Source: Micromonospora zamorensis
GTDB taxonomy: Bacteria > Actinomycetota > Actinomycetes > Mycobacteriales > Micromonosporaceae
NCBI RefSeq assembly: GCF_900090275.1
Contig: NZ_LT607755.1
Coordinates: forward strand, 5,580,001-5,644,000
DNA length: 64,000 nucleotides
Direction: 5' to 3'
The translations under genes and the position numbers were made by a program. The notes beneath the pieces were generated by a model. It made no database searches. It had not been told where the DNA came from and saw only the letters and a program-made list of their open reading frames with translations. Positions 1 through 64,000 of the stretch are shown here, one piece after another. How positions within the stretch are numbered: the first letter of the stretch is position 1; every line of letters begins with the position of its first letter.

Positions 1-9
1 GCACCGGCG

Positions 10-591
10 TCAGCTCGCGGTGGGTGGGCGCACCGGCGCGGCCGTGAGCGAGTCGACCGAGCGTGGCGCGGCGGCCTCGCGGGGCGGGGCGTCCAGCGGC
101 GCGGCGAGCACATCGCGCTGGGGCACTCCCCCGATGCCGGACTGCTCGGCGGCGATCTTCTCCTGTAGGCGCAGGATGCCGTGCAGCAGCGCCTCCGGGC
201 GCGGCGGGCAGCCGGGCACGTACACGTCGACGGGGATGAGCTGGTCGACGCCCTTGGTCACCGAGTACGAGTCCCAGTAGGGGCCGCCGCAGTTGGAGCA
301 CGCGCCGAACGAGATGACATATTTCGGCTCGGGCATCTGATCGTAGAGCCGCTTGATGGCCGGGGCCATCTTGTCGGTCACGGTGCCGGAGACGACCATG
401 AGGTCGGCCTGCCGGGGGCCGTGCGCGAACGGGATCACGCCTAGCCTGATGAAGTCGTGTCGACCCATGCTGGTGGCGATGAACTCGATCGCGCAGCAGG
501 CCAGCCCGAAGTTGAAGACCCAGAGCGAGTAGCGGCGCCCCCAGTTCAGCACGAACCGGATCGGCTCACCGAGCACTGCCGGTAGCTGCAC
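10..591 (-). CDS. nuoB: NADH-quinone oxidoreductase subunit B
   Basis: This 193-residue protein is subunit B of respiratory complex I, which holds the terminal N2 [4Fe-4S] cluster that passes electrons to quinone. The four cluster ligands are visible: the adjacent pair C32-C33 in [10 protein letters not shown]98 in [11 protein letters not shown] and C128 in [11 protein letters not shown]. The core is full length; the last 45 or so residues are a low-complexity Ala/Pro tail common in actinomycete copies. The start is GTG at 589-591, chosen because GGGAGG lies six bases upstream. The gene reads leftward out of the window, and no other nuo gene precedes it on its upstream side, so it is either the first gene of an accessory complex I cluster or an isolated second copy; the window cannot decide which. 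Confidence 0.95.
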
Positions 592-655
592 CTCGGGCCT
601 CCCTCAACTGTCTCCGAGTCGACAGTCAATCACAGGCACCACGGCGGCAACCCGC

Positions 656-684
656 GCAACCGATACCCGCGTCGGGGCGTGTGA
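656..684 (+). promoter_or_regulatory. Putative ECF promoter of first sigma module
   Basis: GCAACC at 656-661 is followed after exactly 16 bases by CGTGTGA at 678-684. The same pair with the same spacing occurs at 2534-2562 and 3685-3713, ahead of the two other transcription units of this cluster. An AAC-type -35 is typical of ECF sigma factors, so autoregulation is likely. The downstream ATG is 42 bases from the motif end. The promoter role is inferred from position and repetition. Confidence 0.55.
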
Positions 685-726
685 CCGACGTGACCGCGTT
701 GGCGGCACGCGTACGGGGAGGACCAG

Positions 727-1296
727 ATGACGGTGATGAGGGAGCCACGGCTCGACGAGCCGCCACCCGAGGGGACCGCGGAGCGGTCGGCGCGCTCGCA
801 GGAGCGCGAGGTGATCGACTTCGACGGGCTCTACCATGCGCACTTCCGGTCGTTGACGCTGCAACTCGCCGCCTACTGCGGTGACCTGTCGCAGGCACAG
901 GACCTGGTGCAGGAGGCGTTCTGCCGGGCGTTCGCCCGCTGGTCGCGGGTGTCCCGCTACGACGATCCGGTGGCCTGGGTGCGTCGGGTCGCCTGGAACC
1001 TGGCCACCAGCCGCTGGCGGCGGCTGCGGACAGCCCAGTCGTGGCTGCACCGGCAGCGCGAGGAGCACATGCCGGGGCCGGGGCCGGACCGGGTCGCGCT
1101 CACCGCCGCCCTGGCCCAGTTGCCGACCAACCAGCGCCGCGCCGTGGTGCTGCACTACCTGGCCGATCTCAGCGTCGTGCAGATCGCGGCGCAGGAGGGA
1201 GTGCCGGAAGGCACTGTCAAGTCCTGGCTGCACCGAGGCCGGGCGGCTCTGGCGGTCAGCCTGGCCACCACAGACGAGGTGAACGACAATGACTGA
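727..1296 (+). CDS. SigE-family ECF RNA polymerase sigma factor (copy 1)
   Basis: A 189-residue group IV sigma factor that directs RNA polymerase to alternative promoters. Region 2 covers about residues 30-100 (FDGLYHAHFRSL, then the QDLVQEAFCRAFARW motif and the basic WVRRVAWNLATSRWRRLR stretch). Region 4 with its helix-turn-helix covers about 115-180, ending in EGTVKSWLHRGRAAL. The ATG is preceded by GGGGAGG five bases upstream. Its stop overlaps the start of the next gene by 8 bases, so the two are translationally coupled. The family is the actinomycete SigE type, whose regulon cannot be read from sequence. A close paralog lies at 3760-4320, and the central region is nearly identical between them. 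Confidence 0.93.
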   Translation: MTVMREPRLDEPPPEGTAERSARSQEREVIDFDGLYHAHFRSLTLQLAAYCGDLSQAQDLVQEAFCRAFARWSRVSRYDDPVAWVRRVAWNLATSRWRRLRTAQSWLHRQREEHMPGPGPDRVALTAALAQLPTNQRRAVVLHYLADLSVVQIAAQEGVPEGTVKSWLHRGRAALAVSLATTDEVNDND

Positions 1297-2485
1297 GCTC
1301 GACGATATCCTGGTCGGCGGCGAGTTCGCCGCGTTCCGCGAGGCGTACGCCCCGGCGGTGCGCCCGGCCGGGACGGCTGCGGTGCGGGAGACAATCCGCC
1401 GTCGGCGCCGGCGTACCTCGATGGTCACCGCGGCGGCCGTGGTGCTCGCCGTGGCGATCCCGGTGGGCGCGAACGCAGCCCTGCACCGGCCGCCGGAGCC
1501 CGGACCGGCTCAGACCGTGACTCCGACCCCGTCGGGGACGAGCGCCTCGCCCACCCCGCCCACCTCGCCCGCACCGAGCACGGCCAGCCCCACCTCGGCC
1601 GCGCCGGACGGTCGGATCACCCGGTCGCAGCTGCTCGCCGCCCGACTCGCCCTGCCGCGCTGGCCGCAGGGCGCCCCGACGACCTGCCTCACCGACGAAG
1701 TCCGGCTCCGGTCCGGGTCGCAACAGGACTCGGTGCCGACGCTGCTGGGCGAACCCCGCTACGCCGACCTCGACGGCGACGGTGCCACTGAGACGGTCGC
1801 CCTGGTCGCCTGCCGCCAAGGCGAGGCCTCGGCCAAGCAGGTGATCGCCTTCGACCGGGACGGGGCCGGCCGCGTGGTCACGATGGGCCGAGTGGTCGGC
1901 ACCCGGGAGGGGATGGACGACGTCACGGACTTCGCCGTGCAGGCCGACGGAGAGATCCGGGTGCACGTGGCGGACATCCAGCCCTGCTGCAGCATTCCGG
2001 AGTGGGCGCCGCAGCGGCAGTGGCGGACGTACGCCTGGACCGGCGAGCGGTTCGACCAGACCGCCGGGCCGACGAAGTTCGGGGTCGACCCCCGGCTGAC
2101 CGACCTCACCCTGACGGCCGGTGACCTGATCGTCGGGGCACCGGACGCGAAGGGCAAGCGGGCCGCAACGTTGACCGTCACGGTGGTGAACAAGGGACCC
2201 GTGGACGTGCCCCTGCTCGGGTTCAGCAACTTCTACACAGTTGGGGAGCCCGCCGGCGGGGACCTGGCCCGGTGCCGGGAGGTTCGCTCCGATGGGCCGG
2301 ACGCCTGCGTCCTGGACGGCCTGCCGGCCGGGGATCGGAAGACGTACACCTTCACGTTCCGCTACGCGCCGCCGAGCATCGACAATCCGCCGAACCTGCA
2401 GGTCATCCACTACGACTCCCAGGAGCGGTGGTGGAGCGACCTGAAATGGAAGGACAACGAGGTCGAGCTGAAGACGGCCGGCTAG
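1289..2485 (+). CDS. Membrane-anchored sensor-like partner of sigma factor (copy 1)
   Basis: A 398-residue protein of unknown function coupled to the sigma factor. The first 45 residues are cytoplasmic and Arg-rich, a single membrane helix follows at about 46-62, then a Pro/Thr/Ser-rich linker (about 68-110) and an extracellular domain. That domain holds a calcium-loop-like DLDGDGATE motif, reminiscent of FG-GAP/VCBS repeats, and ends in a beta-sandwich resembling CARDB (from about LTVTVVNKG). The layout of sigma gene plus overlapping single-pass protein is that of sigma/anti-sigma pairs, but no zinc-binding anti-sigma motif is visible, so an anti-sigma role is inference. The gene at 4313-5497 is a paralog with the same order of parts. 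Confidence 0.75.
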   Translation: MTELDDILVGGEFAAFREAYAPAVRPAGTAAVRETIRRRRRRTSMVTAAAVVLAVAIPVGANAALHRPPEPGPAQTVTPTPSGTSASPTPPTSPAPSTASPTSAAPDGRITRSQLLAARLALPRWPQGAPTTCLTDEVRLRSGSQQDSVPTLLGEPRYADLDGDGATETVALVACRQGEASAKQVIAFDRDGAGRVVTMGRVVGTREGMDDVTDFAVQADGEIRVHVADIQPCCSIPEWAPQRQWRTYAWTGERFDQTAGPTKFGVDPRLTDLTLTAGDLIVGAPDAKGKRAATLTVTVVNKGPVDVPLLGFSNFYTVGEPAGGDLARCREVRSDGPDACVLDGLPAGDRKTYTFTFRYAPPSIDNPPNLQVIHYDSQERWWSDLKWKDNEVELKTAG

Positions 2486-2533
2486 CCGCGCGACGACCCG
2501 GGCCGCGGTGTCAGATTGGCGACAGGCGCAGCC

Positions 2534-2562
2534 GCAACCAACCATCCACATAGGACGTGTGC
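2534..2562 (+). promoter_or_regulatory. Putative ECF promoter of the secreted protein gene
   Basis: GCAACC at 2534-2539, 16 bases, then CGTGTGC at 2556-2562. This matches the motif before both sigma operons and lies 61 bases before the ATG at 2624. It suggests that the secreted protein is controlled by one or both of the adjacent sigma factors. Confidence 0.55.
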
Positions 2563-2623
2563 ACACCATCGGGCGACGGAGATGCCGCCGCCCAGCAACG
2601 GGGATCCACGGGAGGACTTCGAC

Positions 2624-3568
2624 ATGACCACACGCACCGTACGGCGGCTGGCCGCCCTTGTGCTCGGCCCGGCAGCGGCGCTGCTGGCGTTCAGCGCACC
2701 CGCCGCGGCGGCACCTGCCGGCCACGGCCTCGACGCTGACGTCTCGGTGGGCCAGCTGGTGCTCAACCCGACCGAGCGCGGTTACCAGGGCAACCTGCCG
2801 ATCACGGTGACGAACCGCGGTCGAGCCGACACCTACTTCAGCGTCACGATCGTCGAGCCGGTCGCCGGCTCCATCGGCAACCTGTCGCCGGACAGCGCGT
2901 GCGGGTTCCAGGGCCTGCAGGACAACCGCCGGGTCGTCAACTGCTCGGTGCCCGGCGACAACCTCAAGCCGGGCGAGCGGCGGTCGTTCACTGTCGCCTT
3001 CCAGGCGCTCACCACGCCACGCGGCGTGGCGATGATCGCGAGGGGAGGCAGGGTCGAGGTGAACGTCGGCGACGGCAGCGAGGCGATCGGGGACGCGGAG
3101 AGCTTCGCCGCGCGCTTCCGCTCCACCTCGGGCTCTCTGCGCAACCCCGTGCCGTACGTGCAGGACAGCCAGGCACGAGCGTCGATCAGCACGGCCGCCG
3201 CGGCCACGCTGGTGCGGCAGGAGGACGGCAGTTACCAGGGCCGACTGCCGGTGACCGTCCGGTGGGCCGGTGACGCCGCACACGATCTCCTCTTCGGCGA
3301 AGCGACCACGTTGCCGGCCGGCGTGCAGATCTGGGGCACCGACCCGCAGGACATGCCGAGCTTCTTCACCAACTTCGTCGTCCCGGGCGGGCGCTTCATG
3401 GCCGGCGAGGAGCGGAGCTTCGATGTGCTGCTCCGGGCGGAGCCCGGCACCGTCCCGGGTGATCTCGGTGCCGCCACCTTCCAGCTCGACACCCAGTGGG
3501 ACGGCCCCGTGGTGGCGGACGCCGACCCGAGCGACAACACCGCCTCGTTCACCGTGGCAGCCGCCTGA
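2624..3568 (+). CDS. Secreted protein of unknown function between the sigma modules
   Basis: A 314-residue exported protein. The N-terminus has Arg residues, a hydrophobic core and an Ala-rich cleavage region (SAPAAAAPAGHG), so a Sec signal peptide of about 28-30 residues is expected. The mature part appears to hold two related beta-sandwich halves: each contains the phrase GxYQGxLPxTV (near VLNPTERGYQGNLPITV and again near EDGSYQGRLPVTV). It has no enzyme motif I recognise. The start at 2624 was chosen over upstream in-frame codons because GGAGG lies eight bases before it and the signal peptide follows directly. Sharing of a promoter motif with the flanking sigma operons suggests an envelope-stress or surface role; this is inference. 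Confidence 0.8.
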   Translation: MTTRTVRRLAALVLGPAAALLAFSAPAAAAPAGHGLDADVSVGQLVLNPTERGYQGNLPITVTNRGRADTYFSVTIVEPVAGSIGNLSPDSACGFQGLQDNRRVVNCSVPGDNLKPGERRSFTVAFQALTTPRGVAMIARGGRVEVNVGDGSEAIGDAESFAARFRSTSGSLRNPVPYVQDSQARASISTAAAATLVRQEDGSYQGRLPVTVRWAGDAAHDLLFGEATTLPAGVQIWGTDPQDMPSFFTNFVVPGGRFMAGEERSFDVLLRAEPGTVPGDLGAATFQLDTQWDGPVVADADPSDNTASFTVAAA

Positions 3569-3589
3569 TCACGCGGCACCGCCCGACCA

Positions 3590-3618
3590 GGGCCCGGGAC
3601 CACTGCGGTCCCGGGCCC
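3590..3618 (+). terminator. Hairpin after secreted protein gene
   Basis: A perfect 12-base stem (3590-3601 with 3607-3618) and a 5-base loop lie 21 bases after the stop codon. There is no clear U tract, as is common in high-GC actinomycetes. Confidence 0.65.
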
Positions 3619-3684
3619 TCGTCGTCGCCGGGGTCGCACCCGAGCAGCTGTCCGGGACCCGACAGACAGTTCCGCCGGTACCCC

Positions 3685-3713
3685 GCAACCGGCTGGCGCG
3701 TCCGGCTGTGTGA
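3685..3713 (+). promoter_or_regulatory. Putative ECF promoter of second sigma module
   Basis: GCAACC at 3685-3690, 16 bases, then TGTGTGA at 3707-3713. Apart from the first base of the second block it equals the copy at 656-684, and the flanking bases (GTGTGAYCGA) also agree. It ends 46 bases before the predicted start. Confidence 0.55.
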
Positions 3714-3759
3714 TCGATGCGGGCGGACGTACGCCCGTGGCTACCGCGGGGGAGGACGG

Positions 3760-4320
3760 GTGGTTGTGACGAGAGACGAAGGTGTGGGCGGGCGTCCACC
3801 GGACTGGCCGGGCACCGCCGTCCTACCACCGACGAAGCTGGTCTTCGACGACTTCTACCACGCGCACTTTCGCGGGCTGGTGGTGCAGCTGACCGCATAC
3901 ACGGGCGACCGTGGGCAGGCGCAGGACCTCGTCCAGGAGGCGTTCTGCCGGGCCTACACCCGCTGGGACCGGCTCGCCGGGTACGAGGATCCGCTGGCCT
4001 GGGTTCGTCGGGTCGCCTGGAACCTCGGCCACAACCGGTGGCGGCGACTGCGGACCGCCCAGTCGTGGCTGCTGCGGCAGCGGGAGACACACGTCGCGGG
4101 GCCGAGCCCCGACCGGGTCGCGGTCGACGCCGCACTGGCGAAGTTGCCGCCGAAGCAGCGGCGGGCCGTCATCCTGCACTACCTCGCCGACCTGACGGTC
4201 GCCGAGATCGCCGACCAGGAGCGGGTCGCGGAAGGGACCGTCAAGTCCTGGCTGCACCGGGGCCGGGCGGCACTCGCGACCCACCTGCACGACCCCAACG
4301 AGGAGGTGCGGGATGTCTGA
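3760..4320 (+). CDS. SigE-family ECF RNA polymerase sigma factor (copy 2)
   Basis: A roughly 186-residue sigma factor, paralog of the one at 727-1296. Region 2 is recognisable from FDDFYHAHFRGL through QDLVQEAFCRAYTRW and WVRRVAWNLGHNRWRR, and region 4 ends EGTVKSWLHRGRAAL. Two in-frame GTG codons compete as start: 3760 (four bases after GGAGG) and 3766 (ten bases after); I took 3760, which also gives a length close to copy 1. The coding sequence could be extended upstream without a stop, but that part has no sigma-like content and would cover the promoter motif. The stop overlaps the next start by 8 bases, exactly as in copy 1. Confidence 0.9.
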   Translation: MVVTRDEGVGGRPPDWPGTAVLPPTKLVFDDFYHAHFRGLVVQLTAYTGDRGQAQDLVQEAFCRAYTRWDRLAGYEDPLAWVRRVAWNLGHNRWRRLRTAQSWLLRQRETHVAGPSPDRVAVDAALAKLPPKQRRAVILHYLADLTVAEIADQERVAEGTVKSWLHRGRAALATHLHDPNEEVRDV

Positions 4321-5497
4321 GCAGGAGCCCCTCGGCATCGCCGAGGAATTCGCCCGCTACCGCCGTACCGTGCTGGCGGAGGTCGAGGCGCCCGGGCCCG
4401 CCGCCGTCCGTCGGGCCGCACGGCAGCGCGGCCGGCGCCGGCTGGCCGCGACGACCACGGCGGCGCTCGCGCTGCTCAGCGGTTCCGCCATCGGGTACGC
4501 GGCGACGAACGGCCCGGACCCTCAGCCGGGCCCGGTCGAGCCGACGCCGAGCGTGTCGGCGTCGCCGACGCCGAGCGACATCCCCAGTCCCTCCGTGACC
4601 AGCGCCAGCCCGACCTCGACAGTGCCCGACGGTCGCATCAGTCGAGCCAAGCTGTTGGAGACTCCGGTGACCCTGCCGGCGTGGCGGGCCGGTCCGGGCT
4701 GCCCGACGTCACAGATCCGGCTCACCGCTGACGCTCGTGAGGGCACGAACTGGCTCATGGTGCTCGACCACGGGGACGTGGACGGGGATGGTGCGGTGGA
4801 AACCGTGGCGCTCGTGCAGTGCGTGCTCGGCACGGGCGGACCGATGCAGGTGGTCGCCTTCGACCGGAACGAGGACAACGAGGTGATCACGCTCGGCCGC
4901 GTGGTGGCGAGCACCCGCGACAAGCCACAGTGGCTGTTCGCACTTGATGTGGTGGACGGCGGCACGGTTAGGGTGCAGGTCGGCGACCTCGCGCCCGGGG
5001 GCGGCTGGGACGCCAGGTGGTCGCAGCGGCAGTGGCGGAGCTATCGCTGGACGGGTGACGCCTTCGCGCAGACCTCCGGGCCGACGACCTTCGGTCCGAA
5101 TCCACACCTCGTGAACCTCTCGGTGACGGCCGCCGACTTCTCCTGGGGTCCGAAGGAGCCCGACGGGACCCGAACCGGCACGATGGAGGTCGTTGTCCGC
5201 AACGTCGGTACGACGCCCGCCGCCCTCGTCGAGTTGAACCTGGGCTTGCAGCCCGGTGCCGTCGCCGAGGGCGGAGGCTGGTCCGTCTGCGCGGGCGGAC
5301 CCCCGTCGAAGTCGCCACTCACCTGCCGCATCGGACCCCTCGCTCCCGGTGCTACGCGCACCCTCCAGCTCGGGCTGCGGGACAAGAGCACGATGAGCGG
5401 CAGCGGCATCGCCCGGGTCAGGCCGATCGGTGCCGCTGACAACCCGCTGTTCGAGTCGGCGCAGGAGGACAACGAGGACCGCTACCGCTACCGATGA
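4313..5497 (+). CDS. Membrane-anchored sensor-like partner of sigma factor (copy 2)
   Basis: A 394-residue paralog of the protein at 1289-2485. It has a short Arg-rich cytoplasmic start, one membrane helix at about 43-60, a Pro/Ser/Thr linker, an extracellular domain with the acidic loop DVDGDGAVE, and the phrase WSQRQWRSYRWTGDAF that matches PQRQWRTYAWTGERF in copy 1. The C-terminal half looks like a CARDB-type beta-sandwich. It is coupled to its sigma gene by an 8-base overlap. The role as a regulator of the adjacent sigma factor is inferred only from arrangement; no standard anti-sigma motif is seen. Confidence 0.75.
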   Translation: MSEQEPLGIAEEFARYRRTVLAEVEAPGPAAVRRAARQRGRRRLAATTTAALALLSGSAIGYAATNGPDPQPGPVEPTPSVSASPTPSDIPSPSVTSASPTSTVPDGRISRAKLLETPVTLPAWRAGPGCPTSQIRLTADAREGTNWLMVLDHGDVDGDGAVETVALVQCVLGTGGPMQVVAFDRNEDNEVITLGRVVASTRDKPQWLFALDVVDGGTVRVQVGDLAPGGGWDARWSQRQWRSYRWTGDAFAQTSGPTTFGPNPHLVNLSVTAADFSWGPKEPDGTRTGTMEVVVRNVGTTPAALVELNLGLQPGAVAEGGGWSVCAGGPPSKSPLTCRIGPLAPGATRTLQLGLRDKSTMSGSGIARVRPIGAADNPLFESAQEDNEDRYRYR

Positions 5498-5505
5498 ACC
5501 ATCCA

Positions 5506-5544
5506 GTGGTACAGCACGCCCGAATTCCCGGCGTGCCGTACCAC
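5506..5544. terminator. Bidirectional hairpin between convergent genes
   Basis: A 15-base stem with one mismatch (5506-5520 with 5530-5544) and a 9-base loop separates the second sigma module from the convergent decarboxylase gene. Confidence 0.7.
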
Positions 5545-5588
5545 CGTCCGTGGCTGCTCCGGACGACGGGCACACGGTCGTCGCCGCG

Positions 5589-7067
5589 TCACCAGGCGGG
5601 ACGTTGAAGCAAGCCCACGAACTCCACAAGCAGTCGTTCCCGCAACCGCGCCGGGGCCGCGTCGAGCAGGGTGTTCACGGCCGCCATCCGATCCAGGGCC
5701 CCGGTGCCGAGGCCCAGCCCGGCGGCCAGGCCGGCAACCAGTTCCGGGGTGAGCGCGTCCGGGGTCAGCGACGTCGCCAGCGCCCGCAGTTCGGGCGGGA
5801 GGGCGACCGGGCCGGTCGCCCGAGCCGCCGTCACCGCGTCGGCCAGGTCCGGGCCGAACTCGGCCACCCGGGGCGCGACCGAGGCGGTCACCGTGAGGTG
5901 CACGCTTGCCGGCAGGCCGGCGTACGACAGCTGGGGTTGGGTGTGCCAGCCGCGTGCGGTCAGCTCGTCGACCAGGACGAACAGGTCGGGGCCGTCGTCA
6001 GTCGCGGTGAAGCAGACCACCGTGGACTCCGGCTCGGCCATCAGCCGCAGCCCGTCAACGGCGCGGACCGCGTCGGCCAGGCCGGCGACCGCGTCCCGGG
6101 TGACGCCGGCCAGCCGCAGGTAGCCGGCGTCGCCGAGGTGTCGCAGGGTGGCGTACGCGGCCGCGATCGGCCCTCCCGAACGGGTGGACGCGATCACCGG
6201 GTTGATCATCGTGTAGCCGGGCCAGTCGGCGTACGCGAAGTACTGCGGCGCACGGAGCGCGGCGTCGCGGTGCAGCAGCACCGACACGCCCTTCGGCGCG
6301 TACGCGTACTTGTGCAGGTCCACCGACATGGAGGTGACGCCGGGCACCGCGAAGTCGAACGCCGGCACCGGCTCACCGAGGCGACGCAGGTACGGCAGGG
6401 TCCAGCCGCCGAAGCAGGCGTCCACGTGGCAGCGCACCCCGGCCTCGGCGGCCGCGCCTGCGATCTCCGCGACGGGATCCACCACCCCGTGCGCGTACGA
6501 CGGCGCGGAGCAGGCCACCAGCACCGTCTCCGGGCGGATCGCGGCGGCCATCGCGGCCGGGTCGGGGCGCAACGTGTCCACCGAGACCGGCACCACGTCC
6601 AGCGCCACCCGCAGGTAGTGCGCCGCCTTGGCGAACGCGGCGTGCGCGCTCGACGGCACCACGATCCGGGGTTCGGCGATCTCCGGGTGGGCGTCCCGGG
6701 CCGCCTTGACCGCGAGGATCAGCGACTCGGTGCCGCCGCTGGTGACGCTGCCGACGACGTCCGGCGCGGTCGTGCCCGGCCCGCCGCCGAGCACCCGGCC
6801 GGCAGCGCCGACAAGCGCGTTCTCCATGGCCAGCAGGGACGGGAAAGCGGTCGGGTCGAGCCCGTTGACGTGGGCGCTCTCCCGGTGCGCGGCGGCAGCG
6901 AGGTCGTCCAGCCCAGGCACCGCCGGGTCATAGACGTACGCGAACAGACGCCCGCCGTGCGTGGGCCGGTCGGCGGCACGCAGTTGGCGAACCTCCGCCA
7001 GCGCGACATCCGCGGCCACCCCGTCGGGCGACAGTGCCCCGCCCGCAACCCTGCTCTCGTCGATCAT
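5589..7067 (-). CDS. PLP-dependent decarboxylase/lyase (group II, S1P-lyase-like)
   Basis: A 492-residue fold-type I pyridoxal-phosphate enzyme. The cofactor lysine is K253 in SVDLHKYAYAPKG, the wording typical of sphingosine-1-phosphate-lyase-like and aromatic-decarboxylase relatives; the ring-stacking and aspartate region is HVDACFGG at 214-221 and the phosphate loop is TSGGTES at 109-115. The natural substrate cannot be read from sequence: an amino acid or a phosphorylated amino alcohol are both possible. It follows the sugar symporter gene by 21 bases and is probably cotranscribed. Its first codons lie inside the left arm of the palindrome at 7059-7133, and the ribosome-binding site is weak (AAAGAAAGG about 12 bases upstream), so the start could have been recruited from that element. 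Confidence 0.88.
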   Translation of the reverse strand: MIDESRVAGGALSPDGVAADVALAEVRQLRAADRPTHGGRLFAYVYDPAVPGLDDLAAAAHRESAHVNGLDPTAFPSLLAMENALVGAAGRVLGGGPGTTAPDVVGSVTSGGTESLILAVKAARDAHPEIAEPRIVVPSSAHAAFAKAAHYLRVALDVVPVSVDTLRPDPAAMAAAIRPETVLVACSAPSYAHGVVDPVAEIAGAAAEAGVRCHVDACFGGWTLPYLRRLGEPVPAFDFAVPGVTSMSVDLHKYAYAPKGVSVLLHRDAALRAPQYFAYADWPGYTMINPVIASTRSGGPIAAAYATLRHLGDAGYLRLAGVTRDAVAGLADAVRAVDGLRLMAEPESTVVCFTATDDGPDLFVLVDELTARGWHTQPQLSYAGLPASVHLTVTASVAPRVAEFGPDLADAVTAARATGPVALPPELRALATSLTPDALTPELVAGLAAGLGLGTGALDRMAAVNTLLDAAPARLRERLLVEFVGLLQRPAW

Positions 7068-7133
7068 GGAGTCGTGGTGCCTTTCTTTTTAGGTTTTGCC
7101 GCTTTCATCCCCCACCACATTTCCATGATCGAC
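7059..7133. repeat. Palindromic element overlapping two gene ends
   Basis: Arms of 21 bases at 7059-7079 and 7113-7133 match at 18 positions and share the core GATCATGGA; the 33-base spacer is AT-richer than its surroundings. The left arm contains the decarboxylase start codon and the right arm encodes part of the last residues of the symporter. The core resembles that of the palindromes at 25577-25637 and 32644-32712 (GATCATGAAGT). Confidence 0.75.
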
Positions 7134-8501
7134 GCGTCCGTTGCTAGTGGCGGCTGCCAGCACGGCGGGGGTCAGGGTGTAGCGGCGGAGGAGGAGGATC
7201 GGAGGGCCGATCAGCAGGGCCGGGAGGACCGTGAACCCGAGGAGGACGCCCAGCCGTGCCGTGTCGGACTGGGTGGCGGCCGTGCCCGTGTCGGAGGAGA
7301 CGTACCCGGAGAGCTGGAGCACCAGGCCGTAGATGCCCGGGCCGAGGGCCAGACCGAAGGTCTCCCCGGCGGTCCAGAGGCCGGTGAAGACGCCAGCCTG
7401 CCGCCGTCCGGTGCGCGCCGTGTCGTACGCGATGCAGTCCGGCAGCATGGCCAGCGCGAACACCTGCTGCCCGGCGTACCCGACGCCGAGCACCGCGACC
7501 ACCAGGTAGACGGCGACCGGTGGCAGCACCGGGGCGGCGACCAGGGCGAGCGCCCCGGCAGTGAGGATCAGCGCGGCGACGACAAGTGCGACCCGCTTGC
7601 CCAACCGGGCGCCGACCCGGGACCAGAGCGGCATCACCAGCAGTGCCGGCCCGACGAAGCAGACGAAGAGCAGGGTCGGGCCGCTCTGCTCGTCGCGCAG
7701 GACCTGCCCGGCGAAGTAATTGACCCCGGCGAGGATGGTCGCCACGCCCGCGGACTGCACCACGAAGCAGATCAGCAGCGCCCGGAACGGCCGGTTGGCG
7801 CCGGCCACGGCGAGTTGGGCGCGCAGTGTCGGCTCGCTGCCGCCCACCACACCCCTCGGCGCGGACCGGGTGCCGAGAAACGCGCCGAGGGCGCCGAGGA
7901 CGATGAGCGCCGCCACGAACAGCCCCATCCAGCGGTGCCCGGGCACGCCGTCGCCGCCGGCCGTCACCACCAGCGGGGCAACCGCGCCGGAGACCAGGAT
8001 GGCCAGCGCCAGCACGGCGATCCGCCAGGTCATCAGCCGGGTGCGCTCGGCGTAGTCGTCGGTCATCTCGGCCGGCATGGCCACGTACGGCACCTGGAAG
8101 AACGCGAACGCGGTGGCGGTGGCCAGGAAGGCGAGCGCCACGTACGCCACGGCGGCCGGACCGTTGCCGAAGGGCGCGGCGAAGATGGCCGCGAACAGCA
8201 CGGCGAGCCCGAGACCGGCGACGAGCAGGTACGGCCGGCGAGCGCCCCAGCGTGACCGGGTGCGGTCGGAGATCCGCCCGGCGACCGGGTTGACCAGCAC
8301 GTCCCACGCCTTGGGCAGCAGCACCAGCAGGGCGGCCAGGCCGGCGGCCACGCCCAGCGTGTCGGTCAGGTACGGCAGCAGCAGCAGTCCGGGCACGGTG
8401 CCGAACGCGCCGGTGGCCAGCGAGCCGAGCGCGTACCCGGCGTGCACGCCACGGGGCAGCCGGCCGTTGGCTGACGAGCCGGCGCCCGGCTGCGTTTTCA
8501 T
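7089..8501 (-). CDS. MFS transporter, GPH (glycoside-pentoside-hexuronide:cation symporter) type
   Basis: A 470-residue integral membrane protein with about 12 helices. It carries the GPH/MelB signature DRTRSRWGARRPYLL after helix 2-3 and an N-terminal half starting PRGVHAGYALGSLATGAFGT. Such proteins take up sugars or glycosides with H+ or Na+; the substrate cannot be read here. The last 14 or so residues (GRVDHGNVVGDESGKT) are polar, unlike the family, and are encoded by the palindrome at 7059-7133, so the gene end appears to have been extended by that element. The start ATG at 8501 has no clear Shine-Dalgarno. The decarboxylase gene follows 21 bases downstream. Confidence 0.88.
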   Translation of the reverse strand: MKTQPGAGSSANGRLPRGVHAGYALGSLATGAFGTVPGLLLLPYLTDTLGVAAGLAALLVLLPKAWDVLVNPVAGRISDRTRSRWGARRPYLLVAGLGLAVLFAAIFAAPFGNGPAAVAYVALAFLATATAFAFFQVPYVAMPAEMTDDYAERTRLMTWRIAVLALAILVSGAVAPLVVTAGGDGVPGHRWMGLFVAALIVLGALGAFLGTRSAPRGVVGGSEPTLRAQLAVAGANRPFRALLICFVVQSAGVATILAGVNYFAGQVLRDEQSGPTLLFVCFVGPALLVMPLWSRVGARLGKRVALVVAALILTAGALALVAAPVLPPVAVYLVVAVLGVGYAGQQVFALAMLPDCIAYDTARTGRRQAGVFTGLWTAGETFGLALGPGIYGLVLQLSGYVSSDTGTAATQSDTARLGVLLGFTVLPALLIGPPILLLRRYTLTPAVLAAATSNGRVDHGNVVGDESGKT

Positions 8502-8533
8502 GGGGCCGAATGCTACTCACGTTTGGACGGCGG

Positions 8534-8848
8534 TCACATCCCCTCATCAGGCGACCAACGGGCCGCCCTGATGTCCACGCCCTCGCCGCGCAACGGCACC
8601 CCCTCGGCGCGCAGCCGGGCCCGCGCCTCCCTCTCGTGGCCCGGCGGCAGCCGGCCGGCGGAGGTCACCACCCGGTGCCAGGGCACCGAACCGCCGTGGC
8701 GGGCCATGATGTTGCCCACCAGCCGAGCCGAGGCACGGCCCGAGCGCTCGGCCAGGGCGTCGGCGACCCCGCCGTACGACATCACCCGGCCTTCCGGGAT
8801 CCGCTCGACCAGGTCGAGCACCGCCTCGACGTACTCGTCAGGTGTCAC
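8534..8848 (-). CDS. Alkyltransferase-like protein (ATL), Trp-type MGMT homolog
   Basis: A 104-residue protein of the O6-methylguanine-DNA methyltransferase C-terminal family. The active-site motif reads PWHRV at 56-60, with tryptophan (W57) in place of the reactive cysteine of PCHRV. By family knowledge, ATL proteins bind O6-alkylguanine, cannot remove the alkyl group, and hand the lesion to nucleotide excision repair. The DNA-reading helix and arginine finger region is seen around SGRASARLVGNIMARH. The GTG at 8848 was preferred because family similarity begins there (TPDEYVEAVLDLVERIPEGRV); in-frame codons further upstream run into unrelated sequence over the divergent proB gene. Confidence 0.88.
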   Translation of the reverse strand: MTPDEYVEAVLDLVERIPEGRVMSYGGVADALAERSGRASARLVGNIMARHGGSVPWHRVVTSAGRLPPGHEREARARLRAEGVPLRGEGVDIRAARWSPDEGM

Positions 8849-8909
8849 AATCGGCCACCATATGGGAACGCCGCCGGGCGATGCGGCCGTGACCACGCAG
8901 AATGGGCGG

Positions 8910-10019
8910 GTGCGCGACGCAGTCACGACGGCCCGGCGGGTCGTCGTCAAGATCGGATCATCCTCGTTGACCACCGCCACCGGCGGCCTGGCCGACGAGC
9001 GCGTCGACACGCTGGTCGACACCCTCGGTCGGCTCACCGCCGAAGGCCGCGAGGTGGTGCTGGTGTCCTCCGGCGCGATCGCCGCCGGCCTCGCCCCACT
9101 CGGCCTGATCCGACGCCCGCGCGACCTGGCTACCCAGCAGGCCGCCGCCAGCGTCGGGCAGGGCCTGCTGATCGGCCGGTACGCGGCCAGCTTCGCCCGG
9201 CACGGCCGCACTGTCGGGCAGGTGCTGCTCACCGTCGACGACGTGACCCGGCGCGCGCACTACCGCAATGCGTACCGAACGCTGCGCAAGCTGCTCGACC
9301 TGCGGGCGGTGCCGATCGTCAACGAGAACGACACGGTGGCCACCCAGGAGATCCGGTTCGGCGACAACGACCGGCTGGCCGCGCTGGTCGCCGCCCTGGT
9401 GCACGCCGACCTGCTGGTGCTCCTCTCCGACGTGGACGCGCTCTGGACCGGCGACCCCGCCAAGCCGCAGTCGACCCGGATCACCGAGGTCCACGGCGAC
9501 GCGGATCTCGCCGGAATCACCATCGGCGGGGCCGGCCGGTCCGGTGTCGGCACCGGCGGCATGGTGACCAAGGTCGAGGCCGCCCGGATCGCCACCGGTT
9601 TCGGCATCCCGGTGGTGCTCACCGCCGCCGACCTGGCCGGTGCGGCGTTGGCCGGCGAGCCGGTCGGCACCCTGTTCCACCCGCAGCGGCAGCGCCCGAC
9701 GGCCCGGCTGTTCTGGCTGGCCCACGCCACCTCGCCCCGAGGGCGGCTGCACCTCGACCCGGGTGCGGTGGCCGCCGTCGTCGGGCGGCGCAAGTCGCTG
9801 CTGCCCGCCGGCATCACCGCCGTGGACGGCACGTTCACCGCTGGTGACCCGGTGGATCTGGTGGACACCGCCGGCGCGCCGGTCGCCCGAGGGCTGGTCA
9901 ACTACGACGCGGTGGAGCTGCCCGGGCTGCTCGGCCGCTCCACCTCCGAACTCGCCGCGGCGCTCGGCCCGGCGTACGAACGAGAGGTCGTCCACCGCGA
10001 TGACCTGGTGCTGCTCTAA
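8910..10019 (+). CDS. proB: Glutamate 5-kinase
   Basis: This 369-residue enzyme phosphorylates L-glutamate with ATP in the first step of proline synthesis. The amino-acid-kinase domain starts at VVVKIGSSSL and includes VSSGAIAAGL, the glutamate-binding PIVNENDTVA and the GTGGM loop; a C-terminal PUA domain begins about residue 280 (RGRLHLDPGA). The length is typical of two-domain ProB. GTG at 8910 fits the family start; another in-frame GTG at 8889 would add seven residues. It is followed by proA after a 90-base gap that contains an internal repeat. Feedback inhibition by proline is a family property; no regulatory site is evident in the DNA. Confidence 0.95.
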   Translation: MRDAVTTARRVVVKIGSSSLTTATGGLADERVDTLVDTLGRLTAEGREVVLVSSGAIAAGLAPLGLIRRPRDLATQQAAASVGQGLLIGRYAASFARHGRTVGQVLLTVDDVTRRAHYRNAYRTLRKLLDLRAVPIVNENDTVATQEIRFGDNDRLAALVAALVHADLLVLLSDVDALWTGDPAKPQSTRITEVHGDADLAGITIGGAGRSGVGTGGMVTKVEAARIATGFGIPVVLTAADLAGAALAGEPVGTLFHPQRQRPTARLFWLAHATSPRGRLHLDPGAVAAVVGRRKSLLPAGITAVDGTFTAGDPVDLVDTAGAPVARGLVNYDAVELPGLLGRSTSELAAALGPAYEREVVHRDDLVLL

Positions 10020-10033
10020 GGAGTCAACAGTGA

Positions 10034-10123
10034 GTGAGCGTCAGCGAACGAATCATCGGCTCAGGGCGGTGGTGCCTCAGGGCGGCACGGAGCGCAGCGG
10101 AGTGCCGGCATGAGCGTCAGCGA
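10034..10123 (+). repeat. proB-proA spacer with duplicated start-like segment
   Basis: The 13-mer TGAGCGTCAGCGA occurs at 10035-10047 and again at 10111-10123, where it forms the start of proA. Between the copies a 6-base stem (10083-10088 with 10102-10107) encloses AGCGCAGCGG; the proA ribosome-binding GGAG lies at its right foot. The upstream copy also starts with GTG and would encode MSVSE like proA. Confidence 0.6.
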
Positions 10124-11351
10124 GCAGGCCCGACGCGCCCGGGTGGCGGCAGAGACGTTGGCCGTGGCCACGCGTACGGCCAAGGACGCCGCGCTGGTGG
10201 CGATGGCCGACGCGCTGGTGGCGCGTACCCCGGAGATCCTGACCGCCAACGAGACGGACCTGGCAGCCGGCCGGGAGGCCGGGCTGAGCGCGGCCGTGCT
10301 GGACCGGCTCGCCCTCGACGCCGGCCGGGTGGCCGGCATCGCCGACGCGCTGCGCCAGATGGCCGCGCTGCCCGATCCGGTCGGCGAGGTCGTCCGCGGC
10401 TCGACCCTTCCCAACGGGCTGGAGCTGCGCCAGATCCGGGTGCCGTTCGGCGTGGTCGGCATCATCTACGAGGCGCGACCCAACGTGACAGTGGACGCCG
10501 CCGGGATCTGCCTCAAGTCCGGCAACGCGGCGCTGCTGCGCGGGTCGTCCTCGGCGGCGCACTCCAACGCCGCGCTGGTTGCGGTGCTGCGGGACGCGGT
10601 CGCCGACGCCGGGCTGCCGGCCGACGCGGTGCAGCTGCTCGACGCCAGCTCCCGCGACTCGGTCAAGGAGCTGATGCGAGCCCGTGGGCTCGTCGACGTG
10701 CTGATTCCGCGCGGGGGCGCGTCGCTGATCCGCACGGTGGTCGAGGAGTCGACCGTTCCGGTGATCGAGACCGGGGTGGGCAACTGTCACGTCTACGTCG
10801 ACGCCGCCGCCGATGTGGCCAAGGCCGTCGCGGTGACGCTGAACGCCAAGACGCAGCGCCTCTCCACCTGCAACACCGCCGAGTCACTGCTGGTGCACGC
10901 GGGCGTCGCCGACGCGTTCCTGCCGCCGATGCTGGCCGCTCTCGCCGAGGCCGGGGTGACAGTGCACGGCTCCCCAGAGGTGGCCGCCTACTCCGCCGCC
11001 GTGGTCCCGGCCACCGAGGAGGACTTCGCCACCGAATACCTGTCGGCCGACATCTCGGTCGCCGTGGTCGACTCGCTGGACGCGGCGGTCGCACATATCC
11101 GCCGCTTCGGCACCGGGCACACCGAGGCGATCCTCACCGACTCGGCGAGCGCGGCCCGCGACTTCGTCGCCCGGGTGGACGCGGCGGCGGTGATGGTGAA
11201 CGCCTCCACCCGGTTCACCGACGGGGGCGAGTTCGGGTTCGGCGCGGAGATCGGCATCTCCACCCAGAAGCTGCACGCCCGCGGCCCGATGGGTCTGCCC
11301 GAGCTGACCAGCACCAAGTACGTCGTCACCGGGGACGGGCACCTGCGCTGA
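10110..11351 (+). CDS. proA: Gamma-glutamyl phosphate reductase (glutamate-5-semialdehyde dehydrogenase)
   Basis: A 413-residue NADPH-dependent enzyme, second step of proline synthesis, acting on the unstable product of ProB. The catalytic cysteine is C254 in [11 protein letters not shown]; the NADP-binding region includes [15 protein letters not shown] and [12 protein letters not shown], and the C-terminal signature TKYVVTGDG is intact. The length is normal. GGAG lies seven bases before the ATG. The gene forms an operon with proB, which fits channelling of glutamyl phosphate between the two enzymes. Confidence 0.96.
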
Positions 11352-11407
11352 GGCCTGTGTCCAGGTCCTCGGCCCGACCGAGGATCTGGGCAGGCTGTAG
11401 GCCGGCC

Positions 11408-12262
11408 TCAGCCCGGCTGCGAGGCGGCTCCGGCCGTCGCGGGCCGGGCGGCCCGGATCGCGGACAACGTGGCGTGCACGTCGAACTGGTGGCCGTCGTC
11501 GCTCTCCCAGCCGCCGTCGCTGCGCTGCGTCTCGGTCAACCGGCGCAACGCCCGCACCATGATCCAGTCCTGCGGGTCGATGCCGGCCCGGCGCAGCGTG
11601 GATGCCAACCACGCCACGTCCCCCGGGGACATCTTCGGCATCCGTTCGGCGAGCACCACCTGGATCCGCGCCGACTCCTGGAACATCTCCTGCCGGTGCA
11701 GCACGGCCGCGCTCAGCCAGCCGGCGGCGAGGTACGAGGGCCAGCTACCGTCCGGGCGCAGCCGCGCGGCGAGCGAGTGGGCCGCCGCCTGCACCACCCC
11801 GGCGTACGCCCCACCGACCCGATGGTCGAGCGGGCCCGACGCGCGGGCGTCCAGGCCGGCGACGGTGAGCCAGAAACCGGCGTTGGCCGACTGGAGGAAC
11901 CCGGCCTCCGGATCGCCGGGCCGGGCCCACTCCGGGGCCGAGTCGGCCAGCGACGCGTCCTCGTCCCAACTGCCGTCGGCCTGCTGTCGCGACGCCAGCC
12001 AGTCGAGCGCCCGGCGAGCGGCGGGGCGGCCGAGCGCACCCAGGTCGTCCAACTCGGCGAGCCGGAAACAGGTGGCGTCGATCGAGGCCATCGCACCGCC
12101 CCAGGTGGCCGGCCAACCACCGTCGGGTGACTGGCCGATCTCGGCCGTCTCCAGCAGCTCGGGGGGCACGGCGGTGCCGTTGCGAAGCCAGGAGAGGCGG
12201 GCTCGTTCCACCGCGTCCCCATGCGCCACGACGAACCCGATCGCCGCTTCCAAGTCGACCAC
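11408..12262 (-). CDS. Prenyltransferase/squalene-cyclase repeat protein
   Basis: About 284 residues built from alpha/alpha-barrel repeats of the terpene-cyclase and prenyltransferase class. Several repeats with the QW-like phrase are visible: QSPDGGWPATW, QQADGSWDED, RPDGSWPSYL and QRSDGGWESDD. The DxDD motif of true squalene-hopene cyclases is not evident and the protein is less than half their length, so it is probably a single-barrel relative of unknown substrate. GTG at 12262 (VVDLEAAIGF) was chosen because the upstream in-frame extension is Arg/Pro-rich and unlike the family. The Shine-Dalgarno is weak. The gene follows moeZ on the same strand after a hairpin. Confidence 0.75.
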   Translation of the reverse strand: MVDLEAAIGFVVAHGDAVERARLSWLRNGTAVPPELLETAEIGQSPDGGWPATWGGAMASIDATCFRLAELDDLGALGRPAARRALDWLASRQQADGSWDEDASLADSAPEWARPGDPEAGFLQSANAGFWLTVAGLDARASGPLDHRVGGAYAGVVQAAAHSLAARLRPDGSWPSYLAAGWLSAAVLHRQEMFQESARIQVVLAERMPKMSPGDVAWLASTLRRAGIDPQDWIMVRALRRLTETQRSDGGWESDDGHQFDVHATLSAIRAARPATAGAASQPG

Positions 12263-12365
12263 GGCAGGAACGCTACCTGCGCAGACGCGATTCCGCCTCG
12301 GAGAATCGGTTGGCCCGGAGTGGCTGCGTCGCTCCGGGTGCCAGGGCAGAGCGGCGTCACGTGCG

Positions 12366-12407
12366 TCGATTGCCGGGGCGGCGGTGTGGGCCACCCCGGC
12401 ACATCGA
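12366..12407 (-). terminator. Hairpin after moeZ
   Basis: GCCGGGG at 12372-12378 pairs with 12394-12400, and the outer TCGAT/ATCGA pair (12366-12370 with 12403-12407) extends the stem across a small bulge. It lies directly after the moeZ stop on the minus strand. Confidence 0.55.
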
Positions 12408-13589
12408 TCAGTACGCGGGCAGCGCCGGGTCGATCTGCTTGATCCAGGAGAGCACGCCGCCCTGCACGTGCACGGCGTCCCGGAAACCCGCCGCCTTGAG
12501 CGCGGCGAGCGCCTCCGCGGACCGGACGCCGGACTTGCAGTGCAGCACGATCTGCCGGTCCTGCGGCAGCTTCGCGAGGGCCTCGCCGGAGATGATGTCG
12601 CCCTTGGGGATCAGCGTGGAACCGGGGATGCGGACGATCTCGTACTCGGCCGGCTCCCGGACGTCGACCAGGAAGATATCCTTGCCGGCGTCCTGCCACT
12701 CCTTGAGTTCGAGTGCCGTGATCGTCGCGTCGAGCGTCGCTTCCTGGGCCTCCTCGGAGACCGCGCCGCAGAAGTCCTCGTAGTCTTCCAGCAGGTCGGT
12801 GACCGTCGGGTTCTCGCCGCAGAGCGCGCAGTTCGGGTCCTTACGGACCTTGATCTTGCGGTATTCCATCTCCAGGGCGTCGTAGACCATCAGGCGGCCG
12901 ACCAGCGGCTCACCGATGCCGGTGAGCAGCTTGATCGCCTCGTTCACCTGGATCGAGCCGATCGACGCGCAGAGCACACCGAGCACGCCACCCTCGGCGC
13001 AGGAGGGGACCATGCCGGGCGGCGGCGGCTCCGGGTAGAGGCAGCGGTAGCAGGGGCCGTGCTCGGCCCAGAACACCGAGGCCTGGCCGTCGAAGCGGTA
13101 GATCGAGCCCCAGACGTACGGCTTGCCGAGCAGCACCGCCGCGTCGTTGACCATGTAGCGGGTGGCGAAGTTGTCGGTGCCGTCGACGATCAGGTCGTAC
13201 TGCGCGAAGATCTCGCGGACGTTCTCCCGGTCCAGCGCGGTGTTGTGGATCTCCACGTTGACCAGCGGGTTGATCTCACGGATCGACGCGGCGGCGGACT
13301 CGGCCTTGGACCGGCCGATGTCGGACACGCCGTGGATGATCTGACGCTGGAGGTTGGACTCGTCGACGGTGTCGAAGTCGATGATGCCGAGGGTGCCGAC
13401 CCCGGCCGCGGCGAGGTACATCAGGGCGGGTGACCCGAGGCCACCGGCGCCGACACAGAGCACCCGGGCGTTCTTCAGCCGCTTCTGCCCGGTCACCCCG
13501 ACATCCGGGATGATCAGGTGGCGCGAGTAGCGGCGGATCTCGTCAACGGTCAGCTCGGCGGCGGGCTCGACGAGCGGGGGCAACGACAC
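12408..13589 (-). CDS. moeZ: Adenylyltransferase/sulfurtransferase MoeZ
   Basis: A 393-residue two-domain protein that adenylates and then thiolates the C-terminus of ubiquitin-like sulfur carriers (MoaD, ThiS, CysO), feeding molybdopterin, thiamine and cysteine synthesis. The ThiF/MoeB-type domain (about 15-260) has the ATP loop GAGGLGSPAL at 48-57 and two Cys pairs for zinc, C180/C183 and C254/C257. The rhodanese domain (about 290-393) has the persulfide cysteine C351 in LHCKSGVRS. The start is GTG with GGGGAG about seven bases upstream. Actinomycetes usually have one such fused protein serving several pathways. Confidence 0.95.
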   Translation of the reverse strand: MSLPPLVEPAAELTVDEIRRYSRHLIIPDVGVTGQKRLKNARVLCVGAGGLGSPALMYLAAAGVGTLGIIDFDTVDESNLQRQIIHGVSDIGRSKAESAAASIREINPLVNVEIHNTALDRENVREIFAQYDLIVDGTDNFATRYMVNDAAVLLGKPYVWGSIYRFDGQASVFWAEHGPCYRCLYPEPPPPGMVPSCAEGGVLGVLCASIGSIQVNEAIKLLTGIGEPLVGRLMVYDALEMEYRKIKVRKDPNCALCGENPTVTDLLEDYEDFCGAVSEEAQEATLDATITALELKEWQDAGKDIFLVDVREPAEYEIVRIPGSTLIPKGDIISGEALAKLPQDRQIVLHCKSGVRSAEALAALKAAGFRDAVHVQGGVLSWIKQIDPALPAY

Positions 13590-13712
13590 GGTGGACTCCC
13601 CGGGATCGGCGGTGTGAACCGCGCCATTGTTGCTCGCCGGAGCCCTGCTCGGCCATGAGGGACGACACGTGGCCCGCGATGCGGGAGCGGGAATAACCGA
13701 CGACCCGGTCGA

Positions 13713-14534
13713 TCAGGGGACGATGTCACCCGCGTAGCGACGGCCGTCGAGGTAGGGCCAGGCGTTGGCGACGCAGCCGTTCAGGCCGTACGTCTGCTGC
13801 TGCATCACCGGCGCGGGCTCCCCCGGCCCGGGGCAGGCCTCGTGCTCCTCGCCGAACTCGTGGCCCACCTCGTGGTTGATCACATAGGTGCGGTAGGTGT
13901 CCAGCGAGGCGCCGTAGTCGGGGACCGCCTCCATCCAGCGGGCCAGGTTGATGATGACCTGGCCGGGCAGGCGGCAGGAGGTGTAGCGCTCGGTGGTCAG
14001 CCCGCCCTCGGCGCACATCCGCTCGGACGTGACCGGGGTGGCCAGGTAGATGGTGAAGTCGGCGGCCCCCGCGTCGGCCACCCGTTGCACCCGCAGGTCG
14101 CCGGAGGCGATCCAACTGCGCGGGTCACCCAGCACCTCGTCGACAGTGGCGGCGAACGCGTCGGCGTCCTGGCCGGTGCCACGTTCGACAGCGACCCGGT
14201 AACGGCGCAGCGGACCGTCCGCACCGTGCTCGGGTGTCTCGCCGTCGACTGCGGTAAATCGTCCCGCTCCGACCGACGGATAGCTGGTGGGCACCGGGTG
14301 CGCGGGAACACCGCCCCCGTGACCCATGCCGCCCTGGGTCGTGGCGGGAGTCTCAGCTGGCGGCTCGCCGGTGCGGTAGACCGTAACGCCGATCGCGGTG
14401 GCGAGGACGAGAAGGCCGAGCAGCAGGCTGCGGCGGCGGCGCCGGTGCATCCGGACGAGCGTGGGACGCACGTACGCCGAACGGCCCGACGGGTCGGGCG
14501 GCTGGGGTGGGCCGTAACGGGACGACGGCGTCAT
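13713..14534 (-). CDS. DUF3152 membrane-anchored putative metalloprotease (copy 1)
   Basis: A 273-residue protein with a short cytoplasmic tail, one membrane helix at about 36-53, a linker, and an extracellular DUF3152 domain from about residue 100. The domain carries HEVGHEFGEEH at 221-231, which fits the zinc-binding HExxHxxGxxH consensus of metzincin proteases. A Met-containing turn may be PVMQQQTYG. Cys pairs at 174/187 and 234/254 suggest disulfides. No protease activity is established for this family as far as I know, so the enzyme call is inference. A paralog (14637-15491) lies directly upstream on the same strand. Confidence 0.82.
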   Translation of the reverse strand: MTPSSRYGPPQPPDPSGRSAYVRPTLVRMHRRRRRSLLLGLLVLATAIGVTVYRTGEPPAETPATTQGGMGHGGGVPAHPVPTSYPSVGAGRFTAVDGETPEHGADGPLRRYRVAVERGTGQDADAFAATVDEVLGDPRSWIASGDLRVQRVADAGAADFTIYLATPVTSERMCAEGGLTTERYTSCRLPGQVIINLARWMEAVPDYGASLDTYRTYVINHEVGHEFGEEHEACPGPGEPAPVMQQQTYGLNGCVANAWPYLDGRRYAGDIVP

Positions 14535-14636
14535 GACGTCGAGCCTGCCAGATTATTCGGGCATTTCTCCGGATTTGCCACTATTGCCGCAAGACGCCTC
14601 ATGGAGGGCTGGAAGGTCGGCGTGTCGGCCCGTCGC

Positions 14637-15491
14637 TCAGAGGGCAGGACCGGCGTAACGACGCCCGTCGAGGTACGGCCACTGGTTGACCCGGCACCCG
14701 TTGAGGAACAGCGTCTGCTGCATCATCACCGGCGCCGGCCTGCCCGCCCCCGGGCAGCGCTCGTGCCGATGCCCGAGCTGGTGCCCCACCTCGTGGTTCA
14801 CCACGTACGTCCGGTAGACCGCCAGCGGCACTCCGGCCGAGACGAAGTGCGGCACGGACAGCCGCCACCGATCCAGATTGATGATCACCTGGCCGGGCGC
14901 GCGGCAGGACGTGTACGGCCGACCCCCGACCCGGATGTCCACCCCACCGTCGGCGCACATCCGACCCGCCGTACGGGCGGTGGCCAGATAGACGGTGAAG
15001 TCACGAGGCGCGGCCCCGGGCACCTGCTGAAGCCGCAACCTGCCGCTGTCGACCCAACTGCCCGGCCCGGCGAGCGCCGTCTGCACCGCCAGCGCGAACT
15101 CGGCGGCGTCCTCGTTGCTGCCCGACTCCACAGCGACCCGGTAACGCCGCAGCTCACCCGCACGACCCAGCACCGGGCCGGAACGGGCGTCATAGCCGAA
15201 ACTCCCCGTGCCGGCACTCGGGACCGCACCGGGCGCCCGCAGCACCGGAGACGGGCTCGACGGAACCGCCTCGGAGGGCGACGGGCTGACCGACGGCGGC
15301 AGTGGCGCGGCCACCAGCGGCGGCAGCGAGGCGATCTCGTCGGCGGCCAACCGGTCGGCAGCGGGGTGCCCACCCGGCCCCTCGGCGACCACTGTCACCA
15401 CCGCGCCGACCGCCAACACCACCGCCACCAGTTGGGCGAACAGCGCGAAGCGTCGCTGACGGCGACCGGGGAGGGGGGCTGAGCTGGGCAT
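14637..15491 (-). CDS. DUF3152 membrane-anchored putative metalloprotease (copy 2)
   Basis: A 284-residue paralog of the neighbouring gene. It has one membrane helix near residues 15-33, a Ser/Pro linker and a DUF3152 domain with HEVGHQLGHRH, again matching HExxHxxGxxH, plus the conserved phrases RTYVVNHEVGH, PGQVIINLDRW and NQWPYLDGRRYAG. Its ATG is five bases after the stop of the alpha/beta hydrolase gene, so it is very likely the last gene of the 19791-14637 operon. Copy 1 follows after about 100 bases and could belong to the same unit. Confidence 0.82.
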   Translation of the reverse strand: MPSSAPLPGRRQRRFALFAQLVAVVLAVGAVVTVVAEGPGGHPAADRLAADEIASLPPLVAAPLPPSVSPSPSEAVPSSPSPVLRAPGAVPSAGTGSFGYDARSGPVLGRAGELRRYRVAVESGSNEDAAEFALAVQTALAGPGSWVDSGRLRLQQVPGAAPRDFTVYLATARTAGRMCADGGVDIRVGGRPYTSCRAPGQVIINLDRWRLSVPHFVSAGVPLAVYRTYVVNHEVGHQLGHRHERCPGAGRPAPVMMQQTLFLNGCRVNQWPYLDGRRYAGPAL

Positions 15492-15496
15492 CCACG

Positions 15497-16471
15497 TCAG
15501 CCTGCCAGATCAGGCCGCCTAACGGTGTCCCCCGTTTCGGCGAGCAGGCCGACCACCGCCCGGGCAACCAGCCGGGGCACCTCCAACTGCGCCACATGAC
15601 CGACACCGTCGAGCATCATCAGCCGACTGTCCGGGATGACCCGGGCGGTCTGCGGCGCGACCCGCACGTCGACCAGGCGATCCGCTCGGCCGCCCACCAC
15701 CAGGGTCGGTGCGCGCACCGCCTCGGCGAGGCGCCACAGCGAGCCCGGCCCGGGCAGGTACGCCCGCAGAAAGCTGGAGACCAGACCGCGGAACGTCCGG
15801 ACGTACGCGGCGGCGTAGTGCTCCGCCTCGTACCGGACCCGGATCTCCTCCAGCGCCTCGGCCCGGCGCTGGTCGCAGATGCGGCTCAGATCGGCGACGC
15901 ACGCCTCCAGCACCTGCTGGGCCATCACCTCGGGAGCGAGCTGGGTGAGGTGCCGGGCGACCAGCCGTTCGCCGCGCGGGATGGCGAGCACCGGCAGCAT
16001 CCGCCCCTGCAACGAGCGACGGAAGTCGAGGAACGGCAGCGCCGGGGAGATCAGGGTGAGCGTACGGACCAGGTCGGGCCGGAGCCCGGCCACCTGGACC
16101 GCGACCGTGCCGCCCAGCGAGTTGCCGAACAGGTGAACCGGGCCCCGACCCGAGTGCTCGATCCAGCGGACCACCAGATCAGCGAACGCCGGAATCGTGT
16201 AGCGGGGGCCCGGCTCGCTACGGCCGAAGCCGGGCAGGTCGATGGCCTGACCATCGAGCCGGTCGGCGAGCAACCCGGCCAGGTCGGTCCAGTTCTGCGA
16301 CGACCCGCCCAGCCCGTGCACGTACAGTGCCGGCTCCGCGCCGGCGGCGGTGGCCGGGGTGTCCCGTACGTAGGTGACCCGGCCGTCGAGGCGGACCTCC
16401 CTGCCCGGCCACGGTGGCGGGACATGGTGGTCGGGAAGCAGGTGGTCCGGCCAGAGGGTGGCGCGTCTCAT
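15497..16471 (-). CDS. Alpha/beta hydrolase
   Basis: A 324-residue soluble hydrolase. The oxyanion loop is VHGLGGSSQNW at 51-61, the nucleophile is S118 in LFGNSLGGTVA, the acid is probably the Asp in VGGRADRLVD, and the base is the His in DGVGHVAQLE. A cap region lies between. The substrate is not predictable; epoxide hydrolases, lipases and meta-cleavage hydrolases share this layout. It sits 23 bases after the large disordered protein gene and 5 bases before a DUF3152 gene, which suggests one transcript. Confidence 0.88.
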   Translation of the reverse strand: MRRATLWPDHLLPDHHVPPPWPGREVRLDGRVTYVRDTPATAAGAEPALYVHGLGGSSQNWTDLAGLLADRLDGQAIDLPGFGRSEPGPRYTIPAFADLVVRWIEHSGRGPVHLFGNSLGGTVAVQVAGLRPDLVRTLTLISPALPFLDFRRSLQGRMLPVLAIPRGERLVARHLTQLAPEVMAQQVLEACVADLSRICDQRRAEALEEIRVRYEAEHYAAAYVRTFRGLVSSFLRAYLPGPGSLWRLAEAVRAPTLVVGGRADRLVDVRVAPQTARVIPDSRLMMLDGVGHVAQLEVPRLVARAVVGLLAETGDTVRRPDLAG

Positions 16472-16494
16472 CGTTCCAGTCTGCCTCGGACCAC

Positions 16495-19400
16495 TCAGGA
16501 CAGCAGCGCCTCCAGCCGACGGTTCACCGCCGCGAGGGTCGCCCGGACCACCGCCTGCCGGGGATCACCGGCGACCAGAGCCGAGCCTGCGAGCTGCTCG
16601 ACCCAGCCCTCACAGACGAGCAGTGCCACCACGGTGGCCACCTCGCAGTTGCCGAACGGCACCACCGCCGCGTGCTCGACGAAGCAGCGCCCCCGCTCGG
16701 CGTTCTCGGCGCCGCGCAGCAACTCGTCCACCGCGGCGGCGGCCGCGACCGCGCAGAGCCGCAGCACGTAGCCGTCCACCGCCGGCCCGGTCGCGTACCC
16801 GGAGGCGCTGTCGCCCCCGGCCAGCAGCCGGACCTCCACGTTCGCGTCCAGGCCGAAGGTGCTGACCTGCACGTGGTCGATCACCACCCGGGGCCCCGGC
16901 GTGCCGCCGGTGTCCAGCGGTCGGGACGGCGCCGACTCCGTCGTGGTCACCTGACCACCGGAGTACGACGTGCCGAGCGTCGCCGGGCTCCCGGTCGCGC
17001 CACCGGCCGGCGCGGCCGAGACCGATCCCGGCTCCTCTACCGTGGCGCGACCCCGGTGTGGGGCGTTCGACCGGCGGCGGCGCGAGATGTCGGTGGCGGG
17101 CCTCTGCTCAATGCCTGCCGGCATGGCCTCCACCCGAGCACCCGACGGACGACCGCTCGTCGGCGTCTCGACCGCCCGCACCTCACCGGTACGCGCTTCG
17201 GCGGCGGCATCGCGTACGGTCACGCTCTGCTCCGGGGTACGCCGTTCGGCGGCCCGGGGTTCGGCAACGCGACGGCGAACCGGCGGGGGCGGCGTGCTGG
17301 GCAGACCGGGCACGTTCTGCGGGGCGGCGGCCAGCCCCATCCGATCCTGAAGCAGCCGGGCCACCTGCCGGCTCACCTCCGCCGGGTCGGCGCCGTCGGC
17401 CAGGTCGAGCCGGAGACTGTGCGCTCCCGCCGGGGTACGACGCAGCGCAGCGTCGCGGACACCGGCCACCTCGCGGACGGCGTCCAGGATCGCGTTGACG
17501 TCGAACCCCTCGGGGCGCTCCCGCAACGGGGCTGGCTCGTCGTCCCGACGAAGGTGGGTGGCGATGCGGGCGAGTTCCGGAGTTTCGGCGGGTGGCTCCA
17601 CAGCTGGCGGCTCCGGCACGACGGGCACGTCCGGTTCTGCGGGGACGCGCTGCGGCAGCACCACCGCTTTCGGGTCCGACTGCCGGGCGTCGTCGGCCGG
17701 TTCGGACGACGACGTCGGGTCGGGTGCGGATCGGCGAGCCGCATAGGGGGAGGCGGACACGGGTCCTGGCCGGTCGTGGGGCTCGGACCCGTTCGTGGCA
17801 GGGGGCGGAGTCGAGCCCGTCGAGGACGACGTGAGGTCGCCGGGTGACGGGGCGTTGGTCGGCGCGGCCGGGCGGTGCGAGTCGACGGGAGACGGGCCGG
17901 GCAGGTCTGGCGTCGCCGGGCGGAGCCGGAATGGCGCGGTGGCTGGTCGGATCTCGGGCCGTGGCATGCCCGGGGCCTCGCCGTCGTCACCCCCACGGGG
18001 CATGGACGACTGGATCGCCCCCCACGAGGGACGGTCGACGGGGGTGGCGGGGATGCGGCCCTCGGACCAGTCCGGCCGTTCTTCCGGCGCGGTGCTCACC
18101 GGGCTGGTGGGCGGCCCGCCAGCCCAGGTGGGGCGCTCGGCGACCAGGGGCGGGCCCGCCGGAGCCGGTGGCGCCTCGGCCAGTGCGGGAGGTGGCCCGG
18201 CGGGCGCTGGCGGTGGCGCGTCGGCCGATGCCGGGCTGGCAGCCCAGGACGGCCGCGCCGGCGGCGCACTGGTCGGCTCGGACTCGGCGGCACCGCCAGC
18301 CCACGACGGGCGGACCGACGGCGTACCGGTCGAGGCCGCGTCGGAACCCCCGGCCCAGGACGGCCGCGCCGGCGGGCCACTGGTGGGCTCGGGATCGGCC
18401 GCACCGCCAGCCCAGGACGGCCGGTCGATCCGGGGCGTACGGCTGGCGCCGGACCCGGCCCAGGACGGCCGGTTGGCCGGCGGACCGCTGGTCGGCGTCG
18501 GGCCGCCTGCCCAGGCCGGGCGCTCCACGGCCGGTGGCGGCGTGCCCGGCGGGACCAGCGGCGGCGTGCCTGACGACGGCACGCCCGGCTCGCCGGTCGG
18601 GGGCTGGTCCGGGTCGACAGCCCGGAGCGGGCGATCGGTGGGCGGGACAGCGGGCGGGGCTGCCCAGGTCGGCCGGCCGGCCGGCGGCCCGCTGGTCGGT
18701 TCGGCCGGGCGCTCCGGCGCCGCCTCGGACGCGACGTCGCTCCGGACGGGGTCGTACCCGCGGGGCGGCTCGGCGCGGACCGGCTCGTACGGGCGGGGTG
18801 ACCCGGCCCGCACCGGCTCGTACGGCTGGATGGGCTCGGCGACCCAACCCGGCGCGGACTCGTCGGTGGTCGGCGGACCAGCCGGCTCGTCGTCCGGACG
18901 GGACCAGGGCGGCGCCCAGCCACCGCCCCAACTCGGGCGGTTCCAGCTCGGCCCCGACCAGTCCGGCTCGATGGCCGACGATTCCCCGGCCCGGTGCGCG
19001 TCACCCGGGCGGGGGCCTTCGGCGGCGCGAGCCGGCTCGGTCGCGTCGGCGGGCCCGGCCGGCCCCGAGGTGCGTCCCGGTGCTGCCTGGTGCTCCGGAG
19101 CGAGCGGGTCCCGCCGGTCGCGTGACCCGGCGGCCGGTGGGTCCTCGGCGGCCAGCCGCTCGGCGTTGGGCGCGTGGAAGCCGGGCGGCACCTCGAAACC
19201 CGACGCGGCGGTGCCGACGGGCGGCACCTGGACCGCAGGCGGCGCGGAGGTGGGCAGGCCGGGCTCGGCCCAGCGGGCGCGGTGGGCGGCGGCCGGATCG
19301 GCGGCGGAGCGGTCGGGCTCGTCGACCCCCTGCTCCACACGCGGGGCGGGACGTTGGGCAGGCACCACCAGTCGGTCGCTGGCCGGCTCGGGCCGGCCCT

Positions 19401-19791
19401 CGACGGGCAGCCCGGGGGGTGCGCTCACCGGCGTGGGACGTCCCACTGTCGGTTCGAGGCCGGGGCGACGGACGCCGTTGGCGTCATCGGGATGGTGCAC
19501 ACCGTTGGCGTTATGGCCGTTGACCCGGGTCGGCGGATCGAGGTCACCCGGCAGCCCGGCCAGCGGCGACGGCAGGTCGCCATGCCTGGTGGAGGAGGTG
19601 CGCCAGCCGGACGCGGGGTCCGGCTGCCAACGCGGCGCCTGTTCCCGGGCATCCTCGTGGTCGGCGGCTCGCGGCCACCCACCCGCCGGGGGTGCCCACC
19701 CGCTGACGGAACGGGTCGGGTCGTCGTGCTGACCCGCTCCGTCACCGTGCTCTCCCGGGGTAGCGGCTCCGGGTTGACCTGTTTCACTCAC
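16495..19791 (-). CDS. Large disordered Pro-rich repeat protein with conserved C-terminus
   Basis: A 1098-residue protein I cannot assign. The first 700 or so residues are Pro/Gly/Ser/Ala-rich and predicted disordered. Between about residues 440 and 640 the unit RPSWAGG (variants RPTWAAP, RPAWAGG, RPSWAAS) recurs roughly every 20 residues, often preceded by PTSGPP. Two ordered parts follow: about 790-870 (DVNAILDAVREVAGVRDA), a possible small alpha/beta domain, and the last 135 residues (from RVVIDHVQVSTFG) with a conserved look and no membrane helix. The start is GTG at 19791, six to seven bases after AAGGAG; the in-frame extension upstream covers the divergent promoter. It heads the operon with the hydrolase and DUF3152 genes. 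Confidence 0.75.
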   Translation of the reverse strand: MSETGQPGAATPGEHGDGAGQHDDPTRSVSGWAPPAGGWPRAADHEDAREQAPRWQPDPASGWRTSSTRHGDLPSPLAGLPGDLDPPTRVNGHNANGVHHPDDANGVRRPGLEPTVGRPTPVSAPPGLPVEGRPEPASDRLVVPAQRPAPRVEQGVDEPDRSAADPAAAHRARWAEPGLPTSAPPAVQVPPVGTAASGFEVPPGFHAPNAERLAAEDPPAAGSRDRRDPLAPEHQAAPGRTSGPAGPADATEPARAAEGPRPGDAHRAGESSAIEPDWSGPSWNRPSWGGGWAPPWSRPDDEPAGPPTTDESAPGWVAEPIQPYEPVRAGSPRPYEPVRAEPPRGYDPVRSDVASEAAPERPAEPTSGPPAGRPTWAAPPAVPPTDRPLRAVDPDQPPTGEPGVPSSGTPPLVPPGTPPPAVERPAWAGGPTPTSGPPANRPSWAGSGASRTPRIDRPSWAGGAADPEPTSGPPARPSWAGGSDAASTGTPSVRPSWAGGAAESEPTSAPPARPSWAASPASADAPPPAPAGPPPALAEAPPAPAGPPLVAERPTWAGGPPTSPVSTAPEERPDWSEGRIPATPVDRPSWGAIQSSMPRGGDDGEAPGMPRPEIRPATAPFRLRPATPDLPGPSPVDSHRPAAPTNAPSPGDLTSSSTGSTPPPATNGSEPHDRPGPVSASPYAARRSAPDPTSSSEPADDARQSDPKAVVLPQRVPAEPDVPVVPEPPAVEPPAETPELARIATHLRRDDEPAPLRERPEGFDVNAILDAVREVAGVRDAALRRTPAGAHSLRLDLADGADPAEVSRQVARLLQDRMGLAAAPQNVPGLPSTPPPPVRRRVAEPRAAERRTPEQSVTVRDAAAEARTGEVRAVETPTSGRPSGARVEAMPAGIEQRPATDISRRRRSNAPHRGRATVEEPGSVSAAPAGGATGSPATLGTSYSGGQVTTTESAPSRPLDTGGTPGPRVVIDHVQVSTFGLDANVEVRLLAGGDSASGYATGPAVDGYVLRLCAVAAAAAVDELLRGAENAERGRCFVEHAAVVPFGNCEVATVVALLVCEGWVEQLAGSALVAGDPRQAVVRATLAAVNRRLEALLS

Positions 19792-19940
19792 CGCGCGCTC
19801 CTTGGTCGCCCCCGCTGAGGCTACCGTGTGCCGAGAGTGGCGATAAGTTACAGCGGCGGGCCATTTCCACGACGGTGGTCGCGGGCCTCGCCCGGTCTGG
19901 GGGGAAAATGCCGGCTCGTACGGAGAACTCGGAGGAACCC

Positions 19941-20579
19941 ATGACCGCTGCGGGCAACGGTGCACAGACCGCTGGACGACCCACCCGTCTGCCCCGCTCC
20001 GCGCGTCGTAAGCAGCTTCTCGCTGCGGCGCAGGAGGTGTTCGTCGCACAGGGTTACCACGCCGCCGCGATGGACGACATCGCCGAGCGGGCCGGGGTTT
20101 CGAAGCCCGTGCTCTACCAACACTTTCCCGGAAAGATGGATCTCTACCTGGCGCTGCTCGACACGCACTGTGACGCCATCGTCGCTCAGGTGCAGGACGC
20201 GATGCACGGCACCAGCGACAACAAGGAACGGGTCAGCGCGTCGGTGCGGGCGTACTTCGACTTCGTCGACCACGAGAGCGAGGCGTTCCGGCTCGTCTTC
20301 GAGTCGGACCTGCGCAACGACCCGGCGGTGCGGCAACGGGTGGAGCGGGTCGAGCAGGGCTGCATCGCGGCGATCACCGACACCATCATCTCGGACACCG
20401 GCGTGAGCCGGTCGCACGCCGAGCTGCTCGCCTCCGGGCTGGTCGGTGCCGCGGAGACGGCCGCGCAGTTCTGGCTGGCCGGTGGCCGGCAGGTGCCGAA
20501 GGCCGAGGCCGAGGCGCTGGTGGCCGCGCTGTCGTGGCGGGGCATCGCGAGCTTCCCGCTGCAAGGTGAGTCAGCCTGA
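19941..20579 (+). CDS. TetR-family transcriptional regulator
   Basis: A 212-residue repressor-type protein. The DNA-binding helix-turn-helix lies at about residues 20-65 (RKQLLAAAQEVF through MDDIAERAGVSKPVLYQHFPGKMDLYLALL), followed by an all-helical ligand and dimer domain. GGAGG is five bases before the ATG at 19941. It is divergent from the disordered protein gene, with about 150 bases between them, so it may control itself and that operon. DUF3107 follows 64 bases downstream on the same strand, an arrangement common in actinomycetes. The ligand is unknown. Confidence 0.93.
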   Translation: MTAAGNGAQTAGRPTRLPRSARRKQLLAAAQEVFVAQGYHAAAMDDIAERAGVSKPVLYQHFPGKMDLYLALLDTHCDAIVAQVQDAMHGTSDNKERVSASVRAYFDFVDHESEAFRLVFESDLRNDPAVRQRVERVEQGCIAAITDTIISDTGVSRSHAELLASGLVGAAETAAQFWLAGGRQVPKAEAEALVAALSWRGIASFPLQGESA

Positions 20580-20605
20580 CCGCCGACCCCGTGATCGGAT
20601 AGCCT
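20576..20605 (+). promoter_or_regulatory. Putative sigma-70 type promoter of DUF3107 gene
   Basis: CTGACC at 20576-20581 and TAGCCT at 20600-20605, 18 bases apart, lie 38 bases before the GTG start. The match is moderate and the -35 overlaps the TetR stop codon. Confidence 0.35.
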
Positions 20606-20643
20606 TCGCAGGGCGGTTCTTTCGCCCCAGTTGAGGAGGCACA

Positions 20644-20871
20644 GTGGAGGTCAAGATCGGCGTGCAGTACGCGCCGCGTGAGCTGGTAGTAGACAGCGCG
20701 CAGTCGCCGGCCGAGATCGAGCAGATCGTGACCGACGCCTTCGCCGGTAACGGCGGCACGCTCTCCCTGACCGACGAGAAGGGCCGACGGGTCATCGTGC
20801 CGGTCGAGAAGGTCGCCTACGTCGAGATCGCCGAGGCGTCGTCCCGGGCGGTCGGTTTCACCGTCCGCTGA
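20644..20871 (+). CDS. DUF3107 small conserved protein
   Basis: A 75-residue protein of the actinobacterial DUF3107 family, function unknown. It starts EVKIGVQYAPRELVV, shares the family phrase ATP-free and short alpha/beta pattern, and contains RRVIVPVEKVAYVEI, with no catalytic motif or membrane segment. GTG at 20644 follows AGGAGG by six bases. In related genomes it usually lies between a TetR gene and a DEAD-box helicase, often with a ferritin-like gene in between; here only a remnant of that gene is seen. Confidence 0.9.
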   Translation: MEVKIGVQYAPRELVVDSAQSPAEIEQIVTDAFAGNGGTLSLTDEKGRRVIVPVEKVAYVEIAEASSRAVGFTVR

Positions 20872-20940
20872 CCGGTCCGGCCATCGCGGCAGGTCGGCAT
20901 CGGCCCACCTGCCGCAGGCCGGCACCGGCTTCCCGGGCGG

Positions 20941-21113
20941 TCAGTTGTTCAGCCCGGCGGCGGCCATCCGCGCTGTGTGCGCGGCGGTGAGCCTGCCGAA
21001 CAGCCCCGGCACGTCGACCCGGTCGCCCCGCGCGATCAGCGCGGTGATTGCGACCCGCTCGGCGGCGAAACGGGCTCGCCTGGGACAACGCCTCGCCGAC
21101 CAGCCGCCGCCCT
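20941..21113 (-). pseudogene. Remnant of ferritin-like fold protein gene (C-terminal end, frameshifted)
   Basis: The last 45 or so codons (RFAAERVAITALIARGDRVD ... LTAAHTARMAAAGLNN) resemble the C-terminus of actinobacterial ferritin-like fold proteins, which typically end with an AHTxRMxxLGL phrase. In another frame just upstream reads RRLVGEALSQA, the segment expected before it; the frame changes near 21073-21077. An in-frame stop lies at the upstream edge (about 21113-21115) and nothing similar continues beyond. No start codon or ribosome site serves this fragment. The identity rests on my memory of the family pattern and on gene order, so it is inference. Confidence 0.55.
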
Positions 21114-21468
21114 CACATGGAGAGCCGGCCAGCCGCCCGGTCCGGTTCTTCCAGCGCGGGACCGGGGATGCTCGGCGTGGACACGAGCGCAGGCCAACGG
21201 GCATCCCACGAGGCGGATCGACGTGACGTAGGTCACAATTACTTGCCCCGCGTGACGAGTGGCCGGGTGGGAATCGGGACGGGCGCATCCCTGTTCAGGT
21301 AGCATGGAGCAGTTGCCGTGGGCGCCGATCTGATCGAAGCTCAGCCCGCGGCGCGCGTGCGGCCCGGTCCGGCTCGGCAATCTGCCGCCGACCGTGTGGC
21401 CCGCGTCATACCGAACGCGCCCTGAGGACATGACGGGCGCACCCACGAGAGGGCACCCCCACATCCAC
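21114..21468 (+). other. Gap with possible long helicase leader
   Basis: No gene is supported here. A -10-like TAGCAT sits at 21300-21305 but has no good -35, which would give a leader of about 160 bases before the helicase start at 21469. The left part may be debris from the decayed ferritin-like gene. Confidence 0.4.
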
Positions 21469-23181
21469 ATGAGCGACCTGACTCAAGATTTGATGGACGG
21501 CCAGGAACTGGCCCCCACTGCCCCGGTTCGACCGGAGGCCCCCACGTTCGCCGCACTCGGCGCCCGCGCCGAGACCGTCGAGGCCCTGGCCGCGGCGGGC
21601 ATCACCCGCGCCTTCGCCATCCAGGAATACGCGATCCCGATCGCGCTGCGCGGAGTCGACCTGATCGGTCAAGCGCCCACCGGCACCGGCAAGACCCTCG
21701 GCTTCGGCGTGCCCCTGCTGGATCGCGTCTTCGCGCCGGGCGAGGGCAGCGACGGCGTCCCCCAGGCGCTGGTCGTCGTCCCCACCCGTGAGCTGGGCAT
21801 CCAGGTCGCCAAGGACCTGGCCGCCGCCGGCCGGACGCGGGGCGTCCGGGTGCTGCCGATCTACGGCGGCGTCGCGTACGAGCCGCAGATCGACGCGCTG
21901 CGCAAGGGCGTCGAGATCCTGGTCGGCACCCCGGGCCGGCTGATGGACCTCCAGAAGCAGAAGCACCTCCGTCTGGACCGGGTGCACGCGCTCGTCCTCG
22001 ACGAGGCCGACCGGATGCTCGACCTGGGCTTCCTCGACGACGTCGAGAAGATCCTCGCGATGCTTCCGGAAGACCGGCAGACGATGCTCTTCTCGGCCAC
22101 CATGCCGGACCCGATCGTCACCCTGTCCCGGCGCTTCCTGCGCCAGCCGATGACGATCCACGCCGGGCACACCGCCGAGACCGGTCCGTCGCCGCAGACC
22201 CAGCAGCTGGTCTACCGCACCCACTCGATGAACAAGGTCGAGGTGGTGGCGCGCATCCTCCAGGCGGAGGGGCGTGGGCTGACCATGATCTTCACCCGCA
22301 CCAAGCGGGCCGCCGACCGCGTCGCCGAGGACCTCGACTTCCGCGGGTTCGCGGTCGCCGCGGTGCACGGTGACCTCGGCCAGGGTGCCCGCGAGCGGGC
22401 GCTGCGGGCCTTCCGGGCCGGCAAGATCGACATTCTGGTCGCCACCGACGTGGCGGCCCGAGGGCTGGACGTCACCGGCGTCACCCACGTCATCAACTAC
22501 GACTGCCCCGAAGACCAGGACACCTACACCCACCGGATCGGTCGGACCGGCCGGGCCGGCGCGACGGGTGTCGCGGTGACCTTCGTCGACTGGGACGACA
22601 TGCCGCGCTGGCGGATCATCGACAAGACCCTGGGTCTGGAGATGCCGGAGCCGCCGGAGACGTACCACACGTCGCCGCACCTCTACACCGACCTGCACAT
22701 CCCGACCGAGGTCAGCGGCACCCTGCCGACGGCCGAGCGCACCCGCGCCGGGCTGTCCGCCGAGATCGAAGAGGACCTGGGCGGGACGACGCGCTCCCGT
22801 CGGGGCGACAGCGGTGGCGGCCGGAGCCCCCGACGCGGTGAGAGCCGTGGCGAGGGGCGAGGGGAGCGCCGTGGTCGGGGCGACAGCCGCCGCGACCGCT
22901 CCGACGCCGGCACGCCGGCAGCGGCCGAGGCCGAGGCACCGGCGATCGCCGAGGCTGGCGACACCACCGACGAAGGCACCCGTACCCCGCGCCGCCGGCG
23001 TCGCCGCCGGGCCGGCGAGACGGTCGTGGGCGAGCCGACCGCGGTGATCTCCGCCGATCCTGGCAGTGACGCCGAGCCGGCCGCCGCGTCCGACGGCGAA
23101 CCGTCGAAGCCGCGCCGCCGCCGGCGCCGCCGCGGTGGCGGTTCCGGTGCGGGTACGCCGGCCGAGGCGACCGCGGACTGA
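21469..23181 (+). CDS. DEAD-box ATP-dependent RNA helicase
   Basis: A 570-residue RNA helicase. All core motifs are present: Q motif AFAIQEYAIP, motif I APTGTGKT, PTRELGIQ, GTPGRLMD, motif II DEADRM, motif III SATM, the domain-2 phrases HGDLGQGARERAL, ATDVAARGLDV and motif VI HRIGRTGRAG. The last 170 residues are a charged, Arg/Gly-rich tail with runs RRRRRRR that probably bind RNA. Family members unwind structured RNA in ribosome assembly, decay or cold response. Two starts are possible: 21469 (MSDLTQDL) and 21430; neither has a well-placed Shine-Dalgarno, and I took 21469 because the family-like sequence begins there. Confidence 0.93.
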   Translation: MSDLTQDLMDGQELAPTAPVRPEAPTFAALGARAETVEALAAAGITRAFAIQEYAIPIALRGVDLIGQAPTGTGKTLGFGVPLLDRVFAPGEGSDGVPQALVVVPTRELGIQVAKDLAAAGRTRGVRVLPIYGGVAYEPQIDALRKGVEILVGTPGRLMDLQKQKHLRLDRVHALVLDEADRMLDLGFLDDVEKILAMLPEDRQTMLFSATMPDPIVTLSRRFLRQPMTIHAGHTAETGPSPQTQQLVYRTHSMNKVEVVARILQAEGRGLTMIFTRTKRAADRVAEDLDFRGFAVAAVHGDLGQGARERALRAFRAGKIDILVATDVAARGLDVTGVTHVINYDCPEDQDTYTHRIGRTGRAGATGVAVTFVDWDDMPRWRIIDKTLGLEMPEPPETYHTSPHLYTDLHIPTEVSGTLPTAERTRAGLSAEIEEDLGGTTRSRRGDSGGGRSPRRGESRGEGRGERRGRGDSRRDRSDAGTPAAAEAEAPAIAEAGDTTDEGTRTPRRRRRRRAGETVVGEPTAVISADPGSDAEPAAASDGEPSKPRRRRRRRGGGSGAGTPAEATAD

Positions 23182-23197
23182 CCCACAGCCACACCTG

Positions 23198-23234
23198 ACA
23201 TCCCCCGCACCGCCTCGCGCGGTACGGGGGATGT
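23198..23234. terminator. Hairpin after DEAD-box helicase gene
   Basis: A 16-base stem with one mismatch (23198-23213 with 23219-23234), loop of 5, starts 17 bases after the stop codon and is followed by a short pyrimidine run. Confidence 0.75.
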
Positions 23235-23267
23235 TCCCTTCCCACCCCACCTGCCGAAGATGGAACG

Positions 23268-24428
23268 ATGCCGGAACCACTGGATGTTGCCCTGACCGAG
23301 GTTCGGGCGCTGCTGCTCGACCCCGCGCTGACCCGGGCGGTCGCCGCCGGACGACGCCGTGGGCGCCATCCCGTGGTGGCTCGGGCCGAACTGCGGCCGG
23401 TACGGCTCAAGGCCGGCCCGCGACTGCAGATCGCCACCTCCGACGGCACGCGCCCGTACACCCGCAACGTCGCCCCCGGTCCGGAGGCGATCCAGGCGAT
23501 CGACGAGCTGCTGGCCGAACCGTTCGGCAACTGGCACGTGGAGACGGCCGACGCGACGCTCCAACTCCGGGTGACCAAGTCCGGCGAGGCGCAGGTGCAC
23601 CGCGCCGCGACGTCCCGCCCGGCGGCCACACCGAGCGGGAACGACCGGGCGAAGGAATACCTGCTCGACCCCGGTGACCCGATCTTCGCCGAGATCGGCG
23701 GCTCGGCGGCCAAACGCCGCCAGGTGGACGCGTTCCTGCGTGCCCTGGCCGCGACCCTGCCCGACGATCTGACCGGTTCGCTGCGGGTGGTCGATCTGGG
23801 CTGCGGCAACGCGTACCTCACGTTCGCCGCGTACCGCTACCTGGCAAGTCGAGGGCTCGACGTCCAACTGATCGGCGTGGACGTCCGGGAGGACCAGCGG
23901 CGACGCAACACCGAGCTGGCGCAGCGGCTGGGCTGGGCCGACCAGATCAGCTTCGTCGCCGGCACGATCGCCGACGCCGTCGTCGACCCCGCACCCGACC
24001 TGGTGCTGGCGCTGCACGCCTGCGACACCGCCACGGACGAGGCGTTGGCCCGCGCAGTGCGCTGGGAGGCCCGCTGGGTGCTGGCCGCGCCGTGCTGCCA
24101 CCACGACCTGGCGAAGCAGCTCCGCGCCCACCCCACCCCGGCACCGTACGAGCTGCTGACCCGGCAGGGCATCCTGCGCGAGCGGTTCGCCGACGTGCTC
24201 ACCGACGCACTGCGCGCCGGGTTGTTGCGGGTGCACGGGTACCGGGCCGAGGTGGTGGAGTTCGTCGACTCCCAGCACACGCCACGCAACCTGCTGATCC
24301 GTGCCCGCCGCACCGGTAGCGAGGCCAGCGAACAGCAGAACGCGGAGTACCGCGAACTGGTGGACCAGTGGCAGGTCACACCCCGACTGGAGACCCTGCT
24401 CTCCGCCGCCGAGGAAACCGCCGCCTAG
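23268..24428 (+). CDS. SAM-dependent methyltransferase (Methyltransf_32/Trm13-like)
   Basis: A 386-residue class I methyltransferase. An N-terminal region of about 150 residues precedes the Rossmann core, whose SAM loop is VVDLGCGNAYLTFAAYRYL. Downstream, ALHACDTATDEAL and AAPCCHHDL are the phrases typical of the family related to GSTCD and to the Trm13 tRNA 2'-O-methylases, so an RNA substrate is plausible but not shown. The stop codon is shared with that of the convergent gene through the palindrome CTAG at 24425-24428. A terminator for the helicase upstream separates the two genes, so it probably has its own promoter. Confidence 0.85.
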   Translation: MPEPLDVALTEVRALLLDPALTRAVAAGRRRGRHPVVARAELRPVRLKAGPRLQIATSDGTRPYTRNVAPGPEAIQAIDELLAEPFGNWHVETADATLQLRVTKSGEAQVHRAATSRPAATPSGNDRAKEYLLDPGDPIFAEIGGSAAKRRQVDAFLRALAATLPDDLTGSLRVVDLGCGNAYLTFAAYRYLASRGLDVQLIGVDVREDQRRRNTELAQRLGWADQISFVAGTIADAVVDPAPDLVLALHACDTATDEALARAVRWEARWVLAAPCCHHDLAKQLRAHPTPAPYELLTRQGILRERFADVLTDALRAGLLRVHGYRAEVVEFVDSQHTPRNLLIRARRTGSEASEQQNAEYRELVDQWQVTPRLETLLSAAEETAA

Positions 24429-24883
24429 CGACGGCGATCGCTGCCGCCACTGCGGTCCCGGGCACCGTTGCGCTCACCGGCGCCACGGTCGAGGACCGAT
24501 ATCCGGTCGCCGCCGTTGCGCTGAGTGGCCCGCTCACCGTCGCCCAGGACGGTCGGGAAGGGCACGACCTTGCCCGCGCTCTCGGCGTTGCCGGCGGCGG
24601 CGAAGGCGTTCCAGGAGATGTCCACCAGCAGCTTCTTGGTCTCGGCGTGCCGAATGGCAGCGCTGTGCTGCAACGCCATCCGGGCACCCAGCACGACCGC
24701 GACCAGCGTGGTGGTGATCGCGCCGGTGGCGGCTAGCACCTGGAGACCGGTCGCGGAACTGGTGCGGAGCACCAGAACCAGCAGCCAGATCCAGAACGCG
24801 GCAGCGAAGACGCCGGCCTTGGCAACGAAGAACAGGCTCACCGCACCGGGCTGGTACGGCTGGGGGCGGCTCGGTTCGGCCAT
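24425..24883 (-). CDS. Small two-helix membrane protein, unknown function
   Basis: A 152-residue protein with a short cytoplasmic start (AEPSRPQPYQPG), two membrane helices at about 17-40 and 47-66, then a polar tail that becomes Arg/Gly/Asp-rich and probably disordered. No catalytic motif is visible. GAGGAG lies four bases before the ATG. The gene is convergent with the methyltransferase, overlapping it by four bases. Homologs of this type are widespread in actinomycetes as hypothetical proteins. Confidence 0.8.
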   Translation of the reverse strand: MAEPSRPQPYQPGAVSLFFVAKAGVFAAAFWIWLLVLVLRTSSATGLQVLAATGAITTTLVAVVLGARMALQHSAAIRHAETKKLLVDISWNAFAAAGNAESAGKVVPFPTVLGDGERATQRNGGDRISVLDRGAGERNGARDRSGGSDRRR

Positions 24884-25127
24884 GGTGCTCCTCGGGCGGT
24901 GGTGCGGTCGGACGCGGCAGACGAGACCATGCCGGGACGGGCACCGAGCTTAGTGGAAGAACGATAGTGATCGCTTGATGCAATTTTCGGTCGGCATCAT
25001 GCTGTCGCGGAAAAGTCTCGTCCACGGGACAGATTGTGCGGTCAGTCAATTGTTTCCGGCTGTGGGCGTACTACCCTCGGAAAGGCGCATCGTCCCGGTG
25101 CTGCGGCAGGGGGAAAGACACACAGGG

Positions 25128-25544
25128 ATGGGATCAGCCGAGGTATCACCGCAGATGGCCTTCGCCCGCTTCGTCCGGCGCGCCATCGATGACGCTCGTG
25201 ACGAACGTGGCTGGACCGTGACCGATCTTGCCTCGCACACGGGCGTGGGACGCTCCACCGTGTTCCGCTGGTTGGCGGGTGACTGGCAGGATTATCCCGA
25301 GCTGGCCAAGGTGCGCGGCTTCTGCGCCGCACTGGACCTACCGGTCGCTGCCGCGTTCCGCGCGCTCGGGCTGCCCGACGCCGGCCCCACCCCCCGTCGA
25401 CGCCATGACGACGGCCCCGTCGAAGCCGACGTCCGCGCCATCCTGGACCGGCTGGCCGACCCGACGGTCCCCGCCGAGGAGAAGCACCACATCCGCGACC
25501 TGCTCCGCTACCTGGCCCGCCGCCCCATCCGCCGAGCCGGCTAA
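25128..25544 (+). CDS. XRE-family helix-turn-helix regulator
   Basis: A 138-residue DNA-binding protein. The Cro/C1-type helix-turn-helix lies at about residues 14-70, with the recognition region TVTDLASHTGVGRSTVFRWL. The C-terminal part (about 95-138) is charged and helical, with no known ligand domain. ATG at 25128 was chosen because similarity starts there; the in-frame extension upstream to 24975 is unlike a protein and covers an AT-richer promoter-like region. The ribosome site is poor. Its target is unknown; no toxin, phage or methylase gene lies beside it. Confidence 0.83.
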   Translation: MGSAEVSPQMAFARFVRRAIDDARDERGWTVTDLASHTGVGRSTVFRWLAGDWQDYPELAKVRGFCAALDLPVAAAFRALGLPDAGPTPRRRHDDGPVEADVRAILDRLADPTVPAEEKHHIRDLLRYLARRPIRRAG

Positions 25545-25576
25545 CCCCCCACGCCCCACGCACCCCGCAGCCCCGC

Positions 25577-25637
25577 GTTGATCATGAAGTTATTGCCGCG
25601 ACACGCCGCAGGGCATGGCAATAACTTCATGATCAAC
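25577..25637. repeat. Dispersed palindrome, copy A (GATCATGAAGTTAT type)
   Basis: Perfect 21-base arms at 25577-25597 and 25617-25637 flank a 19-base centre. It lies between two convergent genes and may terminate both. The copy at 32644-32712, read on the other strand, shares both the arms and the centre (CGACACGCCGC), so this is a repeat family and not a chance hairpin. Confidence 0.85.
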
Positions 25638-25669
25638 AGGGTCGGGTCGGGGTCGGGCGCCGGGTGGGA

Positions 25670-26605
25670 TTAGGGGACCGTGAGGGTGAACTCGGCGGTG
25701 TGGACTTCGGTCCCTACCTGGAAGTCCAGGTACAGGCGGTAGCGGCCGGGGCCGGGGGTGGTCAGCCAGAACTTGATCTGGCCGTCCACCAGCTCTGGTT
25801 CCGGGTGCACGTGCAGGTAGCCGAGGTCGCCCTCGCGCAACGCCACCAGATGCCCGTACGCCCCGAGGTACCGCTCCAGAGGGGCGGCGCCGCCAGCACC
25901 GTCGACCCGGAACGTCAGCGGCACTGTCGCCCCCGCCTGCGGGATGCCCTGGTAGCCGACCGTGAACTGGTCCACCGTCGTCGAGGTGGCCGGACCCGGC
26001 AGCGAACGGGGCTGGTAGTCACCGGGCACGACCAGGTCCGCGCCGAGGGTCACCGCGGTCTGCGCGCCGTTGTCGGCGACGACGGTGAAATCGGCGTACG
26101 CGCGCCAGACCCCGGACTGCGCGAGGGTCAACGGCACCGACCAGGTGCCGTCCGCCGCCATGGTCGGGTGCAGGTGCTGGTAACCGGTCAGGTCCCGGCG
26201 GACGACGATGAGGTGCATCGGCTTGTCGTGCACGACGGCGAAGCGGGTGACGGGCCGGCGCTGCACGTCGCGCACCTGGAAGCGGAGCTGACCGGGCCTG
26301 CCGGCCGCGAACTCGGTCGTCAGGGGCGCCAGGGTGAACCCGGCTGAGCTGACCGCCAGACCGCCCGGTTCGGTGGCCGTGCCCTGATCGGTGCTCGCGG
26401 CGCTGCCGTGGTTGTGCGGCCCGGTCCCCGGTGGGTCGGTGTGATCGGCGGCCAACGACGGGCTGCCGGTGGCGGTGCCTGTCGTGTTCATCCGGCCGAG
26501 GCCGAAACCGAGCAGCACCGCCAGCACCAGCCCACCGACCACCAGCGCCAGCCGGAGCGTGCTCCGGTCCGGCGCGGCGGAGACCTGGTCAGGCACCGCC
26601 GACAC
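25670..26605 (-). CDS. Membrane-anchored protein with duplicated His motif
   Basis: A 311-residue protein with one membrane helix at about 17-38 and an extracellular part. Two halves each carry the same pattern, H-L-x3-R-x6-H-x-H-P: H131, H144, H146 in the first and H252, H265, H267 in the second. A short His-containing linker (DHTDPPGTGPHNHG) precedes them. The repeats look like beta-sandwich domains that could bind a transition metal such as copper; this is inference, as no family function is known to me. GTG at 26605 gives the membrane anchor but lacks a clear Shine-Dalgarno. The gene stands alone, separated from the helicase gene upstream by about 190 bases. Confidence 0.75.
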   Translation of the reverse strand: MSAVPDQVSAAPDRSTLRLALVVGGLVLAVLLGFGLGRMNTTGTATGSPSLAADHTDPPGTGPHNHGSAASTDQGTATEPGGLAVSSAGFTLAPLTTEFAAGRPGQLRFQVRDVQRRPVTRFAVVHDKPMHLIVVRRDLTGYQHLHPTMAADGTWSVPLTLAQSGVWRAYADFTVVADNGAQTAVTLGADLVVPGDYQPRSLPGPATSTTVDQFTVGYQGIPQAGATVPLTFRVDGAGGAAPLERYLGAYGHLVALREGDLGYLHVHPEPELVDGQIKFWLTTPGPGRYRLYLDFQVGTEVHTAEFTLTVP

Positions 26606-26797
26606 CCAGCACGTGGCCCGCCTCGGCGACGGCGGTCCTACCCGTGACGTCGTGGGCGCGGGTGACGGGCTGCTGGTCGGTCATACCGCCCACGGTACCG
26701 CCGCGTCGGGGCGGCCCAGGCCGACGCCCGGACGGCGTGGCGACGGTCGCATTCGACGCCGCCCGGGAACTTTCCCACCCGCCCCGCGCCCGGCGGG

Positions 26798-28921
26798 TCA
26801 GCCGGCGACGGCGAGGGCGAGCGGGAGCACGTCGGGCGCGCCGGCCCGGCGCAGGGCCCGAGCCACCAGCGTCATCGTCCAACCCGAGTCGATCAGGTCG
26901 TCGACGAGCAGCACCGGGCCGTCCAGGCCCGTCAGGGCGTCCGCCAGGTCGGTCGGCACGGTGAAGGTGTCGTGCAGCGCGCGTACCCGTTGGGCGCTGT
27001 TGCCGCGCGGCCCGGTCGGACCGCCCGGACCGGCCGGGACGACCTCGCCGAGCAGCGGCAGCCGGCCCACGGCGGCGATCCGCTCGGCGAGCGACCCGAC
27101 CAGTCGGGGCCGTCGCCGCGAACCGACCGCGACCACCCCCACCGGCCGGCGGGGCCACGGGTCGTCGCCGTGCGCCCACGCCTTCAACACCTCCACCACC
27201 GCGCCGACGACGTCGTCGGGCACCGGCGCGTCCGGCGCCTCCGGGCCGACGAGATCACGCAACCGGCCACCCCAACCGAGGTCCGAGAGGCGCCCGACGG
27301 CACGGCCCGGCAACGCCTGCTCCGCGGGGGCGATCCGGCCCTTGAGGGGTACGCCCACCGCGTCCAACCCGGTCGGCCAGAGCTTCTTCGGGGCGATCTC
27401 CACGCCGGGGCGGCCGAGGAAGGTCTGCGCGGCGGCGAGCGCGGCTGTCGACACGTCGGCGGAGAAGAGCGGGTCGGCGCACCTGTCGCACCGGCCGCAG
27501 TCGGTCGCCCCGGTGTCGTCCAGGCGTTCCCGTAGATACCGCATCCGGCAGTCGGACGTGGTCGCGTACTCCCGCATGGCCTGTTGCTCGACGGTGCGTG
27601 CCTCGGCGACGCGGCGCAACCGGGCCTCGTCGTAGACCCAGGGCTCGCCGGTGGCGAGCCATCCACCGCGCACCCGGCGGACCGCGCCGTCCACGTCGAG
27701 CACCTTGAGCATCAGCTCCAAGCGGGTACGGCGCAGGTCGACGAGCGGTTCGAGGGCCTGGGTGGAGAGCGGGCGGTCGGGGTGCAGGGCGGCCAGCACG
27801 GCGCGCACCTGCTGCTCCGGTGGGAACGCCAGCGAGGCGAAGTATCGCCAGATGGCGGCGTCCTCGACGCCGGGCAGCAGCAGCACCTCGGCGTGCTCGA
27901 CGGCGCGGCCGGCGCGGCCGACCTGCTGGTAGTACGCGATCGGCGAGGGCGGCGCGCCGAGGTGGACGACGAAGCCCAGGTCAGGCTTGTCGAAGCCCAT
28001 GCCGAGGGCGCTGGTGGCGACCAACGCCTTGATCTTGTTGTCGAGCAGGTCCTGCTCGGCGGCGCGCCGGTCGGCGTCTTCGGCCTGCCCGGTGTACGAC
28101 GCCACCGGGTAACCCCGGGACCGCAGGAACTCGGCCGTCTCCCCCGCTGCCGCGACGGTCAGCGTGTAGACGATGCCCGAGCCGGGGAGCTGATCGAGGT
28201 GGTCGGCGAGCCAGGCCAGCCGGTGTGCCGGGCTGGGCAGGTCGAGGACCCCGAGGCGCAACGACTCGCGATCCAGGGTGCCGCGCAGGATGAGGGCGTC
28301 GCCCAACTGCTCCGCCACGTCCTGGGTGACCCGGGAGTTGGCGGTGGCGGTGGTCGCCAGCACCGGGGTGCGCTCGGGCAGCTCGGCGAGGAAGGTGCGC
28401 AGCCGCCGGTAGTCCGGCCGGAAGTCGTGCCCCCAGTCGGAAACGCAGTGTGCCTCGTCGACCACCAGCAGCCCGGTGGTGGCGGCCAGCTTCGGCAGCA
28501 CCCCGTCGCGGAAGTCCGGGTTGTTGAGCCGTTCCGGGCTGATCAGCAGCACGTCCACGGCACCGGTCTGGATCTCCGCGGTGATCTCGTCCCACTCGTC
28601 GAGGTTCGCCGAGTTGATCGTGCGGGCCTTGATGCCCGCCCGGGCCGCCGCCTCGACCTGGTTACGCATCAGCGCCAGCAGCGGCGACACGATGACGGTC
28701 GGGCCGTGCTCCCCGCGCTCGCGCAGCAGGGCGGTGGCCACGAAGTAGACCGCCGACTTGCCCCAACCGGTCCGCTGCACACAGAGCACCCGTCGCCGGT
28801 CGACGACCAGCGCCTCGATGGCCCGCCACTGGTCCTCACGCAGACGGGCGTGGTCACCGGCCAGCCGGCGCAGCACCGCCTCGGCCCGCTCCCGGATTGC
28901 CGCCCGCTCTGCTGTCTCCAC
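26798..28921 (-). CDS. RecQ-type DNA helicase with phosphoribosyltransferase-like tail
   Basis: A 707-residue superfamily 2 helicase. Motif I is QRTGWGKS (K55), motif II is DEAH at 155-158 followed by CVSDWGHDFR, motif III is TTATAN, and motif VI is QQVGRAGRAVE. A four-Cys zinc module of RecQ type follows near residue 460 (CRMRYLRERL, then CGRCDRC). The HRDC domain is missing; instead the last 200 residues end in GPVLLVDDLIDSGWT, a PRPP-loop-like sequence of type I phosphoribosyltransferases. RecQ proteins unwind recombination intermediates; what the tail does is unknown. GTG at 28921 has no clear Shine-Dalgarno and might be leaderless. Confidence 0.88.
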   Translation of the reverse strand: METAERAAIRERAEAVLRRLAGDHARLREDQWRAIEALVVDRRRVLCVQRTGWGKSAVYFVATALLRERGEHGPTVIVSPLLALMRNQVEAAARAGIKARTINSANLDEWDEITAEIQTGAVDVLLISPERLNNPDFRDGVLPKLAATTGLLVVDEAHCVSDWGHDFRPDYRRLRTFLAELPERTPVLATTATANSRVTQDVAEQLGDALILRGTLDRESLRLGVLDLPSPAHRLAWLADHLDQLPGSGIVYTLTVAAAGETAEFLRSRGYPVASYTGQAEDADRRAAEQDLLDNKIKALVATSALGMGFDKPDLGFVVHLGAPPSPIAYYQQVGRAGRAVEHAEVLLLPGVEDAAIWRYFASLAFPPEQQVRAVLAALHPDRPLSTQALEPLVDLRRTRLELMLKVLDVDGAVRRVRGGWLATGEPWVYDEARLRRVAEARTVEQQAMREYATTSDCRMRYLRERLDDTGATDCGRCDRCADPLFSADVSTAALAAAQTFLGRPGVEIAPKKLWPTGLDAVGVPLKGRIAPAEQALPGRAVGRLSDLGWGGRLRDLVGPEAPDAPVPDDVVGAVVEVLKAWAHGDDPWPRRPVGVVAVGSRRRPRLVGSLAERIAAVGRLPLLGEVVPAGPGGPTGPRGNSAQRVRALHDTFTVPTDLADALTGLDGPVLLVDDLIDSGWTMTLVARALRRAGAPDVLPLALAVAG

Positions 28922-28960
28922 CCGGCATTTCTACCAGCCCAAGTCGGATAACCCCCACGA

Positions 28961-30832
28961 TCAGCGGGGCACAGTGGGCCCCGCCTCCACTGCCGCCGGC
29001 GTGTCCGTCGGCAGGACGGGCGGCGGCAGGAACAGCAGGACGCCGCGGAGACCGTCGACAACCGCGAGAGGCAGCGGGCAGCGCGCGGCCAACTCCTCCA
29101 TCGACGCGTACGGGCCGCGTACCCACCGGTCCATCGCCACCTGCCGGCGTTGCGCGTCGGTGAGCCCGGGCAGTGTGGCGAGCACGTGGTCGGGTACGGC
29201 GTTGATGTCCACGAGCCCGCCGTCGTCGAAGGCGCGGGGCAGGTCGGGGCGGCCGATCGCGAACTCCAGACGCGCCGAGGGATAGCGGTGCAGCAGGTTG
29301 CGTGCCTGTTCGCGGCGAATCCGGCGATCTTCTTCGCGGGCCTGCGCCACGCGTGGCCGTCCGGTGATGCGTTCCCAGACCCAGCGGTTGAGCAGGACGA
29401 CGTGCGCGGTGCCCACCAGCCAGCAGAGGCAGAGCACGCCGAGCCAGAGGAAGGCCTCCCCCGCCGAGTCCTCCTGCTCGAGGTCGTCGGTGGCCATCAT
29501 GACGACCATCAGTGTCGCGTCGAGAAGGTAGCCGACGGCCGCGAGGCCAAGCCATCGACTGCGCCGCCGCACCGCGTACACCAGCATCACCAGCCAGGTC
29601 CCGGTGCCGAACGACAGGAGCGGCAGGAGGCTGCCGAGGACGGTGGCGGTGGCGCTCACCCACGTCGGCAGCGGGTGCCGCTCCCGGCGCGGCTGGTCGA
29701 CCGCGAACGGGGACGGCTGTCCGGCGGGCAGGCCGGCCAGAGCGGGGTACAGCGGCGAGGGCAGATCCGCGTACGGCGGGACGGCCGCCTGGGGCAGCGG
29801 GCCCGACGCTTGGGGCGATGGGCCCGAGGCCCGGGGCGGTGGGGTCGCCTGGGGCGATGGGCCAGAGGCCCGGGGCGGTGGGGGCGCCTGGGGCGGTGGG
29901 GTCGACGCCTGGGCCGGGACGGCCTGGGCGGGCGGTGGCGCGGAGGGCGGTGCGGCCGGGGCAGCCGGATGTGAGTCGGCGGACGGGTGCGCCGGCACCC
30001 TGTTCTCCGCCTGCCGCGCGGCGGAAGCCGAAGCTGGCCACCCTGTTTCCGGGACGCCGGCGGTGAGGGTCGGGTCGGCGCGCAGGATCCGACCGTGCAA
30101 CTCGCGTAACGCCTCGCCGGGCCCGATGCCGTATTCCTCCCGGAGCAGGCTGTCGATATCCCGGTAAGCGGCCAACGCCTCGGCCTGCCGTCCGCTGCGG
30201 TAGAGCGCCAGCATGTACTGGTGGCGCAGCCGCTCCCGGACCGGGAACTCGGCCACCAACTCGACCAACTCGCCGACCAGCTCGCGGTGCCGCCCGCTGT
30301 CCAGTTTCAGCTCCGCGCCGGTCTCCAGGGCGACGGCCCGCAACTCCACCAGGCGGTGCCGGGCAGCCTCGAACACCGCACCGGAGAAGCCGGTGAACGG
30401 CTCCCCGTGCCAGAGGTCCAGAGCGGCGGTCAGCTCGGCGAGCGCCTGCTCCGTACCGCCGGACTCGTGCCGACGCCGGGCGGCTTGGACGCCCCGCTCG
30501 AAACGGACCGCGTCCACCGCCTCGGGATCCACCCGCAGCAGATAGCCGGCGTCGGTCAGGCTGAGCACCTGCCCCGGTGTACGCGGCGACCGGTCCGGCT
30601 CCAGCACCCGGCGCAGCCCGGCGACGTACTTCTGCACCACGTTGGGGCCGTTCGCGGGCGGATCGTCCGGCCAGACCGCCTCGACGATCTGCCCGGTGGC
30701 CACCGGACGACCCGTGGAGAGCAGCAGCACGGCCAGCACCGCACGCTGCTTGCCGGGACCGAGGTCGATTTCACGGTCGGCGAACCAGGCCCGCTGGGGC
30801 CCGAGGATCTCGAAACGCAGCGCTCCTGACAT
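28961..30832 (-). CDS. SARP-type regulator fused to membrane and helix-hairpin-helix regions
   Basis: A 623-residue protein. Residues 1-100 form the winged DNA-binding domain of SARP regulators (KQRAVLAVLLLSTGRPV, then NVVQKYVAGLRRVLEPD), and about 105-252 form the bacterial transcriptional activation domain. A Pro-rich disordered linker (about 285-380) with the repeated unit PPPRASGPSPQA leads to about four membrane helices (about 390-485). The C-terminus (about 538-600, VDINAVPDHVLATLPGLT) resembles a ComEA-type helix-hairpin-helix. SARPs normally activate secondary metabolism as soluble proteins; a membrane-tethered version is unusual. I chose ATG at 30832, 11 bases after AGGAG; a GTG at 30853 would add seven residues. 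Confidence 0.85.
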   Translation of the reverse strand: MSGALRFEILGPQRAWFADREIDLGPGKQRAVLAVLLLSTGRPVATGQIVEAVWPDDPPANGPNVVQKYVAGLRRVLEPDRSPRTPGQVLSLTDAGYLLRVDPEAVDAVRFERGVQAARRRHESGGTEQALAELTAALDLWHGEPFTGFSGAVFEAARHRLVELRAVALETGAELKLDSGRHRELVGELVELVAEFPVRERLRHQYMLALYRSGRQAEALAAYRDIDSLLREEYGIGPGEALRELHGRILRADPTLTAGVPETGWPASASAARQAENRVPAHPSADSHPAAPAAPPSAPPPAQAVPAQASTPPPQAPPPPRASGPSPQATPPPRASGPSPQASGPLPQAAVPPYADLPSPLYPALAGLPAGQPSPFAVDQPRRERHPLPTWVSATATVLGSLLPLLSFGTGTWLVMLVYAVRRRSRWLGLAAVGYLLDATLMVVMMATDDLEQEDSAGEAFLWLGVLCLCWLVGTAHVVLLNRWVWERITGRPRVAQAREEDRRIRREQARNLLHRYPSARLEFAIGRPDLPRAFDDGGLVDINAVPDHVLATLPGLTDAQRRQVAMDRWVRGPYASMEELAARCPLPLAVVDGLRGVLLFLPPPVLPTDTPAAVEAGPTVPR

Positions 30833-30975
30833 GCGAATTTCCGCTCCTGACACCCCCGACGATCGCCGGACGGCAGTGCCCGGCAGCCGGACGGCAGCAT
30901 ATCGGCAGCCGTACCGCCGTGCCCGGCGGCAACATGGTCATCGGCACAAGCCAAGCAGCGAGAAAGAGAAATGTG

Positions 30976-31797
30976 ATGACACAGGCAACGGGCAGCGCGA
31001 GCACCATCCGACGGACGGTGGGCGCGGTCACCGCCATGCTGGCCACGACCACCCTGGTGGTTGGGTGCGGGCCCAAGAGCGAACCGGCCTCGGCACCGCA
31101 GAACGGCCCGAGCGCCAGCCCGACCGTCGACCCGAAGCAGGCGCTCCTCGACGCCGTCCCGGACGGCACCGAGGGGACGTTCAAGTTCAGCGGCAAGGAC
31201 TCCTCCAGCACGCACAGCGGACGGGTCGACCCGGCTTCGAAGGCTGTCGAGATCAACACCACTGGCGCACCGGGCTCCGATGGCATCACCACGAAGATGT
31301 CGTTCCTGCTCATCGGTGAGGAGGTCTGGCTGAAGGCGAAGTTCAGCGGCCAGCCGGGCCTGCCGAAGTTCCCGGACAAGTGGATGAAGCTGGACCGCAC
31401 GAAGCTGGCCGAGAGCGACACCATCCCGGCCTACGACGGTGCGGACCAGGGCAACGCCGGCCCGCTCATCGAGGCGGCCACCTCCGTCAAGGAGCAGAGC
31501 CCCGGGCAGTACGCCGGGGTCGTCGACGTGAGCACTGGCAACGCGGCCCAGGTGCTGGAGGAGGGCGAGGCGGCAGCGCTCGGCGAAGCTGCCAAGTCGG
31601 TGCCGTTCACCGCAGTTGTCGACCCGGACAAGCACCTGACCTCGCTGACGCTGAAGATCCCGGCCGCCGGCAAGGCGAAGGCGTACGACTACGTCGTCAC
31701 CTACGCCGACTACGGCACCTCGCCGAAGATCAGCGTGCCGACCGGTTCCGCCGCGACGAAGGCGCCGGCGATGGCCTACGAGATGCTGAACGGCTGA
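30976..31797 (+). CDS. LppX/LprAFG-type lipoprotein
   Basis: A 273-residue surface lipoprotein. The signal peptide ends in the lipobox LVVGC with C31 as the lipid anchor, followed by a Ser/Pro linker and an alpha/beta domain of the LppX/LprAFG kind (GTFKFSGKDSS, WLKAKFSGQPGLP, WMKLDRTKLAES). Mycobacterial relatives carry lipids or lipoglycans in a hydrophobic pocket; the same role here is inference. Start at 30976 puts the signal peptide first; GTG at 30973 is equally possible. The gene is divergent from the SARP fusion with about 140 bases between, which could hold shared regulation. Confidence 0.85.
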   Translation: MTQATGSASTIRRTVGAVTAMLATTTLVVGCGPKSEPASAPQNGPSASPTVDPKQALLDAVPDGTEGTFKFSGKDSSSTHSGRVDPASKAVEINTTGAPGSDGITTKMSFLLIGEEVWLKAKFSGQPGLPKFPDKWMKLDRTKLAESDTIPAYDGADQGNAGPLIEAATSVKEQSPGQYAGVVDVSTGNAAQVLEEGEAAALGEAAKSVPFTAVVDPDKHLTSLTLKIPAAGKAKAYDYVVTYADYGTSPKISVPTGSAATKAPAMAYEMLNG

Positions 31798-31810
31798 CCC
31801 ACGACGCACG

Positions 31811-31842
31811 AGGGCGGCGGCCACACGGGGGGCCGCCGCCCT
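31811..31842. terminator. Hairpin between convergent lipoprotein and SDR genes
   Basis: A perfect 12-base stem (31811-31822 with 31831-31842) and 8-base loop begins 13 bases after the lipoprotein stop, and lies 28 bases from the stop of the convergent SDR gene. Confidence 0.7.
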
Positions 31843-31869
31843 TCCGTCGTTCATGGGCGCGCGCGTGCA

Positions 31870-32616
31870 TCAGCGACCGAGGACCGAGCCCCCGTTGACG
31901 CCGAGGACCTGACCGGTGACGTAACCGGCGGCCGGGCTGGCGAGATAGCGGACGGCCTCGGCGATGTCGTCCGGCAGGCCGGCCCGCCCGACCAGGGTCG
32001 CCGCGACCCGCTTCGCGTGCCCCTCGGCGGTCATCCGGTCGCCGAAGAACTCGGTCTCGGCGACATAGCCGGGGCTCACCACGTTGACCGTGATCTGGTC
32101 CGGGCCGAGCTGAGCCGCCAGGTCGTACGCCCAGCCGTGCAGGGCCGCCTTCGCCGCCGAGTACGCCCCGCCGCCGCCGCGCTGGGCGGCGATCGAGCTG
32201 ACCAGGATCACCCGCCCGCCGGGGCGACGCAGTGCCGGCCGCAACGCCTCGGTCAGCAGTACGGCGGTGAGCACGTTGGCGTCCAGGTTGGCCCGCCAGT
32301 GTGCGGCGGTCCCGGCCAGGGTGCCGGTGTCCCCGCCCAGATAGCCGCCGGCGTTGTTGACCACCACGTCGACCGGCCGACCGCCGACCGCCGCGAGCAC
32401 CCGGTCGAGCTGCTCCGGGTCGGTCAGGTCGGCGGTGACCGCGTTGACGGCGTCGGCCCGACCACATTCGGCGGAGATCCGTTCGGCGGCGGCCGACAGC
32501 ACGTCCGTGCGCCGCCCGACGATCAGAACGTCGTACCCGTCCCGAACGAGCGCCTCCGCCACGGCGGCCCCGATCCCGGTCCCGCCCCCACTGACAACAG
32601 CAACCCGAGAGTCCAT
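31870..32616 (-). CDS. Short-chain dehydrogenase/reductase
   Basis: A 248-residue NAD(P)-dependent oxidoreductase of the classical SDR group. The cofactor loop is VVSGGGTGIGAAV (TGxxxGxG type), NNAG is present in VVVNNAGGYLGG, and the catalytic set is Ser in VSSIAAQ with Tyr and Lys in GAYSAAKAAL. The C-terminal signature is of the type seen in 3-oxoacyl-ACP reductase-like enzymes (GYVTGQVLGVNGGS). The substrate is unknown. GGAGG lies eight bases before the ATG. A palindromic repeat lies just upstream (32644-32712), between this gene and the ABC transporter. Confidence 0.9.
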   Translation of the reverse strand: MDSRVAVVSGGGTGIGAAVAEALVRDGYDVLIVGRRTDVLSAAAERISAECGRADAVNAVTADLTDPEQLDRVLAAVGGRPVDVVVNNAGGYLGGDTGTLAGTAAHWRANLDANVLTAVLLTEALRPALRRPGGRVILVSSIAAQRGGGGAYSAAKAALHGWAYDLAAQLGPDQITVNVVSPGYVAETEFFGDRMTAEGHAKRVAATLVGRAGLPDDIAEAVRYLASPAAGYVTGQVLGVNGGSVLGR

Positions 32617-32643
32617 CTCCCCAGCCTCCCCTCCGCGACAACA

Positions 32644-32712
32644 CCCCGTCGATCATGAAGTTATCGCCATCCGCCGCGGCGTGTCGTGGCTATAACTTCA
32701 TGATCGACGGGG
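32644..32712. repeat. Dispersed palindrome, copy B (GATCATGAAGTTAT type)
   Basis: Arms of 26 bases at 32644-32669 and 32687-32712 match with one difference. On the reverse strand the element aligns with copy A at 25577-25637 along its whole length, including the centre CGACACGCCGC. It is followed at 32715-32756 by a G/T-rich stretch of GGGGTTGGGG-type repeats. Confidence 0.85.
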
Positions 32713-32756
32713 TCAGAAGGGGGGTTGGGGGTTGGGGTGGGGGGTTGGGGTTGGGG

Positions 32757-33860
32757 TCAGCTTGGGGGGCGGAGGGTGCGGGTTAGGTGGGACAGGCGGG
32801 GGGCCAGGCTCGTCAGGCCTCCTGGGAAGAAGTAGACGGCCAGGATGAAGACCGTGCCCAGGACGAACAGCGGCTGGCTCAGCGGGTGGCTGAGGACAGC
32901 CGGCAGGTTGTCCACCGCGTCGCTCGTGCCGAACGCGGTGAGCCGGTGGTCCAGGTACATGTAGAGGACACCGCCGAGCACCGGCCCCCACCGGGTGCCC
33001 GGTCCGCCTAGCACCACCATGACCAGCAGCGACAGGGTCAGCTCGGAGGACGTGATGTGCGGCGACGCGCCGCCGACGATGAGGACGTAGACCACCCCGC
33101 CCGCCGACGCCAGCCCGCCGGCGAGGGTGAACGCCACCAGCTTGTAGCGGTACGGGTCCAGCCCGAGCACACCGATCCGCCGCTCGTCGTCACGCAGCCC
33201 GGCGAGCACCCGACCGGTCGGGGAACCGCTCACCCGGTGCACCACGAAGACCACCAGCGTCAGGTACGCGAGCGCCAGCCAGTACAGGTTGACAGTGTTC
33301 GTCACCCCCACCAGCCCGGCGGGCAGCCCGGACACGTCCAGCGGCAGACCTTCCTCGCCACCGGTGAGCCCACCGAAGTCCCGGGCCACCAGGATCGCGC
33401 CGACCTGGGCGAAGGCCAACGTGACCATGGCGAACGCGATGCCCACGGTGCGCAGCGCCACCGCGCCGAGCAGCGCGGCGAGGATCGTCCCGCCGGTGAT
33501 GGTCAGCAACGCCGCCTGCCACAGCGGCAGACCGGCCCGGGTGATGAGGATGTCGGTGCCGTACACACCGGCCGCGAAGTACAGCGCGTGCCCGAAGGAG
33601 AGCATGCCGGTCCGGCCGAAGAGCAGGTCGTACCCGGCCGCCAGACCGCCGAAGATCAGGCAGATCGCGAGCAGTTGCAGGGTGCCGGGCGAGTTGACCG
33701 GTCCCTCGAAGATCCCCGGCAGGGAGATCGTCGAGTACGGCAGGATCGCCAGCACGACCAGCGCGACCAGCGGCAGGAACGGGCGGACCCGGTGCCACCG
33801 CCCCCGCTGCGGGGTCAACTCGTCGGGCACCTGCGCGGGAGGCGCGTCGATCACCGTCAT
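32757..33860 (-). CDS. livM: Branched-chain amino-acid-type ABC permease LivM
   Basis: A 367-residue inner-membrane permease with about ten helices. It contains the family loop GLAAGYDLLFGRTGMLSFGHA and the cytoplasmic motif DERRIGVLGLDPYRYKLVAF that contacts the ATPases. It pairs with LivH to form the channel. ATG at 33860 overlaps the livH stop by four bases (ATGA), with AAAGGTGG seven bases upstream; an in-frame extension further upstream only reads livH in the wrong frame. It is the last gene of the operon. Confidence 0.93.
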   Translation of the reverse strand: MTVIDAPPAQVPDELTPQRGRWHRVRPFLPLVALVVLAILPYSTISLPGIFEGPVNSPGTLQLLAICLIFGGLAAGYDLLFGRTGMLSFGHALYFAAGVYGTDILITRAGLPLWQAALLTITGGTILAALLGAVALRTVGIAFAMVTLAFAQVGAILVARDFGGLTGGEEGLPLDVSGLPAGLVGVTNTVNLYWLALAYLTLVVFVVHRVSGSPTGRVLAGLRDDERRIGVLGLDPYRYKLVAFTLAGGLASAGGVVYVLIVGGASPHITSSELTLSLLVMVVLGGPGTRWGPVLGGVLYMYLDHRLTAFGTSDAVDNLPAVLSHPLSQPLFVLGTVFILAVYFFPGGLTSLAPRLSHLTRTLRPPS

Positions 33861-34747
33861 GCCGTTGCCACCTTTCCGGCGATGCCCTGCGGGCGCAGCA
33901 GCAGCACCACGGCCAGCAGCCCGACCACGCAGATGTCGCCCAGCCCGGACGTGCCGTAGTAGTTGACGAACTGCTGCACCAGACCGACCACGACCGCCGC
34001 GTACGCGGAGCCGACCACCGAGCCCATCCCGCCGATCACCACCACGATGAACGCGAAGATCAGCAGCGAGCTGCCCTGACCGGGCGAGACGGTGCCGAAG
34101 TAGACCCCGCCGAGCGCACCGGCGAGCGCGGCGGCCGCCCCACCGATCGCGAAGACCAGCGTGAACGCCTTGCGGACGTCGATGCCGAGGGCGGTCACCA
34201 TCTCCCGGTTCTCCACCCCGGCCCGGATCACCAGGCCGTACCTTGTCCAGCGCAGGAACGCCAGGATCGCGCCGAGCACCAGCACCGCCGCGATGATCAG
34301 CAGCAGGCCGCCGTTGGGCACCTGCGCGCCGAGGATCCCGGTCACCTGCCGAGTCCAGTCGGGACGCGGGAACGGGCGTGCGTCCGCACCCCAGGTGGCC
34401 TGCAACAACGCCACCCCGGCCAGGGACAGGCCGACGGTCACCAGCACCTGCTCGATGGTGCGGGAGTAGAGCGGGCGGATCAGCACCAGCTCGACCAGGA
34501 TCGCGACCAGCGTGCCGGCGGCCACCCCGAAGGCGACAGCGAGCACGAAGCCGAATCCGTCGGAGCCCGCGCCCGGCAGGTTGCCCGCCGCCCACCAGGT
34601 GCCGTACGCGCCCACGCCGAGGAACAGCCCGTGGGCGAAGTTGAGCACGTCGGCCAGACCGAAGACCAGGGACAGGCCCGACGCGACCAGGAAGTACAGC
34701 GCCGCCAGGCCCAGCCCGGTCAACGCCAACAGAATCACGGTCCCCAT
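33857..34747 (-). CDS. livH: Branched-chain amino-acid-type ABC permease LivH
   Basis: A 296-residue permease with about eight helices. The start GLGLAALYFLVASGLSLVFGLADVLNFAHGLF is the family signature region, and GGMGSVVGSAYAAVVVG is the conserved C-terminal loop. Its start overlaps the livF stop by one base and its stop overlaps the livM start by four, so translation of the three is coupled. Hydrophobic amino acids are the usual cargo, but urea and amides are also carried by related systems. Confidence 0.93.
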   Translation of the reverse strand: MGTVILLALTGLGLAALYFLVASGLSLVFGLADVLNFAHGLFLGVGAYGTWWAAGNLPGAGSDGFGFVLAVAFGVAAGTLVAILVELVLIRPLYSRTIEQVLVTVGLSLAGVALLQATWGADARPFPRPDWTRQVTGILGAQVPNGGLLLIIAAVLVLGAILAFLRWTRYGLVIRAGVENREMVTALGIDVRKAFTLVFAIGGAAAALAGALGGVYFGTVSPGQGSSLLIFAFIVVVIGGMGSVVGSAYAAVVVGLVQQFVNYYGTSGLGDICVVGLLAVVLLLRPQGIAGKVATA

Positions 34748-35472
34748 CAGTGGGACACCTCCGCCGAGCCGACACCCAGCAACGACTTCGTCAGCGCCGT
34801 CTCCAACAACAGTTCACGGGCGTCGCCGGTCCAGGCCACCTTGCCGGCGGCCAGCACCACCGCATCGCGGGCCAGTCGGCGTACGACGGCCAGGTTCTGC
34901 TCGACGAGCAGCACCGGCACCGACTCCGCGACCCGTTCCAACACTTCGGCCACCTCGGTCACCACCTTCGGCGCCAACCCCTTGGTCGGCTCGTCGACCA
35001 GCAGCAGCCGGTTGTCGTTGAGCAGCACCCGCCCGATCGCGAGCATCTGCTGCTGCCCACCGGAGAGCGAGCCCGCCCGTTGCCGTCCGCGCCGGTCCAG
35101 CTCCGGGAAGAGCGCGAAAACCTTGTCGTACGCCGGGCTGGTGCCGCGCCGCTCGGCGAGCCGCAGGTTCTCGGCGACGGTGAGGCCGGCGAACACGCAG
35201 CGGTCCTCGGGCACGTAGCCGAGCCCACCGCGGACCAGCCGGTGCGTGCGCTGGGCCAGCAGGTTCTGCGCACCCATCCGGATGGTGCCGCGGACCTCCC
35301 CGGCGGGCGGGGTGAGGCCGACGATCGCGCGCAACGTGGTGGTCTTGCCGACGCCGTTGCGACCGAGCAGGACGGTCACGCCGGTCGGGGCGACCGCGAA
35401 GGACACCCCCTGGAGGATGTGCAGCCCGGAGATCCGGACCGACAGGTCCTCCACAGTGAGAACTGGTTCCAT
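34747..35472 (-). CDS. livF: Branched-chain amino-acid-type ABC ATPase LivF
   Basis: A 241-residue ATP-binding subunit. Walker A is GRNGVGKTT, the signature is LSGGQQQ, Walker B is LLLVDEPTKGLAP and the switch His region is LVEQN, where the usual histidine is replaced as in other LivF proteins. ATG at 35472 follows GGAGG by eight bases; an in-frame extension would read into the spacer repeat. The gap to livG holds a stem-forming element at 35483-35525. Confidence 0.93.
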   Translation of the reverse strand: MEPVLTVEDLSVRISGLHILQGVSFAVAPTGVTVLLGRNGVGKTTTLRAIVGLTPPAGEVRGTIRMGAQNLLAQRTHRLVRGGLGYVPEDRCVFAGLTVAENLRLAERRGTSPAYDKVFALFPELDRRGRQRAGSLSGGQQQMLAIGRVLLNDNRLLLVDEPTKGLAPKVVTEVAEVLERVAESVPVLLVEQNLAVVRRLARDAVVLAAGKVAWTGDARELLLETALTKSLLGVGSAEVSH

Positions 35473-35478
35473 CAGGCC

Positions 35479-35528
35479 CGCCTCCGTTCGCGACTGCGAG
35501 GCTCGCAAACCCGGCTCACTCCTCGCGC
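35479..35528 (-). repeat. Stem-forming spacer element between livG and livF
   Basis: The 56-base gap between livG and livF contains complementary blocks CGAGG/CCTCG and outer CGCG-rich ends that can fold into a hairpin, and begins GTGAGCGCGAGGAG, a wording close to the proB-proA spacer (GTGAGCGTCAGCGA). It may act as an mRNA processing or attenuation site lowering livF-H-M expression. This is tentative. Confidence 0.4.
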
Positions 35529-36272
35529 TCACAGCGACTCCCCCAGGTAGGCCTCTTGCACCGTGGGGTTCGCCATCACCGTCTCCGGCGTGTCGCAGGC
35601 CAGCAGCGCGCCGTGGTGCATGACGGCGATCCGGTCGGCCAGCTCCAGGATGACGTCCATGTGGTGCTCGACCATCAGCACCGCCCGGCCGCTGTCGCCG
35701 GTCAGCGACTTGATGACGGCCACCAGTTCGGGGATGTCCTCGGCGCTGACGCCGGCCATCGGTTCGTCCAGCAGCATCACCCGCGGTTCACCGGCGAGCA
35801 GCAGGGCGATCTCCAACTTGCGCTTCTCGCCGTGGGCCAGGGTGCCGGCGAGTGCCGTACCCCGGTGGGCGAGACCGACCCGGTCGAGCGCCGCGTCGGC
35901 GGCGGCGGCGACCTCCCGGTCGGCCGCCGCCCGCCGCCACAGTGCCATCGAGCCCCCGCGGTGCGCCTGCACGGCGAGCCGGACGTTCTCCCGCACGCTG
36001 AGCGAGCCGAAGACCGAGGACGCCTGGAAGGTACGGCCCAGTCCGAGGCGGGCCCGCCGGTGCGGCGGGAGCGCCCCGATGTCCTGACCGTCCAGAACTA
36101 TCCGGCCCTCCGTGGCCCGGCGCAGGCCAGTGATCAGGTTGAACAGTGAGGTCTTGCCGGCGCCGTTCGGCCCGATCACGCCCAGGAACTCCCCGGGCGC
36201 GAGGTCGAGGTAGACGCTGTCGACGATGGCGACCTCACCGATCCGCCAGGTCAGACCGCGGGTGGCGAGCAT
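35529..36272 (-). CDS. livG: Branched-chain amino-acid-type ABC ATPase LivG
   Basis: A 247-residue ATP-binding subunit. Walker A is GPNGAGKTS, Walker B is VMLLDEPMAGVS, and the switch region is LMVEHHMDVI. The signature motif is degenerate (LAHGEKRKLE in place of LSGGQ), as is usual for LivG, and the extra C-terminal segment with ETVMANPTVQEAYLG marks the subfamily. It starts three bases after the binding-protein stop; AAGGG within that gene end serves as its ribosome site. Confidence 0.93.
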   Translation of the reverse strand: MLATRGLTWRIGEVAIVDSVYLDLAPGEFLGVIGPNGAGKTSLFNLITGLRRATEGRIVLDGQDIGALPPHRRARLGLGRTFQASSVFGSLSVRENVRLAVQAHRGGSMALWRRAAADREVAAAADAALDRVGLAHRGTALAGTLAHGEKRKLEIALLLAGEPRVMLLDEPMAGVSAEDIPELVAVIKSLTGDSGRAVLMVEHHMDVILELADRIAVMHHGALLACDTPETVMANPTVQEAYLGESL

Positions 36273-36275
36273 GGG

Positions 36276-37475
36276 TCAGCCCTTCATCGCCACGGCCGGT
36301 GGCGCGGACTCGTCACCGGTGAGGCTCTTCTGCGCGGTGGCCGTGAATTCGGTGCCGCTGCCGGTCAGCTTGGCCTGGAACATCGGCTGGAGCAGCGCGT
36401 GGTCGGCGGCCCGGATGGTCATCTTGCCCTTGACCCCGTCGAAGCTCCAGCCCTCCAGGGCGGTGACCATCTTGTCGACGTCGTCCCCGCCCTCCTGCGC
36501 GGCGCGGACCACCATCTGGGCGGCGGCGAAGCCGTCCGGGTGGAACAGGTCGATGGTGGTGACCTTCGCCTTCAGGGCCTTGCTGGCCTCGGTGTCGCTC
36601 GCACCGTCGAAGTAGTGCGACAGGAAGGAGATCTTGGCGCCGGCGGTGCCGAAGGTCTGCCACGAGGCGCGGATGTCCAGGCCCGTGACGACAGTGGTGG
36701 ACGAGAGCACGCCCTGCTGGTCGAGGGTCTGCCACATCGCCGGGGCGGTGGTGCCCGCCCAGGCCACGAACAGCAGGTCCGGCTTCGCTGCCTTGATCTG
36801 GCTGGCGAACGGGGTGAACTCGGTGGCGCTGGCCGGCGCCCGGACACTGCTCACGGTGGCGCCCGCGCTGCCGATGACGGCCTTGACGGCTGCCTCGTTG
36901 GCGTCACCGAACGCGCCGTCCTGGGCGAAGACCACGACCTTCTTGCCGGCCGGGTCGCCGATGAACGACTTGGCGGTCACCACGTCCTGGTAGGACTGCC
37001 GGCCGGAGCGGAACGTGTACTTGTTCGCGCCGGTCACCGCGTCGGTGGCGGCCGGGCCGGAGATGAACAGCACCTTGTTCTGCGCGGCGATCGGCGCGAC
37101 CTGGAGCGCCACGCCCGAGGCGGTGGAACCGGCAATGATCTTCGCGCCCTTGCCGATCAGGTCCTTCGCGGCGGAGACCGCCTTGGCCGGGTCGCCCGCG
37201 TCGTCGACCTCGGTCAACTCGATCTTCCGGTCACCGACCTTGCCGGTGCCCTTGGTGGCGAAGTCCAGCCCCGCCTTGAAACCCTCGATGTACTGCTTTC
37301 CATAGCTGGCCAGGGCACCCGACTGGGAGTACACCAGGCCGACCTTGACCGGCGCGGCGTTGTCGCCGCCGCCGGTGGCGGTGTCCTGCGGGCTACCACA
37401 GGCCGTGGCGGCCAGCGCCGCGGCCATCATCGTGGCGGCGGAGAGGAACACCCGCCGCGTCGTCCGGACCGTCAT
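36276..37475 (-). CDS. ABC importer substrate-binding lipoprotein (Leu/Ile/Val-binding type)
   Basis: A 399-residue extracellular binding protein that delivers solute to LivHMGF. The signal peptide carries twin arginines (TTRRVFLSA) and a lipobox ending ATAC, with C26 lipidated. The type I periplasmic-binding fold starts with KVGLVYSQSGALASYGKQ, as in LivJ/AmiC relatives. The specific ligand cannot be read. It is the first gene of a five-gene operon; GGAG is six bases before the ATG. A GAAAC-N6-GTAAC pair at 37562-37577 upstream resembles a GlnR box and would suit nitrogen control. Confidence 0.9.
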   Translation of the reverse strand: MTVRTTRRVFLSAATMMAAALAATACGSPQDTATGGGDNAAPVKVGLVYSQSGALASYGKQYIEGFKAGLDFATKGTGKVGDRKIELTEVDDAGDPAKAVSAAKDLIGKGAKIIAGSTASGVALQVAPIAAQNKVLFISGPAATDAVTGANKYTFRSGRQSYQDVVTAKSFIGDPAGKKVVVFAQDGAFGDANEAAVKAVIGSAGATVSSVRAPASATEFTPFASQIKAAKPDLLFVAWAGTTAPAMWQTLDQQGVLSSTTVVTGLDIRASWQTFGTAGAKISFLSHYFDGASDTEASKALKAKVTTIDLFHPDGFAAAQMVVRAAQEGGDDVDKMVTALEGWSFDGVKGKMTIRAADHALLQPMFQAKLTGSGTEFTATAQKSLTGDESAPPAVAMKG

Positions 37476-37997
37476 TGCGACTCCACATGAGGACTCGGAG
37501 GGAGAGAACTTCTTCGTGACGGCTCACGCTAGAAGTGACGTCACCCACGAGCTATGTGGCGGAAACACACAAGTAACAGGAATGAGGTGGCCGGGGGTTA
37601 CAACGGGCCGCGCGGTCACCGGAGAGCCGGCGCTCCCGGTGGCCTGAACCTCCACGGACCACCCGAGGTCTGTGTCGCCTCGCCCCATCTGCCCCGATCG
37701 GTCAACCACAGGGACCGTCGTGGGCCACCGCGCGCGGGCAGCGCCGATGACCGTCGAGCAGGCGAAGATCGCGTCAACATCCCTGTTGTTGCTGTCTCAA
37801 CCCGCCGCAAGGCAGCAACATCGGTGAAGTTGCTGCCGCGTCCGGACCCCGGACGTGTCGCTGGCCCGCCGTCCGGGTGGCGGACGGCGGGCCAGCGGGT
37901 GGGCCGGGCGTGATCGGCCCGGCGGTCGGCTCGGAGCGGATCAGCTCCGGGCCGAGGTCGGCTCGGCGGGCGGGTTCCCCGCCGACGGGCAGAGAGG
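37476..37997. other. Gene-free region with several palindromes
   Basis: No coding frame here has a ribosome site or recognisable product. It holds the importer promoter region, a GlnR-like pair GAAAC (37562-37566) and GTAAC (37573-37577), a palindrome around GCAGCAAC (37812-37822 with 37826-37836, one mismatch), the strong hairpin at 37860-37896, and weaker stems at about 37930-37980. Confidence 0.6.
37860..37896 (-). terminator. Strong hairpin after glycerophosphodiesterase gene
   Basis: A perfect 16-base stem (37860-37875 with 37881-37896) with a 5-base loop, about 100 bases beyond the phosphodiesterase stop on the minus strand. It may also insulate the divergently oriented importer promoter region. 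Confidence 0.65.
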
Positions 37998-39122
37998 TCA
38001 GTTCCCGGCGAGACCGGCTAGGGCGGCGACGGCGGTGTCCGGATGGTCGCTGAAGACGCCGTCCAGGCCCAGGCCGAGGAAGAGTTCGTACTCGGCGGTG
38101 ATGTCGCCGCGCGCGTTGGGGTCGGTGCCGATCCGGAAGTCCACCGGGAGGAACTGGTTCTCCGCGCGGAACGTCCAGGAGTGCACGAGCAGCCGCTCAC
38201 GGTGCGCGTCGCGCACCACGTTGGTGGGGGCGAGCAGGGCGCCGGTGGCGTCCCGGGGCACGAGCAGGTTCTTGTTCGCCCCGATGCCGTCGGCGTACCC
38301 GGCGATCCACTTCAGCCCGGCCGGCGTGACGAGGTCCTGGTAGCCGCGGGTGTCACCGGCGACGGTGAAGTCGTACGGGCGGCCGGCGGCGTCGAGCAGT
38401 TGGACCAGCTTCACATCGGTGATCCGGCTCAGCTTGCGCAGGTTGGCCGTCTCGAACGACTGGATGAAGACCGGCGAGTTCCTGCGATCCAGCTTGTTCT
38501 GCCGCAGCACCCGCAGCAGCGGCTCCTCCAACGGCAGGCCGATCGACGTGAAGTAGGTCGGGTGCTTGGTCTCCGGGTAGATGCCGATGGTGCGGCCCCG
38601 TGTCCGCCCTTCGGTCCGGGCCAGGTCGATGACCTCCTGGAGGGTGGGCACCTCGAAGCGGCCGTCGAACGCGGTGTTCGCCACGCGGACCTGCGGCAGC
38701 CGTTCCTTGGCCCGCAGCGTCTTCAGCTCGGCCAGTGTGAAGTCCTCGGTGAACCAGCCGGTCACGGCGACACCGTCGATGGTCTTGGTCGCCTTGCGGG
38801 CCGCGAACTCCGGGTGCGTCGACACGTCGGTGGTGCCGGAGATCTCGTTCTCGTGCCGGGCGACCAGGACGCCGTCGGAGGTGGACACCAGGTCCGGCTC
38901 GATGTAGTCGGCGCCCATCCGGATCGCCAGCCGGTACGCCTCCAGGGTGTGTTCCGGCCGGTAGCCGCTGGCACCTCGGTGACCGATCACGATCGGCCGG
39001 TCGTTCGCCCGGGTGCGGTCCGCGCCGGTCGAGGGCTCGGCGGCGGCAATGGTGGGCACGGCCATGGCGGCGGCGGCGAGCAGCACGCCGGCCAGGCCGA
39101 GGGTCGAAAGGGTACGTCGCAA
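37998..39122 (-). CDS. Secreted glycerophosphodiester phosphodiesterase
   Basis: A 374-residue exported enzyme that hydrolyses glycerophosphodiesters to glycerol 3-phosphate and an alcohol. The signal peptide ends near TIAAAEP (cleavage about residue 28). The active-site residues of the GDPD barrel are seen: H48 in IGHRGASGYRPEHTL, E75 and D77 in IEPDL, and H90 in ARHENEI. The length and the inserted region suit the periplasmic/extracellular GlpQ class. The start is TTG at 39122, six bases after GGAGA. It is divergent from the K+ uptake genes and could serve phosphate or phospholipid scavenging. Confidence 0.93.
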   Translation of the reverse strand: MRRTLSTLGLAGVLLAAAAMAVPTIAAAEPSTGADRTRANDRPIVIGHRGASGYRPEHTLEAYRLAIRMGADYIEPDLVSTSDGVLVARHENEISGTTDVSTHPEFAARKATKTIDGVAVTGWFTEDFTLAELKTLRAKERLPQVRVANTAFDGRFEVPTLQEVIDLARTEGRTRGRTIGIYPETKHPTYFTSIGLPLEEPLLRVLRQNKLDRRNSPVFIQSFETANLRKLSRITDVKLVQLLDAAGRPYDFTVAGDTRGYQDLVTPAGLKWIAGYADGIGANKNLLVPRDATGALLAPTNVVRDAHRERLLVHSWTFRAENQFLPVDFRIGTDPNARGDITAEYELFLGLGLDGVFSDHPDTAVAALAGLAGN

Positions 39123-39263
39123 CGCCGTCTCCTGTCGTGGGGGTGAGCCGCTTCAGGAGACCGCCCCGGATTGGCCGGCAGTTGGTCGAGGGTTGGCCGG
39201 GAGGTGAATCTCCGGAATGAGCGTTCCCGCTCCGGGCGACGGGCGGGAAAGGAAGATTGTCTG

Positions 39264-40598
39264 GTGCGCCGGTTTTTCCGCAACCCCGTGCGGCTGGTGC
39301 CGCTGGGGTTCCTGGTGCCGATCCTGCTGGGCACCGGCCTGCTGATGACCCGCTGGTCGACCATCGAGCATCAGCGCCCGCCCCTGGTCACCGCGTTGTT
39401 CACCGCCACGTCGGCGGTGTCGGTGACGGGGATGGCGATCAACGACACCCCCAACTACTGGTCCGGCGCCGGCCTTGTGGTGATCACCGTGCTCACCCAG
39501 CTCGGTGGTCTCGGCATCCTCACGGCGGCGGCGCTGGTCATCCTGGTGGTCTCACGCCAGCTCGGCCTGCGTAATCGGCTGCTGGTGCAGGCCGAGACGG
39601 CGGAGTTCGGCATCGGTGACGTGGGCCGGCTGCTGCGCCGGATCGCGATCACCGTCTTCGCCTGCGAGGCGGTGATGACGGCTGTGGTCGCCGGCCGCCT
39701 CTGGTGGGCGTACGACTATCCGCCCGGACGGGCCCTGTGGTCGGGCGTGTTCCACGCCGTCCAGGCGTTCAACAACGGTGGTTTCGCGCTCTACACCGAG
39801 GGTCTGCTGGCCTTCGACCGTGATCCGTGGGTGTCGCTGCCTCTGGCGTTCGGGGCCATCGTCGGCGGGCTGGGGTTTCCCGCCCTGTTCGAGGCCGCCC
39901 GGGAATGGCGCAAGCCGGCTGGCTGGGCGGTGGCCACCAAGTTGACCATCTGGGGCAGCGTGGTCCTGCTGCTGCTCGGCTTCGTCGGCCTGCTCGCCGC
40001 CGAGTGGACCAACGCCAGCACCATCGGCTCGTACGACGTCGGGGGCAAGGTGCTCGCGTCGTTCACCCAGATCGCGTTGAGCCGCACCGGGGGCTTCAAC
40101 GTGCTGAACATCGCCGACCTCCAGGAGGAGAGCTACCCGCTGCTGATCGTGCTGATGTTCATCGGCGGTGGCAGCGCCAGCACGGCCGGCGGCATCAAGG
40201 TGTCCACGTTCTTCCTGCTCGCGTTCACCATCTGGGCCGAGTTGCGCGGCGAGCCCGACGTGACGGTCGGGCACCGCCGGGTGGCCACCGCGAGTCAGCG
40301 GCAGGCCGTGACGGTGGCCCTGCTCAGCGTCGCGCTGGTGACGGCCGGGACCATGCTCCTGCTGCTGCTCACCGAGGGCGTGCGGTTCGTCGCGGCCCTG
40401 TTCGAGGTCACCTCCGCGTTCAGCACCACCGGGCTCACCGTCGGTCTGGCCAGCGAGCTGCCGGCCAGCGGCCAGTTGGTGCTGACCGTGCTGATGTTCA
40501 TCGGCCGGGTCGGGCCGCTCACCCTCGGGTCGGCGATCGCCCTGAACACCCGGCGCAGGCTCTACCGCTACCCCCAGGAACAACCCATTGTCGGCTAG
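39264..40598 (+). CDS. K+ uptake channel subunit, TrkH/KtrB family
   Basis: A 444-residue integral membrane protein with four membrane-pore-membrane repeats. The selectivity-filter loops can be picked out: ATSAVSVTGMA (about 48-58), AFNNGGFAL, LSRTGGFNVLN and SAFSTTGLTVGL. Each holds the central Gly of a K+ filter. GTG at 39264 (VRRFFRNPVRLVPLG) was preferred: AAAGGA lies about ten bases before it and the helices start right after; an in-frame extension to 39171 adds a charged stretch without family likeness. The gating subunit follows after 17 bases. Confidence 0.92.
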   Translation: MRRFFRNPVRLVPLGFLVPILLGTGLLMTRWSTIEHQRPPLVTALFTATSAVSVTGMAINDTPNYWSGAGLVVITVLTQLGGLGILTAAALVILVVSRQLGLRNRLLVQAETAEFGIGDVGRLLRRIAITVFACEAVMTAVVAGRLWWAYDYPPGRALWSGVFHAVQAFNNGGFALYTEGLLAFDRDPWVSLPLAFGAIVGGLGFPALFEAAREWRKPAGWAVATKLTIWGSVVLLLLGFVGLLAAEWTNASTIGSYDVGGKVLASFTQIALSRTGGFNVLNIADLQEESYPLLIVLMFIGGGSASTAGGIKVSTFFLLAFTIWAELRGEPDVTVGHRRVATASQRQAVTVALLSVALVTAGTMLLLLLTEGVRFVAALFEVTSAFSTTGLTVGLASELPASGQLVLTVLMFIGRVGPLTLGSAIALNTRRRLYRYPQEQPIVG

Positions 40599-40615
40599 GC
40601 GCGAGGAGGGTCGAG

Positions 40616-41311
<696 letters not shown>

Positions 41312-41352
41312 CCGTCACTTCTTACCGCCAGGCCCCTTCCCCTTGCCCTTTG

Positions 41353-43002
41353 TCACTTTCCCGCTTTTCCCGGACCACCACCCGGCCCTTTGCCCTTGCC
41401 GGGCTTCTCAGGCTTGGCCTTGGGGCCACCCGAACCCGGGCCGCCGCCAGCTGTCGCCGCCTTCGGCGGGGCCTTGGGTGGTGTCTTCGTCGTGGTGGCC
41501 GCCGTGCGCGCCGGTGCGGTGGACGGCGTGCTGCCGGCCACCCCGGAGACGCGTACGCCGCAGGCCACGTCGCCGAGCCGGAACTCGACCGGCAGCTGGT
41601 TCGCCCCGCTGTACGTGCCGGTGAGGGTGAGCTTCTCGGCCGCGCCGGGCGCCAGCGTGGTGCGCTCGGCCACCGGCCGGACCAGCACGGTGCTGCCCTG
41701 CTGCTGCACCGGCGCGGGCTCCGCCTTCGTGACGGTCTGCTGACCGGGGAAGGTGAAACTCATCGCCCAGTCCCGCAGCTCACTCTCACCGGTGTTGGTC
41801 AACGTCAGCTCGGCGGCGAAGTCGGTGCCGGAGTCCGTGCGCAGCGCGTACGCCACCTCGCACGGCACCTTCTCCGGCAGGCCCATCCGGGCCTCGGTGG
41901 TCGGCCGGCCCTCGCCGCTGGCCGGGGTACGCGAGGTGAACCCCCACATCACGCCGGTGACCGCGATCAGCCCGACAGCGGCCACCCCGGCCTCCACCCG
42001 CCGACGACGGCTCACCCGCTGGCGGACCCTTTGGTCCCGTTGGCGGGTACGGGAGATCGGCAACGCGTCGGTCTCCGCCGACCAGGGCAGGATCGTGGTG
42101 CCCGCGCTGGCGAGCGCGGCCGGGTCCAGCGGCCCTCCGGCCGGGGAGACCGGCACCGCCGCCAGCATCCCCGCCGCGTCGGCGAGGGTCCGGGCCACCT
42201 CGGCGGTCGCCGGCCGGTCCGCGGGTTGCTTGGCAAGGCAGCGCCGCACCAGGTCGGTCACCTCGTCGGGCAGCCCCGGCACCTCCGGCATCGGATCCGG
42301 GTCGGTGTACATGTGCGCCCGCAACATCTGGGTCGTGGTGTTGGCCTGCCACGGCAGCCGGCCGGTGAGCATCCGGTAGAGCAGCAGCCCGACGGCGTAC
42401 ACGTCGGTGGCCGGGGACACCTGACCGTTGTCCAGCCGTTCCGGGGCGAGGTACGCGGGGGTGCCCAGCAGCGTGCCGTCCGGCCCCTTCTCGCTCTCCC
42501 CCACCAGTGCGGAGATGCCGAAGTCGACAACCTTGACCCCGGTCGACGTGAGCATCACGTTGCCCGGTGTCACGTCACGGTGCACCACACCGCGGGCGTG
42601 CGCTGTGGCCAGCGCCGAGCTGACCTCCGCGCCGATGGTCATGGCCTCCCGCCAGGGAAGCTGGCTCTCCCGGCCCAGCCGGCTGGCCAGGGAGGTGCCG
42701 TCGATCAGTTCCATCACCACGTACGGCACGGTCAGCCCGACCTGCTCGGACTCGCCGTAGTCGTACACGTTGGTGATGTTGGGGTGGCAGAGCCGCGCGG
42801 CGGCCTGCGCCTCGATCCGGATCCGGTGGCGGAAGGCCCGGTCGCTGGCCAGCCGGGAGGCCAGCACCTTCACCGCGACCTGGCGACCGAGCACCTCGTC
42901 GTACCCACGCCAGACCACCGACATGCCACCCGCGCCGAGCTGCTCGATCAGCCGGTACCGCTGATCGAGCAGTTGCGCGCCCTTTCGGTCCCCACCACCC
43001 AT
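41353..43002 (-). CDS. Ser/Thr protein kinase with extracellular CBM2-like domain
   Basis: A 549-residue receptor-type Hanks kinase. The kinase domain (about 16-275) is complete: GAGGMSVV loop, K45 in VAVKVL, HRDVTPGNVML with D143, DFG at 160-162, and the APE motif in YLAPERL. One membrane helix lies at about 337-356. The outer part (about 380-487) resembles a family 2 carbohydrate-binding module, with a likely disulfide C381-C481, conserved LTNTGESELRDWAMSF, and a turn LAPGAAEKLTLTGTY. The tail is a Lys/Gly/Pro-rich run. By family logic it would sense a polysaccharide or wall component. ATG at 43002 was chosen; TTG at 43023 is possible. Confidence 0.9.
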   Translation of the reverse strand: MGGGDRKGAQLLDQRYRLIEQLGAGGMSVVWRGYDEVLGRQVAVKVLASRLASDRAFRHRIRIEAQAAARLCHPNITNVYDYGESEQVGLTVPYVVMELIDGTSLASRLGRESQLPWREAMTIGAEVSSALATAHARGVVHRDVTPGNVMLTSTGVKVVDFGISALVGESEKGPDGTLLGTPAYLAPERLDNGQVSPATDVYAVGLLLYRMLTGRLPWQANTTTQMLRAHMYTDPDPMPEVPGLPDEVTDLVRRCLAKQPADRPATAEVARTLADAAGMLAAVPVSPAGGPLDPAALASAGTTILPWSAETDALPISRTRQRDQRVRQRVSRRRRVEAGVAAVGLIAVTGVMWGFTSRTPASGEGRPTTEARMGLPEKVPCEVAYALRTDSGTDFAAELTLTNTGESELRDWAMSFTFPGQQTVTKAEPAPVQQQGSTVLVRPVAERTTLAPGAAEKLTLTGTYSGANQLPVEFRLGDVACGVRVSGVAGSTPSTAPARTAATTTKTPPKAPPKAATAGGGPGSGGPKAKPEKPGKGKGPGGGPGKAGK

Positions 43003-43073
43003 GGTGTGCGTTGTTGCCCACAAGGAACCGACCTACACCCGGAGGATCGGAATCGGTCAGGATTGTCACTCGT

Positions 43074-44636
43074 TCAGGCGGTCGCCAGCAGTTGGTCCAC
43101 CGGGGCGTAGTCGTCGGTCAACACCATCGCCCCACCGACGAAATCCGTCAGCTCCGCGCCGGACAGCAGGCTGACCTTGGGGTCCACCTCGCTCAGTCGG
43201 GTGCGGACGGCGTCCAGCGGCAGCGGCGCGTCGGAGCCGACGATGAGGAAGTTGGAACCCTGCTCCTCGGCGAGCGCCTCCGGCGGCGCGATCAACGCGA
43301 CGTGCCGGAACTCGGCCGCCACGGTGGCCAGCTCGGCACGGATGAACCGCAGCGGCGGGTAGTCGATGACGTTCTGCACGTATACGCCGCCGGGGCGGGT
43401 GACCCGCCGGACCTCGGCGGCCATCTCCCGGGTGGCCAGGTGCCAGGGCACCACCAGGTGACCGAACGCGTCACCGACCACCAGGTCGCGGCTGTCCGTC
43501 GGCTCGCCGACGACGAGCATGCGGGCGTCGCCCACCACCGTCCGCAGCTGCGGCCCCGGGCGTACGCCCAGCTCCCGCTCGCCCAGCTCGACCAGCCCGC
43601 CGTCGATCTCGAACACGACGTTCTCGGTGCCCGGCCGGGTCGCGGTCAGGTAGGTCGGCACGGTGAACCCGCCGCCGCCCAGGTGCAGCGCGTCCAGCCG
43701 CTGACCGGCCGGCGCGGCGACGTCGGCGACCGCGCCGATCCACTTCGTGTACGCGTACTCCAGGTGTTTCGGGTCGGCGAGGTCCACGTACGAGTGGTGG
43801 GCCGAGTTGAGCAGCAGCGTCCGTCCGGTGGGCCGGTCCGGGTCGGCGGTGACCCGGGCGCAGTGGTACGCCGTCTCGATGTCGCACGGGTTGGGCGCCA
43901 CGGTGGTCAGCCCTGCCCCGACCAGGCCGAGCACGGCCAGCGCGGCCCGGGTCCGGGCCGGACCGGGCAGCTCGGTGGGCTCCTGCCGGCGCAGGTACCA
44001 GCCGAGGCCGAGGCCGACCAGCCCGAGCGCGACCGCGAGGGTCAGCAGGATGACGGTGCTGCGCAGCGCGGCGACCAGCACGAAGCCGGTGAGCAGGGTC
44101 GCCGTGATGCCGCCCAGCGTGCCGATCCCGGAGAGTCGACCGACCACCTGGCCGGTGCGGCGCAGGTCGGCGAGCTGGAGCTTCACGACCAGCGGGGTGA
44201 CGGCCGCCAGCAAGGCGGCCGGCACGAACACGGCCAGCGCCACCAGCAGCAGGATCGCGCTGGCCGCGCCGCCCCGCAGCACCTCACCGGCGTACCGGAC
44301 GACGGGCAGGGTGATGGCGGTGGCGATGCCGGCCAGCACCAGCGCCGGTGCCAGCAGGCCACGCGGGTTGCGCCGGTCCGCCAGCCAACCACCGGACCAC
44401 GCCCCGTACGCGATCGCGGCCAACGCGATGCCGATCACCGAGCTGGTCACCTGGAGGGTCACCCCGACGTAGGGGCCGACCAGGCGCAACGCGACGGTTT
44501 CCAGCACCAGCACGGCGCCGCTGGAGAAGAAGACCAGGAAGGCGGCCAGGCCGTTGGGCAGCGCCCGGCCGGTGACCGCAACGGGCGGGGCCGAGGACGC
44601 CGGCGGGGCCGCTACGTCGGACGGTGGGGTGCTCAT
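43074..44636 (-). CDS. Fused MFS-like/spermidine-synthase-like membrane protein
   Basis: A 520-residue two-part protein. Residues 1-235 form about seven membrane helices of the type seen in fused MFS/spermidine synthase proteins (GAVLVLETVALRLVGPYVGVT). Residues about 250-515 form a soluble domain with the spermidine-synthase Rossmann layout: HLGGGGFTVPTYLTA as the nucleotide loop, VVFEIDGGLVELGERELG as the acidic strand, and VVGDAFGHLVVPWHL. The usual catalytic pair of aminopropyltransferases is not obvious, so the reaction is unknown. Such fusions are common in actinomycetes. It stands alone between the kinase and a secreted protein gene. Confidence 0.85.
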   Translation of the reverse strand: MSTPPSDVAAPPASSAPPVAVTGRALPNGLAAFLVFFSSGAVLVLETVALRLVGPYVGVTLQVTSSVIGIALAAIAYGAWSGGWLADRRNPRGLLAPALVLAGIATAITLPVVRYAGEVLRGGAASAILLLVALAVFVPAALLAAVTPLVVKLQLADLRRTGQVVGRLSGIGTLGGITATLLTGFVLVAALRSTVILLTLAVALGLVGLGLGWYLRRQEPTELPGPARTRAALAVLGLVGAGLTTVAPNPCDIETAYHCARVTADPDRPTGRTLLLNSAHHSYVDLADPKHLEYAYTKWIGAVADVAAPAGQRLDALHLGGGGFTVPTYLTATRPGTENVVFEIDGGLVELGERELGVRPGPQLRTVVGDARMLVVGEPTDSRDLVVGDAFGHLVVPWHLATREMAAEVRRVTRPGGVYVQNVIDYPPLRFIRAELATVAAEFRHVALIAPPEALAEEQGSNFLIVGSDAPLPLDAVRTRLSEVDPKVSLLSGAELTDFVGGAMVLTDDYAPVDQLLATA

Positions 44637-44672
44637 CGTCGCGATGGTACGCAGCGAAGCTGGTGCTCCGGG

Positions 44673-45689
44673 TCAGTACATCGAGAGATGAACATGGTTC
44701 GTGTGGGATGCGGCGGGGCTGCCGCTGCCGCTGTACGAACGCCACCCCGTGCCGGGGTGCCAGATCTGCCTGTACCAGATCACGTAGAGCACGCCGAGAC
44801 GGTCGGCGTTTCGCACGTGCCAGGCGGCGAGGCTGTCGCCGTACGCCTTGTCGCCACCGGTCGCGTTGCGATCCTCGAAGCCGTTCGTGGCGGCCGCGAA
44901 GTCGCAGGCACGCCCCTTCGGGTGCTCGCCGCCGCCGCCCTCACGCTTACAGGAGACGTGCCGCTTGTAGCCGGCCGCCTGGGTCTGCTTGAGCGCGTTC
45001 AGGGTGCGCGGGGTGATGCAGCCGGAGGTGGTCGGGTCCTTCACCGAGCACGACTCCGACGGCCAGGACCCGTCCGAGTTGCGCGGGGCCGGCTTCGCCG
45101 AGGTGGAACTGCCGCCGCTGAACCCGTTGCTGCTGCCCGAGCTGACCTCGGCGAGCGCCGCCTCGGCCTCCTTCTTCTTCTTCGCCATCACGGCGAGCTG
45201 TTTCTGCTGCTCACGGACCTCGGCGTCGATGGCGATCTTGGCCTGCTGCGCCTGCTCCCGAGTCTCGACGAGGTCACGCAGCCGCTTGCTGTCGCGCTGG
45301 GCCATCATGTCGAGGTCGCTGACGCGTTCCAGGAACGCCTGGGGCGTGCTGGTGTTGAGCAGCATGGTCGCCGGGGTGAGCCGGCCGACCCGGTACGACT
45401 GGGCGGCCACCTCGCCGACCTGGGCGCTCAACCCGACCAGTCGACCCTCGACCGCCGCCAACTCACCGGTCAGCGCCGTCTGGCGACGCTTGGAGTTGTC
45501 CAGTTTGGCCTTCGCCTCGATGTGCCCCTTGGCGGTCAGCTCCAACGCGTCCTGCAGCTTCTTGCTGCCCCCCTCGCCGGGCTCCGCGTACGCGGGCACG
45601 GCGGCACCGCCGAGCACGAGCGCGACGGCGGCGAGCAGAGCGAACAGAGTGCGGCGACCGAGCCGCGGGCGGAGCATGGTCCTGGGCAC
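44673..45689 (-). CDS. Secreted coiled-coil protein with VanY-like (ARB_07466-type) C-terminal domain
   Basis: A 338-residue exported protein, probably acting on or in the cell wall. A signal peptide (LFALLAAVALVLGGAAVPAYA) is followed by a long coiled coil (about 40-190, rich in Lys, Glu, Gln), a Ser/Gly linker and a C-terminal domain from about 220. That domain has GEHPKGRACDFA and SHTNHVHLSMY; His, Asp and His in these motifs match the zinc ligands of D,D-carboxypeptidase-like (VanY/M15) folds, though activity is not known. The layout of coiled coil plus wall domain recalls RipA- or EnvC-like partners. GTG at 45689 is eight bases after AAGGA. Confidence 0.85.
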   Translation of the reverse strand: MPRTMLRPRLGRRTLFALLAAVALVLGGAAVPAYAEPGEGGSKKLQDALELTAKGHIEAKAKLDNSKRRQTALTGELAAVEGRLVGLSAQVGEVAAQSYRVGRLTPATMLLNTSTPQAFLERVSDLDMMAQRDSKRLRDLVETREQAQQAKIAIDAEVREQQKQLAVMAKKKKEAEAALAEVSSGSSNGFSGGSSTSAKPAPRNSDGSWPSESCSVKDPTTSGCITPRTLNALKQTQAAGYKRHVSCKREGGGGEHPKGRACDFAAATNGFEDRNATGGDKAYGDSLAAWHVRNADRLGVLYVIWYRQIWHPGTGWRSYSGSGSPAASHTNHVHLSMY

Positions 45690-45866
45690 GAAAGCGTCCT
45701 TCCGTCGACCGCCGGCCCCCGGTGAACCACTGCGCGGCGGCGTCCCCGCCGGCGCCGGTCGGCGGCCTGCTGGCGGAGACCGCCGGTCACGATACCGGAC
45801 TGTGGGCTGCTGACCATCCCCCTGACCTCCGGGCCGCCCAGATGTTGACAGAGCGTGCCAGCGCCA

Positions 45867-45905
45867 TCGCGCAGAGCGTCCAGAAGCCTCGCGCAGAGCG
45901 TCCAG
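45867..45905. repeat. 17-base tandem direct repeat
   Basis: TCGCGCAGAGCGTCCAG occurs at 45867-45883 and 45889-45905, 22 bases apart, in the 236-base gap upstream of the secreted coiled-coil gene and just past the stop of the IMPase-family gene. It could be a regulator site for the former; no protein is implied. Confidence 0.6.
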
Positions 45906-45925
45906 GAGCCCGCGCAGTGCCCGGA

Positions 45926-46735
45926 TCAGGGGCTGAGTAGGGCGTCGCGTACCTCGTTCCAGATCTGCTCGTTGGCCGCGACGAGCAGCCCGCGGCCGTC
46001 GTCGGAGGGGTGGTAGTCGGCGCCGTCGAACCTGCGGGCGACGCCACCGGCCGCGCGGACCAGCAGGGTGCCCGGGGCGTGGTCCCACGGCAGGGTGCGC
46101 CAGAAGAGGACGAACTGCTGCTCACCGGTGAGGATGTCCAGGTATTCGCGGCCGGCGCAGTGCTGGCCGGGCAGCAGCTCACCGAGGTGTCGACCGCCGG
46201 CGCGGACCCGGTCCCGGATCTCCGGCGGCAGGAACTTGGTCATCGCCGCGCCCCGCAGATCGCCGAGCGGCGGCAGCGAGGCGGTGGTGTCGACCGGTCG
46301 GCCGTTGAGCAGGGTGCCGTCGTCCGCCGAGCCCACGGCGAGGGTGTCGGCGAGCGGGTCGAGGATCCAGCCGGCGTTCGGCCGCCCGTCGGTCAGCAGA
46401 GACACCATCAGGGCGAACGGCCGGCGACCAGCGGCGAAGTTGGCGGTGCCGTCGACCGGGTCGACCAACCAGACGTCCCCACCGTCGCCCAGGTGGCGCA
46501 GGAGCGCCGGGTCGTCGGCGACGCCCTCCTCGCCGACCACCATCGAGCCCGGACGCAGTCGACGCAACCCCGCCGACAGCAGCTCCTCGGCCCGCTGGTC
46601 GGCGACGGTGACCACCTCACCGTGCGCCTTCTCCGAAACGTCCGCGTCGTCGAGCTTGCGGAACAGTGGCAGCACGACCTGGTCGGCGGCCTCCCGGAGC
46701 AGGTCGCCAACGTCGTCGAGCAGGGTGTCAGCCAC
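45926..46735 (-). CDS. Inositol-monophosphatase-family phosphatase
   Basis: A 269-residue Mg2+- or Li+-sensitive sugar-phosphatase-type enzyme. The three metal-binding motifs are present: [18 protein letters not shown] and [10 protein letters not shown]. Members act on inositol phosphate, fructose 1,6-bisphosphate, histidinol phosphate or PAP; this one cannot be narrowed down. Its start overlaps the end of the response regulator gene by 8 bases, so it belongs to the signalling operon, which is an unexpected partner and might mean that its substrate is linked to the stress response. Confidence 0.9.
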
Positions 46736-47180
46736 GCGGCGGCAACTTGACCACGCTGACGAAGAACTCGTCGATCTGGCGGACCACCGAGATGAAGCGC
46801 TCGAAGTCCACCGGCTTGGTCACGTAGGCGTTGGCGTGCAGCTGGTAGCTGCGCAGGATGTCCTCGTCGGCTTGCGAGGTGGTGAGCACCACGACCGGGA
46901 TCCGGCGCAGTTCCTCGTCCTTCTTGATCTCTTCCAGCACCTCCCGGCCGTCGCGGCGGGGCAGGTTGAGGTCGAGCAGGATCAGGTCGGGGGCCACCGC
47001 GTCGGCGTACTGGCCCTCCCGCCGCAGGTAGGCGAGCGCCTCGGCGCCGTCGGAGACGACGGTCAGCCGATTACGCAGCTTGTGCTCCTCGAACGCCTCC
47101 TGGGTCATCAACACGTCACCCGGGTCGTCCTCCACGAGCAGGACCTCGATCGGGCTCTTGCCATCCGCCGGCGCGGTCAT
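46728..47180 (-). CDS. Rcp1-like single-domain response regulator
   Basis: A 150-residue receiver without output domain. The acidic pocket is EDD at 17-19, the phosphoacceptor is D70 in [13 protein letters not shown], the switch Thr is T100 or T101 and the conserved Lys is K122 in YVTKPVDF. The long loop with [17 protein letters not shown] marks the Rcp1 class that partners with phytochrome-like histidine kinases. It overlaps the kinase gene by four bases (ATGA) and the IMPase gene by eight. It probably accepts phosphate from the kinase next to it and acts by protein contact. Confidence 0.92.
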
Positions 47181-48910
47181 CCCACCGTCTCCCTCATGTC
47201 ACCCGTTCTACCGCTTTCCGGCGCCCCGTCGGCCCGGTCCGGCTGGTCCGACCCTCCGGACTGCTCCGCCGAGTCTGCCGGATCCTCGTTCGAGGCCGTC
47301 GTGTCGCCCGCCGCCAGGGCCGGCGGCGCCTCGGCCGAGTCGACAGCGGCAGCCGCCTGCACGTCCGCCGGGAGCGCCGGCAGGGTGAAGCGGATCGCGG
47401 TGCCCTCCGGTACGTCGGTGTCCACCCACACCCGGCCACCGTGGTATTCGACGATCTTCTTGACGATGGCCAGCCCGATCCCGGTGCCCGGGTACGCGTC
47501 CTTCGAGTGCAGCCGCTGGAAGATCACGAAGATCTTGTCGGCGAACTCCGGCTCGATCCCGATGCCGTTGTCCTGACAGGTGATCTCCCACTCGGCGCCC
47601 ACCAACCGGGCCGAGATGTGCACCTTGGGCGCGACGTCCGCGCGCCGGAACTTGATCGAGTTGCTGACCAGGTTGGCCAGCAGGTTGGTGAGCAGGGGTT
47701 CCTCACCCGAGATCACCGGCATGTCCGTCCAGGTCAGCTCGGCGTCGGCGTACTGCCGCGCGGCCTCGGTCTGGCCGGCCACGTCGCCCATCACCTTGTT
47801 GAGGTCGACCTCGACGAAACCGGTGGTGAGCCGGCCGATCCGGGAGAACGCGAGCAGGTCGTTGATCAGGCGCTGCATGCGTTGCGCGCCGTCCACCGCG
47901 AAGGCGATGTACTGGTCGGCCCGCTCGTCGAGCTGCCCGGCATAGCGGCGCTGGAGCAACTGGCAGAAGCTGGCCACCTTGCGCAGCGGCTCCTGGAGGT
48001 CGTGCGAGGCCACGTACGCGAACTGCTCCAGGTCACGGTTGGACCGGGTCAGCTCCTCGGCCTGCTTCTGGAGCTGGCTGTTGACCCACTCGATGCGCTC
48101 GCGGGCAGCCCGCACCTCGGCCAGGTCGGCGGCGATCTTCTGACGCATCGCGTCCACGTCCTCGCCGAGCTGGATGAACTCCGGCGGGCCGACGGTGGCG
48201 ATGCGGTGCTGGTAGTCGCCCTCGGCGACCTCGCGGACCTGGATGGCCAGGGCGGTCAGTGGCCGGACCACCATCCGGTCCAGCGAGAGCAGCAGGACCG
48301 CACCGGCCACGACCACCACCAGGGCGGCGACGATCAGCAGGACGACCAGCACGTTGCTGCTGGTGCGTACGTTCCTGGCGGTCTGTTCCCGGGCGGCCAG
48401 GACCTCCTCCTGGAGGTCGTTGACCGCCGTGCGCACGTCGTCGAACTGCTGCCGTGCCTGCTCGGTGACCAGTGCCTGGCCCGCGCTGGTGCCGCTGCGC
48501 TCGGTGGTGGTGATCACCGGCTCGGCGACCGACTGCCGCCACTGTGCGATGCGGTCCTCGACGGTCCGCAGCTCCTGGCTGATCTGCGGATAGTTGTCGA
48601 GCAGCCCTCGCATCGAGGCGGTGACGCTCTTCTCCTGGGCGAGCCCTTCCCGATAGGGGATCAGGTCGTCCTGGTCGGCGCTGACCGCGTAGCCGCGGAT
48701 CGCCGTCTCCTGGTCGAGCAACGCGTTGAGCAGCTCCTGGGACTGCACCCGCAACGGGCCGGTCTCGTTCAGGACGGCGTCGATCTGGGTGCGGTTGCGG
48801 GCGGCCATCGCCGCCTCCGCGCCGGCCAGGGCGATCAACAGGAAGCCCACGACGGTGAGCAGGCTGATGACCCGGCGGCGCAGACTCCAGCCGCCGACCA
48901 CCGGCTTCAC
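47177..48910 (-). CDS. CHASE3-type sensor histidine kinase
   Basis: A 577-residue membrane kinase. A first helix (about 12-34) and a second (about 187-210) flank an extracellular CHASE3-like helical sensor (about 40-180, with [18 protein letters not shown]). HAMP follows (about 210-265). The phosphoacceptor is H303 in [16 protein letters not shown], the class that resembles bacteriophytochromes; the ATPase has the N box [19 protein letters not shown] and [12 protein letters not shown]. An acidic disordered tail of about 70 residues ends the protein. Its GTG start overlaps the phosphatase gene stop by four bases. The signal is not known. Confidence 0.93.
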
Positions 48911-50151
48911 CGGCCACCACCCCGGCTGACCAGCAGCATGGCCACGTCGTCGGCGAGCGCGCCACCGTTGAGCCGCTCGGCCCGGCCGACCAGCCAGGCC
49001 GGCAGCTCGGGCAGCGACACCGACCGGTTGGCCGGCTCGTCGAGCAGCCCGGTCAGCCCCGGCACGTCGAGGCGTTCGTTGCCCGCTCCCACCCGCCCCT
49101 CGATGAGGCCGTCGGTGTACATCAGCAGGGACCAGTCATCGGTGTCGAACTCCAGGTCGTAGGCGATCGGCCGGCGGGGTCGTACGCCCAGCAGTCGGCC
49201 GCCGGGCGCGGGCACCGGGGCGACCCGGCCGCCGGAGAGCAGCAGCGGCGGCGGGTGCCCGGCGAGTCGGACAGTGGCCCGGTTGGCATCCAGGTCCAGT
49301 CGGGTGGTGGCCACCGTCGCGAAGATCTCCTGGAGGCGGCGCTCACTCATCAGGACCTGCTCCAGTGCGGGCAGCACCTCGTCGTCCGGCACTCCGGCGA
49401 GCACCAGGGCCCGCCAGGCCACCCGCAACTCGACGCCGAGCGCGGCCTCGTCCACCCCGTGCCCGCAGACGTCACCGACGATCAGGTCGATGCGGTCCGG
49501 GCGGGTCTGCACCACGTCGAAGAAGTCCCCGCCGATCAACGCGGCGTGCCGGCCGGGCCGGTAGAAGGTGTGCACCGCCACCTGGTCGGTCGTCATCAGC
49601 GGCTGGGGCAGCAGGCCGCGTTCGAGTCGCGCCGACTCGGCCTGACGCAACTCGACCTCGCGCAGCCGTCGGGCGTTCTCGTCGGCGCGCTTACGCTCAA
49701 CGGCGTAGCGCAGCGCCCGGGTCAGCAGCACACCGTCGACCTGACCCTTGACCAGGTAGTCCTGTGCGCCCTCGGCGACCGCCACGACGCCCAGGTGCTC
49801 ATCCGAGCGGCCGGTCAGCACGCAGACCGCGGCGCCGCTGGACATCTCCAGCACCTGGCGCAGCCCGTCCAACCCCTGCGCGTCGGGTAGGCCCAGGTCG
49901 AGCAGGACGCAGTCGACGTCGACGATCCGCTGTCGCGCCTCCCGGAGGCTGGTGGCGACCGTCAGATCGATCATCGAGTTCGTCTCGGCGAGCAGCTCGC
50001 CGACCAGGAAGGCGTCGCCCTCGTCGTCCTCCACCAGCAGCACCCGCAACCGCTCGCCAGGTGGCAGGTTGGCATGCCGCGCCAGACCACCGTGCGGGTA
50101 CGGCACTACTGGGGAACCGGTCAGACCGGCTCCCCGGGTCGGCCGGGTCAC
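48907..50151 (-). CDS. Receiver-linked PP2C (SpoIIE/RsbU-type) phosphatase
   Basis: About 414 residues. A receiver domain (about 35-150) with D85 in CVLLDLGLPD as phosphoacceptor is joined by a short coiled coil to a SpoIIE-type PP2C phosphatase (about 200-414) with GGDFFDVV, VGDVCGHGVDEAALG and ADDVAMLLV. By family knowledge, such proteins dephosphorylate anti-anti-sigma factors in partner-switching stress pathways, controlled by the receiver. GTG at 50151 is the first usual start. An excellent AAGGAG lies further upstream, six bases before an in-frame ATC at 50181, where relatives would be expected to have ATG, so the true start may be there. Confidence 0.88.
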   Translation of the reverse strand: MTRPTRGAGLTGSPVVPYPHGGLARHANLPPGERLRVLLVEDDEGDAFLVGELLAETNSMIDLTVATSLREARQRIVDVDCVLLDLGLPDAQGLDGLRQVLEMSSGAAVCVLTGRSDEHLGVVAVAEGAQDYLVKGQVDGVLLTRALRYAVERKRADENARRLREVELRQAESARLERGLLPQPLMTTDQVAVHTFYRPGRHAALIGGDFFDVVQTRPDRIDLIVGDVCGHGVDEAALGVELRVAWRALVLAGVPDDEVLPALEQVLMSERRLQEIFATVATTRLDLDANRATVRLAGHPPPLLLSGGRVAPVPAPGGRLLGVRPRRPIAYDLEFDTDDWSLLMYTDGLIEGRVGAGNERLDVPGLTGLLDEPANRSVSLPELPAWLVGRAERLNGGALADDVAMLLVSRGGGR

Positions 50152-50396
50152 CGCCGCGAGGCGCGGGAGTTCGCTGGTGATGTCGGGCTCCTTCCGAGTG
50201 CCCTGCTGATCCTGTATTAGACAACGGTCGCACACAACACGATGGCTCCGGCGCGGGCGGGGGCGGTGCGGATCACTGCCCGTCGGATGACAAACCGGGC
50301 GGGCGGTCGATGGGGGGCCTACCGGCCGTCCCATCGGTGACCGCTGACGGGCAGGATGGTGCCACCCCAGGCCCCACCACCCCCCGAGGAGTTCCC

Positions 50397-52817
50397 GTGG
50401 GCGCACCCACCACCCCGGCCACGACGGGCACGCCGGCCCGTCCGGCTCCAGGCGTACCCCCTGCCGACCGGGCCCTGACGCGACCTCGCCGGCGGCTCCT
50501 GGCCGCCGCTGCGGCTCTGGTCGCGCTGGCCGCCGTCGGCGCCGGCAGCCTGCTCGACCTGCGCACCCCGACGCCGAAGCCGGCGGATGCGCCGGCGGGT
50601 GAGTTCAGCGCCAGCCGGGCGTACGAGGACGTCCAGGTGATCGCCGCCCGGACGCACGTCGCCGGCAGCCCGGCCAACGACCAGGTCCGCGCGCACCTTG
50701 AGCAGCAGTTGCGCGGCCTGGGCCTGGAAACCGAGGTGCAGGACACTGTGGCACCGGAGGCCGGCCAGCTCAGCGGGGCGGCGGGCGGGGCGACAGTGGC
50801 CCGCGTACGCAACGTAGTGGCCCGGCTGCCCGGCACCGACTCGACCGGTCGGGTCTTCCTGGCCGCCCACTACGACTCGGTGCAGACCGGGCCGGGTGGC
50901 AACGACGACGCCGCCGGCACGTCGGCCATCCTGGAGGTGGCCCGCGCGCTGACCACCGGCCCTCGGCCGCGCAACGACATCGTCTTCGTGCTCACCGACG
51001 CCGAGGAGGCGTGTCTGTGCGGCGCGGCGGCGTTCGCGACCAGTCACCCGCTGGCCGCCGACGGCGGGGTGGTGCTCAACCTGGAGGCGCGGGGCTCCAC
51101 CGGGCCGGTGATCATGTTCGAGACGTCCCGCAACAACGCGAAACTGGTGGACATCTTCGGCCGGGCCGCACCGCACCCGGTCGGCACCTCGTTCGCGGTG
51201 GAGATCTACCGGGCGCTGCCCAACGACACCGACTTCACCGCTTTCCTGGACCAGAAGTTCATCGGGCTCAACTCGGCGTACATCGACGGTGGCGCGATCT
51301 ACCACACACCGTTGGACACGCCGGAGGCCATGGACCGGGGCAGCCTCCAGCAGCACGGGGACAACGCGCTGGGCCTGGCCCGGGAGTTCGGCTCGACCGA
51401 CCTGACCGAGCTGCGCTCCGGGCACGACGCGACCTACTTCCCGGTCCCCGGCGGCCTCGTCCGCTACCCGGGCACGCTCACCCTGCCGCTGGCCCTGCTC
51501 GCGGTGGCCGCGGTCGCCGCACTGGGCTGGCTGACCCGTCGGCAGGGCCGGGCCAGCGTCGGCCGGCTCGCCGCCGGCTTCGGGCTGGCCCTGGTGCCGA
51601 TCGTGGTCGCGCCGGTCGCCGCCCAACTGCTCTGGCTGGCGATCACCGCGATCCGACCGGGGTACGCGGAGCTGCTCGACCCGTACCGGCCGATCTGGTA
51701 CCGCCTGGCCGTCGTGGCGCTCGCCGCCGCCATCCTGTTCGCCTGGTACGCGCTGACCCGCCGCCGGATCGGCCCGGCCGCACTCGCGGTCGGCGGGCTG
51801 GCCTGGCTGGCGCTGCTCGGAGTGCTGCTCGCCGTGGCGGTGCCCGGCGGGGCGTACCTCACCACAGTGCCGGCGCTGGCCGGCGCCCTCGGTGGGCTGG
51901 TCGCGCTGCGTACCCGGCAGACCGGGCCGTGGCCGGTGGTGGCCGTGACCGCCGCCGCGGCCGTTGGTGTGGTCATCCTGCTGCCCACCGTGGTGCTGCT
52001 CTTCCCCGCGCTGGGGATGGGCATGGGCGGGGTTGCCGCGCTGGTCGCGGTGCTGCTCGGTCTGACCGCCCTGCCGGTGGTCGACCTGCTGCACCCGCAG
52101 GCCGGCGGCCAGCGCGGCCTGCTGGCACTGCGGGCCCGACGGCTCGGCGTGCTGCCGGCCGCCGCCACGGCCGTGGCGGCGGTGGTGCTCGCCGGGGTCG
52201 GGCTGGGCGTCGACCGCTTCGACGCCGACCATCCCGCGCCCACCCACCTGATGTACGCGATGGACGCCGGCACCGGCCAGGCCCGCTGGCTCAGCCACGA
52301 GAGTGACCCGCAGTCGTGGACGGACGGCTACGTGGACGGGACGGCCGACGTCGGCGACGACTTCCCCGGGCTCGGCGACGGTGAGCTGCGGGCCGGACCG
52401 GCACAGCCGGCGAACCTGCCGGCCCCGAAGCTGGACGTGCTCGCCGACAACGCCTTCCGCGACGAGCGCACGCTGCGGTTGCGACTCACCCCGCAGCGGG
52501 CGGTCCGGGTCGCCACCCTGCACGTCGAGACGGTCACCGCCAAGGTGCTGCGGGCCGAGGTGGCAGGCCGCGTGGTGCCCGTGCAGCAGGGTGGCCGCCG
52601 GTGGGGCTTCGGACTGGTCTTCCATGCTCCGCCACCGGAAGGTGTCGAGATCACGCTCACGCTCCAGCGTTCCGCAGGACCGGTGCCGATCCGGGTCATG
52701 GACGCCAGTGACGGGTTGGACGCGCTGCCCGGCTTCCGCGCCCGGCCGCCGGCCGTCGGCGTCGTCGGGTCGCACAGCTCCGAGATGCTGGCGGTCGCCC
52801 GCACCTATCCGATCTGA
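50397..52817 (+). CDS. M28-family membrane metallopeptidase
   Basis: An 806-residue protein resembling Fxna/ERMP1-type peptidases. After a Pro/Thr-rich start and one helix (about 30-50), an extracellular M28 domain (about 65-350) holds zinc ligands: H158 in LAAHYDS, D170 in GGNDDAAG, E203/E204 in TDAEEACLCG and a later His in IYHTPLDT. About eight membrane helices (370-620) and an outer C-terminal domain follow. It should be an aminopeptidase on extracellular peptides, substrate unknown. GTG at 50397 follows GAGGAG by five bases; an ATG at 50310 is in frame but lacks a ribosome site. Confidence 0.88.
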   Translation: MGAPTTPATTGTPARPAPGVPPADRALTRPRRRLLAAAAALVALAAVGAGSLLDLRTPTPKPADAPAGEFSASRAYEDVQVIAARTHVAGSPANDQVRAHLEQQLRGLGLETEVQDTVAPEAGQLSGAAGGATVARVRNVVARLPGTDSTGRVFLAAHYDSVQTGPGGNDDAAGTSAILEVARALTTGPRPRNDIVFVLTDAEEACLCGAAAFATSHPLAADGGVVLNLEARGSTGPVIMFETSRNNAKLVDIFGRAAPHPVGTSFAVEIYRALPNDTDFTAFLDQKFIGLNSAYIDGGAIYHTPLDTPEAMDRGSLQQHGDNALGLAREFGSTDLTELRSGHDATYFPVPGGLVRYPGTLTLPLALLAVAAVAALGWLTRRQGRASVGRLAAGFGLALVPIVVAPVAAQLLWLAITAIRPGYAELLDPYRPIWYRLAVVALAAAILFAWYALTRRRIGPAALAVGGLAWLALLGVLLAVAVPGGAYLTTVPALAGALGGLVALRTRQTGPWPVVAVTAAAAVGVVILLPTVVLLFPALGMGMGGVAALVAVLLGLTALPVVDLLHPQAGGQRGLLALRARRLGVLPAAATAVAAVVLAGVGLGVDRFDADHPAPTHLMYAMDAGTGQARWLSHESDPQSWTDGYVDGTADVGDDFPGLGDGELRAGPAQPANLPAPKLDVLADNAFRDERTLRLRLTPQRAVRVATLHVETVTAKVLRAEVAGRVVPVQQGGRRWGFGLVFHAPPPEGVEITLTLQRSAGPVPIRVMDASDGLDALPGFRARPPAVGVVGSHSSEMLAVARTYPI

Positions 52818-52823
52818 CCCGAA

Positions 52824-52857
52824 GCGGCCCGGCGGAGTTCCTCCTCCGCCGGGCCGC
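52824..52857. terminator. Bidirectional hairpin between convergent genes
   Basis: A perfect 14-base stem (52824-52837 with 52844-52857) and 6-base loop lies between the M28 peptidase stop and the threonine-dehydratase-like stop. Confidence 0.75.
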
Positions 52858-52869
52858 CGCTCTTCGGCG

Positions 52870-53811
52870 TCAGTGCGGCGCGGCCGGGCCCAGGTCGCTG
52901 GGGTCGGTGTTGCCGCCGCAGACGATCACTGCCACCCGCTCCCCCGCCTGCGGCACATACGCGCCGCCGACCAGCGCGGCCAGCGCGGTGGCGCCACCGA
53001 ACTCGGCGGCGACCCTCAGCTCCGACCAGAGCAGCCGACGCGCCCGCACCAGATCCTCGTCGCTGACCAGCACGGACACCACGCCGGTCCGGCGGGCGGT
53101 GTCGAACGCGATGTCACCGATCCGGCGGGCGCCCAGCGAGTCCGTGGCGATACCGCCCACCTCGATGTCGACCGGCCCATCCGCCTTCAGCGCGGAGTGC
53201 AGGGTGGGGATCTGCTCGGGCTCGACGGCGACGACACGTACCGCCCCGTCGAACCAACTGGCGATGCCGGACACCAACCCGCCGCCGCCGACCGCCACCA
53301 GCACGGTGTCGATCCCGTTCACCTGCCGTTCCAGCTCGCGGCCGACGGTGCCCTGACCGGCCACCACCTCCGGCTGGTCGTACGCGTGCACGACCAACGC
53401 GCCGGTCTCGTCGGCCCGCTGGGTGCTCGCGGCCAACGCCTCGGCGTAGTGCTGGCCCACCTGCCGCACCTGGGCGCCCAGCCCGGCCAACCGCTGCACC
53501 TTCACCGGCGAGGAGGTCACCGGCACGAACACCTCCGCCGGCACGCCCAGCGACCGGGCCGCGTACGCGACCGCGAGGCCATGGTTTCCGCCCGAAGCGG
53601 CGATCACCCCCGTCGGCGGCAGCGGCCCCTGGAGCATCCGGTTGAACGCGCCGCGCGGCTTGAACGAGCCGGTGTGCTGGTGCAACTCCAACTTGAGGCT
53701 GAGCTGCCCGGACACGCCCAGGTCAGCACCGTCGACAGCGATGACCGGGGTTTCCCGCACCCGCCCCTGCACCAACGCGGCCGCCGCCTCGACGTCGCTT
53801 CTGTTCACCAT
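52870..53811 (-). CDS. Threonine/serine dehydratase-like PLP enzyme
   Basis: A 313-residue fold-type II PLP enzyme. The Schiff-base lysine is K51 in GSFKPRGAFNRM, the substrate loop is ASGGNHGLAVAYAA and the phosphate-binding Gly loop is VGGGGLVSG. This fits L-threonine or L-serine ammonia-lyases, which yield 2-oxobutyrate or pyruvate and ammonia. There is no C-terminal ACT domain, so it is the catabolic or short type without isoleucine feedback. Serine racemase activity is an alternative. GAGGGG lies eight bases before the ATG. It has no operon partner. Confidence 0.9.
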   Translation of the reverse strand: MVNRSDVEAAAALVQGRVRETPVIAVDGADLGVSGQLSLKLELHQHTGSFKPRGAFNRMLQGPLPPTGVIAASGGNHGLAVAYAARSLGVPAEVFVPVTSSPVKVQRLAGLGAQVRQVGQHYAEALAASTQRADETGALVVHAYDQPEVVAGQGTVGRELERQVNGIDTVLVAVGGGGLVSGIASWFDGAVRVVAVEPEQIPTLHSALKADGPVDIEVGGIATDSLGARRIGDIAFDTARRTGVVSVLVSDEDLVRARRLLWSELRVAAEFGGATALAALVGGAYVPQAGERVAVIVCGGNTDPSDLGPAAPH

Positions 53812-53915
53812 GGGAAACGCCCCTCACTACGACCGTCGTCGGTGAGCCATCCTATGGAGCTTCGCCGGCCATCCTTCGCCGATGCCCTCTGCGACAGTGG
53901 CGAGGTCCGCCCACG

Positions 53916-55028
53916 TCAGCGCGGTGGATGGTCACCGCGGTCGGCGGCGCGCCGCAGCCGGCGGTGTTCGGCGGTCACCACCCCCAGCAGGGCCAGGTCG
54001 AGCGCGACCACGGCAACCGCACCGAACTGGTTGACAGTGAAGTTGAAAACCTGCCCGAACAGCAGGTTGACCAGCAGCGCGAGCTTGAAGAACCGGAACG
54101 CCTCGGGCCGGTTCGGGCGCAGCAGCCACGCCGCCCGCAGGCTGAGCACCGCCGTGACCAGCGCAGTGGCGGTGACACCGACCACCGCACCCCACTCGCG
54201 CTCCTGGTCCAGCTCTCCGGTCACACCGTCCAGCAGCACCGCCACCATGATCAGCACCGGCTCCACGACCAGATAGGCCACCACCAGCCAGACCAGCCAG
54301 CGCTGCCTGGTCGCCCAGACGGCGAGATGCCGGAATCGGTCCGCCGCGCGCTGCCAGAACCGGACCGGGGACGGTTCCCGCCGAGGCACCGTGTCCAGCA
54401 ACTGCTCCATGGCCGCCTCGGTGGCCGGCCCGGCGCCCCGCACGAGACGCCGTACGTCCGCCCGGCGCCGGTCGGTCAGCCCGGCGGGCAGACCGCTGAG
54501 CACCATGTCCAGCGCGTTGGCGGTGCGCTCGGCCGAGGTCAGCCGGGACCGGCCGGTACGTCCGCGTACCGCCTGGGTGAGCAGGACGAGCAGGGCGAAC
54601 GCGACGTAGATGATGGCGGCGGCCGGGGCGTAGAAGTAGTCGGTGCCGGTGGTGACGAACTTGCCCACCTCGTCGATGAACAGCCCGAACCCGACGCCGC
54701 CGACCACCGCCCCAGCGGTACGCGGCCATTCGCCGAGGAAGACCAGCGGGATCCCCAGGCCGACCGCGAGCAGCAGGCCGCCCCAGAGCACGTGCGCGAT
54801 GTGCAGCCCACCGCCGCCGAGCTGCGGATAGTTGGTGGCCTCCAGGTACGCCCGCAAGGCCAGCACGGTGACCACGCCGGAGAGCACGAACGCCTGGAGG
54901 TGGGACGCCGCCTCAACCGCACGGGTCGGCAGCCTGCGGGCCAGCCACCCAAATCCGGGGCGGCGGCGCGCCGGTCCACTTGACGTGCCCCGAAACCTGG
55001 TAGCCACGCGGATCCCTGCCCTCGTCAC
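53916..55028 (-). CDS. Multi-pass membrane protein, unknown function
   Basis: A 370-residue protein with about eight helices in two groups (about 45-160 and 250-350), separated by a polar region with EQLLDTVPRREPSPVRFWQRAADR. Conserved-looking phrases include GLFIDEVGKFVTTGTDYFY, where the charged residues inside a helix hint at transport or catalysis, but no family is recognised. The start GTG at 55028 has a weak ribosome site. Similar proteins appear in actinomycetes as hypothetical membrane proteins. Confidence 0.75.
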   Translation of the reverse strand: MTRAGIRVATRFRGTSSGPARRRPGFGWLARRLPTRAVEAASHLQAFVLSGVVTVLALRAYLEATNYPQLGGGGLHIAHVLWGGLLLAVGLGIPLVFLGEWPRTAGAVVGGVGFGLFIDEVGKFVTTGTDYFYAPAAAIIYVAFALLVLLTQAVRGRTGRSRLTSAERTANALDMVLSGLPAGLTDRRRADVRRLVRGAGPATEAAMEQLLDTVPRREPSPVRFWQRAADRFRHLAVWATRQRWLVWLVVAYLVVEPVLIMVAVLLDGVTGELDQEREWGAVVGVTATALVTAVLSLRAAWLLRPNRPEAFRFFKLALLVNLLFGQVFNFTVNQFGAVAVVALDLALLGVVTAEHRRLRRAADRGDHPPR

Positions 55029-55075
55029 TGCTCGTCGCCGTCATCATCTCGCTCGAATGACCGAGACCGCAGTCG

Positions 55076-55573
55076 CTAATCCACTCTCTTACCGAGGGAA
55101 AGACCGGCGTCGGTGTAGCCGTGCCGGCTGTAGAAACGCACGGCATCGACGTTGCGGTGGTGGATGCCGGCCGACACATACGTGATCCCCCGGCCGCTTG
55201 CCCACCGCTCGGCCGCCGTCAGCAACGCTGATCCGACGCCAAGTCCTCTGGCATCGGGCAGCACAACCGTGTGCACCTGGGCCGACGGCTCGGGACGCAG
55301 GATCTGATGCTCGGGCGGATCGGAATGCCGCAGCACCTCGACCATCCCGACGACCTGGCCGTCACGAGCCTCAGCAACGAGGACGCCATCTTGTCCGGCC
55401 TCGTCGGTCAGCATCGCGGTGAAGTGGCGCACTACCGCGTCACGTTGCGGAACGCGGTAAATGGCGGCGTCGAGAGCAAGGTGCGCTTGAGCGTTGGAGA
55501 GGCGCAACTCCACCAGCGAAGCAACGTCCGCCAAGCGCGCCGGCCGAACCGTCAGCGGTGACTCCTGCATCAT
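55076..55573 (-). CDS. GNAT-family N-acetyltransferase
   Basis: A 165-residue acetyltransferase. The acetyl-CoA pyrophosphate loop is DARGLGVGSALLTAAERWA (Q/RxxGxG/A type) and the C-terminal Tyr region is AVRFYSRHGYTDAG. The N-terminal start VRPARLADVASLVELR is also typical. The substrate is unknown; amine-containing drugs, amino acids or protein ends are all possible. Two ATG codons in a row (55573 and 55570) can start it. The next gene downstream in the same direction is the membrane protein. Confidence 0.88.
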   Translation of the reverse strand: MMQESPLTVRPARLADVASLVELRLSNAQAHLALDAAIYRVPQRDAVVRHFTAMLTDEAGQDGVLVAEARDGQVVGMVEVLRHSDPPEHQILRPEPSAQVHTVVLPDARGLGVGSALLTAAERWASGRGITYVSAGIHHRNVDAVRFYSRHGYTDAGLSLGKRVD

Positions 55574-55692
55574 CCCGATCCTAGGACCGACGCGGCCATT
55601 CAGGCATCCCAGCCATGATCACCAGGACCCGAAGCTAGATTGATTCTTACTTCGGAGCGGTCTATCTAAAGCACAGGCCGCTAATGCCGTCG

Positions 55693-55947
55693 CTACTTCC
55701 AGCGGAAGTGCACGAAGAGCCTGCCGAAGTTCTTCGAGTCCTTCTCCACGCGGTGGTAGAGCTGCTTGACGTCCTTCTGGTCGAGGAACCGCAGCACGCG
55801 CTTCTTGAGCTGACCGGACCCTTTGCCGGGGATGATCTCGACGAGGGTGGCCTTCTTCGCCACCGCCTCGTCCATGATCCCGCGCAGCGCGCGGTCGATG
55901 TCCTGGCCCTTGTTGAAGATCTCGTGCAGGTCCAGCTTGAGCTTCAT
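55693..55947 (-). CDS. Small Smr-domain protein
   Basis: An 84-residue protein consisting of one Smr (MutS2-type) domain. The catalytic-type motifs are LDLHEIF at 5-11 and IIPGKGSGQLKKRV at about 38-52, together with a C-terminal HFRWK strand. Smr domains nick or bind structured nucleic acid, and free-standing copies are thought to act on RNA; this is family knowledge, not shown here. The gene is followed by an AT-richer stretch (55615-55675) that contains a CCGAAG/CTTCGG stem, possibly its terminator. Confidence 0.85.
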   Translation of the reverse strand: MKLKLDLHEIFNKGQDIDRALRGIMDEAVAKKATLVEIIPGKGSGQLKKRVLRFLDQKDVKQLYHRVEKDSKNFGRLFVHFRWK

Positions 55948-56040
55948 GCCGCAGTCCCCGGCCGGTCAGGTCCCATGTCCGCCATCCTAGGGCCCGTTTC
56001 ACGAGGACCGGCCGGCCCGCGGCGGGCCCGGAACGGCGAA

Positions 56041-56064
56041 GGGGCGGCCCCGGAGGACCGCCCC
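56041..56064 (-). terminator. Hairpin after TPR protein gene
   Basis: GGGGCGG at 56041-56047 pairs with CCGCCCC at 56058-56064, 22 bases past the TPR stop on the minus strand. It is a short but GC-only stem. Confidence 0.5.
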
Positions 56065-56085
56065 TGCCATGTCACCGTTCCACGC

Positions 56086-56454
56086 TCAGCGTGCGCTGCC
56101 CACCCGGGTCTCCACCCGCTCCAGCGCGATCCGGTAGTCGTCGTTGGTCGCGTACATCGCCGCGGCGATCCGCAGGTGCCGCAGCGCGTCGTTGTGCCGG
56201 TTCAGCCGCTCCAGCGTCCGACCGAGCACGTGGTGCGAGTAGTGGTCGCTCGGGTCCCGGTCGACCAGCTCCCGCAGGTGCTCCTCGGCGCGGTTGAGCT
56301 GCGCCGACTGGAAGTACGCCCGGGCCAGCAACTGCCGTACGGCCGTGTTGCCGGGTTCGGCGTCGATGATCGGCTCCAGCAGTCGGGCCGCTCCGCTCGG
56401 GTCACCGGTTTCGAAGAACATGGTCGCCCGCCGGTAGTCCGCCAGAAGATCCAT
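56086..56454 (-). CDS. Tetratricopeptide repeat protein
   Basis: A 122-residue protein made of about three TPR helical hairpins: 7-40 (RATMFFETGDPSGAARLLEP), 41-74 (LLARAYFQSAQLNRAEEHL) and 75-108 (HVLGRTLERLNRHNDALRHL). It has no signal peptide or membrane helix and should be a cytoplasmic scaffold. Partners cannot be named. It is preceded by a ROK kinase gene in the same orientation, about 110 bases upstream. Confidence 0.88.
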   Translation of the reverse strand: MDLLADYRRATMFFETGDPSGAARLLEPIIDAEPGNTAVRQLLARAYFQSAQLNRAEEHLRELVDRDPSDHYSHHVLGRTLERLNRHNDALRHLRIAAAMYATNDDYRIALERVETRVGSAR

Positions 56455-56565
56455 CTGCCCACCCCCTCGGGTCGCACCGTCACCTGTTCCGACGCTGGCA
56501 CAACACCGGGCGTTTGGCGACTGTTCCCGGCAGTCGCGATCGGGTCAGTTGCGGCACCGACAAGG

Positions 56566-57336
56566 TCAGGTGCGGGCGTCCCGGCGGCCGACGGACAGCT
56601 CCCACGCACGGACACCGCCGACGATCCCGGCCGTGTTCGGCACCACCACCACGTCGTCGCCCATCCGGGCCAGCTGCTCGGGTCGGATCAGCCGGGAGTT
56701 GCCCCCGCCCAGGTAGAGCCGGTCCCAGCGGAACACCGGGCGGAGCCCGTCGACCACCTGCCGGATTCGGCGAGACCAGAAGGCGTCGCCGAGCCGCCGA
56801 CGTTCCGGCTCACCCACGTACGTGTCGTAGGTGGTGCCCCACCGCACCGGCGCGTGCGACAGCTCCAGGTGCGGTGCGAGCACCCCGCCGTCGAAGAGCG
56901 CGCTGCCCAGCCCGGTGCCCAGGGTCAGCACCAGCTCGCAGCCGGTGCCGGCGACCACCCCGGCGCCGTGCACCTCGGCGTCGTTGAGCACCAGCGCCGG
57001 CACCCCGAACGCGTCGGCCAGCGCGCCCCGCGCGTCCCAGCCGGACCACTCGGCGAGCAGATCCGGGTCGACGCGACTGCGGGGGCCGCTGCGGGTCACG
57101 TAGTGCGGCGTGGCGACCACCACCCCGTGCCGGATCATTCCGGGTACGCCGACGGTCAGGCGGTCCGCCGTTGGCAGGCGCCCGCCCAGATCGAGCAGGG
57201 TCCGGACGAAGAGCTCAGGCGGCAACGGGTACGGCGTGGGCACCCGCAACGGCCGGGCCCGCATCGTTCCCGCCTCGTCGAGCACGGAGGCCTTGATGCC
57301 TCCGCCGCCGCAGTCGATCGCGAGTGTGGTCACCAC
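56566..57336 (-). CDS. ROK-family sugar kinase (polyphosphate-glucokinase-like)
   Basis: A 256-residue kinase of the ROK/ASKHA fold. The phosphate-1 loop is AIDCGGGGIKASVLD, the catalytic Asp lies in VLNDAEVHGAG and phosphate-2 is LTLGTGLGSALF. The zinc Cys motif of repressor-type ROK proteins is missing, and the length suits the actinobacterial polyphosphate/ATP glucokinase group. A glucose substrate is likely but unproven. Two GTG codons (57336, 57333) start the frame; there is no Shine-Dalgarno and only 62 bases to the divergent ABC-F gene, so a leaderless transcript is possible. Confidence 0.85.
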   Translation of the reverse strand: MVTTLAIDCGGGGIKASVLDEAGTMRARPLRVPTPYPLPPELFVRTLLDLGGRLPTADRLTVGVPGMIRHGVVVATPHYVTRSGPRSRVDPDLLAEWSGWDARGALADAFGVPALVLNDAEVHGAGVVAGTGCELVLTLGTGLGSALFDGGVLAPHLELSHAPVRWGTTYDTYVGEPERRRLGDAFWSRRIRQVVDGLRPVFRWDRLYLGGGNSRLIRPEQLARMGDDVVVVPNTAGIVGGVRAWELSVGRRDART

Positions 57337-57398
57337 GTCGTTGAGTCTGCCCGCTGCCGGCCGCTCGTATGCGGGGGGCCGGATAGGCTGCCGTCCTG

Positions 57399-59036
57399 AT
57401 GAGCGCCACGATGATCGTCAAGGACCTGGCAGCCGGGCACGGCGACCGCCCGCTTTTCGCCGGATTGGACCTGGTGGTCGCCCCCGGTGACGTGATCGGC
57501 CTGGTCGGGCCGAACGGGGCCGGCAAGTCGACGCTGCTGCGTACCCTCGCCGGGTTGCTGCCGGTCGAGGCCGGCAGCGTGCGACTCAGCCCGCCCTCCG
57601 CGAGCGTCGGGCACCTGCCGCAGGAGCCGGAACGGCGACCGGGCGAGACGGTACGGGACTTCCTGGCCCGGCGGACCGGGGTGACCGCCGCGCAGGCGGC
57701 GTTGGACGCGGCGACCGAGGCGTTGACCGCCGGGGCGGCGGGTGCTGACGACGCGTACGCCGACGCGCTGGAGCGCTGGCTCGCCCTCGGCGGCGCGGAC
57801 CTGGACGAGCGCGCCGAGCAGGTGAGCGCCGACCTGGGGCTCGCGGTGGACCTGGACCACCCGACGACCGGGTTGTCCGGCGGTCAGGCGGCCCGGGCGG
57901 GGCTGGCGTCGCTGCTGTTGAGCCGCTACGACGTGTTCCTGCTCGACGAGCCGACCAACGACCTGGACCTGGCCGGGTTGGAGCGCCTGGAGGAGTTCGT
58001 CACGGGGCTGCGCGCCGGCACGGTGCTGGTCAGCCACGACCGCGAGTTCCTCACCCGCACGGTGACCCGGATCCTGGAGTTGGACCTGCCCCAGCAGCAG
58101 GTGCACCACTACGGCGGTGGCTACGCGGCCTACCTGGAGGAGCGCGAGGTGGCGCGCCGGCACGCCCGCGCGGACTTCGAGGAGTACGCCGACACCAAGG
58201 CCGGCCTGGAGGCACGTGCCCGCACCCAGCGTGGGTGGATGGAGAAGGGCGTGAAGAACGCCCGCCGCAAGGCCACCGACAACGACAAGATCGGCCGCAA
58301 GTTCCGCAGTGAGTCGAGCGAGAAGCAGGCCGCCAAGGCCAAGCAGACCGAGCGGCTGATCGAACGGCTCGACGTGGTCGAGGAGCCGCGCAAGGAATGG
58401 GAGCTGCGGATGGAGATCGCCGCCGCCCCCCGCGCCGGCGCCGTCGTGGCCACGCTGCGAGGTGCTGTGGTACGCCGAGGCGGGTTCACCCTCGGCCCTG
58501 TCGACCTCCAGATCGACTGGGCGGACCGGGTGGCGGTGACCGGGGCGAACGGCTCGGGCAAGTCCACCCTGCTGGCCGCGCTGCTGGGGCGGCTGCCGCT
58601 GGACGCGGGCACCGCCACACTCGGGCCCGGCGTCGTGATCGGCGAGGTGGACCAGGCCCGAGGGTTGTTCCTCGGCGACGCGCCGCTGATCGACGCGTTC
58701 CACGCTGCCGTACCCCACATGTCGCCGGCGGACGCGCGGACCCTGCTGGCCAAGTTCGGGCTGCGTTCGGCGCACGTGCCGCGACCGGCGGCCACCCTCT
58801 CCCCCGGCGAGCGGACCCGGGCGGCGCTGGCCCTGCTCCAGGGTCGCGGGGTCAACCTGCTGGTGCTCGACGAGCCCACCAACCACCTGGATCTGCCCGC
58901 CATCGAGCAGCTTGAGTCGGCGCTGGCCAGCTACCCCGGAACGCTGCTGCTGGTCACCCACGACCGGCGGATGCTGGCCGCGATCGAGACGAACCGGCGG
59001 CTCCGCGTCGACGGCGGGCGGATCGCCGAGGATTGA
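57399..59036 (+). CDS. ABC-F family ATPase
   Basis: A 545-residue soluble protein with two ABC ATPase domains and no membrane part. Domain 1 has Walker A GPNGAGKS and signature LSGGQ; domain 2 has GANGSGKS and LSPGE. The linker between them is a basic helical hairpin (KNARRKATDNDKIGRKF), as in ABC-F factors that act on the ribosome E site, some of which protect it from antibiotics. Resistance versus housekeeping cannot be told from sequence. A TAGGCT -10-like box at 57384-57389, nine bases before the ATG, suggests a leaderless or very short leader. Confidence 0.92.
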   Translation: MSATMIVKDLAAGHGDRPLFAGLDLVVAPGDVIGLVGPNGAGKSTLLRTLAGLLPVEAGSVRLSPPSASVGHLPQEPERRPGETVRDFLARRTGVTAAQAALDAATEALTAGAAGADDAYADALERWLALGGADLDERAEQVSADLGLAVDLDHPTTGLSGGQAARAGLASLLLSRYDVFLLDEPTNDLDLAGLERLEEFVTGLRAGTVLVSHDREFLTRTVTRILELDLPQQQVHHYGGGYAAYLEEREVARRHARADFEEYADTKAGLEARARTQRGWMEKGVKNARRKATDNDKIGRKFRSESSEKQAAKAKQTERLIERLDVVEEPRKEWELRMEIAAAPRAGAVVATLRGAVVRRGGFTLGPVDLQIDWADRVAVTGANGSGKSTLLAALLGRLPLDAGTATLGPGVVIGEVDQARGLFLGDAPLIDAFHAAVPHMSPADARTLLAKFGLRSAHVPRPAATLSPGERTRAALALLQGRGVNLLVLDEPTNHLDLPAIEQLESALASYPGTLLLVTHDRRMLAAIETNRRLRVDGGRIAED

Positions 59037-59074
59037 TCCGTGCCGGCGAGCCAGCGCGGGGTGAGAATGACGCC

Positions 59075-59383
59075 ATGCTCAAGTGGGAGTACGCCCTGCT
59101 GGTCCGCCGCCGCCAGGCCGCGACCAACGACCTCGGCTGGGAGGTCGTCTTCGTCTGGTACGGCCCGGACGGCTCGATGGTCGACGTGACGCCGTACGGC
59201 GACACTGCCCTGGCCCACCTGAACCGGGCCGGTGACCAGGGCTGGGAGTTGGTCGCGATGAGCGAGGACCCGTCCTTGCCCGGCAACAACGAGCTGCACC
59301 GCTATCACCTCAAGCGGCCGAAGCCCGCGGAGCCGCCACCCCGCCAACGGATGCGCGGCGGTCGCCGTACCCTCTCGGGCTGA
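59075..59383 (+). CDS. Small conserved protein, unknown function
   Basis: A 102-residue cytoplasmic protein. It opens KWEYALLVRRRQ and has YGDTALAHLNRAGDQGWELV, a pattern resembling DUF4177-like small alpha/beta proteins in which a WEY start is joined to a GWELV strand. It ends with a short basic tail. ATG at 59075 was preferred over the in-frame codon at 59033, which overlaps the ABC-F stop region. No function is assigned. Confidence 0.75.
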   Translation: MLKWEYALLVRRRQAATNDLGWEVVFVWYGPDGSMVDVTPYGDTALAHLNRAGDQGWELVAMSEDPSLPGNNELHRYHLKRPKPAEPPPRQRMRGGRRTLSG

Positions 59384-59424
59384 CCCGGCCCGCGCGGGGC
59401 TGGAGCTGGTGTCCCTGTTGACCG

Positions 59425-59462
59425 CTATACCTGTGAGTCATATTTATGCCTCACAGGTATAG
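59425..59462. repeat. AT-rich palindrome (CTATACCTGTGAG type)
   Basis: Perfect 13-base arms at 59425-59437 and 59450-59462, with an inner CAT/ATG pair, so almost the whole element folds back. It is strikingly AT-rich compared with its surroundings. It lies 41 bases after a stop codon and may work as a terminator, or be a mobile palindrome family. Confidence 0.8.
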
Positions 59463-59590
59463 GGCTCATCGCCTTCTGCCCGCCGGCCCGCGACACGCCC
59501 ATGGCCCGCCGCGCCGGGGCAGGCGACGACGCGGACGAGCGGGGCATACCGGGCGCGATTGCGGGTATCGCGCGGCGGGAGGTGGCCCGA

Positions 59591-60316
59591 ATGGTCGCTT
59601 TGGCACTGACTCCGCCCTCGGCCGACCGGCTGCGGGCGATCGACGATTCCCTCGCCCAGGCATGGGCGGACCAGGCTCGACACGACGACCGGCTGCGGGG
59701 CCTCGCCGTGGAGGTGCGGTTCGACCGGGGGGTGGCCCATCTCAGCGGAGACGTCGCCGAGCCGAGCCAGTTACGGCTGGTACGGGACCTGGTGGGCCGG
59801 CTGGCCGGCGTCTACGGCATCTGGTGCCGGGTCGGCATCGGTGGGCGGGCGCCGGTGGTCGTGGACCTCGGTTGCGGGCCGACCAAGCAGTGGTCGAGCA
59901 ACCTGGGGCTGGACATCTATCCGGCGCCGGGGGTGAACGCGGTCGCGGACCTGTCCGGCTCGCTGCCACTCGCGGACAACTCGGTGGACGTCCTGTTCGC
60001 GGTGCACATCCTGGAGCACCTGATCGACTTCCTGCCGCTGGTGGACGAGTGTCACCGGGTGCTGCGGCCGGGTGGCGTGCTGCACGTGATGAGTCCCTGG
60101 TGGGGGCACGTGAACGCGGTGGCCGACCCGACCCACGTCCGGCTGATGGACGTGCAGACGTTCAAGGGGATCTGCCAGGGCCGCCCACCGGGCACCCCAC
60201 GGTGGTATCCCCTGCACGCCGGCTGCGACGGCGCCTCGATCTTCGCCGACCTGACTCCGCTCCCACCGGACGCCGACACCGCCCCGAAGTCCCACCTGGC
60301 CCGCTTCTTCGACTGA
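59591..60316 (+). CDS. BON-like domain fused to SAM methyltransferase
   Basis: A 241-residue protein. Residues about 35-80 (GLAVEVRFDRGVAHLSGDV ... VGRLAGVYGIW) follow the BON pattern of strand-Gly-strand and helix. Residues about 90-241 form a class I methyltransferase core: VVVDLGCGPTKQWSSNLG for SAM, then FAVHILEHLIDFLPLVDECHRVLRPGG. The substrate is unknown. BON domains usually bind membranes or sugars, so a surface-lipid or glycan substrate is conceivable. ATG at 59591 was chosen since GGGAGG sits eight bases before it; an in-frame ATG at 59501 lies close to the palindrome and lacks a ribosome site. Confidence 0.82.
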   Translation: MVALALTPPSADRLRAIDDSLAQAWADQARHDDRLRGLAVEVRFDRGVAHLSGDVAEPSQLRLVRDLVGRLAGVYGIWCRVGIGGRAPVVVDLGCGPTKQWSSNLGLDIYPAPGVNAVADLSGSLPLADNSVDVLFAVHILEHLIDFLPLVDECHRVLRPGGVLHVMSPWWGHVNAVADPTHVRLMDVQTFKGICQGRPPGTPRWYPLHAGCDGASIFADLTPLPPDADTAPKSHLARFFD

Positions 60317-60333
60317 CCGGCCCGGCGACCGGC

Positions 60334-61341
60334 TTACGGGGTCCGGGTGGATTCGCGGATTTCCAGGCGGTAGGGGGCGGAGACCTCCTTCGCCGGGGCG
60401 GTGCGGTCGCCGTCCAGGCGGTTGGCGAGAAGTTCGACCGCCAGTTGGGCGATCTTCTCCTTGTCCGGGGCGACGGTGCTCAGGGTGGGGATGGAGAACC
60501 GGCCGTCCTCGATGTCGTCGAAGCCGACCACCGCCACGTCCTCGGGCACCCGCAGACCCGCCTCGTGCAGGGCGCGTAGGGCACCCAGGGCGAGCGTGTC
60601 GTTGAAGCAGAAGACGGCGTCGGGGCGTACGCCGGAGGTGAGCAGGCCCTGCATGGCGGCCGCACCGTCGGCACGGTGCCAGGCCGACGCGGGCGCCACC
60701 AGCGTTTCGTCGTAGTCGAGCCCGGCAGCGCGCAGCGCGTCGGCGTAGCCGGCCAGGCGCAGCCGGGCGCTGGCGCCCTCGTCGGTGCGCTGGGAGCCGA
60801 TGGCGGCGATCCGGCGGTGGCCGAGCTGGATCAGGTGAGCGGTGATCTCCCGGGCCGCGGTCACGTTGTCGATCACCACTCGGTCGGCGGGGCCGTGTTC
60901 GACCCGCTCGCCGAGCAGCACCATGGGTGTGCCGTCCAGGCCGGCCAGGTCCTCAGCGGTCAGCGCCAACGGGCTGAAGATGAGCCCGTCGATCAGGTGG
61001 TCGGTGATGCCGGAGGCGACCACCCGTTCCTGCTCGCGCCGACCGCCGGTCTGGTCGATCAGCACCGTCCAGCCGTAGGCGGCGGCGGCGTTGACCACGT
61101 AGCGGGCCAGCTCGGCGAAGTACGGGATGTCCAGTTCCGGAACGGCCAGCGCGATCACGCCGGTGCGGCCCTTGCGCAGGTGGCGGGCCGAGAGGTTGGG
61201 CCGGTAGTTGAGTTCGGCGATCGCCTCCTCGACGCGGGCACGGGTGTCCGGCCGAACGTGCACGTAGCCGTTGACGACGTTGGAGACGGTCTTCACCGAC
61301 ACCCCGGCCCGTTCAGCCACGTCCTTGAGCCTGTGTCGCAC
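60334..61341 (-). CDS. LacI-family repressor
   Basis: A 335-residue regulator. The helix-turn-helix with hinge is at residues 1-60 (RLKDVAERAGVSVKTVSNVVNG and LSARHLRKGRTG), and the sugar-binding core follows with TGVIALAVPELDIPYFAELA. The GTG start is seven bases after GGGGAGG. It is divergent from a GH51 arabinofuranosidase and a sugar-binding lipoprotein, so an arabinose-derived sugar is the likely inducer. Two ACAACGTTG sites in the shared intergenic region are its probable operators. Confidence 0.93.
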   Translation of the reverse strand: MRHRLKDVAERAGVSVKTVSNVVNGYVHVRPDTRARVEEAIAELNYRPNLSARHLRKGRTGVIALAVPELDIPYFAELARYVVNAAAAYGWTVLIDQTGGRREQERVVASGITDHLIDGLIFSPLALTAEDLAGLDGTPMVLLGERVEHGPADRVVIDNVTAAREITAHLIQLGHRRIAAIGSQRTDEGASARLRLAGYADALRAAGLDYDETLVAPASAWHRADGAAAMQGLLTSGVRPDAVFCFNDTLALGALRALHEAGLRVPEDVAVVGFDDIEDGRFSIPTLSTVAPDKEKIAQLAVELLANRLDGDRTAPAKEVSAPYRLEIRESTRTP

Positions 61342-61391
61342 TCCGCAACCTCCCCGATGTAACCCAGCGCACCATACCTCGTCATCAGCTC

Positions 61392-61421
61392 TTTACAACG
61401 TTGCCTACAACGTTGTAGAAA
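61392..61421 (+). promoter_or_regulatory. Promoter of GH51 gene with LacI operators
   Basis: TTTACA at 61392-61397 and TAGAAA at 61416-61421, 18 bases apart, form a candidate promoter. Two copies of ACAACGTTG lie on it at 61395-61403 and 61407-61415, 12 bases apart; the second is the core of a perfect 14-base palindrome CTACAACGTTGTAG (61405-61418). Binding of the repressor would block RNA polymerase directly. Confidence 0.7.
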
Positions 61422-61487
61422 CGATGGACACCGGGTGAACGGTGACCGCGCTCACCCGGCATCGGCACGAGGAAAGGTGGCACCCCC

Positions 61488-63002
61488 TTGCGGACCGCGC
61501 AGCTGACGATCGACCCGGCCTTCTCCATCGGCCCGGCCGACCGACGCCTCTTCGGCTCATTCGTCGAGCACATGGGGCGGTGCGTCTACGGCGGCATCTA
61601 CGAGCCCGGCCACCCCAGCGCCGACTCCCGGGGCCTGCGCCGCGACGTGCTGGACCTGACCCGTGAGCTGGGCGTCTCGGTGGTCCGCTATCCGGGCGGC
61701 AACTTCGTCTCCGGCTACCGCTGGGAGGACGGGGTCGGCCCCGTCGGCAACCGGCCCCGCCGACTCGACCTGGCGTGGAAGACGATCGAGACCAACGCGT
61801 TCGGGCTGGACGAGTTCATGACCTGGGCCGCCGAGGCCGGCGTCGAACCGATGATGGCGGTCAACCTCGGCACGCGCGGGGTCCAGGAGGCACTGGACCT
61901 GCTGGAGTACGCCAACCACCCGGGCGGCACGGAGCTCTCCGACCTGCGGCGCAAGCACGGCGCCGAGGACCCGTACGGGGTGCGGCTGTGGTGCCTGGGC
62001 AACGAGATGGACGGCCCGTGGCAGGTCGGCCACAAGACCGCCGACGAGTACGGCCGCGTCGCCGCCGAGGCCGCCCGCGCGATGAAGATGATCGACCCGT
62101 CGATCAGCCTGATCGCCTGCGGCAGCTCCAACCGGCGGATGCCCACCTTCGCCTCCTGGGAGGCGACGGTGCTGGAGCACACCTACGAGCACGTCGACTA
62201 CATCTCGGCGCACACCTACTACGACCCGTCCGACGGCGACCAGGCCAGCATCCTGGCCTCGGCCGTCGACATGGACAACTTCATCACCGAGGTCGTCGCG
62301 ACCGCCGACCACGTGGCCGCCAAGCAGCGGCACAAGCGCAAGCTGAAGATCTCCTTCGACGAGTGGAACGTCTGGTACGAGTCCCGCCTCCAGGCCGACC
62401 TGGACCGGCGCGGCTGGGTCGAGGCTCCGGCGCTGATCGAGGACGACTTCACAGCGGTCGACGCGGTGGTCGTCGGCGACCTGCTGATCACCCTGCTGCG
62501 CCACGCGGACCGGGTCGGGGTGGCCGCGCAGGCCCAGCTCGCCAACGTGATCGCGCCGATCCGCACCCGCAACGGCGGCCCGGCCTGGCGGCAGAGCATC
62601 TTCCACCCGTTCGCGCTGACCGCCCGGTACGCCCGGGGCACCGTGCTGCGCACCGACCCGGTGTCGCCGCGCTACGACACGAAGAAGTACGGGGACGTGC
62701 CGGTGCTCGACACCGTCGCCGTGCACGACGAGGAAACCGGTGAGTTGACCGTCTTCGCGGTCAACCGGGGCTCCACCGATCTCCCGCTGGAGATCGATCT
62801 GCGCGGGCTGCCGGGTATGTCCGGCCTGTCCTTCCAGAGCATCGCTGCCGGGTCTGACCCGTCGGCGACGAACACCGAGGCCGACCCCGACCGGGTGACG
62901 CCTCGGGACCTTCCCACCCCCACCCCCGACGGCGGCCGGTGCACAGTGCGCCTGCCCGCCGTGTCCTGGAGCGTGCTCCGCTTCGGCCCGGCCAACGCGT
63001 AG
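61488..63002 (+). CDS. Alpha-L-arabinofuranosidase, GH51
   Basis: A 504-residue glycoside hydrolase that releases arabinofuranose from arabinan or arabinoxylan oligosaccharides. The acid/base is E173 in CLGNEMDGPWQ and the nucleophile is E292 in ISFDEWNVWY. A (beta/alpha)8 barrel and a C-terminal beta domain of normal length are present. No signal peptide is visible, so it acts inside the cell on imported oligosaccharides. The start is TTG at 61488 with AAAGGTGG seven bases upstream. It is followed by a sugar-binding lipoprotein, probably in one operon under the LacI repressor. Confidence 0.94.
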   Translation: MRTAQLTIDPAFSIGPADRRLFGSFVEHMGRCVYGGIYEPGHPSADSRGLRRDVLDLTRELGVSVVRYPGGNFVSGYRWEDGVGPVGNRPRRLDLAWKTIETNAFGLDEFMTWAAEAGVEPMMAVNLGTRGVQEALDLLEYANHPGGTELSDLRRKHGAEDPYGVRLWCLGNEMDGPWQVGHKTADEYGRVAAEAARAMKMIDPSISLIACGSSNRRMPTFASWEATVLEHTYEHVDYISAHTYYDPSDGDQASILASAVDMDNFITEVVATADHVAAKQRHKRKLKISFDEWNVWYESRLQADLDRRGWVEAPALIEDDFTAVDAVVVGDLLITLLRHADRVGVAAQAQLANVIAPIRTRNGGPAWRQSIFHPFALTARYARGTVLRTDPVSPRYDTKKYGDVPVLDTVAVHDEETGELTVFAVNRGSTDLPLEIDLRGLPGMSGLSFQSIAAGSDPSATNTEADPDRVTPRDLPTPTPDGGRCTVRLPAVSWSVLRFGPANA

Positions 63003-63061
63003 GTGTCACACCGGTTCTGAGCAGGCACAATTCATCCGTCCCCCTCAAGGAGAGATAAAGC

Positions 63062-64000
63062 ATGATCCAGAACGACATGAGCCGGCGTCGCCTGCTCGGC
63101 CTCGGTCTCGGACTCGGCGCCGCGGCCTCGCTGACCCTCGCGGGCTGCGGTGGCGGCGACGACAGCGCCTCCGGCCCGGCCGCGGGCAACGGGGGCAAGG
63201 AGTACACCGGCCCCAAGGTGGACCTGAAGCTGTGGAACGGCTTCACCGGCGGTGACGGCGAGATCTTCAAGACGCTGGTCAACCAGTTCAACACCGAGCA
63301 CAAGAACATCGCCGTGTCGGTGGCCACGTACCAGTGGGAGGACTACTACAACAAGCTCCCCGGCGCGGCCTCCAGCGGCAACGGCCCGGACATCGCGGTC
63401 ATGCACATGGACCAGCTCGCCACCTTCGCCGCCCGCGGCGTGATCACCGAGCTGGACGACGTCGCCAAGAACCTGGAGCTCGCCGAGGGCGACTTCGCCC
63501 CCACCGTGTGGAAGGGCGGGCTCTACAACAACAAGCGGTACGGCATCCCGCTGGACATGCACCCGCTGGGCTTCTACTACAACAAGTCCGTCATGCAGAA
63601 GGCCGGCCTGGACCCGAACAAGCCGCCGACTACCAAGGACGACTACGTCGCCGCGCTGACCGAGCTGAAGAAGGCCGGCATCCAGGGCTTCTGGGTCAGC
63701 CCGTTCCAGTTCACCGGCGGCATGACCTTCTACTCGCTGCTCAACCAGTGGGGCGCCACCCTGTTCGACGCCGAGGTCGCCAAGGCCACCTTCAACTCGG
63801 ACCCGGCGGTCGAGGCGTGCACCTGGCTGGTCGACATGATCAAGCAGGGCTTCTCGCCGGCCAACGTCGGTCAGGACGCCGACTACCTGTCGTTCAAGAG
63901 CGGCAAGAACGCCTTCACCTGGAACGGCATCTGGCAGATCAACGATCTGAAGAAGAGCCCCGAGGTGCAGTGGGGCGTCGCTCCGCTCCCCCAGATCGGC
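63062..64000 (+). CDS. Extracellular sugar-binding lipoprotein of ABC importer (partial)
   Basis: The gene starts at ATG 63062 after AAGGAG and runs off the window; 313 codons are seen. The N-terminus combines a twin-arginine motif (SRRRLLGLG) with a lipobox LAGC, C29 being the lipid anchor. The mature part has the type of CUT1 solute-binding proteins: VDLKLWNGFTGGDGEIF, YNKLPGAASSGNGPDIAVMH, YGIPLDMHPLGFYYNK. With GH51 upstream, the ligand is probably an arabino-oligosaccharide; this is inference. Permease genes should follow beyond 64000. Confidence 0.92.
   Translation, partial: MIQNDMSRRRLLGLGLGLGAAASLTLAGCGGGDDSASGPAAGNGGKEYTGPKVDLKLWNGFTGGDGEIFKTLVNQFNTEHKNIAVSVATYQWEDYYNKLPGAASSGNGPDIAVMHMDQLATFAARGVITELDDVAKNLELAEGDFAPTVWKGGLYNNKRYGIPLDMHPLGFYYNKSVMQKAGLDPNKPPTTKDDYVAALTELKKAGIQGFWVSPFQFTGGMTFYSLLNQWGATLFDAEVAKATFNSDPAVEACTWLVDMIKQGFSPANVGQDADYLSFKSGKNAFTWNGIWQINDLKKSPEVQWGVAPLPQIG

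Follow-up and report, generated by a model that had tools for sequence, protein, structure and literature searches.

A GCAACC-N16-YGTGTG element as the probable promoter of two adjacent ECF sigma operons and an exported-protein gene in Micromonospora zamorensis

Why do two hexamers, GCAACC and YGTGTG, recur exactly 16 bases apart ahead of three neighboring genes in Micromonospora zamorensis, and which proteins are likely to read them? The genes lie in a 64,000-nucleotide stretch (contig NZ_LT607755.1, positions 5,580,001 to 5,644,000), here called the window. They form two modules, each an ECF sigma factor gene followed by the gene of a presumed membrane sensor, with an exported-protein gene between the modules and all five genes on the + strand (Table 1). 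In both modules the last 8 bases of the sigma gene also belong to the sensor gene. The flanking genes are both on the - strand: one is nuoB-like, and the other is presumed, from its translation alone, to encode a PLP-dependent decarboxylase. The nuoB-like gene (window 10-591) adjoins the cluster in many relatives.

The two boxes of GCAACC-N16-YGTGTG very probably serve as -35 and -10 elements in promoters of the autoregulated ECF type. The cluster most likely represents a known kind of circuit, in which an ECF sigma activates its own expression; its -10 is a variant one, and its regulon, judged by the strict motif, is very local. As far as sequence and comparison can tell, an ECF-type promoter stands ahead of the sigma's own operon and goes with that sigma. 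In such a circuit, the short cytoplasmic N-terminus of the membrane partner would most likely hold the SigE-family sigma inactive, and a presumed signal on the sensor's outer domain would free it. The freed sigma, if the local sigmas do recognize these promoters, would then transcribe its own sigma-sensor operon (positive feedback) and also the gene for the exported protein, which has two Ig-like domains and a putative function discussed below.

Table 1. Features of the sigma-sensor cluster, in window coordinates.
Feature	Position	Strand	Remarks
Second ECF-like element, overlapping the sigma-1 promoter	647..673	+	GCAACC (647-652), N17, CGTC (670-673)
Presumed sigma-1 promoter	656..683	+	-35 GCAACC (656-661), N16, -10 CGTGTG (678-683)
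Sigma-1, ECF sigma factor, SigE family	727..1296	+	TIGR02983 143.5 bits, cut-off 141.55
Sensor-1, presumed anti-sigma factor	1289..2485	+	Apparent TM helix (by eye); ectodomain ending DUF11-like
Presumed exported-protein promoter	2534..2561	+	GCAACC-N16-CGTGTG
Exported protein	2624..3568	+	Apparent signal peptide (by eye); two Ig-like/DUF11-like domains; start inferred from relatives
Terminator-like GC-rich hairpin, without T run	3589..3619	+	Between exported-protein gene and sigma-2 promoter
Presumed sigma-2 promoter	3685..3712	+	GCAACC-N16-TGTGTG
Sigma-2, ECF sigma factor	3763..4320	+	62% identical to sigma-1; TIGR02983 136.7 bits, below 141.55
Sensor-2, sensor-1 paralogue	4313..5497	+	33% identical to sensor-1; same architecture

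Occurrence and conservation of the element

A search of the window returned three exact matches to GCAACC-N16-YGTGTG, all on the + strand and with the 16-base spacer that the first-pass annotation had claimed for each; the starts given there (656, 2534, and 3685) are right, but the ends (684, 2562, and 3713) are one too high for a motif of 28 bases. Only 0.02 matches are expected in the window, and 0 of 100 dinucleotide shuffles reached three. Motif-to-start-codon distances are 71 bp for sigma-1, 90 bp for the exported protein, and 78 bp for sigma-2, counted to inferred starts (727, 2624, and 3763); a simple codon-usage gene caller, which was also used to call motif matches inside or outside genes, placed the last two starts at 2582 and 3760 instead. 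Transcription usually starts 5-8 bases downstream of -10 elements. Downstream of the exported-protein gene and ahead of the sigma-2 promoter, a 56-nt stretch containing the hairpin of Table 1 folds at -40.9 kcal/mol (z -5.5), and a hairpin of this strength favors separate transcription units there.

The whole 7.1 Mb genome has four exact matches (reversed-pattern control: 2), three of them in the cluster and the fourth, at 2104738 (L111), within a called gene; together with the results below, this excludes, for the strict form, a motif scattered at random frequency with no link to these sigma factors. A looser pattern, GCAACC-N17-GTGT, has 20 matches against 8 in the control, with 17 of the 20 inside called genes on either strand; the cluster's three sites are the only ones that lie between genes and precede one. 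With one mismatch allowed there are 54 matches, fewer than the 87 in the control, so no wider regulon is visible with this motif. Forty-six of these sites were mapped, the other eight being the four exact matches and four already placed in mapping the looser motif. Nine of the 46 are outside called genes, six of the nine with a same-strand gene start within 250 bp; the two of these six nearest a gene precede DnaX-like and PstC-like genes (translations read by eye). None is persuasive as an extra regulon member. The earlier suggestion of a small self-contained regulon thus holds for the strict motif; weak targets outside the cluster, which may exist, are indistinguishable from noise at one mismatch.

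Conservation was assessed at 77 loci plus the window, where sigma and exported-protein genes were picked by protein similarity. The interval searched for GCAAC[CG]-N15/16-NGTGT began 130 bp before each gene and ended 20 bp inside it, excluding matches starting after query residue 75, sigma matches below 50% identity, genes with less than 130 bp upstream, and repeats sharing their first 150 bases. The element is found upstream of 48 of 58 homologous sigma genes, against a mean of 0.035 (largest 1) in composition shuffles and 0 matches in either the reversed or the reverse-complemented upstream sequences. None of the 28 further ECF paralogues examined in M. zamorensis (the best 30 of 64 SigE-family matches, minus sigma-1 and sigma-2; 28 of 62 others) has it in the 250 bp before the match. 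This comparison supports the description of the motif as an ECF-like promoter. Among the 10 sigma genes without it, that of L072 has GCGACC 15 bases from CGTGTG instead; those of L073, L075, L077, and L080 lie downstream of an exported-protein gene that carries the element; that of L232 has GCAACC with GCTTCT further up; and four (L236, L240, L248, and L260) are without explanation. The L075 sigma gene (L075:7089-7697) appears to be frame-shifted in its region-4 part.

The sigma-gene form of the element, GCAACC-N16-HGTGTKAC, has 60 matches in 52 of 121 same-genus genomes (control: 2) and none in the other 69. Fifty-four of the 60 sit 56-79 bp ahead of a sigma-1 or sigma-2 homologue (50 of 56 mapped together, plus G000, G045, G150, and G141). 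The six strays (L160, L166, L184, L199, L203, and L206) are half in called genes and half outside; the one at L203 is a possible outlying target, standing 80 bp before the gene of an unrelated protein that looks secreted. Similarity searches in 10 other genomes supplied 12 sigma homologues, of which 11 have GCAAC[CG]-N16-CGTGT upstream, including all 10 from other genera, with the element only 13 and 10 bases before an extrapolated start in L259 and L263. At the loci from other genera (L253-L259, L261-L263) the sigma promoter is kept and the partner ectodomain differs in places, which suggests swappable sensors on one sigma type.

Another ECF sigma might read all three promoters, leaving the local sigmas with other targets. 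GCAACC is indeed also found as a -35 ahead of other SigE-family paralogues, with CGTGAC in L010, CGTC in L013 and L015, and, outside the test pattern, as GCAACC-N17-CGTGTT in L018; the CGTC of the second element in the sigma-1 promoter would suit such a sigma as well. The full element, however, precedes none of the 28 paralogues examined out of 62 and accompanies the sigma-1/sigma-2 family into other genera, which makes this reading unlikely. Less probable still is an operator for a DNA-binding regulator. Conservation alone would look the same for operator and promoter, but the boxes are the AAC and CGT typical of ECF promoters, the spacing is nearly fixed at 16 bases (15 in L070), the distance to the gene is that of a promoter, and the cluster maps have no further gene recurring throughout among those labelled. 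That the promoter was simply copied in a recent module duplication, as a repeat without functional meaning, can scarcely be credited: the two modules are paralogues, but sigma-1 and sigma-2 belong to separate clades spread over many genomes and the boxes have been kept while the spacers diverged, as the first reading of the differing spacers had already argued.

Sigma clades and -10 sequences

The sigmas of 60 distinct sigma-promoter pairs form three clades, in which the first base of the -10 is mostly C, T, or A (CGTGTG 26, TGTGTG 16, AGTGTT 16, and two singles). On a quick tree, with 7 of 57 inner branches starred, the -10 label changes four times, the minimum possible, against a mean of 28.5 when shuffled. 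Forty-two of the 60 rows came from the genus pattern search. The 60 were drawn from 64 distinct rows among 81 sigma entries, L072, L075, L077, and L080 being left out for want of a motif; entries without an N-terminal landmark were excluded from both promoter alignment and tree. L162, a clade-2 sigma with a C-type -10, is an exception to the rule, and sigma-2-like genes outside the tree have G (L231 and L234) or C (L249) as the first base. The first -10 base thus appears to track sigma clade broadly, with exceptions, but linked inheritance could also cause the agreement, since a promoter passes down with its gene and common descent would be enough to produce it.

The window has one sigma of the C clade (sigma-1) and one of the T clade (sigma-2), and the exported-protein promoter is of the C type. 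Sigma-1-type promoters mostly have C and sigma-2-type promoters mostly T as the first -10 base, a hint that the two are partly insulated from each other and do not fully share one promoter; in Bacillus, ECF regulons are reportedly separated by single-base -10 differences (PMC6767563). As a weak inference, sigma-1 would be the likelier driver of the exported-protein gene, because the -10 of that gene begins with C, as in the sigma-1 promoter. Of 200 genomes from the family, 47 encode a homologue of the exported protein. The strict element precedes 12 of 29 exported-protein genes within 4 kb of such a sigma and 1 of 21 elsewhere (L085), and the promoters of these genes vary more, with CGTGTC among the forms in relatives and with CGTGCT, ACTTCT, GCTTCT, or GACGTC after GCAACC in several; L072 has a clade-1 sigma, yet GCTTCT at its exported-protein promoter. 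At L067 the exported-protein gene keeps GCAACC-N16-CGTGCA; no sigma match was found at that locus and, of the sensor, only a C-terminal scrap.

The sigma-1 promoter is overlapped by a second element, new here, in which another GCAACC, 9 bp upstream of the -35, is followed 17 bases on by CGTC. Both parts of it are present in 15 of 24 clade-1 promoters, the upstream GCAACC being exact; three others have CGTC with an inexact hexamer, and six have neither. Maintenance of a second promoter for its own sake was considered and rejected: the tree holds only one independent pair on supported branches (six on all branches), and L235, with the upstream hexamer and no CGTC, breaks the pattern. Another ECF sigma may gain entry to the circuit through GCAACC-N17-CGTC, but shared ancestry could explain the distribution of the element.

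Some 60 natural sigma-promoter pairs in which the -10 changes with clade should be useful for decoding ECF -10 recognition, and the series could serve for orthogonal switches in actinomycetes.

Sensors and the exported protein

Sigma-1 and sigma-2 both match Sigma70_r2 and Sigma70_r4_2 above cut-offs (regions 2 and 4), as ECF sigma factors do; only sigma-1 passes the SigE-family cut-off. In the sensors, about 45 N-terminal residues, part of them arginine-rich, lead into an apparent TM helix; a Pro/Thr/Ser-rich linker connects this to an ectodomain rich in beta structure. Class I anti-sigma domains are given as ~100 residues (101 +/- 33), often with Hx3Cx2C (PMC7406223); the ~45 residues ahead of the apparent TM helix do not conform to this, no Hx3Cx2C was seen in the sensor N-terminus by eye in the alignment, and profile searches of the sensors found no anti-sigma family match. 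The N-terminus is predicted to be helical at low confidence (pLDDT about 46-68, blocks 1-50), and would fit a short class II-like anti-sigma segment. By eye, a similar N-terminus is found in the gene after the sigma at 10 of the 12 loci with fetched sigma homologues; it is partial in L255 and missing in L258, whose called gene starts late. In L256, L257, and L259-L261 the partner ectodomain matches the sensors weakly or not at all.

The exported protein is predicted to consist of two beta-rich, Ig-like domains (mean pLDDT 89). In profile comparisons, the last domain of the sensors matches its domain 2 with a probability of 98.4% (P 6.1e-15) and its domain 1 with 97.0% (P 7.9e-11), against 2.4% and 3.6% for reversed decoys; whole sensor and exported-protein alignments match with 97.1% (P 5.3e-11). 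By these comparisons, the outer end of the sensors and the exported protein share a DUF11-like domain, which is new here and is the most interesting feature of the cluster. Pfam DUF11 is matched, though weakly, by 10 of 38 exported proteins and by 2 of 21 sensors; a few sensors are named DUF11 or CARDB in their source. In the window itself, a Pfam search at E 1 gave nothing for the exported protein or sensor-2 and only an irrelevant family (E 0.42) for sensor-1. Integrin alpha chains come first in both PDB structure searches, at low TM-scores (0.09-0.33 among the matches listed, normalized by query length); these predicted-structure matches are read only as "Ig-like," and no function is drawn from them.

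The cluster points to an envelope-signalling module that has apparently not been studied, one in which sensor and output have a domain in common. Having its DUF11-like domain in common with the C-terminal outer part of the sensors, the exported protein could be an extracellular feedback ligand or decoy, competing for or joining a partner that the sensor monitors, but this is a speculative reading and probably not the right one. If true, the output of the sigma would reset its own sensor from outside the cell, in an autocrine loop.

Comparison with known systems

The shared domain resembles DUF11/CARDB-type Ig domains by way of the weak DUF11 matches in relatives, the window's own sensors and exported protein having no relevant Pfam match. 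Class II anti-sigma factors (CnrY), as described in PMC7406223, are a possible parallel to the sensors, whose cytoplasmic part is short (~45 residues), predicted helical, and with no Hx3Cx2C seen; the sensors differ in their large beta-rich ectodomain. With the SigE family (TIGR02983) the cluster shares a sigma-1 above the cut-off and a GCAACC that also precedes several other members in the genome; it differs in that sigma-2 is below the cut-off and the -10 is unlike that of those paralogues. A GCAACC-N16-CGTT site is listed for Corynebacterium (PMC10012870).

According to PMC8103513, ECFs were first defined by their AAC and CGT boxes, by being co-transcribed with an anti-sigma factor, and by regulating themselves positively. 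Like the autoregulated pairs of ECF and membrane anti-sigma factor described there, the cluster has two-domain sigmas, AAC/CGT boxes, an overlapping gene for an apparently single-pass membrane partner, and a promoter ahead of the sigma's own operon. It differs from them in a -10 of CGTGT(G/T) rather than CGTC or CGTT, in a strict-motif regulon that comprises the cluster only, and in having two sigma-sensor modules side by side.
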